A stretch of 38,037 nt of DNA from contig CAHJWO010000005.1 of assembly GCA_903642295.1 (NCBI GenBank), positions 1-38,037 of the forward strand, given 5' to 3'. A program made the translations under genes and the position numbers. The notes below the pieces were generated by a model. That model saw nothing but the letters and a program-made list of their open reading frames with translations, was not told where the DNA came from and did no database searches. Positions 1 through 38,037 of this stretch are shown here, one piece after another. Positions within the stretch are counted from its first letter, which is position 1. Every line of letters starts with the position of its first letter. Origin of the DNA: PVC group bacterium. GTDB taxonomy: Bacteria; Verrucomicrobiota; Verrucomicrobiia; Chthoniobacterales; SZAS-18.

Positions 1-3
1 CAG

Positions 4-1695
4 GTGGACCGCGTCGTCGGCAGGCCCTTCGCCACGCGCTCTCCGGTGCTCGGGCGGCATGGGATGGTTTGCACCAGCGTCCCGGCGGCGAGCCAGGTCG
101 GGCTGGACGTGCTCAAGCGTGGCGGCAGCGCGGTGGACGCCGCCATCGCCGCCAACGCCACGCTCGGGCTGATGGAACCGATCTCTAACGGCATCGGCGG
201 TGACCTCTTCGCCATCGTGTACAGCGCGAAGGAAAACAAGCTCTATGGCCTCAACGGCTCGGGCCGCTCGCCGCTCGGCCTGTCCTACGACGAGATGCGC
301 GAGCAGGTCGCCAGGCTGCATCGCAACTTCCTGCCGCCGGTCGGTATGTTGTCCATCAACGTCCCCGGCGCGGTGGACGCCTGGGCGACGCTGCACGACA
401 AATTCGGCAAACTCAGCCTCGCGGACGATCTCTCCGGTGCGGTCAAATACGCGGAGGACGGTTTCCCGGTCACGGAGACCATCGCCTTCTACTGGGGGCG
501 CAATCTGCTCGCTTTCAAGGATCTTCCCGGCGCCTGGAAGGAAACTTATACCATCGACGGCACGGGCCGCGCCCCGCAGGAGGGCGACGTGTTCAAAAAC
601 CCGGCGCTTGCCCACACGTTACGCCTGATCGGCGAGCAGGGCCGCGACGCTTATTACAAAGGTGAGATCGCCGACAAGATCGATGCCTTCATGCAGGCGA
701 ACGGCGGCTACCTGCGCAAGGCCGATCTGGAGAAACACCACTCCGAATGGGTCGAGCCCGCCACCACGAATTATCGCGGCTACGACGTGTACGAACTGCC
801 GCCCAACAGCCAGGGCATCGCCACCCTGCAAATCCTCAACATTCTGGAAGGCTTCGATCTGAAATCGATGGGCTTCCAGACCACGCAAACTTTCCACACG
901 TTGATCGAAGCCAAGAAACTCGCCTGGGCTGACCGGGCGAAATTCTACGCCGACCCGGATTTCTTCAAGGTCCCGCTCAAGGGGCTGATCTCCAAACAGT
1001 ACGCCGCCGAGCGCCGCAAGCTCATCGACCCCGACAAGGCACTGCCCACCGTGGATGCGGGCAACCCGAATCTGGAACAGGGTGACACCATCTACATGTG
1101 TACCGCCGACGACGAGGGCAACATGGTCTCGCTGATCCAGAGCAATTATCGCGGCATGGGCAGCGGCATCAGCGTCCCCGGCCTCGGGTTCATGTTTCAG
1201 GATCGTGGCCAACTCTTCACCCTGGAGAAAGGCCACGCCAATGTGTACGCGCCGGGCAAGCGTCCGTTCCAGACGATCATCCCCGGCTTCGCCATGCACG
1301 ACGGCAAGCCGTGGCTGGCTTTCGGGGTAATGGGCGGCGGGATGCAGCCGCAGGGACAGGCGCAGGTCCTTACGAACATGATCGACTTCGGCCTCAACGT
1401 GCAGGAGGCGGGCGACGCCGCGCGCTGGCAGCACGAGGGCACCAACGAACCCACGGGCAGCACGCTGACCGAAGGCGGCGCGGCGGGCAATCCGAACACG
1501 ACGGGTTTCGTCGATCTGGAGAGCGGCGTGCCCTACGAGGTCGCGCGGGGCCTGCGGCTGAAGGGGCACGACATTCGTTTCGACCTCGGCGGCTACGGCG
1601 GGTATCAGGCGATCCAGGTGCAGGAACACGCCGGTCAGCGCGTCTATGCCGGAGCCAGCGAAAGCCGCAAGGATGGGCAGGCGGCGGGGTATTGA
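4..1695 (+). CDS. Gamma-glutamyltransferase family protein (Ntn hydrolase), 5' end possibly outside window
   Basis: The 563-residue product reads as a gamma-glutamyltransferase/oxamate amidohydrolase-type Ntn hydrolase. Known for the family: the proenzyme cleaves itself before a Thr, which becomes the nucleophile of the small subunit and hydrolyses or transfers gamma-glutamyl (or related amide) groups. Seen here: the N-terminal family block with GGSAVDAAIAANATLG (about 40-55) and NGIGGD (62-67), then GDTIYMCTADDEGNMVSL at 360-377. Thr362 is the expected cleavage site and nucleophile. The glycine-rich GVMGGGMQPQGQAQ (441-454) fits the oxyanion/substrate loop. No signal peptide is visible, unlike classical periplasmic Ggt, so a cytoplasmic HpxW-like amidase is an alternative. 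The GTG at base 4 is the first in-frame start visible, but the frame is open to the window edge and a few residues may be missing. A palindromic repeat follows the stop. Confidence 0.85.
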   Translation: MDRVVGRPFATRSPVLGRHGMVCTSVPAASQVGLDVLKRGGSAVDAAIAANATLGLMEPISNGIGGDLFAIVYSAKENKLYGLNGSGRSPLGLSYDEMREQVARLHRNFLPPVGMLSINVPGAVDAWATLHDKFGKLSLADDLSGAVKYAEDGFPVTETIAFYWGRNLLAFKDLPGAWKETYTIDGTGRAPQEGDVFKNPALAHTLRLIGEQGRDAYYKGEIADKIDAFMQANGGYLRKADLEKHHSEWVEPATTNYRGYDVYELPPNSQGIATLQILNILEGFDLKSMGFQTTQTFHTLIEAKKLAWADRAKFYADPDFFKVPLKGLISKQYAAERRKLIDPDKALPTVDAGNPNLEQGDTIYMCTADDEGNMVSLIQSNYRGMGSGISVPGLGFMFQDRGQLFTLEKGHANVYAPGKRPFQTIIPGFAMHDGKPWLAFGVMGGGMQPQGQAQVLTNMIDFGLNVQEAGDAARWQHEGTNEPTGSTLTEGGAAGNPNTTGFVDLESGVPYEVARGLRLKGHDIRFDLGGYGGYQAIQVQEHAGQRVYAGASESRKDGQAAGY

Positions 1696-1700
1696 AGGGA

Positions 1701-1735
1701 GGGAGGGCTCTCCGAGCCCTGCCCTGACTGTCCGG
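1701..1735 (+). repeat. Interspersed palindromic repeat, hairpin type 2, copy 1
   Basis: A 35-base unit that matches 12950-12984 at 34 of 35 positions. Its centre folds as AGGGCTC-TCC-GAGCCCT (1704-1720). A further GGG/CCC pairing across one bulged base gives about 10 paired bases. It ends in TGACTGTCC, a tail shared with other repeats in this window. It lies 5 bases after the stop of the upstream gene, so it may also act as a transcript end, although no T-run follows. Confidence 0.75.
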
Positions 1736-1778
1736 AGAACGACCGACTTACGCCAGCACACCCGCGAAAACGACGAAC

Positions 1779-1817
1779 CGACAGTCACGGACGGCTGGGA
1801 CAGCCGTCCCTCCCTGG
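1779..1817 (-). repeat. Interspersed palindromic repeat, hairpin type 1, inverted copy
   Basis: Read on the minus strand this contains the 19-base core GACGGCTGTCCCAGCCGTC (bases 1790-1808), a 7-bp stem with a 5-nt loop, followed by CCGTGACTGTCGG. The same core occurs at 29455-29473 and 29555-29573 (inverted), and with one change at 34850-34868. Together with the type 2 hairpin at 1701-1735 it forms an inverted doublet whose outer ends are both GGGAGGG-like. Confidence 0.75.
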
Positions 1818-2372
1818 TTATTCCGTCTTCAGATAAACGCCCTTATTGGTCGTCCAGGCCTGTTCCAGACTAGCGTAAATCTGCTCCAGATTCGCCTTCG
1901 TCCCGATCCGGTATTCCACCGTATGCGCGTGGGTGGTCGTCGGATAATTTTTCACGACTTTCTCCCATACCCGCTCAACAGGCATTCGCTCTTTGGCGAG
2001 ATCCTGCACGCGCTTTTGCAAAGTCTCCAAGCTCGCCGGTGCCCCCGCGCCGACATTCGCGGGCTTGGCGGCCATCGCTTCCAGGAAATAAAAACGCGCC
2101 TCCACGCTGCTGGCCGTTGCCACCGTGACCTCCGTCACCCGGGCCGCGCCGTCCACGACATACTCGTGCGTACTCACCGACTGCAAGTTCCGCAGCGCGA
2201 CGAGGTACGTCCCGCCCGGCACCTCGCAGCGCCAGAATCCGGCGGGACCGACCGTCGTCGTGCCCGTGGGCGACGGGGAAGGGGCAGCCTCCTGCCCCCG
2301 GACTACCCAGGGCAGCACGATAAAAACGATCCATTGAACCAGAAGATACCGACGAGGAAAAAGATAGTTCAT
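1818..2372 (-). CDS. Hypothetical exported protein
   Basis: A 184-residue product that I do not recognise. The ATG at 2372 is preferred because it opens directly on a convincing signal peptide: basic MNYLFPRR, hydrophobic LVQWIVFIVLPWVV, then a polar RGQEAAPSPSP. Upstream in-frame ATGs would bury this segment. The mature part has a short Pro/Ser/Thr linker, a compact beta-rich region with FWRCEVPGGTYLVALRN, then a helical region (LETLQKRVQDLAKERMPVERVWEKVVKNYP). It probably acts in the periplasm or outer envelope. It converges with the preceding gene across a pair of palindromic repeats. No Shine-Dalgarno is apparent. Confidence 0.6.
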   Translation of the reverse strand: MNYLFPRRYLLVQWIVFIVLPWVVRGQEAAPSPSPTGTTTVGPAGFWRCEVPGGTYLVALRNLQSVSTHEYVVDGAARVTEVTVATASSVEARFYFLEAMAAKPANVGAGAPASLETLQKRVQDLAKERMPVERVWEKVVKNYPTTTHAHTVEYRIGTKANLEQIYASLEQAWTTNKGVYLKTE

Positions 2373-2508
2373 CACAGGGAAAAGAAATGACCGCTGAAAT
2401 CCTCCGAGCATCGTGGAAGGTTCAGAGAAAAGAAAGTACCGGCCGCACCGCCCCCCCGAACCGCTAAACCCCCAGCAGTGTTGCTGCCCCCGGACGCTCC
2501 CTTGCATC

Positions 2509-2558
2509 TTGGACCTTGAACCTTCCTGGAAGCTTGGTTTCTTGAAACTTCAACCTTA
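2509..2558 (+). repeat. Degenerate CCTTGAACCTT / GGTTTCTTG phrase repeat
   Basis: A pyrimidine-rich run built from variants of CTTGAACCTT and GCTTGGTTTCTTG. It ends just 5 bases before the ATG of the sugar kinase. Similar runs occur at 7618-7663 (inverted), 7747-7800 and 14164-14223, with a shorter trace near 34698. Confidence 0.55.
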
Positions 2559-2563
2559 TTTGA

Positions 2564-3442
2564 ATGGACTCTACTTCTCCCCAGAAGGTGGTCGTCGGCA
2601 TCGGTGAAATCCTGTGGGACCGTTTCCCCACCGGTGACCGGCTCGGCGGCGCACCTGCCAATTTCGCCTACCACGCGGCCCAACTTGGCGCGGAATCCTA
2701 CGTCGTTTCCCGCGTGGGCAACGACCCCGACGGCGAGGCGATCACCCGCCGCCTGAGCGGCCGCACCGATTACCTCCAGCACGACTATGACCAACCGACC
2801 GGCGTGGTCAACGTCACGTTGCACGACGGCGAGCCCACCTACGCCATTGCGGACCCGGCGGCGTGGGACTTCCTCGTCCTCACCGACGATCTGCGGCAAC
2901 TTGCCGCCCGCACCGACGCCGTCTGCTTCGGCACGCTGGCGCAACGGCACGAGGGGACGCATGGGACCATTCGGGAGTTCCTATCCGCCTGCTCTCCCCA
3001 CGCGCTCCGGCTATTCGACATCAATCTGCGCGCGCCCTTCTACACGCCGGAAATCATCCGCTCCAGCCTCGAAGTCGCCAACATGCTCAAGTTGAACGAG
3101 GACGAGGTCGGCGAAATCGCCGCCGTCTGCCAACTCACGTCCGGCGACCCCGTGCCGGAATTACTGGGCCTCTTTCCGCATCTAAAGCTCGTGGCCGTCA
3201 CGCTCGGCGCAAAAGGGAGCGCATTGTACGTCCCCGGGCACGAGCCGATCCGCACGGGCTCGCCCGAAATCGAATTCTGCGACGCCGTGGGCGCGGGCGA
3301 TTCCTTCGCGGCGACGTTGGTGACGGGTCTGCTGGCCGGTGACCCGGTGGACCGGATCGCCGACCGCGCCAACCGGATCGCGGCCTTCGTGGCCAGCCAG
3401 TCCGGCGCGACCCCCCTGCTGCCGGACACATTGCGGAGATAA
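2564..3442 (+). CDS. PfkB family carbohydrate kinase (fructokinase-like)
   Basis: The 292-residue cytoplasmic enzyme matches the ribokinase/PfkB family, which phosphorylates sugars or nucleosides with ATP. Seen: the N-terminal substrate motif GEILWDRFP (14-22) followed by LGGAPANFAYHAAQLGA (27-43), typical of fructokinase-like members; central FDINLRAPFY (151-160); and the C-terminal signature DAVGAGDSFAA (240-250), with Asp246 as the catalytic base and GAGD forming the anion hole. Length is normal for the family. The ATG at 2564 gives the expected short N-terminus before VVVGIGE. It stands alone on the plus strand between two minus-strand genes. A degenerate repeat sits immediately upstream in place of a recognisable ribosome binding site. 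Fructose is the likeliest substrate by motif, but this is not certain. Confidence 0.88.
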   Translation: MDSTSPQKVVVGIGEILWDRFPTGDRLGGAPANFAYHAAQLGAESYVVSRVGNDPDGEAITRRLSGRTDYLQHDYDQPTGVVNVTLHDGEPTYAIADPAAWDFLVLTDDLRQLAARTDAVCFGTLAQRHEGTHGTIREFLSACSPHALRLFDINLRAPFYTPEIIRSSLEVANMLKLNEDEVGEIAAVCQLTSGDPVPELLGLFPHLKLVAVTLGAKGSALYVPGHEPIRTGSPEIEFCDAVGAGDSFAATLVTGLLAGDPVDRIADRANRIAAFVASQSGATPLLPDTLRR

Positions 3443-3445
3443 GAT

Positions 3446-3925
3446 TTAAATAACCACCCGCACGGGAATCGCCGGACACAACTCCGACCCATTGCCCAGC
3501 GCGCCCGCCACGCCGTAAAAAGTCATTCGGCCATCCTCGGCGCACTCCCAACATTCCAGCGCACCCGCCTGGAAATACAGCGCCCGTTTTTCGACCATCT
3601 CTCGCTCGTCGTTGTGAGGCGACATCACTTCCACGCAGATTTCCGGCGCCAGGGTGTAGATCACCGGCTGCCGCCGCTCCGGGCTGGACCACGCCACGTC
3701 GGGGACGCGCACGCCATCGGTGGTCTGCACCGCGCATTCGACGATCACCCGTCCTGCCGGCAGTAATTGCCGTAGCAGAAGTACGATCTCCGCTTGATAT
3801 TCGCCGTGCCGACTACGCGCCGGACTCATGACGATTTGCCCGAGGCGGTTTGTTTCAATTTTGTAAGGCAGGTTGCGCAACGCCGGATCATCGCAAATTT
3901 CCTCCCAGGTCATGGTCATGATCAT
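3446..3925 (-). CDS. Uma2 family (DUF820) putative PD-(D/E)xK endonuclease
   Basis: A 159-residue product with the Uma2/DUF820 pattern. Seen: a short N-terminal region with MTWEEICDDPALRNLPYKIE, RLGQIVMSP, and SRHGEYQAEIVLLLRQLL; then the probable catalytic core VRVPDVAWSS (Asp76), ICVEVMSP (Glu99) and the EMVEKRALYFQAGALECWE segment carrying the family Lys and aromatic positions. Family knowledge: these resemble restriction-endonuclease-like folds but their biological role is poorly defined. Three ATGs are possible (3925, 3919, 3913); the longest is used. The reading frame stays open far upstream, but that part is antisense-like composition inside the AsmA gene and is not counted. The stop lies 3 bases from the end of the convergent kinase gene. 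Confidence 0.8.
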   Translation of the reverse strand: MIMTMTWEEICDDPALRNLPYKIETNRLGQIVMSPARSRHGEYQAEIVLLLRQLLPAGRVIVECAVQTTDGVRVPDVAWSSPERRQPVIYTLAPEICVEVMSPHNDEREMVEKRALYFQAGALECWECAEDGRMTFYGVAGALGNGSELCPAIPVRVVI

Positions 3926-3981
3926 GCGGTTTTCGTTCAACGGCGTCAAACCACTCTTCACATTGACTTGGCCGGGTAAGC

Positions 3982-5496
3982 TCAGTGCAATAAGTCCAGC
4001 AAGCTCTTCGCCGTATCGAGCACGGATTGCGTGCCCTGCTTTGCCTTCTTGATCGCCGCGTCCTCCACCGCCGCGACCAACCTCGGCGTCAGGTCCTCGC
4101 TCGGATGATTTGCAGGGCCGCTCAGCTTGACGGTGGTCCAGAGGTAACCGTCCCGCTCGGGCTGCTCGAACACCTGGGTGCCTGCGGCTGACAGCCAACG
4201 CAGAGACGACCGCGCCATCCCCACCTGCATGGTCCCGTCCATTTGCCCGCCGCGCACGGAGAAACCGCCTTCCAGCCGCAGCAACCCCTCGCTTTCCACG
4301 AGCAAATTTGTAACCGTCACGTCCCCGTTCGCCCATTCGAAATCCGCGCGCGCTTTTTGCAACGGAGCCTGCCGGTACCGCTCTGAACCCGCGAACACCG
4401 CCAACTGGTCCATCATCGGCAGCGCGCTCAGCCGTCCGTCCCGCAACTCGACGTGCCCGGTCGCGCGCCGGTCCCCCGCCGCCGACCCGGTCACGTGGAC
4501 GTTTCCATGCGTCAGTCCCTTGAGCCGCCCGCGCCAGTCCTTCGGCAGATACGCGGCGGCAGGCAAGGCATCGAAGTCCGCGTTCAGGTCCAGCTTCCGC
4601 TCTCCGTCCAACCCCTGCTTGCCGGAAATCTCGATCCGCCCGCCGTCTTCCACCTGACCCTCCACGCGTGTGATGAACAAATCGTGCGCCGCCGACCGCA
4701 GCGCGAAACTCCCGATCCGCACCGCCGGAAAGTGCGTCTGGGTCAGCCGACCTTCCGTACCGTCGATCTGCCAGGTGCGGTTGTCGCTGTCCAGCGGTTT
4801 GGCCGTCAGCCGCGCGCCCGCCAACTTGCCGGTGGATTCGGGCTTGTCTGCGTTCCACGCCAGTGAAAAATCGTCGATCTTCACCGCGCCGATCTCCACG
4901 CGGTTCGGCAGCCAGTCGTCAAAAAAGCCCGGCGGCCGGCGCGGCGAAGACGCCGGAACCGGTGGTGGCGTCACCGGCCCGTTCTCCGTCAGCGGCGGCG
5001 CTTCCTGCGGCGTGGGATGTTCCGCCGCCAGGGTCACGCCCAGCCGTTGCACGTCAATGGAATCCACCCGCCACGCGCGCCGCCACAACGCGCTCAACTC
5101 CAGCCGCGTGCGCACCTGCTCGGCGGTCATCCTGGCGAGCGGGCTTTCCGCATGGCCCACGGCGTCGAACAGAGCGCTGTACACTTCGGTGTCCTGAAAT
5201 TGTAAAGGGCCGAACTTCGCGTCGGCGTGCAGCGCCTGGGACGCCTGCTGATCCACCATGCGCCGGAACCCGTCGCCGCGCAGGTAACCGTAAACCCACA
5301 TCCGCAGCCCGAACAGCCCGGCGACCACCAGCAGCAGCGCCGCCAGCGGAACCAGCGCCAGCCAGAGCAGCCGCCGGGAACGGGCGTCGGAACGGCTGGC
5401 ACGCGAGGCGGGAAGAGGAGAACCAGTCACGCGGCAATCTAGGCGTAAAATTCGCCGGGAAAAGTCCGAAGTAACGCTCCTCTCCTTCGCTGCCAT
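3982..5496 (-). CDS. AsmA-like envelope protein
   Basis: A 504-residue protein resembling the AsmA/DUF748-type family, linked in other bacteria to outer-membrane biogenesis and lipid transport. Seen: a basic N-terminus, one membrane helix at about 43-65 (LLWLALVPLAALLLVVAGLFG), then a long beta-rich periplasmic region. This includes the FGPLQFQDTEVYS segment near the membrane, a proline-rich linker (about 160-185), and a C-terminal repeat-like stretch with GHVELRDGRLSALPMMDQLAVF and LLRLEGGFSVRGGQMDGTMQVG, typical of AsmA C-terminal domains. The ATG at 5496 is chosen because GGAG (minus strand, 5504-5507) lies 7 bases upstream; a GTG at 5430 is the alternative. It diverges from the ABC transporter gene. 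Confidence 0.75.
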   Translation of the reverse strand: MAAKERSVTSDFSRRILRLDCRVTGSPLPASRASRSDARSRRLLWLALVPLAALLLVVAGLFGLRMWVYGYLRGDGFRRMVDQQASQALHADAKFGPLQFQDTEVYSALFDAVGHAESPLARMTAEQVRTRLELSALWRRAWRVDSIDVQRLGVTLAAEHPTPQEAPPLTENGPVTPPPVPASSPRRPPGFFDDWLPNRVEIGAVKIDDFSLAWNADKPESTGKLAGARLTAKPLDSDNRTWQIDGTEGRLTQTHFPAVRIGSFALRSAAHDLFITRVEGQVEDGGRIEISGKQGLDGERKLDLNADFDALPAAAYLPKDWRGRLKGLTHGNVHVTGSAAGDRRATGHVELRDGRLSALPMMDQLAVFAGSERYRQAPLQKARADFEWANGDVTVTNLLVESEGLLRLEGGFSVRGGQMDGTMQVGMARSSLRWLSAAGTQVFEQPERDGYLWTTVKLSGPANHPSEDLTPRLVAAVEDAAIKKAKQGTQSVLDTAKSLLDLLH

Positions 5497-5503
5497 TTCT
5501 CTG

Positions 5504-5507
5504 CTCC
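5504..5507 (-). promoter_or_regulatory. Ribosome binding site of the AsmA-like gene
   Basis: GGAG on the minus strand, 7 bases upstream of the ATG at 5496. It is one of the few recognisable Shine-Dalgarno-like sites in the window and is the reason this start was preferred over GTG 5430. Confidence 0.45.
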
Positions 5508-5548
5508 GTCCACAAAAGCGCCTCCATCCCACCCCGCCTACATTTTTT

Positions 5549-5580
5549 CCTTCATCCTTCATCCTTCATCCTTCATCCTT
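5549..5580 (+). repeat. Heptamer tandem repeat (CCTTCAT)n
   Basis: Four perfect consecutive copies of CCTTCAT followed by CCTT. The array ends 6 bases before the GTG start of the ABC transporter and occupies the position where a ribosome binding site would be expected. Confidence 0.9.
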
Positions 5581-5586
5581 TTCCCC

Positions 5587-7620
5587 GTGCTCTCCCTCGA
5601 AGACATCACCCTGGAAGCCATCGGGTCCGATCCGCCCCGGCCTCTGCTTGACGACGTGTCCCTGCGGATGCGCCGCGGCCAGCTTGTCGGCGTCGTCGGC
5701 CCCTCGGGCTGCGGCAAATCGACCCTGCTCAAGCTCATTGCCGGGCTCAGCGAACCCACCGCCGGCACCGTCCGCTGGGACGGACGCGACCTCGCCACCG
5801 AGAGCGACCTTCCCCCGCATGAACTCGGCTACGTTCCGCAATTCTCCACCTCCCACGGCCTGCTCACCGTACGTGAGTGCGTGGATTTCGCCGCCCGCCT
5901 GCGCGTGGATGATCCCGATTCGAACGCCCGTGCCGCCCGCGTGGACGCTCTGCTCCAGACCACTGGTCTCGAAAACCTCGCTGACCGCCAGGCCCGCGTG
6001 CTCAGCGGTGGTCAGCGCCGCCGACTCTCGCTCGCCATTGAGATGGTTTCCTCGCCCTCCCTGCTCTTGTGCGACGAGGTCACCAGCGGCCTGGACCCCG
6101 GCAGCGCCCACGATATCCTCAAGCTCCTGCACGACCTTTCCCGCGCCGACGGCGGCGACCGCCGCGTGGTCATCAACGTGACCCACTCGCTTGCTGATCT
6201 GCACCTTTACGACCTCATCCTTGTCCTGTTCGAGGGCGTGGTCGTCTTCCACGGCCCGCCCGGATACCTCGCGCACTACTTCCGCCTGGAACACCCCGAC
6301 GAGGTTTTCTCCCGCCTGGGCACCCGCCGCGCCGACCAATGGCGGGCCTCCTGGCGCAAGCACGGCCCCGCCTTCACGAGTTTGGCCGGTCTCGATCAAC
6401 CCGAACCCCCACCGTGGCCCGTCGCCACTGTCGTGGCAGACGGCGCGTCGGACGTCCTTCCCGCCGGGGAGGATGAATCGCACCACACCCCGCCCGGGCC
6501 CTTCGCGGACCTTCTTGCGGCCAACGCCGCCTACGAGGCTGCCGCGAAAAGCCGCCGCGACGATCTTGAACCGACCAGCCCGACCGACCTCGAATATCCC
6601 GACCCGGATGCCTCTTTTGCTTCCGAAGCATCCGAGAAAGCGGAAGAACCCGACGCCGAAGACGTGAGCACGTCTCCCGCAGAGCCATCTTCCTCGTCCG
6701 ACGCCGAGCTTGAATCTGCCGTTCCGGATTCCGATCTCGCGCCCCCCGCTTCCGACGCCGCCATCACACCCGGTTTGTTCACTCAATTCCGGGTCATTCT
6801 GGAGCGTCGCCTGCTTCTCTTCGCGCGCGACCGCGCCCAACTCGGCCTGCAACTCGCGCTCATCCTGGGTTTCCCGTGCCTGGTGGTCATCTTCGCCCTC
6901 AAGGGCTTGCCCGCCATTCACAATCTTTCCCTGCAAAACAACCTCTCCATCGTGGAGCAACTGCGCGAGAGCACGACCTATCTCGCGCAATCCTTCGAGG
7001 TAGGCGGGCTCGTCAGCGGGCTGCTCCTTTTTCAAATCATCCTCCTTGCGCTGATGGGCTCCAATAACTCCGCGTTGGAAATCGCCGGGGAGCGCCACCT
7101 CTTCGAGAGCGAAAAACTCGCCGGTCTCTCCACCGCGAGCTATGTTGGCGCGAAGTGCGCGTTCCTGGCGCTCCTCGTCACTGCTCAGTCCGTCTGGATG
7201 GTGCTGTTCGTGCATCTCGTCTGCGGATTTCCGGGTGACCTCTTCGGCCAGATCGGCCTCCTCTGGCTGGCGGACGCCGCGCTCACGGCGGTTTGTCTGG
7301 CGTTCAGCAGCTTCGCCCGCACAGCCCAGCAGGCTTCGCTCATTTCCATCTACTTCGTCGGCTTTCAGCTCCCGCTCTCCGGCGCGGTTCTGGCGTTGCC
7401 GGACTGGGTCGCGCACCTCACGCGTCCGTTCATCGCGGCTTACTGGGCCTGGTGCGGCACGATCCAGACCCTGCGCGACACCCGCTTCTACGACCTGATC
7501 CTGAAGACCACGAAGACCGACCTCGCCGCCCTGCCCACCTGTTTCTGGGTGCTCATGGCGCACGTCGTCCTCGGGGTCGGGCTCACCTATCTGGGCAGTC
7601 GCCGCAGCCAGTGGGATTAA
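5587..7620 (+). CDS. ABC transporter, fused ATPase and ABC-2 type permease (ABCG-like order)
   Basis: The 677-residue protein joins an ATPase and a membrane domain in one chain, in ABCG order. Seen: Walker A GPSGCGKST (38-46), signature LSGGQRRRLSLA (139-150), Walker B LLLCDE (159-164) and switch His200. An Asp/Glu/Ser/Pro-rich linker follows (about 340-385). The ABC-2-type permease region begins near 395 with QFRVILERRLLLFARDRAQ, and hydrophobic helices run through the C-terminus. All ATPase motifs are intact. It could export lipid, a peptide or a drug; the substrate cannot be read from sequence. The start is GTG at 5587, giving an immediate LSLEDITLEA, with a (CCTTCAT)n array instead of a Shine-Dalgarno. 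A half-transporter of this kind would need to dimerise. Confidence 0.9.
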   Translation: MLSLEDITLEAIGSDPPRPLLDDVSLRMRRGQLVGVVGPSGCGKSTLLKLIAGLSEPTAGTVRWDGRDLATESDLPPHELGYVPQFSTSHGLLTVRECVDFAARLRVDDPDSNARAARVDALLQTTGLENLADRQARVLSGGQRRRLSLAIEMVSSPSLLLCDEVTSGLDPGSAHDILKLLHDLSRADGGDRRVVINVTHSLADLHLYDLILVLFEGVVVFHGPPGYLAHYFRLEHPDEVFSRLGTRRADQWRASWRKHGPAFTSLAGLDQPEPPPWPVATVVADGASDVLPAGEDESHHTPPGPFADLLAANAAYEAAAKSRRDDLEPTSPTDLEYPDPDASFASEASEKAEEPDAEDVSTSPAEPSSSSDAELESAVPDSDLAPPASDAAITPGLFTQFRVILERRLLLFARDRAQLGLQLALILGFPCLVVIFALKGLPAIHNLSLQNNLSIVEQLRESTTYLAQSFEVGGLVSGLLLFQIILLALMGSNNSALEIAGERHLFESEKLAGLSTASYVGAKCAFLALLVTAQSVWMVLFVHLVCGFPGDLFGQIGLLWLADAALTAVCLAFSSFARTAQQASLISIYFVGFQLPLSGAVLALPDWVAHLTRPFIAAYWAWCGTIQTLRDTRFYDLILKTTKTDLAALPTCFWVLMAHVVLGVGLTYLGSRRSQWD

Positions 7621-7663
7621 AAGGAACCAAGAAATCAGGGAAGGCCTAAGGTTCAAGGTCCAA
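7618..7663 (-). repeat. Degenerate CCTTGAACCTT phrase repeat, inverted copy
   Basis: On the minus strand this reads as GGACCTTGAACCTTAGG followed by a TTTCTTGGTTCC-type run. It is the same phrase family as 2509-2558 and 7747-7800. With the latter it forms an imperfect inverted pair around about 80 bases. Confidence 0.5.
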
Positions 7664-7746
7664 CCATCAAACGGTGCCCGACCCCCACTGCCCGCCAGCC
7701 AAAATAAATAGAGCGGAGCCTGAACCCGTGTACATTCCCGCTCCGC

Positions 7747-7800
7747 CCTCGAACCTTAAACCTTCTTTGGATTCTTGGTTCCCTGGTTTCTTGGTTCTTC
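7747..7800 (+). repeat. Degenerate CCTTAAACCTT / CTTGGTTTCTTGG phrase repeat
   Basis: A pyrimidine-rich run of repeated CGAACCTTAAACCTT and TTCTTGGTTCCCTGGTTTC phrases. It finishes 7 bases before the ATG at 7808. Confidence 0.55.
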
Positions 7801-7807
7801 TTCTCTC

Positions 7808-8239
7808 ATGGCTCGTCGTGCGAACTCTAAAATCCGTCCCCTCTGGATCGCATTGATCCTCGGCGCGCTCGTCTTGGCGATCATCATCGGCGTGATCGTC
7901 CAGAACACCGGCGGCGAGCCCTACCGCACGCTACCGGAACTGGACATGGCTGAATACCTCAACAACGCCAACAGCCTGCAAGGCAACGTGTACAAACTGC
8001 GCGGGCAGATCGCCCAGTCGCTGGCCTATTCGCGCAGCAAAGGCCGTCTTTTCTCCGTGGAGGTCAGCGGCAACAACAATAACCACAACGGCAACTCCAC
8101 GGGCGACGTGGTGCCAATCCTCGTTCCGTCGAACCTGAGCTACCTCAATTTGCAAAAAGGCCAGCGCTACATCTTCCGCCTGGAGGTCGGGGACGGCGGT
8201 ATCCTCAAGGCGCAGGACATGAAGAAAACCTCGTCGTAA
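7808..8239 (+). CDS. Small membrane-anchored protein, OB-fold-like
   Basis: A 143-residue product. The ATG at 7808 starts a basic MARRANSKIRP followed by one hydrophobic helix (WIALILGALVLAIIIGVIV, about 13-31), so the protein is predicted to be anchored with its C-terminal part outside the cytoplasm. The soluble region has alternating strands (LQGNVYKLRGQI, GRLFSVEVSG, DVVPILVPSNL, GQRYIFRLEVGDGGILKAQDM) separated by an Asn-rich loop (NNNNHNGN). This layout is suggestive of an OB-fold, though I do not recognise a named family. An upstream in-frame ATG at 7775 lies inside the repeat and is rejected. Confidence 0.65.
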   Translation: MARRANSKIRPLWIALILGALVLAIIIGVIVQNTGGEPYRTLPELDMAEYLNNANSLQGNVYKLRGQIAQSLAYSRSKGRLFSVEVSGNNNNHNGNSTGDVVPILVPSNLSYLNLQKGQRYIFRLEVGDGGILKAQDMKKTSS

Positions 8240-8347
8240 ATTGATCGGGGTCCGCCTTCAGGGTGTTGCTGCCTCGGCTGGCTGGCTGCCCGCCTGGCTT
8301 GCGTCAACGTTGGTAGACGCGTAGTCTTCGGAACTTCCCGCCCCGCC

Positions 8348-10252
8348 ATGAAACTCCGTCGCCGCGTCCGTCAATTTGTCGCTTTCGCCGCTTTTCTTTC
8401 CCTGCTTGCCCTTTCTGGCGCCGTCCGGCTCCACGCCCAGGTCCCCGATGCCGCCCCGCCGGCGGCACCCGCCGCACCCGCCGCGTCCGGTCCGGCGGCG
8501 TTGCCGCCCGGCGTGGACCCGAACATGGCTGCCGCCGCCAGCAACCTGTTCAGCAAGGACGTTCCCTTCCTCGATCCCGGCGGTGAGATGCTCAGTTGGG
8601 ACGGCCACCACTGGAACGTCAACAACAACCGCATCTTCGGTGCTCGCTTCGAGAAATACCTCAACGCCGACGCCGAAACCGGTGCTGACGCGGCCAAATA
8701 CCGCCAGATCGTCCAGACGATCCTGACAAAACTGTCGCCCTACCACCTTTCGCCCGCTGCGATGGACGAAGCCTACAAGCTTCTGCCCCAGGCCTCCAGC
8801 TTCGAGGCCGACGCCGGTCTCAGCGATGCCCTCGCCTCCAGCATCTACAGCGTGTGGCAATCCCGGCGCGAGAACGCCCGCATCGCCCAGGCCGACGCCG
8901 CGATGGACGAGGAGCGCAAGAAAGTCGAGTGGAACGCCCGCATGACCAGCCAGAACTACGCGGGCGATCAACCCCCGGGCAAAAACGCCACCAAGGCCGA
9001 GCAGGACCAGTGGGAAAAAGATCAGAACCAGAAGCGCGACCTCCAGATGCAGCCCTACCTGACGCGTATGGTCGAGATCAAAGCCCTTACCACCGCCCAT
9101 CAAGCGTCGCGTGAATTTACTCAGCTTCAGTCCAAGGTCGAGTTTCAGGCCCTCATCGTGCAATTCTTCCTCCAGCGCCGTTTCCAGCACGTCCTGATGG
9201 CGACCCAGTTCTACCGCGCCGTTTTCGGCGAGGGCGACACCTCGCTCAAGATCGGCGACGATGCGAAAAAACTCTTCTCGCAAACCACCGGCATGCCGCC
9301 CACCGTCAGCGTGCTCGACTCTCTTTCCAAGGAAGCGATGCGCGACTCCCGCGAGGGGGTCGAGGCTTACAAATTCCTTCTGGAGAAAAACGAACTGGAA
9401 AGCGCCACCAAGCGTCTCGCGGAGGCCTTTGCGGTCGGGGAATATCTGCCTGAACTGCGCGTTCTTCCGCGCGACGGCAAGCGTCAGGCGCTCGAATTCA
9501 CCCAAAAAAGCAATCAACTGATCAGCGCATTGGATGTGAAGGATTACACCCTCGCGGCCAAGCTCGTGCGCGATCTCGAAGTGACGGCCCGGGATTTCGA
9601 CAACAGCAAGCCGATGGCCGCCATCGAAACCGCCCGCACGGTGGCCGCAATGCACCTTGCCAAAGCCAAGAACGCCGCCGTCAGCAACGACCGTGTCACG
9701 TTGGAAGTCGAACTCAAGCAGGCGACGGAAATCTGGCCGCGCAACCCGGCGCTCAGCGAACTCAGCGCCGCGATCTTCGCGCAGGGCGACGTGCAGCAGA
9801 AAGCCCTCACGGACTTCGACCAACTGCTCTCGCAGCACAACTACCGCCAGATTTACGACGACCGGATGCGTTACATCGCCGCCGTGGCCATGTCGCCCGA
9901 CCGCCAGGAATCGCTGAAAAAAGTGCTCGACGACATGACGAGCATCGAGACCGCGATCCTGCGCGCGCAGGAGGTCGCCAAACGCGGCGATTCTGCCGGT
10001 GCCTGGGAGACGGTGGAAACGGTGTTCAAGCAGTTCCCCGATGACAACAAGCTCAATCAGGTGCGCGCCTCCCTCACCACCGAAGCCGCCGACTTCGTGC
10101 GCACGCTTCGCACCGCCGAAGGCCTGGAAACCAAGCAGCAATACGGCAGCAGTCTCGCCTGGTATCTCAAGGCCCAGCAACTCTATCCCGCCAGCACCTA
10201 TGCCAGCGAAGCGGTGGAGCGCCTGGTCAAGGAAGTCCTGCCCGAATCCTGA
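8348..10252 (+). CDS. Large secreted helical-repeat protein of unknown function
   Basis: A 634-residue product with a clear signal peptide (basic MKLRRRVRQF, hydrophobic VAFAAFLSLLALSGA, cleavage near RLHAQ at about 31) and an Ala/Pro-rich spacer (about 33-55). The rest is almost wholly helical and charged. There is a WDGHHWNVNNNRIFGARFEKYL segment near 80-100 and a Lys/Glu-rich region with a KNATKAEQDQWEKDQNQKRD stretch near 215-235. Two C-terminal stretches resemble TPR-like helix pairs (AKRGDSAGAWETVETVFKQF and GSSLAWYLKAQQLYPAS). I do not recognise a named family. A periplasmic or outer-surface scaffold is plausible but inferred. The ATG at 8348 is the only start that exposes the signal peptide, and no Shine-Dalgarno is visible. 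Confidence 0.75.
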   Translation: MKLRRRVRQFVAFAAFLSLLALSGAVRLHAQVPDAAPPAAPAAPAASGPAALPPGVDPNMAAAASNLFSKDVPFLDPGGEMLSWDGHHWNVNNNRIFGARFEKYLNADAETGADAAKYRQIVQTILTKLSPYHLSPAAMDEAYKLLPQASSFEADAGLSDALASSIYSVWQSRRENARIAQADAAMDEERKKVEWNARMTSQNYAGDQPPGKNATKAEQDQWEKDQNQKRDLQMQPYLTRMVEIKALTTAHQASREFTQLQSKVEFQALIVQFFLQRRFQHVLMATQFYRAVFGEGDTSLKIGDDAKKLFSQTTGMPPTVSVLDSLSKEAMRDSREGVEAYKFLLEKNELESATKRLAEAFAVGEYLPELRVLPRDGKRQALEFTQKSNQLISALDVKDYTLAAKLVRDLEVTARDFDNSKPMAAIETARTVAAMHLAKAKNAAVSNDRVTLEVELKQATEIWPRNPALSELSAAIFAQGDVQQKALTDFDQLLSQHNYRQIYDDRMRYIAAVAMSPDRQESLKKVLDDMTSIETAILRAQEVAKRGDSAGAWETVETVFKQFPDDNKLNQVRASLTTEAADFVRTLRTAEGLETKQQYGSSLAWYLKAQQLYPASTYASEAVERLVKEVLPES

Positions 10253-10302
10253 AGTCTTCTTCGCCTGGATCAGCCTCGCGCAATCTCCTCTCTCAACTTC
10301 TG

Positions 10303-10337
10303 TCATCCTGAGCGAGTGTAACGAGCCGAAGGACCTT
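10303..10337 (+). repeat. Interspersed repeat, CATCCTGAGCGAGTG family, copy 1
   Basis: Contains ATCCTGAGCGAGTG followed by TAACGAGCCGAAGGACCTT. Near-identical units are at 13097-13128 (minus strand) and 17618-17650 (plus strand). All three lie between genes. The core resembles the TCATCCTGAGCG...GAAGGA phrase known from intergenic regions of several bacterial phyla. Confidence 0.75.
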
Positions 10338-10408
10338 CCACCGTCGAGAACGCCAAAGGCTGACCCAACCGAGAGTAACGTTAGACTTTTCTGCCACCCA
10401 TTTTAATC

Positions 10409-11806
10409 TCACCCTCGATAGTGCCGTAGCCAATCGCTTTGCCAGCGTCCGGCGGGATCATATTCCCTCTGCTGCCGCAAAAACTCGCCGAACTGCGGAT
10501 AACAAGCATCCACCTGTGCGCGGCTCGCCCAGCGGTGATACGTCAGATAAAAATTCCCGCCCATCTCCCGTGCCAGGTCGATCAACGCACAAAACGTCCG
10601 GGCCGCCTCGCTGACCGCCTCCGCCCGGTGATCGATGTGCAGATTGAAAATCACGCACGCAAAATCTTCGGTTGCCCACGCGAGGAAGCTTTCATCGTCC
10701 CGCTCGATCAGCCGCACCGTGCCGTAAATCACCACGGTCCCGCGCTCGCGCAACAATCCCGCTGCCCGCTCTAAAAACGCGGCCAGCCGCGCCCGGGGCA
10801 CGTAGAGTTCGGTGATCATTTCGCTGCCCGCGCAGCCCCGGCCCAGCCGCCGGTCAATCCCGGCGTGGTAGCCATCCACGTAGGTGCCGAGTTGATGCGT
10901 ATCGCTCCAGTAGGTCTGCCCGTTGGTCGCCAGGTAGTAGCGGCAGTATTCCTCGAACGCCCGCCGCCGGTCGGTGTGCGCCAGCCACAACAACTGCTCC
11001 CAATCTTCCGTTTGCAGATGCTTCTGCCCCTCCGGCACGGGTCGGTTGTCCTCGACGGGGCGGTAGCACGAGAAGACGCCGCGTTGCAAAAAATCAGGCG
11101 AATGTTCGTCGGTGCAAAACTGAAAATCGCCGTACTCGTATCCTGCCGCGATCCGGCTCTCGAACGCCGCCATCAGGTCCGCCGCGCGGACGACTTCCAC
11201 GCGCCGCTTTACCGGGTGTCGCCGGTCCAGTCGCAGGGTCACGTCGGCGATCACGCCGAACCCGCCATACCCACCGATGACCAACCGGAACAACCCCGGA
11301 TTTTCGCGGCGGCTGCACACCCGAGCCACGCCCTGTGCGTCCACGAGGGTAAACGCCTCCACGTCGCCGATGATCGGCGCGCGCCGCAGGCCCCGCCCGT
11401 GGACGTTGGCCGAGAGCGCGCCGCCCAGACTCAGGTTGTCGGCCCCGGTCTGCTTCTGACGAATGGTCCACACCACCGCCGCGCCCTGCTGCCGTGCGTG
11501 CAAACCGTCGATCAACTCCGGCCACCGGATACCCGCGTCCACCTTGACGATCCCTTTTTCGGTGTCCAGTTCATGAATGGATTTGTGTTCGCTCAGGTCC
11601 AGCAGGAGCGTGCCCTCGCCGAACTGCTGGCCGCCCATGGCGTGCCGTCCGCCGCAGATCGACACGGACGATCCGGTCCGCGCCGCCTGCTGGATCAGGC
11701 GGCGGATTTCGTCGAGCGTGCGCGGCGACGCGATGCCAGCCACCCGCGTGGCGCTGAGCCGTGCATGGACATCGTTGACCAGAATTCCTTCGTCAGATGC
11801 GTTCAT
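10409..11806 (-). CDS. FAD-binding oxidoreductase (FAD/FMN-containing dehydrogenase, VAO-type)
   Basis: The 465-residue product fits the FAD-linked oxidase (PCMH/VAO) superfamily, whose members oxidise alcohols, sugars or related substrates with a bound flavin. Seen: N-terminal RVAGIASPRTLDEIRRLIQ (21-39); SICGGRHAMGGQ (49-60), in which His55 could be a covalent flavin anchor; the second FAD-contact block LSLGGALSANVHGRG (126-140); and GGYGGFGVIADVTLRLDRR about 40 residues on. The C-terminal half has the substrate-cap character of sugar-acid/aldonolactone oxidases, but the substrate is unknown. The ATG at 11806 overlaps the TGA of the upstream methyltransferase (ATGA) and has AAGGAGG 4 bases before it, so the two are almost certainly co-expressed. 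No signal peptide is seen. Confidence 0.83.
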   Translation of the reverse strand: MNASDEGILVNDVHARLSATRVAGIASPRTLDEIRRLIQQAARTGSSVSICGGRHAMGGQQFGEGTLLLDLSEHKSIHELDTEKGIVKVDAGIRWPELIDGLHARQQGAAVVWTIRQKQTGADNLSLGGALSANVHGRGLRRAPIIGDVEAFTLVDAQGVARVCSRRENPGLFRLVIGGYGGFGVIADVTLRLDRRHPVKRRVEVVRAADLMAAFESRIAAGYEYGDFQFCTDEHSPDFLQRGVFSCYRPVEDNRPVPEGQKHLQTEDWEQLLWLAHTDRRRAFEEYCRYYLATNGQTYWSDTHQLGTYVDGYHAGIDRRLGRGCAGSEMITELYVPRARLAAFLERAAGLLRERGTVVIYGTVRLIERDDESFLAWATEDFACVIFNLHIDHRAEAVSEAARTFCALIDLAREMGGNFYLTYHRWASRAQVDACYPQFGEFLRQQREYDPAGRWQSDWLRHYRG

Positions 11807-12747
11807 TGTCCCTCCTTGGTTTGCGCCAGTGCCAGCCATTCACCGACGGCCAGCGGTTCATCGTGCAGGCCCGCCGGGTCCAGATAACGGGTCCGCAGGT
11901 CCTCGCTCGAAATGAGTTCACGCGCGAGCCAACCCTTTCCCTCGAGCAGCGCATCCAACGTTTCCGGGGAATGCGCCCAGCGGAACGGTTCGCCCTGCCG
12001 CCGCATCCACCATTTCACGAGCGGACTGGAACGTCGAAAGCCGATGCCGCCTTCGCTCCGCGCTTCCATGAAGGTGAACCCGAGCGATTTGGGGACCTCC
12101 ACCCCGCCCAGCGCCGCCAACTCGCCTAATAGGGAAACAACCCGCTCGGGTACGAGATACATGAGCAGCCCTTCGGCTAGGAAGAACGTGGACAGTGTAG
12201 GGTCAAATACGGGGCAGCGCCCCAGAATCGTGTCGAGCGATTCATCACCGAGGTCCCCCGGCAGGAACGTCAGATTCGCCCGGTTCGTGCCGGCGGCAGC
12301 CATCGCTTGTTCTTTGACGCGCAGGGCGGGGGAACGATCCACTTCGATAAACCGGACGGCGGGAAATTGCGGACCCAACCGCCAGGACGCGGCGTCCAAC
12401 CCGGCCCCCAGCACCACGACCTGCCGACAACCCGCCCCCGGTGGCTCGCCCGCGCCACAAGCCCCCCGCAGGAAATCTTCCAGGCAACGTTTCCGCGCCA
12501 GATAATGCGGGAGGATACCTGGCAGAAGGGAACCGACCGCCCATAGAAAAGCAGCGCGAAAAATGCGGTGGCGGGTCAGCTGCACGAAAATCCGGTCCCC
12601 TGCCGCGGGCAGAAACGGCTCCTGGAAAGCATCGCTTCCCGTTGAAAAGAGTCCGGCAAATCTTGGCTCGTGGCTGGCGACCAGCAGGCTGCGGGCGATG
12701 AACCGCGTGGTTCCCGCGACAGTTTCCGGATGAAAAGAAGAGGTCAT
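11803..12747 (-). CDS. SAM-dependent methyltransferase, leucine carboxyl/TcmP-like class
   Basis: A 314-residue methyltransferase. Seen: VVLGAGLDAASWRL (111-124), the variant motif I of the leucine carboxyl methyltransferase/TcmP-like group, followed by FIEVDRSPALRVKEQ (133-147) as the acidic SAM-binding strand and AEGLLMYL, a third hallmark. Known for the family: methylation of a carboxyl or hydroxyl group on a protein or a polyketide-like small molecule. The ATG at 12747 gives a conventional N-terminus, although the frame is open upstream. Its stop overlaps the start of the FAD oxidoreductase gene by 4 bases. The pair may therefore tailor the same small molecule, which is inference from coupling only. 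About 450 bases upstream are without a gene. Confidence 0.83.
   Translation of the reverse strand: MTSSFHPETVAGTTRFIARSLLVASHEPRFAGLFSTGSDAFQEPFLPAAGDRIFVQLTRHRIFRAAFLWAVGSLLPGILPHYLARKRCLEDFLRGACGAGEPPGAGCRQVVVLGAGLDAASWRLGPQFPAVRFIEVDRSPALRVKEQAMAAAGTNRANLTFLPGDLGDESLDTILGRCPVFDPTLSTFFLAEGLLMYLVPERVVSLLGELAALGGVEVPKSLGFTFMEARSEGGIGFRRSSPLVKWWMRRQGEPFRWAHSPETLDALLEGKGWLARELISSEDLRTRYLDPAGLHDEPLAVGEWLALAQTKEGQ
11811..11817 (-). promoter_or_regulatory. Strong ribosome binding site for the FAD oxidoreductase
   Basis: AAGGAGG on the minus strand, 4 bases upstream of the ATG at 11806 and inside the 3' end of the methyltransferase gene. It is the strongest Shine-Dalgarno match seen in the window and decides the start at 11806. 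Confidence 0.7.
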
Positions 12748-12949
12748 TGACAACGCCAAGCTTGGGATAACGCTCGCCGTTCCAAGGTGTGTGCACGCCC
12801 GCGAACCAGCCAATCGATAAATCGCGATTCAACATTGAAAAAATTGTGGGTACGGGGCTCAAACTTCTGGTTCACGGATGAGTGAGAAAATGAGAGCATT
12901 TTGTAATTGGCGCAGCCCTGCCGCGAAGCGGCTCGTGCACGGGAAGGTA

Positions 12950-12984
12950 GGGAGGGCTCTCCGAGCCCTTCCCTGACTGTCCGG
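12950..12984 (+). repeat. Interspersed palindromic repeat, hairpin type 2, copy 2
   Basis: Matches 1701-1735 at 34 of 35 positions. The hairpin AGGGCTC-TCC-GAGCCCT lies at 12953-12969, extended by GGG/CCC across a bulged T, and the unit ends with TGACTGTCCGG. The one difference between the copies is the bulged base, so pairing is fully preserved. Confidence 0.75.
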
Positions 12985-13096
12985 CCAGCCCGGTCCGGAT
13001 GCGAGGCTTACCGAAAAGAAATCCGCTCTCGTCGCGAGCACTACCGATCATCCCCCTGCTGGAACGATGGCGTCGGCTGCTCTTTTTTCCATCTGT

Positions 13097-13128
13097 CGTC
13101 CTTCGGCCCGTCACACTCGCTCAGGATG
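13097..13128 (-). repeat. Interspersed repeat, CATCCTGAGCGAGTG family, copy 2
   Basis: On the minus strand this reads CATCCTGAGCGAGTG followed by TGACGGGCCGAAGGACG. It aligns with the plus-strand copies at 10303 and 17618. Confidence 0.7.
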
Positions 13129-13194
13129 CCGGGAAGCGTTCCCGCAAAATCAATTCTCCGGCCTCCGCACGACCCACCCACGGATCTCTGCGGT

Positions 13195-14139
13195 TCAGGG
13201 CGCTTTCAATTCGCCCAGCACGTCCGCCAGCCGGTACGCTGCGAGCGCGACGCGCCGGTCGGCCACCGCGCGCGCCGCCGCGAGATAACCCGCCGGCAGC
13301 GGCGGATCGTCCGGCCCCGCCTGCTTCGCGCCCGCGAGCGCGCCGTGCTGATAGACCGCCTCCAGGCACAACGCGCGGCCCTCCTGGCTCCACGCTTTCG
13401 GGTCACGCGCCTGCGTCAACTCCGGCAATTCCGCGCGCGGAAATTTCCCGGCCAACTGCCGCCCCTTTTCGATCAATTCCCGGTGATCCAGCGAGGTCCC
13501 CGGCAGACAATCCCAGAACCAGTGCAAATTGACCGGTGCGCCACCCACGCTGAAATACATCAGGTTTCCGCCTCGGTCTCCGCCCGGCTTCGGGTAATCC
13601 GGGGAAATGAGCGTCGCACAATGCAGCGGCTGTTGCAGATCCCCCACCAGATGGATCAGCCAACTCAGGGAAGCCGCCCGGTCGCCCGCCGGGGCCTTCC
13701 CATCCTCCAATCCCGTTTGGCACCGCGCGATGCCGAAGAGTGCATCCTCCGTGCTCGTCGGCGCGGGCTCATCCCGGAACTCGGGCCCTTCCAAAGGGTA
13801 ATCGATGTAATGCCACACCGAATGCTCGAACGGGCTGCCGCTCTTACGGATGTCGTCCGGCCAGGTGGACGCGCGCATGAACAGGTACCTGCCCTCGTCA
13901 AAATCCGGCTGGTCCTTCGGCTCGGTCGCCGCCCACTTGGCGAAATCGGGATGCTGTTTCAATAACTCCGTCCAGCGCGCTCGCGCTGCGGGTGGGAGTT
14001 GGTCATAGGTCATCGACGCAATGAGCATGTGCCCGGTCGGGTTCCAGGCCCACGCGGAGGAAACGCCGCCGCACGAAAACAAAACCGCCAGCACAACGAC
14101 CGCACGACGCAGGCAAGCAAAGACAGCCGCTAAAGACAT
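13195..14139 (-). CDS. S1/P1 family zinc nuclease, secreted
   Basis: The 314-residue product carries the S1/P1 nuclease pattern. These trinuclear zinc enzymes cut single-stranded nucleic acids and remove 3'-phosphates. Seen: a signal peptide (RRAVVVLAVLFSCGGVSSAWA) whose cleavage would expose Trp32 as the N-terminal residue, needed for zinc binding in this family; WNPTGHMLIA with His37; STWPDDIR with an acidic ligand; HYIDYP (110-115); HLVGDLQQPLHC (163-174); GDRGGN (187-192); and LHWFWD (205-210). All expected metal-ligand segments are present, so an active periplasmic or extracellular nuclease is likely. It lies 98 bases downstream of an OB-fold-like exported protein on the same strand, probably in one transcript. 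No Shine-Dalgarno is apparent. Confidence 0.9.
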   Translation of the reverse strand: MSLAAVFACLRRAVVVLAVLFSCGGVSSAWAWNPTGHMLIASMTYDQLPPAARARWTELLKQHPDFAKWAATEPKDQPDFDEGRYLFMRASTWPDDIRKSGSPFEHSVWHYIDYPLEGPEFRDEPAPTSTEDALFGIARCQTGLEDGKAPAGDRAASLSWLIHLVGDLQQPLHCATLISPDYPKPGGDRGGNLMYFSVGGAPVNLHWFWDCLPGTSLDHRELIEKGRQLAGKFPRAELPELTQARDPKAWSQEGRALCLEAVYQHGALAGAKQAGPDDPPLPAGYLAAARAVADRRVALAAYRLADVLGELKAP

Positions 14140-14163
14140 TTGAAGATGGAAGCAGCCTCCCCG

Positions 14164-14223
14164 GCACTTGCACCTTGAACCCTGAACCTTCCTTGAAGCC
14201 TGGTTCTTGAATCTCGAACCTTC
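14164..14223 (+). repeat. Degenerate CCTTGAACC phrase repeat between two minus-strand genes
   Basis: A run of CACCTTGAACCCTGAACCTT, CCTTGAAGCCTGGTTCTTG and CTCGAACCTTCC phrases. It is the same family as 2509-2558 and 7747-7800, but here it lies in the spacer of a probable two-gene operon on the opposite strand. Confidence 0.5.
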
Positions 14224-14237
14224 CGCCTCCGGTGACC

Positions 14238-14693
14238 CTACTCCTTCACCTTGATCTGGTCGAGTGTATTGATGACGATTTGCAAGTCGCCCTTGTAGTC
14301 GGCCAGCTTCCCCTTGACGCTGATCGTCTTGCCGATGAACGGCTTGAGATCGTCCTCGCTCTGCGCCTTTTTGGCCCCGGTGTCCGCCCCGCCCGCCGCC
14401 GCGCTGCTCACGAAGAACACCAACGCCACGCCTTTGTGCGCCCCGGCAAAGTTCAGGTAGATCACGTTGCCGGACTTGCTGTGACCCGAGCCGGTGGGTG
14501 TGCCGGTGATCTCCACGTCTTTGCCGACGTTGGGTCGCAAGGCGTCCAGATCGCTGGCGTTGTAGGACTCCGCCGCCTCCCCGCCGGGCGCGGCGGGTGA
14601 TGCCGTCGCGGCGGGAGCCTGCAAAGGCGCGGGCGCGTGGATAGCGACGGTGGAAAGGGCGGTGGCAATGACCAGGGAAACGATGGGCAGCAT
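14238..14693 (-). CDS. Exported OB-fold-like protein
   Basis: A 151-residue product. The first 16-20 residues (MLPIVSLVIATALSTVAIHA) form a signal peptide, followed by an Ala/Pro linker. The mature part alternates strands typical of an OB-fold: VGKDVEITGTPTGSGHSKSGNVIYLNFAG, GVALVFFVSS, then LKPFIGKTISVKGKLADYKG and LQIVINTLDQIKVK. This pattern resembles small nucleic-acid-binding or BOF-type exported domains. The upstream position relative to the S1/P1 nuclease suggests a joint role in handling extracellular nucleic acid. That is inference; no catalytic residues are seen. Start ATG 14693. Confidence 0.68.
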   Translation of the reverse strand: MLPIVSLVIATALSTVAIHAPAPLQAPAATASPAAPGGEAAESYNASDLDALRPNVGKDVEITGTPTGSGHSKSGNVIYLNFAGAHKGVALVFFVSSAAAGGADTGAKKAQSEDDLKPFIGKTISVKGKLADYKGDLQIVINTLDQIKVKE

Positions 14694-14821
14694 GGTGTCA
14701 GCAGGTAGAGGTGGCGATCAGTGGAAAGAGCCGCGCGATGGGATCGGCAGGCGTCCGCCGGTCGCGCGGGATGAACGCCCGCAGACTATCTCCCGATCTA
14801 TCGTCCGGCAAGTAAAAGGCC

Positions 14822-14853
14822 GCGACGCCTGCGACGCCTGCGACGCCTGCGAC
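14822..14853 (+). repeat. Nonamer tandem repeat (GCGACGCCT)n
   Basis: Three perfect copies of GCGACGCCT plus a partial GCGAC, in the gap upstream of the PEP-CTERM gene. It is too short and without spacers, so it is not a CRISPR. Confidence 0.85.
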
Positions 14854-14991
14854 ATAAAAAGACATTTCTCCCGCATTTTCTGCGTGCCTTTTTTTTGGAT
14901 TGTCACGAAGATGTCACCGTGCCCCGGTTGACCTCCGGGGCGGGAACTCGGGTAGCTTTTCCACGTTCGGAAAAATCACGTTTGCTCGCTC
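14854..14991 (+). other. Upstream region of the PEP-CTERM gene
   Basis: This holds a T8 run (14889-14896) and a short hairpin CCCCGG-TTGACCT-CCGGGG (14922-14940) about 50 bases before the ATG. TTGACC within the loop could serve as a -35 box, but no good -10 follows. It could be an operator, and no function can be assigned with confidence. Confidence 0.25.
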
Positions 14992-17574
14992 ATGCAAAAA
15001 TCGTTTCTGCTGTCTCCTCGCCGCCGCTGGCTCTTCGCCGTCGGTCTCCTCGGCTCGTTCCCGCTGCTGTTCCCCTGCCAGGGACTGCGGGCCCAAACTA
15101 TCACCGCCGCTGCCTCCGCCGGTGCCGACCCGACGGCTGCCACTTTCTTCACCAGCACCACCTACTTTGACCTCGAAGGCAGCGGGACCACCACCCACGC
15201 GGAATTCGGCGTGCTGGATTTTTCCACCAGCCTGCTCAACCCGAGTGGTCAGACAGCCAGCGGGTTGCAGAGCAACCAGCTCACGCTCCGGTTCGTCGAG
15301 TCCAACGCGGCCTTCACGGCACCGAGTACCCTGGAGTTTTACCTGTCCACCGCTACGGGAGTCTCCATCGCCGCCGGCAGCCCGTTGCGTTACATCACGG
15401 CCAACGGCTCTTCCGCCGGTCCCAATCCCTACGGAATTGATCCTCTGCTAGGTGCGCTCGGAGGCACCGGCAGCACGGCGCTCTTTGACCTCGGCACCGG
15501 CACCACCGCCACGACCGGCAGCACCGTCGGCAACGGGACCGTGGATACGTACACGCTCACTCTCAACAGCGGTGCGGTGTCAGCGTTTCTCGGTGAGTTG
15601 AATACTGCCAGCAGCGTCGTGCGGCTCGTGGCGGCGGTCACCAGCGCGACGCCCAACGGCGCAGCCACCTTTGCCGGGGTAACGAACAGCACCGTCGCCA
15701 ACCGTCCGACGATTTCCTTCACGCCAACTTTTAGCGTCGCCAACCCGCTGTCCTGGCAGGGCGGCAACGGCGGAAGCTGGACTCCCGCCGGCACCACGAA
15801 CTGGAGTAGTACCCCCTCCAGCCCTGGGAGCACTCAATGGGACAACGGCGGCACGGCCACGGCAATCTTCGCCAACACGGGGAACACGGTTAACATCAAC
15901 GGGGGCAACATCAACGCCGCCGGGCTGGAGTTCGACGTGACCGGCTACACGATCAACGGCACGGGCGCGGGCAATACCCTCACCCTGATGGGCAACCACA
16001 GCATGAACGTCGTCAACGCGACGGACACGGCCACCGTCAACGCGCCGATTGCCGGGACCGTCGGTTTGAACAAAATCGGGGCGGGCACCCTGGTCCTTGG
16101 CGGCACGAATACCTTCAGTGGCGGTGTGACGATCACCGCCGGAACCGTAGCCGTCTCCGATCCGTCGAACCTCGGCACGAATGGCTCCGGAGTTGTCTTC
16201 AACGGTGGTACGCTCGCGGTGGCCAGCACGCTGAATTCCTTCGGCGGTGGGCGTGCCTTCACCGGGGCGGCTGGCAGCCTCGCCTACTCGGGCACGACGC
16301 CGCTCACGATCAACGGTGACGTGACGCTGACCGGCACCCTCGCCCTGACCGGCACGGGCAGCGTCACCCTGGGCGACGCCAGCGGACGGTTCTACGACAC
16401 CATCACGGGTATCAACCTGGCCAACGCGGTGACGCTAACCTCTACGGGTGTCCTCAACACTGCGGCCATCACCGCCAGTCACGCCAGCGGCACCGCTGTT
16501 ATCAGTGGCAACGTGCTGCTCAACGGCGCGACGAACAACATCAACGTCGCCAACGCAGCGGCAACGCTCCAGATCACCGGCGCGGTGGGCACCGGCACTT
16601 ACAACACCAGCGGATTCATGGCGGGCACCGGTGCGCTGGTCAAGCAGGGCTTGGGCACCCTCGACCTGCTGGGCGACAACAGCGCGCTGACCGCCACCAC
16701 GGCCACCAGTGGCGCGGTGCGCCAGGGTACGGCCAGCGGAACGGCCCCGGTTTCGGGCGGCACGATCATGGTCCACACCGCGAGCGGGCTCGGCACGGGG
16801 CAGTACCAGTTCAACAACGGCACGTTCAGCAACGCCTCGGGCGGGATGCTGACCTTCGCCAACGGCCTGTCCATTGGCGGCGGTGGCGGGACGGGGTTCG
16901 GCGCGACGTTCGGCGGCACGGCGGGATCGTCCAGCACGTTTACCGGGGCGGTGTCGCTCTACAACCCGAGCGGCACGGCGTTCCAGCATGTCATCACGGT
17001 CAACACGCCGACGAGCTTCACGGGCGTCTTCTCGACGGCCACCGGCTCCAACAACGGCCTCCTGCTGTCGGGTACGAGCAGCCTGACGCTCGCCCCGGTG
17101 GCGGGCGCACCGAACACGTTTACCGAGGATATTACCGTCTCGGGCGGCACGACATTGACGCTCGCCACCACCGGTGCGTTGGGCGCGAACCGCTCGTTGA
17201 GCCTGTTGTCGAACGGCCTTCTGACGCTCACGCTGGGTACGGGGGCGCAGGACGCGATCAACAACGCGGCGTTCGTGAGCCTGGCGAGCGGCAGCCACGT
17301 TACGCTCGGCGGGGCGAACGAAACGGTGGGCGGGCTCTCGCTCAACGGAGTGACGGAACCGGCGGGCACCTACGGTGCGCCCGGCAGCGGGGCCGACCAT
17401 ACCTTCAGCAACTTCACGGGCATGGGGGTCCTGGTCAACCTGGGCACGACCGCACCGATCCCCGAGCCGTCCACCTGGGCGGCAGTGCTGGTGGGAACAG
17501 CTGGGTTAATCGGTTTGTTGCGAAAATCCTGCCGCGTCACCGTTTGTCGACGTTTCAATTCCGGTGGGGTCTGA
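14992..17574 (+). CDS. Autotransporter-associated beta-strand repeat protein with PEP-CTERM sorting tail
   Basis: An 860-residue secreted protein, very rich in Gly, Thr, Ser, Ala and Asn. Seen: a signal peptide (RRRWLFAVGLLGSFPLLFPCQGLRAQ, split by a basic start); a first globular beta region to about 240; a WQGGNGGSWTPAGTTNW block common before beta-strand repeats; and LNKIGAGTLVLGGTNTFSGG near 359-378, the classic repeat, with weaker copies near 550 (LVKQGLGTLDLLGDN) and 710. At the C-terminus PEPSTWA (824-830) precedes a hydrophobic helix and Arg844-Lys845. Known for PEP-CTERM: exosortase recognises the tail, cleaves it and passes the protein to the surface or to exopolysaccharide. No exosortase lies in the window. 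Oddly, 15 residues follow the Arg-Lys pair, longer than usual. Confidence 0.88.
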   Translation: MQKSFLLSPRRRWLFAVGLLGSFPLLFPCQGLRAQTITAAASAGADPTAATFFTSTTYFDLEGSGTTTHAEFGVLDFSTSLLNPSGQTASGLQSNQLTLRFVESNAAFTAPSTLEFYLSTATGVSIAAGSPLRYITANGSSAGPNPYGIDPLLGALGGTGSTALFDLGTGTTATTGSTVGNGTVDTYTLTLNSGAVSAFLGELNTASSVVRLVAAVTSATPNGAATFAGVTNSTVANRPTISFTPTFSVANPLSWQGGNGGSWTPAGTTNWSSTPSSPGSTQWDNGGTATAIFANTGNTVNINGGNINAAGLEFDVTGYTINGTGAGNTLTLMGNHSMNVVNATDTATVNAPIAGTVGLNKIGAGTLVLGGTNTFSGGVTITAGTVAVSDPSNLGTNGSGVVFNGGTLAVASTLNSFGGGRAFTGAAGSLAYSGTTPLTINGDVTLTGTLALTGTGSVTLGDASGRFYDTITGINLANAVTLTSTGVLNTAAITASHASGTAVISGNVLLNGATNNINVANAAATLQITGAVGTGTYNTSGFMAGTGALVKQGLGTLDLLGDNSALTATTATSGAVRQGTASGTAPVSGGTIMVHTASGLGTGQYQFNNGTFSNASGGMLTFANGLSIGGGGGTGFGATFGGTAGSSSTFTGAVSLYNPSGTAFQHVITVNTPTSFTGVFSTATGSNNGLLLSGTSSLTLAPVAGAPNTFTEDITVSGGTTLTLATTGALGANRSLSLLSNGLLTLTLGTGAQDAINNAAFVSLASGSHVTLGGANETVGGLSLNGVTEPAGTYGAPGSGADHTFSNFTGMGVLVNLGTTAPIPEPSTWAAVLVGTAGLIGLLRKSCRVTVCRRFNSGGV

Positions 17575-17617
17575 ATTCCTCTCCATTGCTGGTGGAACAT
17601 TTCCTCTATCCACTTTC

Positions 17618-17650
17618 GACCTGAGCGAGTGGAACGAGCCGAAGGAGCTT
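17618..17650 (+). repeat. Interspersed repeat, CCTGAGCGAGTG family, copy 3
   Basis: Reads GACCTGAGCGAGTGGAACGA followed by GCCGAAGGAGCTT. It aligns with 10303-10337 and the inverse of 13097-13128, and lies between convergent genes. Confidence 0.7.
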
Positions 17651-17705
17651 CGGTAACCATGTGCTCGACGCATTGTGCCGCGTTTCCCGGTTAGAGGACG
17701 GGTGC

Positions 17706-17745
17706 TCCGCCTGCCGCAGGTTGGCGTCCGGTACCGGCAGGCGGA
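17706..17745. terminator. Perfect 11-bp stem between convergent genes, possible bidirectional terminator
   Basis: TCCGCCTGCCG (17706-17716) pairs exactly with CGGCAGGCGGA (17735-17745) across an 18-base loop. It lies between the end of the PEP-CTERM gene and the end of the six-gene minus-strand operon, where both transcripts must stop. There is no T-run, so it may instead be another dispersed palindrome. Confidence 0.4.
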
Positions 17746-17841
17746 ACGCTGACCGTATCAATTTCTACCAGGTGTGCCAAGTAGATTATTACCGAACATC
17801 CCCAATGGGGGTCCACCATCCCACGACCAACGGAAACGGCT

Positions 17842-18639
17842 TTAACCGCCTCCTTTGCCCGGGCCAGCGTTCACGGGAGGTTCGTCGTCGAGCAGGCGAG
17901 GGCGGATTCGACCATACGAATCGGGGCAGATGAGGAGTGTGCTGCGATGAGAACTGCGCAGGTCAGTCTCACCGCTCCAATGAAAGGATTTTCCTTCATT
18001 GTCAGTGCCGTCGATTGAAACCGGATAGAGTGCGGCTTTGACGCCGTGCACACGCACGCTTCCGCCCGGCGAGATCTGGTGGGAGTCGAAGGCAGCTCCC
18101 AGCTTGATCCCCATGTCGCCCTTGGTACCGAGCAGGAGATTGTACACGTTGAACTCCCTGGTGTTGCCGTGTGCTGCGCTGCTGTCGTCAATGATTTCCG
18201 TGGATGTTTTTCCATCCTGAATCCGAATAAGGACGGTCGCCTGTGATTCCTTGGAAAGGTACAGCGGCAACGTCGAAGTCTGGCGAGCGGGTGTCGACGT
18301 TTCGATCACGCACACACCGACAGGGACTTCCTTGTAGTCGGTGAACTCGTATTGGCTCGAACCATTGGAAAGCTCCACGGGCTGACCGGACTTGCCTTCG
18401 GCGGGCAACAGCAGAATCTTCACATTCTCGCTCGCGGTGGAGTCAGCAGCCTTCCAAATTCTGAGCCGAGCCGAGCCAACGGGTTTGGCCGCATCCGCCG
18501 AGGACGCGCCGACCGGCGTCGATGGCAGCTTGGGCTTTTTCGCGCTCGCCTTCGCCGATGGAAAACTACTTCCCGCCGCGAGGATACCACAGAGCAAGAC
18601 ATGCCTTGGCCACGAAGGGCGAAGAACGCGGAATATCAT
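17842..18639 (-). CDS. Secreted protein of unknown family, paralogue of the preceding operon gene (DSYGRIRPR motif)
   Basis: A 265-residue product, last gene of the six-gene operon. A signal peptide is likely (RPSWPRHVLLCGILAAGSSFPSAKASA), then a Lys/Pro/Ser linker. The body is beta-rich with paired modules. It begins with GSARLRIWKAAD and ends with SSHRSTLLICPDSYGRIRPR followed by a Gly-rich tail. The upstream gene has the same opening (GYIRFWN) and the same closing block (YHRATMLIVKDSYGRLRPR), so the two are tandem paralogues. The ATG at 18639 overlaps the TGA of that gene (ATGA), giving coupled translation. I do not recognise a named family. Its location directly behind four pilin-like genes suggests an accessory or substrate of that assembly, which is inference. 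Confidence 0.7.
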   Translation of the reverse strand: MIFRVLRPSWPRHVLLCGILAAGSSFPSAKASAKKPKLPSTPVGASSADAAKPVGSARLRIWKAADSTASENVKILLLPAEGKSGQPVELSNGSSQYEFTDYKEVPVGVCVIETSTPARQTSTLPLYLSKESQATVLIRIQDGKTSTEIIDDSSAAHGNTREFNVYNLLLGTKGDMGIKLGAAFDSHQISPGGSVRVHGVKAALYPVSIDGTDNEGKSFHWSGETDLRSSHRSTLLICPDSYGRIRPRLLDDEPPVNAGPGKGGG

Positions 18640-19478
18640 CGGGGAGACGGGTTGGAAGCGGCGGCAGGACTGTTCAATGGGGAAGCCGCTGGCAGGGCGG
18701 GCGCTTTGGCGGTGGCTCCCGGCGTGGGCTTAGGCTCCGGTTCGCTACTCGCGCCGTCCGCGATGACGCGCGGTCGAAGACGACCATAGGAATCCTTGAC
18801 GATCAGCATCGTTGCCCGGTGGTAATATACAAATTCCGCTTCGGCGTTCGCGCGGGTTGGATTGCCCCCGGCAGTGGCGATGCTCAGGGCGATGGGCACG
18901 GCGCCGCTGGGCAGGTTCGTCAGAGTTTGAGAAGCGCCGAAGCTAAGAGGTTCTGTCATCTGGGTGCGCGCAACGGAGACGATCACGCGGGCGTTGGGCA
19001 GGCATTGGCGCACGGTCAGGCGGTTATCCACCGGTTGGCCGGACTCAAGGGAATCCATCGTGATTTCAGCCTCGGGCGGCGCTTCAGCGTTGGTTCCCGG
19101 ATGGACCACAATGGTCGCATACGCTTGATCGGGCAGGGGCACATCAAAGGTCTTGAGCGGCTTATCCCGGTTACCAGCCACATAGAGGTTAAGTACGTAC
19201 CGGCCTGGGGGCACGGGATTGTAGGTGGCGCCGTAATTCAGCGAAGCCGCCGTCTGGAAAGCCTTGCCTGCGGGGTCCGCCGTCGAGACGAGTTCGTACG
19301 TTGTCCCTCCCGCAGGCAATAAATTCCAGAAACGAATGTACCCTAGTTTGGGCTTGGGAGTAGCGCTGGGGGAAGGAACGGGACTGCTCTGCGCGTGCAG
19401 AACCCCCGATCTGCCGAGGAGCAGCAGCGCTAAAGCTTTAACCGCCACCCTTGCTGGTAGACAGAATTTCGATGTCAT
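18636..19478 (-). CDS. Secreted protein of unknown family, first of two tandem paralogues (DSYGRLRPR motif)
   Basis: A 280-residue product. The ATG at 19478 lies inside the end of cassette gene A (41-base overlap) and gives a good signal peptide (ARVAVKALALLLLGRSGVLHAQ) followed by a Ser/Pro linker. The body is beta-rich: GYIRFWNLLPAGGTTYELV, a VPPGRYVLNLYVAG strand pair, QAYATIVVHPG, LTVRQCLPNARVIVSVARTQ, and VYYHRATMLIVKDSYGRLRP near the end. The tail is Pro/Ala/Ser-rich. The PPGRY element and strand pattern hint at an Ig- or carboxypeptidase-regulatory-like fold, but no family is recognised. A GTG at 19448 is an alternative start. No obvious Shine-Dalgarno is present. Confidence 0.7.
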   Translation of the reverse strand: MTSKFCLPARVAVKALALLLLGRSGVLHAQSSPVPSPSATPKPKLGYIRFWNLLPAGGTTYELVSTADPAGKAFQTAASLNYGATYNPVPPGRYVLNLYVAGNRDKPLKTFDVPLPDQAYATIVVHPGTNAEAPPEAEITMDSLESGQPVDNRLTVRQCLPNARVIVSVARTQMTEPLSFGASQTLTNLPSGAVPIALSIATAGGNPTRANAEAEFVYYHRATMLIVKDSYGRLRPRVIADGASSEPEPKPTPGATAKAPALPAASPLNSPAAASNPSPR

Positions 19479-22400
19479 AGTGGTCAGGTCGAGCGAAACG
19501 GTCGGCGGGTTTGAACTGTTTGGCAACACCGTTGGCATCGGTTGCCGGGTGAAAATTGGTGTAGGTGGCGCCCGCTACTACGGACGATTTCGGGATCAGC
19601 CGGAAGGTCACTTTGAGGCGTTGGGTGCTGGTCGCACGTTTGGTTTCGGGCTTCGTGGGGTCCGATTGTACGATGGCCTGGCCCATTGCGTACACGGTGA
19701 AGACGTTGCCCCGCGTGGTCGTCATTTCCACCAATCGCCGGAAAAGCTCCTCGCGGCCGCGGTCCTCAATCAGGTTCATGCTCGTTCCGCTCAGGTCAGT
19801 GGCGGCGTAAGGGGCACCCGGGTCCGGCGGGAACTTGGCCGGGAGGGAGTTTCGGCCAAAGGCAGGCAGTTCGGAGAGTTCGCCCCGTTCAAAAAACGGC
19901 CCACGACCCGAATTAGCAGGGGGATATCCGGGAATGCCAAATTTTGTATCCCCGGAGTTGCCGGTGGGTTGGACAACCCTTGCCTTGATCTGGTTGATGA
20001 CGGCTTGCAAACCAGTGACGGCGCCGGAATTGAGGTTGAGCGCTCCAGCGCTTTCCAGGGTGGGGGCACCTCGTCCATTGGGGGCGTTCTTTTGAAATTG
20101 GAAACCGGTGAGCGCCGCGCGCAACGCCGCGCCATCGTCGCGCGCTACGCCGTTGACGTTGATGAGGCCCGGCTGAAGCATGGCATCATCCGCACAGAAA
20201 AAGTCCGCCAACCGCCAGGACGCCCAGGAATGGCTGGCGCTGCTCACATCGCCGTCCCACAAATCATCGTGCTGCCCGATTTTAAAGGTGCGTCCGCCGC
20301 CGCGTGCGGCGGTCAGCGTGTCGCCGGCGGTGGCGGAAGTCCAACGCGCCGGATCATACACGTCCCCCAATTGACCGATGGACGTCAGGGGAGCATTGCC
20401 GATGACCGCGGGCGCGTACGAGCCCGTGGGCGGGTACGAGCCGGAAGGTTGAAAGCCCGCGTAATCCGCCCATGGCATCAGGCTGGCACCCGACGTGTCA
20501 TCCGGCTTCATAAAGTTGAAGTTCGGCGAGCCAAAGCTGGCGTCTGGGCCACTGCCCGCGTAGCCACCATTGCTGCTCCAGGTAAAATTATAGTAGCGGG
20601 TATGATCTACCAGATCGTTGCTCCCGGTGTACGGAAAGCAGTTCATTTGTTCGGAATTGGAACGTGGATCACCCGTCATAGAGGTCAATCCATTGGTGTT
20701 GGTATTGCCGTGCAAACTCCCTCCGTAAATCTTTTTGAGATCCGTGGCCGGAAGCGGCAAGGATAGAACAGATCCTCCGTTATACACCGGCAGCGCACCC
20801 TCGACCGAGTCGAAATAGCCATTGCCGATGGGACTGCCGTTGGGATTGGCATTGTAGACGACGACTGAGGTCTGATAGTCGGAAACGTTGGTGGAAGTGT
20901 AGGTCTTAATGGGCAGCCGCAAAAGGGTACAACGGGTCGCTGGGACTTTGTTTTTGACGTAAGGGATGTCACCGGTAAAAACTCGCTTGCCGGGGGCAAC
21001 GATCTGGCAGAAGGCCACCGCATTTGATTGTTGCACGGTGGTGTTGGTAATGATGTCTTTCCAATCCGGGTCGGTTGTAATCACAGTCGCCACACCCGGT
21101 TGAAACGTCACATTAGAGATGTCGATGTCGATGTCGCGGACATGCGGGTCGCCGCCGGGATCGTTCCCGTTGTCGAGTGGAAAGCCCCGGGAGTGGCTGG
21201 GTGAGACACCATCAGTTTGGTCGCTGAAGAGATAGGTGCAGTTGTTGTTACTCTGAGCGTTGCTGGAGTCGCCAACCCAAGGCACCGGGTCGGCGATCCG
21301 AACGCGGGCGTTCCCAAGTTCACCGGGGTGAATGGTGCGCGCTGTCATGTTCCAAAGCTCGATATAATAATCCACATATAATCCGTACTTGGGTGTAGCT
21401 GAACTATCGCTGGCAGGTCTGAAAGTCCGGAACCTGGCTGCCGCCTCGTCCATGTAGGGGATGGCTTCCTTGCCGATGGCCCACACGGGGCTCGCGCCGT
21501 TGGTGCTGCTGAAACCGATCAGACCGGCGAAGGTTCCCGAAACTACCGCACCGGTTTGGCTGATCACGGTCGGCTGATTGTCGTCGTCGATGTAATCGAG
21601 GAGATTGGCTGCCACTTTGTTGAGGTAGATCAGTTTATGGTCGTGCAGCGGGCTAGTCACATTCGGATCCCCGGTGACTGTCAATGCGTTGAGATTCGTG
21701 GGAGCAAATGCCTGACCGTTCCAGCCGCTGGCGCTGCGGTAGAAACGCTGGCCGAAGTTCGGTGCGTGGAACTGGATCGTCTGGATAATGGCGTCCACCT
21801 TGTCCTTAGGGGAGTAGGTCAACGCGCCCCGGGGATAAACGATACCGTTGAGCGAAACTCGCTGCGTGCCGTGGCGCGAAAGATTGAGACCCGCCGAAGT
21901 GGTGGTCGTTAAATAGCGCAGCTGGTCACTGAGGGCCGATGGAAGCTGCTCGGCATGGGTATAGCCAGTCGTTTCGGGGAAAAGGCCGCCCGGATACAGG
22001 GTGCGTAGTTGGCGAATGTTGGTCGCGTGTTTGGCCGCGTCGATGTCGCCGAGGGCATGGAAAGGTCCAAACAAATCGGCGGTGGCCGCGTTCAACAGTT
22101 GGTCGGGGCTTGGGGTGGGGGTGGAGTAGGGCAAAGGAAGGGGATAACTGGTCGGAAAGGTGGCGTTGTTGTCCTGCCGCACCCGCGTCGAGCCGCTCGT
22201 GCCGGTACCACCATTGCCGACGTAGTTCACGTTGGTGCGGAAACTCTCGTCCTCCACCCAAAAAGCGTAGCGGGCCACGACCGGGGCGTTGTTCGGGTCT
22301 TTGGCGTCGGGCTGCTTGATCTCGACCCAAGGGACGCGGGTTGTTTTTGGCAAGGGCAGCGATGTAGAAGTGCTGGGTGGCGAGCCAATCCATCCTTGCA

Positions 22401-23025
22401 TGTCTCCTTTGTAACGCAAAACGTTGAGATCAACAAAATTATCTGCGTCCGGATACCTGCCTTTTGAGAAAGATACCCCGCCGTTCACTGACTGACTTTT
22501 GGTGGAAAGCGGCTTGTATTTGGCACCCGATACTAGAGGCAGGACGAAGGTGGTGCGGGCATCGGAAGCATCTGTGGCGCTGACAACATGATTGGGACTG
22601 TTGTTATCCACCGAGGCTGTGGAATCGGGTTGACTACTATCAATCGGGCCAGGCATGGCTCGGAGATATAGACTGGTTCCTTCGTTGGTGGGTGCGGTTG
22701 GGTGTAGGGTATCTACGCTGGTGCCAACGTCAGGGCCCGAGTTGGTGCTCTGCTTCTCCCACACGGTCGCCGAATCCGGGAAATCCTTGAACGCCTGACG
22801 CAAAATAGCCTCGGCGGAATCCACCCCTGCCTGGGCCACCTGTTCGGCGCGGCTCTTGTTGCCGAAGGCGTCCGCCGTGACGCGTTCGCTGCTCATGCTG
22901 GAGAGGAAGCCGATGGCCACCACCGCCAACATGCTGACGATGATGAGCGTGACAACTAGGGAAAATGCCCCGGCGCGGCGGGGCGCCGCGGCAAGCGCGG
23001 CACGCGGCGGAAACGAGTGGTTCAT
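19438..23025 (-). CDS. Verru_Chthon cassette protein A (large pilin-like/PilX- or GspK-like protein)
   Basis: At 1195 residues this is the largest protein in the window and matches the Verru_Chthon cassette protein A type. Seen: a basic leader and a prepilin-like N-terminus AGAFSLVVTLIIVSMLAVVA (18-37), without the usual Glu5, as in PilX/GspK-type minor pilins. Next comes a helix RVTADAFGNKSRAEQVAQAG linking to SAEAILRQAF, and then a very large Ser/Thr/Asn/Pro-rich extracellular region containing NYVGNGGTGTSGSTRVRQDN and many YxxY-like aromatic strands. Family role: one of four proteins found together in Verrucomicrobia, function unproven. GspK-like proteins cap pseudopilus tips, so a tip role is a reasonable inference. 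Its ATG overlaps the TGA of gene C. It is coupled to both neighbours. Confidence 0.85.
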   Translation of the reverse strand: MNHSFPPRAALAAAPRRAGAFSLVVTLIIVSMLAVVAIGFLSSMSSERVTADAFGNKSRAEQVAQAGVDSAEAILRQAFKDFPDSATVWEKQSTNSGPDVGTSVDTLHPTAPTNEGTSLYLRAMPGPIDSSQPDSTASVDNNSPNHVVSATDASDARTTFVLPLVSGAKYKPLSTKSQSVNGGVSFSKGRYPDADNFVDLNVLRYKGDMQGWIGSPPSTSTSLPLPKTTRVPWVEIKQPDAKDPNNAPVVARYAFWVEDESFRTNVNYVGNGGTGTSGSTRVRQDNNATFPTSYPLPLPYSTPTPSPDQLLNAATADLFGPFHALGDIDAAKHATNIRQLRTLYPGGLFPETTGYTHAEQLPSALSDQLRYLTTTTSAGLNLSRHGTQRVSLNGIVYPRGALTYSPKDKVDAIIQTIQFHAPNFGQRFYRSASGWNGQAFAPTNLNALTVTGDPNVTSPLHDHKLIYLNKVAANLLDYIDDDNQPTVISQTGAVVSGTFAGLIGFSSTNGASPVWAIGKEAIPYMDEAAARFRTFRPASDSSATPKYGLYVDYYIELWNMTARTIHPGELGNARVRIADPVPWVGDSSNAQSNNNCTYLFSDQTDGVSPSHSRGFPLDNGNDPGGDPHVRDIDIDISNVTFQPGVATVITTDPDWKDIITNTTVQQSNAVAFCQIVAPGKRVFTGDIPYVKNKVPATRCTLLRLPIKTYTSTNVSDYQTSVVVYNANPNGSPIGNGYFDSVEGALPVYNGGSVLSLPLPATDLKKIYGGSLHGNTNTNGLTSMTGDPRSNSEQMNCFPYTGSNDLVDHTRYYNFTWSSNGGYAGSGPDASFGSPNFNFMKPDDTSGASLMPWADYAGFQPSGSYPPTGSYAPAVIGNAPLTSIGQLGDVYDPARWTSATAGDTLTAARGGGRTFKIGQHDDLWDGDVSSASHSWASWRLADFFCADDAMLQPGLINVNGVARDDGAALRAALTGFQFQKNAPNGRGAPTLESAGALNLNSGAVTGLQAVINQIKARVVQPTGNSGDTKFGIPGYPPANSGRGPFFERGELSELPAFGRNSLPAKFPPDPGAPYAATDLSGTSMNLIEDRGREELFRRLVEMTTTRGNVFTVYAMGQAIVQSDPTKPETKRATSTQRLKVTFRLIPKSSVVAGATYTNFHPATDANGVAKQFKPADRFARPDHYDIEILSTSKGGG

Positions 23026-24197
23026 GGATTGGGCAGTGGATTGGAATTGATCAGAGGAACGCGCAACACGAACTGGCGCGCGTTCGGCAGGATCACTCGA
23101 TTGTAAATCTGAGCTTGCTCAGAGTTGTCGCCGGACGCGGGAATTTTCCAGTTGTCTGCTTGCAGCGAGCTACCCTCTAGGCGGCGGCCCGCGCCGGTGC
23201 TCAGCGCTTTGAAACGGATTTCCACGTAGGACGGCAGCACGCTCGGATACGGGGCGGTTTGTCCGTCGTAAACGCGGGGCGGCGTACTGTGATCGTAAGG
23301 TGGAAGTTTGTCGGTGGAAGTGGGACTTCCGCCTGACGTGGGCGCAGCCTCGCCATCCTCAGTGGCAGTCTGGGTAGTGTCGATGCGGAATTTCAGATCC
23401 CAGATGTAAGCGGCCAGCTGTGTGCTGCTGGCGGCGGGCGGGGTGGTATTGGCGGCAGCTCCCGGCACTAGGGAGGTCCGGGCGTATAGGGTCAGGAAAG
23501 CAACGGGAGTCGTCGTTCCTGCCGACTGTTGCAACCGGGCGGAGACCCCATCACTATTAAGAAACTGCCGCATCAGGGCGAAGGCGTGCGGGGCACGGGT
23601 CGCGGCGGCGCCGGGCGCAGCGATGTCCGGCAGCCACTGGCAAAAGTAGCCTACCGCGCACGTCTCGCTTGCCATCGTCTGCACGGGGGACGGATTGCTG
23701 CTGCTCGCCGTGACGGGCGTGGCGCTGTTGATGATATTCGTCAGACAATAGATTTCCTCGTTGAGCGTCGCCGCCCCGCCCGGGGGCGGAGGTTCCGGTG
23801 CGGTGTGCCGGTTCAACACCAGCGTCGGCAGCAGAGGATTGGCGGACGACGTGGTACCGTCGAGGTTGGTGGTGACCGGATGGATGGTCGTGCTCAGGTC
23901 GCGCGCCATGAGTTGCAGCGCCCCGCGCGCCTCGCGGTAAGCATCCACCTGCGCCTCGCCGCGCTGCCAACTCGTCGTGGCGGTAGTGAACACCCGCAGC
24001 AGCACGAAGATCAGCAGCAGGCTGACAACCATCGACACCAGCAACTCCACCAGGGTGAAAGCGCCCCGCCGGCCAAAGCGGGAAAAGGAAACGAGACGAC
24101 GACCCTGCGGATGCGAGGGGAGGGTGACGTGGGCGGCGGACGGGATACGCAAAAGCAGAACGGGCAGAGAAAATGCCGCAGGTTGACGGGGAAGCAC
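23022..24197 (-). CDS. Verru_Chthon cassette protein C (PilW/GspJ-like minor pilin)
   Basis: A 391-residue product with the type IV prepilin signature RRGAFTLVELLVSMVVSLLL at about 43-62. The cleavage site is A|FTLVE, with Glu at position 5 of the mature chain. The leader is long (about 45 residues), because the first usable start is a GTG at 24197, only 5 bases after the stop of gene B. A shorter leader from an unseen alternative start is possible. After the helix, RVFTTATTSWQRGEAQVDAY and REARGALQLMARDLSTTIHP follow the PilW/GspJ pattern, then a Thr/Pro-rich head with LYARTSLVPGAA and YIWDLKFRID. It ends in FVLRVPLINSNPLPNP. Together with A, B and D it makes the complete cassette. Confidence 0.85.
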   Translation of the reverse strand: MLPRQPAAFSLPVLLLRIPSAAHVTLPSHPQGRRLVSFSRFGRRGAFTLVELLVSMVVSLLLIFVLLRVFTTATTSWQRGEAQVDAYREARGALQLMARDLSTTIHPVTTNLDGTTSSANPLLPTLVLNRHTAPEPPPPGGAATLNEEIYCLTNIINSATPVTASSSNPSPVQTMASETCAVGYFCQWLPDIAAPGAAATRAPHAFALMRQFLNSDGVSARLQQSAGTTTPVAFLTLYARTSLVPGAAANTTPPAASSTQLAAYIWDLKFRIDTTQTATEDGEAAPTSGGSPTSTDKLPPYDHSTPPRVYDGQTAPYPSVLPSYVEIRFKALSTGAGRRLEGSSLQADNWKIPASGDNSEQAQIYNRVILPNARQFVLRVPLINSNPLPNP

Positions 24198-24202
24198 GCG
24201 GA

Positions 24203-24862
24203 TTAGTTCAATCGGTTGGCCACCGTGGTGACGAAACGGTACGGCTCGCGCAACGGGGCGCTGGCGTTGCGTTGGGCGTCGGAAACTACCAGGGTGATGC
24301 GGTTAGCCTGGCCGACGCGGCCAGCAGCGGAGGAAGGCACGATGGTGCCATCCGGCTTGTTGTTGAAATACATCACCACCTGATAATCCGCCCCGCCGGT
24401 GGGTTGTGTAGTGGTGAAGCATAGCCGGCGCTGGCTACCTAGCGAATCATCCTGCACGCCGGTGTCGGTGGGCACATCGAGGAACTTGGCGAAAAAAGTC
24501 ACGGCGTCCGACGGCGAGTTGCTGGCCGGGGTATTGGCAGTATCCGACACCGGGCCAAGATTATTGAGATTGAGCGTTTGGCCCCCGGTGCTGACCGGAT
24601 TGCCGGTGGCCGGATCGAACTGGGCATCCAGATAATGCACGTCGTTGAAGGGTTGGCTGCGGATTCCCGCGAACAGCGTGTTCGCCACCGCCGACGCGCG
24701 GGCCTGGTTGAAACTCTGGCGCCCGCTGTCCATCGCCAGGGGGAGCACCCCGAGGATGCCGACAAGCGAGAACGCCATGATGCCGACCGCGAGGGTCACT
24801 TCCACCAGCGAGAAGCCTGCTTGGCGACGCGCGGTCCTGAATCTGGAAATAGAATATTTCAT
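24203..24862 (-). CDS. Verru_Chthon cassette protein B (PilV/GspI-like minor pilin)
   Basis: A 219-residue product. Seen: a short basic leader MKYSISRFRTARRQAG, then G|FSLVEVTLAVGIMAFSLVG (17-35), a canonical prepilin peptidase site with Glu5, followed by RQSFNQARASAVANTLFAG as the amphipathic helix continuation. This is the PilV/GspI pattern. The head domain has an AVTFFAKFLDVPTDTG segment and two strands LCFTTTQPTGG and DYQVVMYFNNKPDG. The ATG overlaps the TGA of gene D (ATGA). A dedicated prepilin peptidase, assembly ATPase and secretin are not in the window and must act from elsewhere. Confidence 0.88.
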   Translation of the reverse strand: MKYSISRFRTARRQAGFSLVEVTLAVGIMAFSLVGILGVLPLAMDSGRQSFNQARASAVANTLFAGIRSQPFNDVHYLDAQFDPATGNPVSTGGQTLNLNNLGPVSDTANTPASNSPSDAVTFFAKFLDVPTDTGVQDDSLGSQRRLCFTTTQPTGGADYQVVMYFNNKPDGTIVPSSAAGRVGQANRITLVVSDAQRNASAPLREPYRFVTTVANRLN

Positions 24863-25638
24863 GATTGTGGGCTGCTCGTGGGGGAGGGGGTAACCAGGTT
24901 GTCCGCCGGGTTGACGACGTATTTGGCGCGTCCGGTGACGGGGTTGAGATCAATCTCTTCCAGCGAATTCGGGTTGCTGCCGGTCGCGCCGGGCTGCGTG
25001 CCGGCTTCGGTTCCATCAGCCTTGAGGCTGCCGAGGAACATCAGCACCCGCAGGTAGTTGGACGGTTTGTTCACCAAGGACTCGTCCAACGCACCGGTGG
25101 GATCGAACTTGAAATAGGGCAAGGACAATTGGGTCTGGCTATTCCTGGCAAAAGTGGAGTTGACGGGGAACAAAGTCGAAGTGCCGCCGGTGGCACCGAG
25201 AATGTTGGTGACGGAAGTCGTCTGCTGGCTATCATCCACCTTGAAAGTCACTCCGTCGGGTAGGTAAATCCAAGGCGTCTTTTGCGCCGGGATGAAGTTG
25301 ACGTTATCGACATCCTCGTAAATCGCGTACGCGCGGCCCCACGGGCCACTGGAGGCATCCGTGAGGGCTCCGGTCGGTGGAGTGTGGGCGGCGTAGAAAG
25401 CGACGTAGGTGGCCTTGCCATCGCTGACCGCCATCATCCGCGCCCGATCAAGTACGCCCATCAGATTGCTCACCGCCGCACGCCGACTGCCACCCTGATT
25501 AAGGCCGCGGAACGCCGGTACGGTTACGGCCAGCAAGATCGCAAGGATGCCCATCACGACCACCATTTCCGTCAAACTGAAGGCGGCTTGGTCGTGATTG
25601 GAAAATCTAAATTTTCGTTGGGCAAATAATCCAGGCAT
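24859..25638 (-). CDS. Verru_Chthon cassette protein D (GspH/FimT-like pseudopilin)
   Basis: A 259-residue product and the first gene of the pilin-like operon. Seen: the leader MPGLFAQRKFRFSNHDQA, then A|FSLTEMVVVMGILAILLAV (19-37), with Glu5 and a continuous hydrophobic helix. Next is FRGLNQGGSRRAAVSNLMGV, LDRARMMAVSDGKATYVAFY, in the style of GspH/FimT, where a regular helix precedes the beta head. The head has GRAYAIYEDVDNVNFIPAQK and DGVTFKVDDSQQTTSV. The ATG at 25638 is used; a TTG at 25650 would add four residues. A candidate promoter and an inverted repeat lie within 110 bases upstream. The stop is coupled to gene B by ATGA. Confidence 0.88.
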   Translation of the reverse strand: MPGLFAQRKFRFSNHDQAAFSLTEMVVVMGILAILLAVTVPAFRGLNQGGSRRAAVSNLMGVLDRARMMAVSDGKATYVAFYAAHTPPTGALTDASSGPWGRAYAIYEDVDNVNFIPAQKTPWIYLPDGVTFKVDDSQQTTSVTNILGATGGTSTLFPVNSTFARNSQTQLSLPYFKFDPTGALDESLVNKPSNYLRVLMFLGSLKADGTEAGTQPGATGSNPNSLEEIDLNPVTGRAKYVVNPADNLVTPSPTSSPQS

Positions 25639-25683
25639 GGCGACGATCAACCGAGCAGACCCTTATCGACGTCACGGGAGGAA

Positions 25684-25715
25684 GCAACCTCGGTTGCTGT
25701 GACAATGCCGTCACA
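25684..25715. promoter_or_regulatory. Two adjacent palindromes, one CRP/FNR-like, upstream of the pilin-like operon
   Basis: GCAACC-TC-GGTTGC (25684-25697) is followed at once by TGTGAC-AATGCC-GTCACA (25698-25715). The second has TGTGA and TCACA half-sites as in CRP-family operators, but with 8 instead of 6 bases between them. The pair lies 46-77 bases upstream of the ATG of gene D and abuts a candidate -10 box. Regulation by a CRP-family protein is inferred only. Confidence 0.45.
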
Positions 25716-25743
25716 ATAGATCGGGTCTGTACATACAATGCAA
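25715..25743 (-). promoter_or_regulatory. Candidate sigma70-like promoter of the pilin-like operon
   Basis: On the minus strand TTGCAT (25738-25743), 17 bases, then TCTATT (25715-25720). The spacing is ideal but the boxes match only 3/6 and 4/6. The start of transcription would fall inside the TGTGAC palindrome. Confidence 0.3.
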
Positions 25744-25857
25744 GCGGAATCGTCCGGCAAAAATCGTCTCGCCGACCGGCCAGCTTACCGCTTGGCAGAC
25801 AACGCATTGGCCCGGAAAGAAATCCACGGGGCCAGGAGCATTGCGCACGAAAAATCG

Positions 25858-26226
25858 TCAGCCATTTCTGATGGCACGCCACGGGCGGCAAGCGGCGATC
25901 AACGCGCAAAGCGATAGCATGAACAGCGTCGCGCCCCGCAGGATCGCGGCCCCATTCATCTGGTTGCACGAACCCAACATTGCCGCCGTCAGGTGGTAGG
26001 CGTCCACCCGTTTAGCGTGCTGGGTCCGCGCCATTTCCCGCAGTTCGGTGGGGTCAACGCTGGCGGCCAATCGTGCGGTGAAAGCATCGTCGGCGTGCGC
26101 GGCTGGCATGATCTGCGCCAGCAGTGGGCTGATCGTTCGCAGGCTCGCCCGCTGGCGAATGTCCAGTGCCAGGTCAAAGGCGGCGACAAGAAGCAGGCAC
26201 GCGAGGAAAAAGGGCAGGGGCTTCAT
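25858..26226 (-). CDS. Small hypothetical membrane protein
   Basis: A 122-residue product that I do not recognise. Seen: an N-terminal hydrophobic helix (KPLPFFLACLLLVAAFDLAL, 2-21), a soluble central helix-rich stretch (RQRASLRTISPLLAQI, AFTARLAASVDPTELREMAR), and a second hydrophobic helix close to the C-terminus (GATLFMLSLCALIAA) followed by basic RPWRAIR. Two membrane spans with a periplasmic domain between them fit. The ATG at 26226 is preferred over one 12 codons upstream because it opens on the hydrophobic segment. It lies upstream of the pilin-like operon on the same strand, separated by about 220 bases, so separate transcription is likely. Confidence 0.6.
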   Translation of the reverse strand: MKPLPFFLACLLLVAAFDLALDIRQRASLRTISPLLAQIMPAAHADDAFTARLAASVDPTELREMARTQHAKRVDAYHLTAAMLGSCNQMNGAAILRGATLFMLSLCALIAACRPWRAIRNG

Positions 26227-26452
26227 GGCAGGCAAAGTCAGGAGGAAGCGGGCTGAGGGCAAAAGTCAGAAATGAAACGGATACACTGTATTCGCCCCGC
26301 TGCGCATCCCGCCCATCTTTTTCTGAGCGCAATGACTTTCTGCTTCTGATTTTTTGCTTTCCGCTATCTGACTTTCTCTCCGTTGGAACGTCCTCCCCGG
26401 CACTGGTTAAGGACTCGACAACCTCCAGCGCAAGCCTTTACGCTCTCCGGTG

Positions 26453-28045
26453 ATGGATTCCGCCGTACCCAATCCCTACGACCAGCTCGCCTACGTCGGC
26501 CGGGCTTATCCCGAGACCCACCCCGACCGCCTGGCCACGATTGCCACTCTCTACGGCTTGACGCCCGCGCCGGTCGGCGAGTGCCGCGTGCTGGAAATCG
26601 GCTGCGGCGATGCCGCCAACCTCCTGCCCCTCGCATACACCCTGCCCAAAAGTGAGTTCCTGGGGATCGATCTGGCCGCCCTGCCCATCGCCAAAGGGCG
26701 CGCCCAGGCGGCGGCGCTGGGGCTGCGCAACCTGCGGCTGGAGGCGATGGACATCCTCGACTTCCCGCCCGACGCGGGCACGTTCGACTACATCATCGCC
26801 CACGGCGTCTATTCCTGGACGCCGCCCGCCGTGCGCGACGCGGTGCTGGCCATCTGCGGGCGGCACCTCGCGCCGCAGGGGGTGGCGTTCGTGAGCTTCA
26901 ACGCCCTGCCCGGTTATCATCTGCGCGGGATGGAGCGCCGGATGATGCTCTACCACCTCGAACGCGTGGGCAGCGGCACCCGGCGGCAGCAGGCCGAGCA
27001 AGCCATCTCGCTGCTCCGCTTTCTGGCTGAGGCGCAGCCGGACGAAAACGTTTACAAGCAGTTGCTCACGAACGCCGCCGAGAGTGTCGGCTCACGCCTG
27101 GGGACGGCAGCAGGGGTGGCGTGGTTTCACCACGACATCCTTGCGGAAATCAATCAGCCGTTCTATCTGCACGAATTTGTGGATCGGGCCGGGAAACAGG
27201 GAATGCAATTTCTCAGCGAGGCGACCTTCCGACTGGTGCGCGCGGCACACTACCCGCCCAAGGTCGAAGCCACCCTGCGCGAACTGGGCGACGACCTCGT
27301 GACGCAGGAGCAATACATGGATTTTATTTCCTGCACGCCGTTCCGCCGCGTGTTGCTCTGTAGGACCGAAGCGAAACTGGATCGTTCGCTTGATCCGGCG
27401 CGGGTGTCCTCGCTTTACGTCAGCGGCGACCTGAAACCCAAGGAGGATAACGCACCGGCCGGAGACGACCCCCGCGCCCCGGAGCGATTTCAGGGACCGC
27501 AGGGCGAGATCACGCTCAATCATCCCGTGGCCAAAGCCGCCGTCCGCCTGTTGGGTCAGGCGTGGCCGCACAGCTATCCCTGCTCGAATCTGCTCACGTC
27601 CGCGCGCTCTGTCGCCGGAACGACCGATGGCACGGCCGAAGAACTGGGCCAGCTTCTCATCACGCTTTACGGCGGCGCCATGATCGAACTCTCCACCCGC
27701 GCACCCGTCTCGACCCTGCACGTCAGCGAACGCCCGGAGGCAAGCGCCTTGGCGCGACTGCAAATCCGGGACTCGCCGGTGATCACCACCCTGCGGCACC
27801 ACAACGGCGCACTGGAAGGAGCCTACATCCGCCGATTCCTGCAACTGCTCGATGGGACCCGCGACCGCGTGGGCATCCTGCGCGAATTACGCCATTGGGT
27901 GGAATCCGGCGAAGCGGCCCGGGAATGCGCTGCCTCCGTGGGAAGCGATGGAAAAGAGGAATCCGTGCCGACGGTGGAGAGTTTGGAACAGACCTTCGAT
28001 GAAACCCTGCAAAGGCTTGCCCAACTGGAGCTACTGGTGCGTTGA
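26453..28045 (+). CDS. SAM-dependent methyltransferase with methyltransferase regulatory domain
   Basis: A 530-residue protein with a class I methyltransferase domain followed by the domain known as the methyltransferase regulatory domain. Seen: NPYDQLAYVGRAYPETHPDR (7-26), characteristic of this group; motif I VLEIGCGDA (46-54); FLGIDLA (69-75); MDILDF (99-104); FDYIIAHGVYSW (111-122); and VSFNALPGYHLRGM a little further on. The regulatory region includes VAWFHHDILAEINQPFYLHE and QGMQFLSEATFRLV. The C-terminal 200 residues contain a winged-helix-like part and a final acidic helix. Some relatives modify proteins or flagellin-like substrates; the substrate here is unknown. The GTG directly before the ATG is not used. 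It overlaps the convergent LarA-like gene by 15 bases. Confidence 0.87.
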   Translation: MDSAVPNPYDQLAYVGRAYPETHPDRLATIATLYGLTPAPVGECRVLEIGCGDAANLLPLAYTLPKSEFLGIDLAALPIAKGRAQAAALGLRNLRLEAMDILDFPPDAGTFDYIIAHGVYSWTPPAVRDAVLAICGRHLAPQGVAFVSFNALPGYHLRGMERRMMLYHLERVGSGTRRQQAEQAISLLRFLAEAQPDENVYKQLLTNAAESVGSRLGTAAGVAWFHHDILAEINQPFYLHEFVDRAGKQGMQFLSEATFRLVRAAHYPPKVEATLRELGDDLVTQEQYMDFISCTPFRRVLLCRTEAKLDRSLDPARVSSLYVSGDLKPKEDNAPAGDDPRAPERFQGPQGEITLNHPVAKAAVRLLGQAWPHSYPCSNLLTSARSVAGTTDGTAEELGQLLITLYGGAMIELSTRAPVSTLHVSERPEASALARLQIRDSPVITTLRHHNGALEGAYIRRFLQLLDGTRDRVGILRELRHWVESGEAARECAASVGSDGKEESVPTVESLEQTFDETLQRLAQLELLVR

Positions 28046-29344
28046 AACGACCTGCTTGCCTCCCTTCGCCCAAGCGGCGGGTTCGCGCAATTGATACAGC
28101 ATCTCGCCCGCCTTGCGCACCAGGAGCACCCCTTCATCCTCGCGGTCGGCAAAACTCTCCACGTCGATACTGGCCGGGTCGCGGTAACCCAGATTGATCC
28201 GCTCGCACGTCTCGCGCGGGATGCCCGTCGCCAGGGTCACCTGTGCCCGGCAACGCTCGACGCCGTCGATCATCTCGCCGATGCCCCGCACATGGGTGGA
28301 ATGCGCCAGTGTGCCCCAGGGGTAGCTCTTGAACCGATCCCATTGCCGGAGAAAATAGTCGCGGCAGTGGTAGCCGACTTCCTCGATCAGCGCCCCGTGC
28401 GTGGCGGACACCGCCGTGATGTGCGGCGCGTAGATGATGAGTTCCCCGCCGTCAGCCAGCACGGGTTCGAGTTTGTACATGCACTTGCCACCGGTCCAAA
28501 GTTCGTCGTACATCGTCGGCGCGCAGGACAGAATCGTGTGAAAAGGCCATTTCTTATAAACGACGTGAAGCTGCCGCGAGAGTTCGCTGGCCTCTTCCCA
28601 AGCCGCTTCCGGGCTGCCCGCGAATGCACCCGCCAGTTCCGTCCCCTGCACCACGAGGCAAAAGCACAGCTTCGGCACGGAGACGAGCGTGGCGGCGCGG
28701 TCCACGACGCGGCGCACGGGCGTCCACTTGTTGCCGATGATCATCGGATTGGTGACCACCGCGCCCAACCAATGGAAAAAGTTTAGGATCTCCGGCCCGC
28801 TCACGCCGGGAAACAGGTACTTGTTCCCGCCCGAAAACCCGACCACCTCGTGCGGAAACACCGGCCCGACGATGATCAATTGATCGTAGTCGAACACGCG
28901 GCGGTTGATGCTCACGGGTACGTCCATGGCGAACAACCCGCCGGAGAGCGCGTCGATTTCGGCGGCGGGAATGGTGCCCAGCGAGCGCAGCGCGTCCGGG
29001 TTCTGCCACTCGTGGTTGAGAAAAGCAACCTCCCGGTATTGGCCGGCGCGTTCGGCGGGCGAAATGCCCAGCCGTTCGCAGATAGCCGCCTCACTCATGG
29101 GTTGGTGCGTGCCGAGTGCGATCATCACATCCATCCGCGCCGCCACGGAGCCGATCTGCGTGTGCAGCGCGCGGAAAAATAAATCGACGGGAGCGGTGCG
29201 TGTGCCGTCGGGGACGATGAGCAGCACGCGCCGCCCATGATAATCGTCGGCGCGGCAGGCTTGCGCCACGAGGTCAACGACTTGCGCGGGTGTCACGGCT
29301 TCTCCCAACGAGGCGGTGGTGGAGAGAACGGGGGAAGTGACCAT
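28031..29344 (-). CDS. LarA-like nickel-pincer racemase/epimerase (DUF2088)
   Basis: A 437-residue protein of the LarA family, which racemises or epimerises 2-hydroxy acids using a nickel-pincer nucleotide cofactor. Seen: PDGTR with Asp46 and Arg49; GTHQPMSE with His80; FPHEVVGFSGGNKYLFPG with His165 and Lys175; and FFHWLG with His191. The spacings (Asp-Arg 3, His-Lys 10, Lys-His 16) equal those of the Lactobacillus LarA residues Asp72/Arg75, His174/Lys184 and Lys184/His200, so the pincer attachment and nickel ligand are kept. The physiological substrate is open: members of this family act on lactate, malate, sugar acids and others. LarB, LarC and LarE, needed to make the cofactor, are absent here. 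ATG 29344 is used; TTG 29353 is possible. Confidence 0.88.
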   Translation of the reverse strand: MVTSPVLSTTASLGEAVTPAQVVDLVAQACRADDYHGRRVLLIVPDGTRTAPVDLFFRALHTQIGSVAARMDVMIALGTHQPMSEAAICERLGISPAERAGQYREVAFLNHEWQNPDALRSLGTIPAAEIDALSGGLFAMDVPVSINRRVFDYDQLIIVGPVFPHEVVGFSGGNKYLFPGVSGPEILNFFHWLGAVVTNPMIIGNKWTPVRRVVDRAATLVSVPKLCFCLVVQGTELAGAFAGSPEAAWEEASELSRQLHVVYKKWPFHTILSCAPTMYDELWTGGKCMYKLEPVLADGGELIIYAPHITAVSATHGALIEEVGYHCRDYFLRQWDRFKSYPWGTLAHSTHVRGIGEMIDGVERCRAQVTLATGIPRETCERINLGYRDPASIDVESFADREDEGVLLVRKAGEMLYQLREPAAWAKGGKQVVSTHQ

Positions 29345-29444
29345 GAACGACAACGTAAAAAGAAAACGCGCGGAAAAAAGTTCGGAAACGCGAACGACGC
29401 CATTATTCTTGGAAGGCTTTTGACATGTCCCGCCGCAGGCGGTG

Positions 29445-29583
29445 CAACGGTCCTGACGGCTGTCCCAGCCGTCCGTGTCGGGCCGCAGGCCCTTCCGGCT
29501 TCTGGGAGCGAGCCTTACGCACGGGGGGTGGCCACCCTAAAGCAGACAGTCACGGACGGCTGGGACAGCCGTCAGGACCGTTG
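29445..29583. repeat. 139-bp MITE-like element with perfect 33-bp inverted ends
   Basis: Bases 29445-29477 and 29551-29583 are exact reverse complements, separated by 73 bases. Each arm contains the 19-base palindromic core GACGGCTGTCCCAGCCGTC that recurs elsewhere in the window. The interior has GGGCC-GCA-GGCCC on the left and GACAGTCA on the right, the two tail types found next to the same core at 34850 and 1790. No target duplication was found by eye and no coding capacity is present. Confidence 0.8.
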
Positions 29584-29670
29584 AATTGCACTGCTCCTTC
29601 AAATCCGCCGCCTTCCAGTTCTGGCAGGACGCAAGAACTAGATCTCCGAAAAAAGAGCTCCCAAGAGAGA

Positions 29671-29787
29671 AAAGTGTCCGCAGATTCCGCAGATTTTCGC
29701 AGATGGGAGAGCAAAGGGGACAGGCTGACCCTTCACTTCCCTCAATCTGCTTAATCTGCGAAAATCTGCGGAATCTGCGGACACTTT
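29671..29787. repeat. 117-bp element with perfect 34-bp inverted ends made of CAGATT phrases
   Basis: Bases 29671-29704 and 29754-29787 are exact reverse complements around a 49-base centre. The arms are themselves phrase-like: CCGCAGATTCCGCAGATTTT on the left and AATCTGCGGAATCTGCGG on the right. The centre carries a further partial ATCTGC unit. Confidence 0.85.
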
Positions 29788-29803
29788 CCGACTTTTGTCG
29801 GAA
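29786..29803. terminator. Small hairpin next to the inverted repeat, possible terminator
   Basis: TTCCGAC-TTTT-GTCGGAA, a 7-bp perfect stem with a 4-base loop. It lies about 108 bases beyond the stop of the minus-strand glycan operon. No proper T-run follows on either strand, so the terminator role is uncertain. Confidence 0.3.
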
Positions 29804-29910
29804 GTCCACTCAACTCATGGCGCAGGCCGTGGGTACTATGCCTACCAGCGAAAAGCCCAGGCAGGGGCGTGAGCAACAAACGCGGTTTCGTCGGATGGGC
29901 CCCGGCGCCC

Positions 29911-30855
29911 TTATCGCCCTGCCGCTGGATGGTATTTGCGCGGCTGACCGGCAAAACCTCGCAACGCCACCAGGTAAGCCAGCGTTTCCACCCGCCGCAG
30001 TTCCCAGAGCGGCGCGACCTTTTGCCACTTCCGCCACGGGGTAAGAGCCTGCGCCGTTTGTAACAAAAGCCGTGTCCGCCAAATCGTTGCGACTGCCACC
30101 CGGGTCCCATTCTGCCCCCAGTGGTAACTTGCCCAGGCGGCGGATCGTCCCATCCGCTCCGCCATGCTCAGCAGCGTCGCGCGGGTGAGGCGCGAACGGT
30201 CGAAGTGGTGTTCGACGCTGACTTCCGACGCGGCGGCGATCTGAAATCCGGCATCCTGGAGGCGCGAACTCCACAGCGTATCGTCGTAGAATCCAAGCGC
30301 ACCGGGGCCGAGTTCCGGGTCGAATTCCCCCAGGGCTGCGACCACCCGGCGGCTGAATGCCATGTTTGCACCGACCAGGCGTCCCGGCGCGGCACGGTCG
30401 ATCTCGTCGGTCGCGGCGAACCATCCCCGCAGGGAATAGAACGGCTCGTGCGAGAGAAACTCCGCGTGATGCGGCGGAAAATGCACCGCACCCATCACGG
30501 CATCCGTCCGGCCAGAGAGGATCGGACGGCACATGCCCTCGATCCAACCCAACGGTGGACGCACATCGTCATCCGTGAAGAGAATCACGTCGGCCCCGGT
30601 GGCGTGCAACCCCGAGTTTCGCGCGCGCACCTGTCCCGCCTGCGGCTCTGTCACATAGCGGACTGGAAGGTTGGCAAGCGGTGTCTCGCGTACCACGGCG
30701 GCGGTGTGGTCGGTCGAGCCGTTGTCCACGACGATCAACTCCGCCGTCACGTCCGGCGGCACCGCGCAACGGCCCACCGCGACGAGCGTTTCACGCAGGC
30801 TTTCCGCGCGGTCGCGCGTGCAGATGATGATGGCAACGGAAGCGGGCAAATTCAT
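29911..30855 (-). CDS. Family 2 glycosyltransferase
   Basis: A 314-residue inverting glycosyltransferase of the GT2 type. Seen: VAIIICTRDRAESL (7-20) opening the nucleotide-binding fold; IVVDNGSTDHT (41-51); ARNSGLHATGADVILFTDDD (78-97), with the DDD metal/sugar-nucleotide motif at 95-97; and later GANMAFSRRVVAALGEFDPE followed by YDDTLWSSRLQDAGF, the usual acceptor-side block with the catalytic acidic residues. Some hydrophobic/basic character at the C-terminus may attach it to the membrane. Last gene of the glycan operon; its ATG overlaps the TGA of the GT11 gene. It probably adds one sugar to the repeat unit or the core; which sugar is unknown. Confidence 0.88.
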   Translation of the reverse strand: MNLPASVAIIICTRDRAESLRETLVAVGRCAVPPDVTAELIVVDNGSTDHTAAVVRETPLANLPVRYVTEPQAGQVRARNSGLHATGADVILFTDDDVRPPLGWIEGMCRPILSGRTDAVMGAVHFPPHHAEFLSHEPFYSLRGWFAATDEIDRAAPGRLVGANMAFSRRVVAALGEFDPELGPGALGFYDDTLWSSRLQDAGFQIAAASEVSVEHHFDRSRLTRATLLSMAERMGRSAAWASYHWGQNGTRVAVATIWRTRLLLQTAQALTPWRKWQKVAPLWELRRVETLAYLVALRGFAGQPRKYHPAAGR

Positions 30856-31760
30856 TGCCGCACGGCGGGTTCGTCCATCGGCAAAAACGCGGGCTCGATC
30901 CGCTCCCAGGCCGACGGCAGCAGATCGACCTCCCAGGGGCGCGCCACCCGGTGGAACCGTTCGGGGGTGATGACCTGCTTCTCCGGGTGGGTGCCCAGCC
31001 AAGCCGCCCACCAACTGAAGGTGCTGTTGGCGATGATAAAATGGCGGCACGCTTTCATGGCCACGAGATCCTCCACGGCCGAGTGGGTCACTCGCCCGCT
31101 GACCAGCTCGGTCGGTAGGATGTCCGGCAAGTGGTTTGCACACCACTCGGGGTCGTCGCTGAAGACGTACACGCGGCCGTCCGGCAGGCGCGCTTTTAAT
31201 CGCGTGAGTGCTTCGTGGAAGTAGCCGGGTCCCAGCGCGCCGACGGTTTCCACATAGTGCCGACTGTTCACCAGATCACCCCGGCGCACGTGCAGCGCAA
31301 TCGACGGTTCGTTCGCTGCGCGCCGGACAAACTCCGCCATCTTTTCCGGCAGCGGATGGCGCGGCTGGAACTCCGCCAATAACTGCGGGCGAACGGCGGC
31401 AAAATATCGCTCGGCCTGCCAAAAGCCGTCGAGACGCGAGAACCAGCCGAGCTGTTCCACGCGCGGATCGTACCCTTGCGCCCGGTCCACCAATGAGTGG
31501 ATGCCCATTCCTACCAGGGACTTGAGCACGGTCTTGAGCGGGTTGCCACCCTCGGCGTTTGTCGCCAATTTCGCCAGCGCGTCCGGGAGGAAGCGCGCCC
31601 GCACGTTAAATTGATGGAGATCGAGTTTGCGCGTTTGGTCGTAGGTAAAATGGGTGGTATCGACCAGCAGCGGCGCACGAAGTCGTTCCGCCAGTGCCCG
31701 CCCGATGGCGTACTGGAAAAGCTGGTTACCCAGACCGTGTTGTAAGGCGGTGATGATCAT
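30852..31760 (-). CDS. Family 11 glycosyltransferase (alpha-1,2-fucosyltransferase-like)
   Basis: A 302-residue protein with the GT11 pattern. These enzymes use GDP-fucose to add alpha-1,2-linked fucose, most often to galactose, as in H-antigen formation. Seen: GLGNQLFQYA (9-18); GFWQAERYF (112-120); HVRRGDL (157-163), the GDP-fucose-binding HxRRGD motif; YVFSDDPEWC (198-207); and HFIIANSTFSWWAAWL (240-255). All motifs expected of bacterial WbsJ/FutC-type enzymes are intact. The ATG at 31760 opens MIITALQHGLGNQLF; the open frame extends further upstream but into the spacer. It lies 17 bases behind the GT6 gene and is coupled to GT2. Fucose biosynthesis genes are not in the window. Confidence 0.9.
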   Translation of the reverse strand: MIITALQHGLGNQLFQYAIGRALAERLRAPLLVDTTHFTYDQTRKLDLHQFNVRARFLPDALAKLATNAEGGNPLKTVLKSLVGMGIHSLVDRAQGYDPRVEQLGWFSRLDGFWQAERYFAAVRPQLLAEFQPRHPLPEKMAEFVRRAANEPSIALHVRRGDLVNSRHYVETVGALGPGYFHEALTRLKARLPDGRVYVFSDDPEWCANHLPDILPTELVSGRVTHSAVEDLVAMKACRHFIIANSTFSWWAAWLGTHPEKQVITPERFHRVARPWEVDLLPSAWERIEPAFLPMDEPAVRQ

Positions 31761-31777
31761 GGAAACTCGCTGCCAGG

Positions 31778-32542
31778 TCAGGTCAGGCGGAGCACTCGCT
31801 TTGCCTTGCGCGCCGCTCTGCCGAACAGCCGTCCGCCCCGGATCAGCCACGTCTGCAATCCGCTCGAACGGATGACGGCATGATCTTTATCCAGGGCCAG
31901 GATGCGAGGCGCGAACGGCATGTCCGACCCTTCGGGGTAGCAGTAGCTCGGCGAGAGGATCAACGTGGAGGGATGATCATGAACGTAGCGGTTGAAATGG
32001 CTCTCGTCGTGCCACACCGCGACGAGGTGGTTGGCGTAGTCGGCCTCGATGGCGTCACGGCGATCCGTCGCCATCTCCAGCATGTTTTTGTACCGGCCGC
32101 CGAAAAAGGCCGTCTGGAGGTACACCTTGCCGTCGCCCATCGCAATGTAAGCGGTCGAGGCCGGGTTGCGTTCGTACAGGAATTCCTCCGGCGGTTTGCC
32201 GTACAGATAGGCGTGTTGGGTGCCCACCAGATCACCGAGGATCTCCCGGCCCACCGGCGCGACCACCCGCATGTCCGCGTCGCACATATAAACGTAATCG
32301 AACCCGGCCAGTTCCGGTGCGTACTGGCAGATGAAGTGGTACTTGTGCATCGCCACCCACGGCCACGGACGGTGCTCGATGAACAGCGTGCGGGCCTTCA
32401 CCTGATCGGGCAGGTCGGTCAGGACGATGACCTCCACCTCGCAATCCTTGAGGAAGTATCGGTCGAACGACTCGATCAAAGGCACCACGAACGCGGTGTA
32501 TTTTTGCGTGGCCGCCACCAGGACGGCGATGCGAGGTTTCAT
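31778..32542 (-). CDS. Family 6 glycosyltransferase (ABO/alpha-1,3-galactosyltransferase-like) with DxD motif
   Basis: A 254-residue retaining glycosyltransferase of the GT6 family, which contains the human blood-group A and B transferases. Seen: IAVLVAATQKYTAFV at the N-terminus; YVYMCDADMRVVAPVG (84-99), with DAD at 88-90; YLQTAFFGGRYKNML (141-155); WHDESHFNRYVHDHP (177-191), the most diagnostic GT6 block; and SPSYCYPEG (198-206). It is shorter than the mammalian enzymes because it lacks a membrane stem, as is usual in bacteria. Family knowledge: most bacterial GT6 members have NxN instead of DxD and do not need metal, so DAD here is unusual. It is placed between Wzt and an alpha-1,2-fucosyltransferase-like gene. 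The donor (UDP-Gal or UDP-GalNAc) cannot be read with confidence. Confidence 0.87.
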   Translation of the reverse strand: MKPRIAVLVAATQKYTAFVVPLIESFDRYFLKDCEVEVIVLTDLPDQVKARTLFIEHRPWPWVAMHKYHFICQYAPELAGFDYVYMCDADMRVVAPVGREILGDLVGTQHAYLYGKPPEEFLYERNPASTAYIAMGDGKVYLQTAFFGGRYKNMLEMATDRRDAIEADYANHLVAVWHDESHFNRYVHDHPSTLILSPSYCYPEGSDMPFAPRILALDKDHAVIRSSGLQTWLIRGGRLFGRAARKAKRVLRLT

Positions 32543-32556
32543 TTCGGTTCCCAAAG

Positions 32557-33802
<1,246 letters not shown>

Positions 33803-33813
<11 letters not shown>

Positions 33814-34678
33814 CGGCGAAGCTCCTTTCCATTCGCTTGAACGCGAACACCCCCGCCGCCAACACGATGAACGCCGTCGCGGCGGAAACCACGAGCGACC
33901 CTGCCGTGGGCATCGGGGTACCGAGCAAACTCGCCTTCATGGCGGCCAGCGGCGCGGCTAGCGGATTGAGAAATAAATAAACGCCCCGCAGCCGCTCCGG
34001 CACTTTCTCCAGGACTTTCTCCAGCGGATACGCCACCGGCGTCGCGTACAACAAAATATTCAGCGCCACGGGCAGGATGTACTGCACGTCCCGGTAACTC
34101 ACCGCCAGCGCCGCCGTCCCCAGCCCCACGCCCAGCGCAATGGCCGTCAGGATCAACATCCACACCGGGAAAAGCAGCAACCCCACGCCCGGCGCGATGT
34201 GGTAAATGCCCAGCAACACCCCCATCATCGCGGCGGTCACGGCAAAATCCACCAGCCCGGAGCCGACGCTGGAAAGCGGCAGGATCAAACGCGGGAAAAA
34301 CACCTTGGAGATCAGTTGCGAATTGCTGACCAGGCACCCGCCTACCTTGGTCAGCGCGTTGCTGAAAAAATTCCAGCCCAGCAAGCCCGCGAACGCGAAG
34401 GGAAAGTACGGCACGCCGCCGCTGGGCAGCCCTGCCACCGTGCCGAACACGAATGAAAATACCCCCGCCGCCAGCAGCGGTTGGAGGACCACCCAGACCA
34501 CCCCCAGCGCCGTCTGCTTGTAGCGCAGCTTCAAATCACGTCCCGCCAGGGAGAACAGCAGGTCCCGGAACGCCCAGATTTCGCCCAGGTTTAACGCCGT
34601 CCAGCCCCGACTGGGGCGCAGCGTCAGGAGTGGACGCGGGCGCGCGGGTTCGTCCCTCCCGACGTGGGGAGCAGCCAT
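33803..34678 (-). CDS. wzm: ABC-2 type polysaccharide export permease (Wzm-like)
   Basis: A 291-residue membrane protein, partner of the neighbouring ATPase. Seen: a basic N-terminal stretch, then FRDLLFSLAGRDLKLRYKQTALGVVWVVLQPLL, the hallmark amphipathic entry and first helix of Wzm/TagG permeases (given here in the region about residues 36-70); a second span with FPFAFAGLLGWNFFS; then VSNSQLISKVFFPRLILPLS, and three or four further helices. The C-terminal RMERSFADVI is usual. Six spans in all are expected. The ATG at 34678 is chosen; a TTG at 34711 would add 11 residues. It is the first gene of the glycan operon, with a palindromic repeat about 170 bases upstream. Confidence 0.9.
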
Positions 34679-34842
34679 CAAGCCAGGGCCAGGCGCGGGT
34701 TCAAGTTTCAAGGAGTCGTCTGGTTATAAAGGGCGGCAGAATCGTGCAAATCATCATCAGTTTCAACGGCAGGCTGCGCGAGCAACCCGGCGCAATCACC
34801 CTTGGCATAGCAGCCTGCGTTCCAATTGGAAAAATCCCCAAA

Positions 34843-34891
34843 AGGTAGGGATGGCTGTCCCAGCCGTCCCCGTTGGGCCGCCGGCCCTTCT
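34843..34891 (+). repeat. Interspersed palindromic repeat, hairpin type 1 with second hairpin
   Basis: GGGATGGCT-GTCCC-AGCCGTCCC (34848-34870) is a 9-bp stem with one G.U pair; the core differs by one base from the 19-base core at 29455. It is followed by GGGCC-GCC-GGCCC (34875-34887), matching the tail at 29480. It lies between the end of the MFS gene and the start of the glycan operon. Confidence 0.75.
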
Positions 34892-34927
34892 TCTCGGGGG
34901 TGGACGGCGACCTCCAGCCGCCCGACA

Positions 34928-36262
34928 TCACCCCACTTCCGACGTAAACCCCGGCGTCCCCTCCGCCGCCGGAACCGCCCCCGCGATCCCCTCCCTTCCA
35001 ACGCCCACTCCCGCATCCTGCCCCTTCGTCACGACCCAACCCAAGACCCACGCCACGACCAGCAGCGCGCTCCCCAGCAAAAACGGCGCGCCCGGTACGT
35101 GCCACCCGCGCCGCGTCGCCCCTCCGCCGGCGATAAATGCCGCGAACGTCAGCGTGTAAATCCCCGGCCCCATCATCCCGGCGATTCCGCGCATCGAACT
35201 CATCGCCCCCTGGAGCCTCCCCTGCTCCGACGCCCCGACCCGGCGCGACATCATGCCCTGCGTCGCCGGACTCGCCAATCCCCAGAGTGACCCCAGCGGG
35301 ATCGCCAGACAAAAGAGCCACGAACGGTCCGCCAGCCCGTACAGCGCAAACCCGGCCAACCCGCATGTCGTCCCCAGCAGCAGGGTCCCGCGCTCGCCCA
35401 GCCAGCCCACGACCCTCCGCGTCAGCGTCGCCTGCACCAGCGCGGAACACAGCCCCGCCGCCGCCAGCGCCCCGCCCGTGGCCCCGGTGCTCCAGCCGAA
35501 ACGATAGCCGGTGTACAGCACCCACACCGCGGGGAAAACCTCGTGGGCGAGATAATAGAGAAACACCGTCGCCGATAATCCGAACAACTCCGGGTGCGAG
35601 CGCAATAATTCCAGCGACGCCACGGGATTCGCCTTGCGCCAGGAAAACGGCGCGCGCCGCTCCGGTGGCAGCGACTCCGGCAGCACGAACAACCCGTAAC
35701 ACGCGTTCGCCAGACTGAACGCCGCCGCCGCCCAGAACGGCAACCGCTCGCCGTATTGACCCAACAGGCCGCCCAGCGCCGGACCCAGGATGAAACCCAG
35801 CCCGAACGCCGCGCCCAGCAGCCCGAAACTCGCCGCGCGTTTCTCGGGCGGCGTCACGTCCGCGATGTACGCCCCCGCCGTCGGGAAACTCGCCGCCGTG
35901 ATGCCTGAAATCACCCGCCCGGCGAACAACCACGCCAGGGTCGGCGCGAGCGCCATCAGCACGTAATCCAGGCCCAGCCCAAAATTAGATAACAAAATCA
36001 CCGGACGCCGCCCGAACCGGTCCGACAGCGATCCGAGCACCGGGGAACACAAAAACTGCATCGCCGCCCACACGGTGCCGAACACCCCGTACATCTTGGC
36101 GCCCTGCGCGGTGTCGCCGTGCAGCAACCCCTGCACCAGCTTCGGTAACACGGGCACGATGATGCCCAGCGCCAGCACGTCGAGCACCACCGTGATGAAG
36201 ATGAACACGGTCGCGGCGGTGCGTCGCGCGGGCGGAACTGGCGGAGCGGGTGATTGATCCAT
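34928..36262 (-). CDS. MFS transporter, TetA/drug efflux-like
   Basis: A 444-residue membrane protein with about 12 predicted spans. Seen: first helix [20 protein letters not shown] (20-39), characteristic of TetA-type proton antiporters; motif [15 protein letters not shown] (77-90) in the cytoplasmic loop between helices 2 and 3; [20 protein letters not shown] in helices 4-5 with [14 protein letters not shown] after it; and [16 protein letters not shown] (motif C type). The second half repeats the pattern more weakly. A proton-driven drug or metabolite exporter is likely, with unknown substrate. The ATG at 36262 is used; ATG 36283 would add seven residues. No regulator gene is adjacent. It ends 60-odd bases from a palindromic repeat. 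Confidence 0.88.
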
Positions 36263-36482
36263 GAACCGAGGCGAAACGCTCATCGTTTCGGACCGCCGCC
36301 GCTTCGTCAAGAACGCAATCCCATCTGGCGAAGGCGGTCGGGGTGGATGGCGGCCTCTGCGCGCGGTCAAGCGGCTACGAGCTTGCTGAAAACTGCTCTA
36401 ACCGGGGGTAACCCCTTACCAAGCCGGGTCAGCCGCGCCGCCTCTGGCCACCCCGGGGGGATGCCGGAAATGAGGTCCGCTT

Positions 36483-37316
36483 CTACAGGAACAAATCCGG
36501 CAGCAGCCGCCCCGCATTCTCCGGTTCACACGCATAATCCGCAAATTCCGTCACCCCCACGCTCCGCAAGAAATCCTCGTCGAGCAAGCACTGTCCCGTC
36601 AATTCCCCCGGCGGCGTGCGCAAAACCGCCGCCGCCGCCTCCGCCATGATCTCTGGCCGACGGCTGCGCGCGAATAGTCCCGCGCCACCCGGCACGGCAA
36701 ATTCAATCGCACTCGTGGCGATCAACGTACGCGGCCACAAACAATTCACCGCCACCCCCGCCGCCCGGAACTCCTCCGCCATGCCCAGCGAGAGCATCGT
36801 CATGCCAAATTTGCTCAGGGTATAAGGCGCGTACCGCTTCAGCCAATCCCCGGCAAAGTTCAGTGGTGGACACAGGCTCAGCACATGGGCGTGCGGCGAC
36901 TGCGTCAGGAACGGCAGCGCCGCCCGTGCGCACACGAATACCGCCCGCGCATTGACGCTCTGCATCAAATCGAACCGCTTGGCATCGGTGTGTTCCACGT
37001 CCGTTAGCGAGATTGCCCCGGCGTTGTTGATGACGCCGTCCAACCCCCCGAACCGGTCCACCGCCGCGGCGACGACGCCCGCCACCGCCGCCTCGTCGCG
37101 CACGTCCAGTTTCAACGCGAGCGCCTTGCCCCCGGCCGCCTCCACCGCTGCCGCCGTCTCGTGGATGGTGCCCGGCAGTTTGGGGTGCGCCGCGTCGCTC
37201 TTGGCGGCGATGACCACGTTCGCGCCCCCGCGCGCCAACCGCACCGCCATCGCCTTCCCGATCCCCCGGCTCGCACCGGTGATGAGCACCGTTCGCCCTG
37301 CAAATTCATGATTCAT
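36483..37316 (-). CDS. SDR family oxidoreductase, HSDL2-like
   Basis: A 277-residue short-chain dehydrogenase resembling the N-terminal domain of human HSDL2. Seen: VLITGASRGIGKAMA (10-24) for NAD(P) binding; an LDVRDEAAV block (70-78); GVINNAGAISL (94-104); HVLSLCPPLNF (144-154); and YTLSK with Tyr165 and Lys169; followed by GMTMLSLGMAEEF and VNCLWPRT, strongly HSDL2-like. Family knowledge: HSDL2 relatives have LSPPLN or ISPPLN where this one has LCPPLN, so the usual serine of the catalytic set appears to be Cys149. A neighbouring serine (147) might not substitute in space. The ATG at 37316 is preferred; ATG 37361 upstream is possible. The substrate is unknown. Confidence 0.9.
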   Translation of the reverse strand: MNHEFAGRTVLITGASRGIGKAMAVRLARGGANVVIAAKSDAAHPKLPGTIHETAAAVEAAGGKALALKLDVRDEAAVAGVVAAAVDRFGGLDGVINNAGAISLTDVEHTDAKRFDLMQSVNARAVFVCARAALPFLTQSPHAHVLSLCPPLNFAGDWLKRYAPYTLSKFGMTMLSLGMAEEFRAAGVAVNCLWPRTLIATSAIEFAVPGGAGLFARSRRPEIMAEAAAAVLRTPPGELTGQCLLDEDFLRSVGVTEFADYACEPENAGRLLPDLFL

Positions 37317-37407
37317 ATGGGTGTTCCAACGGCTCAACCGAGCCAATCGAAATTCTGTCATTTGTGAACTCGGGTGCTCGCCGTGCTCTGTCCGCCGATG
37401 CTGCCAG

Positions 37408-37923
37408 TCACAACGCCGTCGCGGCTCCGGCCGGCACCTCCGCACTCTTCACTACCTGTTCCTCCGGTCTCCGGCGATGTAGATGCACCAGAATCTCGCA
37501 CGTCGCGCAAACCTGCCCCTGGGCGTCGCGCAGCTCCACCGGATAACGCCGTTCCACCTTCCCCTCCCGCCGGAGCTCCTCCCGCACAGCCTCCACCTCC
37601 GCCGCCTCCAAAGTGAACTGCGCCGTCAGGTCGGTGCGCGCCTGCCGCTTGAAACGCACGTGCGCCTCTTTGGTCCAGGCCACGCAATCCTCCCGTCCCA
37701 GCAAGCTGCCCAGCATGACGGCATGGATCGGATCGACGGCGGCATAGATACTGCCGCCATAAATCGTCCCGTTCAGGTTTCGTGTCCGCCAGTTCAAGGG
37801 CAGCCAGATCCGCACCTCGCGCATCGTCGCGTCGATATAAGTGATCCGCGCCCCACTCCCCCGATAAGGCGGAAACAGGTTGAATTTCCAGCGCAGCCAA
37901 CGGGTACGAAAAGACTCGGCCAT
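37408..37923 (-). CDS. DUF4442 domain protein, hotdog-fold thioesterase-like
   Basis: A 171-residue product with the DUF4442 pattern, related to acyl-CoA thioesterase hotdog folds. Seen: FRTRWLRWKFNLFPPYRGSG (5-24), with PPYRGSGARI typical of the family; the segment VRIWLPLNWRTRNLNGTIYG (37-56), ending in the NGTIYGGSIYAAVDP core; GREDCVAWTKEAHVRFKRQA; and a C-terminal strand with AQGQVCATCEILVHLHRR. Probable cytoplasmic enzyme or acyl-group binder; substrate not known. Start ATG 37923 gives a full-length domain. It is about 90 bases upstream of the SDR gene on the same strand, so the two may be co-transcribed and act on the same acyl or ketone compound. This is inference. Confidence 0.85.
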   Translation of the reverse strand: MAESFRTRWLRWKFNLFPPYRGSGARITYIDATMREVRIWLPLNWRTRNLNGTIYGGSIYAAVDPIHAVMLGSLLGREDCVAWTKEAHVRFKRQARTDLTAQFTLEAAEVEAVREELRREGKVERRYPVELRDAQGQVCATCEILVHLHRRRPEEQVVKSAEVPAGAATAL

Positions 37924-37990
37924 AAGAGAAAGTCGGAGGTCGGAAGTTCAAGAAATTCGTCCGGGGATCATTCAAAAGCGATCCGCAGAA

Positions 37991-37996
37991 AGAGGA
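37991..37996 (+). promoter_or_regulatory. Ribosome binding site for the edge gene
   Basis: AGAGGA, 8 bases before the GTG at 38005. It supports that GTG as a real start. Confidence 0.4.
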
Positions 37997-38004
37997 TTGC
38001 ATCC

Positions 38005-38037
38005 GTGACCGTCCTACACTTCCGCGTGCCCGCTTCC
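38005..38037 (+). CDS. Start of a plus-strand gene, possibly homoserine kinase, cut by the window edge
   Basis: Eleven codons from GTG read M-T-V-L-H-F-R-V-P-A-S before the window ends. The V-x-V/F-x-VPAS opening is the known N-terminus of homoserine kinase, which continues with T/S-ANLGPGFD in GHMP kinases. A Shine-Dalgarno-like AGAGGA lies 8 bases upstream. It is divergent from the DUF4442 gene. With so few residues, other GHMP kinases or an unrelated protein remain possible. Confidence 0.4.
   Translation, partial: MTVLHFRVPAS

Follow-up and report, generated by a model that had tools for sequence, protein, structure and literature searches.

The six-gene operon D-B-C-A-E-F, which occupies positions 17,842 to 25,638 of the window (the whole 38,037-nucleotide stretch of DNA analysed here), probably encodes, at a rough probability of 0.6, a pseudopilus tip complex like that of type II secretion, together with E, a dedicated non-pilin partner of its giant pseudopilin A, run by engines encoded elsewhere. 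Because the E gene is kept directly behind A over much of the phylum, E is probably a missing part of this machine, and the same linkage suggests that the E and A proteins interact.

Operon layout and gene coupling

The initial annotation had described six open reading frames on the minus strand with tight junctions, and we found all of them in place, with every overlap and spacing as described. The first gene, D (25638-24859), encodes a GspH/FimU-like minor pseudopilin of 259 aa from an ATG start; our reading of the open reading frame also gives an alternative in-frame TTG at 25650, 12 bases outside the ATG. It is followed by B (24862-24203; 219 aa), encoding a GspI/PilV-like minor pseudopilin, by C (24197-23022; 391 aa from a GTG start), encoding a GspJ-like minor pseudopilin, and by A (23025-19438; 1195 aa), encoding a giant GspK-like tip pseudopilin. 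The two further secreted-protein genes that had been noted behind A are likewise present: E (19478-18636; 280 aa) encodes a secreted two-domain Ig-like/DUF4397 protein and F (18639-17842; 265 aa) a diverged second copy of it, both with Sec-type signal peptides by inspection. The D/B, C/A and E/F junctions are ATGA overlaps, a gap of 5 bases separates B from C, and the A and E frames overlap by 41 bases; no terminator-like site was found at any gene junction of the operon. Since other genomes also have D-B-C-A and the coupled E, the arrangement is not a product of chance. Convergent with F, on the plus strand at 14992-17574 of the window, lies a gene for an 860-aa PATR-repeat/PEP-CTERM-like secreted protein.

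Resemblance of D, B, C and A to GspH, GspI, GspJ and GspK

Prepilin-like N-termini are present in all four proteins of the D-B-C-A group. For D, the N-methyl motif scores above the Pfam cut-off and GspH is matched at E=0.014, while B carries the N-methyl motif and matches the PilV model at 5e-6. C matches the GspJ and HpsC models and has the prepilin motif GAFTLVELL; its leader of about 44 aa ahead of this motif is unusually long, with a second motif-like stretch, AAFSLPVLLL, inside it (window 24197-24066). A matches the GspK model at its N-terminus (4.7e-5). Glu5 is kept in D, B and C and is absent from A and its relatives, and a minor pilin that lacks Glu5 is a mark of GspK and PilX (PMC7541494). 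The order D-B-C-A is the canonical gspH-I-J-K order and recurs in related loci.

The same genome encodes an ordinary type II secretion system (T2SS) cluster, GspE-F-G-H-I-J-K, on contig C254, in which we called GspE and GspF by Pfam, the G-H-I-J pseudopilins by reading and GspK by its T2SSK match. Three collinear motifs are common to A and this GspK (VDEASKLNLN/VEDESFRTNVN, VGLVNANTAS/PGLINVNGVA and LTTRSYQF/TTTRGNVF, each given as A/GspK), and these motifs recur in varied form in A proteins throughout the phylum. The gene order, the prepilin N-termini and the Glu5 pattern bear out the initial proposal of a GspH/I/J/K-like tip set. Outside the N-terminal helix, A has in common with the class-type A proteins or with GspK short motifs only, a resemblance that is weak by profile comparison; the full-length comparison of A with GspK, for which the GspK alignment consisted of two sequences, was not significant. 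Against the curated GspK model NF037980, A scored 23.1 bits and missed the cut-off of 130, Pfam returned no T2SSK domain in A, and its sequence profile had no match in PDB. The predicted structure of A was poor (pLDDT 49.7), and its top two Foldseek matches were GspK/XcpK, neither of them significant. Because the full-length statistics are weak, we restrict the term GspK-like to what the N-terminus and the motifs support; by these two lines of sequence evidence, and not by curated cut-offs, it is well supported. We had also taken T2SSK matches in open reading frames of about 1200 aa (loci L225-L227) as A-like, and discarded them on finding that their N-terminal sequence is of the DNA polymerase III alpha type, with the same HHH motif.

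Distinction from the Verru_Chthon cassette

The operon had been annotated as a complete Verru_Chthon A-D cassette extended by two genes, and the Verru_Chthon models are indeed the best named matches by E-value for B, C and A. If the operon were a member of that described cassette, E and F could be unrelated hitch-hikers. All four proteins nevertheless miss the curated NCBIfam cut-offs: A scores 56.3 bits against 332.3 (TIGR02600), B 40.8 against 51.4 (TIGR02598), C 52.1 against 256.5 (TIGR02599) and D 26.1 against 70 (TIGR02596). The matches of B, C and D extend over 60-70 N-terminal residues only, and the best stretch in A covers 68 residues. Of the 388 genomes in the phylum survey, no more than 8 matched the cassette A model above its cut-off. 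The window's own genome is one of the 8 and holds a genuine Verru_Chthon cassette on contig C76 (L091:3320-10673), with scores of 423 and 403 bits and the order B-C-A-D, while two further genuine cassettes (L092 and L093) are ordered A-B-C-D; no E-like gene was found behind A in genuine cassettes. In these two, a gene for a large PEP-CTERM or PATR-repeat protein stands directly upstream of A (L092:3618-6089 and L093:11886-17999). Since all four cut-offs are missed and a genuine cassette lies elsewhere in the genome in another order, the window operon is not Verru_Chthon proper, and the assignment has to be withdrawn. The conserved linkage of E to A refutes the hitch-hiker reading of E, so that membership in the described cassette with two unrelated followers is, as a whole, extremely improbable.

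Linkage of E to A within the order

Searching with the A sequence alone gave strong matches in about 20 genomes of the order. The E profile matched 15 of the order's 213 genomes, all 15 of which also have A; every match is located behind A, or else on a contig fragment of the kind that a split cassette would leave. In most loci of the order that are not broken by a contig end, an E-family gene follows A directly. Of 14 loci measured, 13 have the two genes -35 to +4 bases apart, usually with their frames overlapping, and one has them +72 bases apart; these 14 include L058-L060, in which the gene after A encodes a divergent secreted protein whose relation to E is suggestive only (68% probability). 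Two loci, L047 and L049, have A genes without E, and the whole cassette is absent from two further members of the genus to which the window genome belongs, both of them incomplete assemblies. A close relative of A and E also occurs on a contig labelled Acidobacteriaceae (PNAR01000306.1), probably through a binning or labelling error.

The two extra genes had been proposed to belong to the same system as D-B-C-A, and they fare differently. E-family genes stand directly behind A in related genomes wherever the assembly shows the place, which upholds the proposal for E, but F is a second copy that no other genome of the order was found to have. Absence beside the cassette in all relatives, which was to count against the proposal, therefore fails for E and holds for F. 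Two complete E-family copies were found in the window genome only, among the 213. E and F match each other by blastp at 2e-9 and have the C-terminal motif DSYGR(L/I)RPR in common, and the tree neither supports nor opposes F as a recent duplicate of E.

Linkage of E to A across the phylum

In loci sampled from other families, the gene behind A is often a coupled one for a secreted protein of 220-260 aa. We picked 17 such proteins by eye, on length and position, and leave-one-out HMM searches recovered 16 of the 17 as one family, each best in its own locus, with E-values from 3e-12 to 6e-29 or better. With signal peptides removed, the profile of this family matched E at 93% probability, compared with 0.1% for a reversed control and 0.1% for an unrelated secreted set. 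When we searched the phylum with the family, 62 of 388 genomes matched, many of them in at least 7 or so places. Divergent E homologues stand behind A across the class Verrucomicrobiae, with at least 7 copies per genome in many species. All 31 places sampled had A or its remains directly upstream of the E-like gene: 27 on the first pass, two in which the frames overlap further, one at the margin of the region retrieved and one with A in pieces. At L277:1637-5450, a class-type A is split into several frames beside an intact E-like gene, by decay or sequencing error. Many class-type A-E pairs were found without D-B-C detected alongside; the complete tip set is therefore not always local, and the A-E pair is the conserved unit.

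A second group of secreted genes behind A (L104, L105, L182, L099 and L181) had been considered as E relatives and proved unrelated by profile comparison. In three loci, genes for large secreted proteins lie directly behind E (L122:10534-13995, L125:6823-10320 and L127:10415-14686), and these proteins have a C-terminal domain of 85 residues in common, which occurs in 5-11 copies per genome in one genus and could be a sorting or anchoring signal. As a marker of the cassette this domain was rejected: it does not track the cassette strictly, and one genome (G063) has ten copies and no match to A.

Domains, fold and possible roles of E

E just reaches the gathering cut-off of DUF4397 (PF14344; 30.7 bits against 30.6), and F falls below it at 15.4 bits. 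Several E relatives match DUF4397 at lower scores, most E relatives fall short of the cut-off, and five class-type relatives that we tested had no Pfam match. The predicted structure of E (mean pLDDT 75, core strands mostly 85-93) consists of two beta-sandwich domains of 7-8 strands each, and by fold it is closest to the tandem Ig domains of PepT1/PepT2, with AlgF domains also among the matches. Neither E nor F has a Pfam match to the PilY1 C-terminal domain (PF05567), and no PilY1 family match was obtained in 210 genomes of the order, control genomes being equally without one.

The match of the E profile to AlgF in PDB, at 6e-4, and the AlgF domains among the fold matches raise another role for E, that of an assembly factor or adaptor that serves the giant A from the periplasm and would remain there as an AlgF-like, two-domain beta-sandwich protein. 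Co-translation of such a factor with A would fit their overlapping frames. AlgF acts in polysaccharide acetylation, however, and the operon contains no acetylation genes; by fold, the extracellular Ig domains of PepT are nearer to E than AlgF is. We regard an assembly role as improbable.

E, and F with it, could also be dedicated cargo, an effector or adhesin released by the pseudopilus and encoded beside its own tip receptor A. It carries a signal peptide for Sec, lacks a membrane anchor and diverges fast (16-32% identity to the window E), as cargo might; large secreted proteins stand behind E in the three loci described above; a contact between GspK and T2SS substrates has been proposed, and PilY1 has been described as analogous to such substrates (PMC7541494). 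No catalytic domain is visible in E, however, and the strict one-to-one linkage of E to A over a class, with many paralogous pairs, fits a stoichiometric partner at least equally well. A cargo role is accordingly a minority possibility, unlikely on present evidence, and we favour E as a partner of A within the machine.

Proposed working of the operon

As a tip complex with a partner protein, the operon might work as follows. D, B, C and A, as the counterparts of GspH, GspI, GspJ and GspK, would be cleaved by prepilin peptidase, and the processed proteins would make up a pseudopilus tip whose outermost member is A, an enlarged GspK of about 1200 residues; the pseudopilus tip is the place assigned to GspK (PMC7541494). 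The filament would be built by an ATPase, platform, major pseudopilin and secretin from elsewhere in the genome, which, besides the C254 cluster, encodes secretins and further T2SS/T4P ATPases. E would reach the periplasm by the Sec route, as a protein of two Ig-like domains, and dock on A, and the coupling of the two genes may serve to have both proteins made together. PilX at the tip of the type IV pilus binds PilY1, a non-pilin with a type I signal peptide that is encoded with the minor pilins (PMC7541494; tip complex PMC6211770), and by analogy with this pair in type IVa pili, E may be loaded while in the periplasm and then travel at or through the tip. F, as a second copy, may pair with E or take its place.

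Significance

Verrucomicrobiota are rich in pilin-like operons of no known function, and a giant tip pseudopilin paired with an unannotated Ig-like protein, in a strictly conserved and multi-copy combination, offers a specific handle on protein secretion or display in this phylum. We tentatively suggest that A and E make up an independent module that has multiplied within the lineage: the many paralogous pairs in genomes of the class Verrucomicrobiae could serve a common T2SS/T4P engine as exchangeable heads, with a different target or cargo selected or displayed by each. Machines of this kind are known; the present form, in which a giant GspK has a conserved Ig-like partner and the pair exists in many copies, appears to be undescribed within the searchable literature. 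We found no papers on the Verru_Chthon models or cassette in the open-access literature, which is no proof of absence, and the few open-access papers that name both Verrucomicrobia and pseudopilins include none on such a cassette by title or abstract. The pair also makes a general question testable, namely whether T2SS-like pseudopili carry PilY1-like non-pilin subunits.

Comparison with known systems

Like the Verru_Chthon A-D set, which is specific to the phylum, the window operon encodes four prepilin-like proteins, one of them giant; it differs in falling under all four cut-offs, in its gene order and in having E, which the genuine B-C-A-D or A-B-C-D cassettes lack. The beta-sandwich domains of E are like those of DUF4397 and AlgF, although the DUF4397 assignment gives E no function. 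There are also parallels with the T2SS minor pseudopilins GspH-I-J-K (XcpU-V-W-X), with which the operon agrees in gene order, prepilin N-termini and Glu5 in three proteins but not the fourth, besides the three short motifs that A has in common with the GspK encoded on C254. Unlike a T2SS, the operon is without an ATPase, platform, major pseudopilin or secretin, it misses the curated cut-offs, its A has 1195 aa compared with 463 aa for the GspK of its own genome, and it adds an Ig-like gene coupled behind A. That addition recalls the type IVa cluster fimU-pilV-pilW-pilX with PilY1: E, at only 280 aa, is without the PilY1 domain, but both clusters combine four minor pilins, of which the one without Glu5 is the tip, with a non-pilin that carries a type I signal peptide (PMC7541494).
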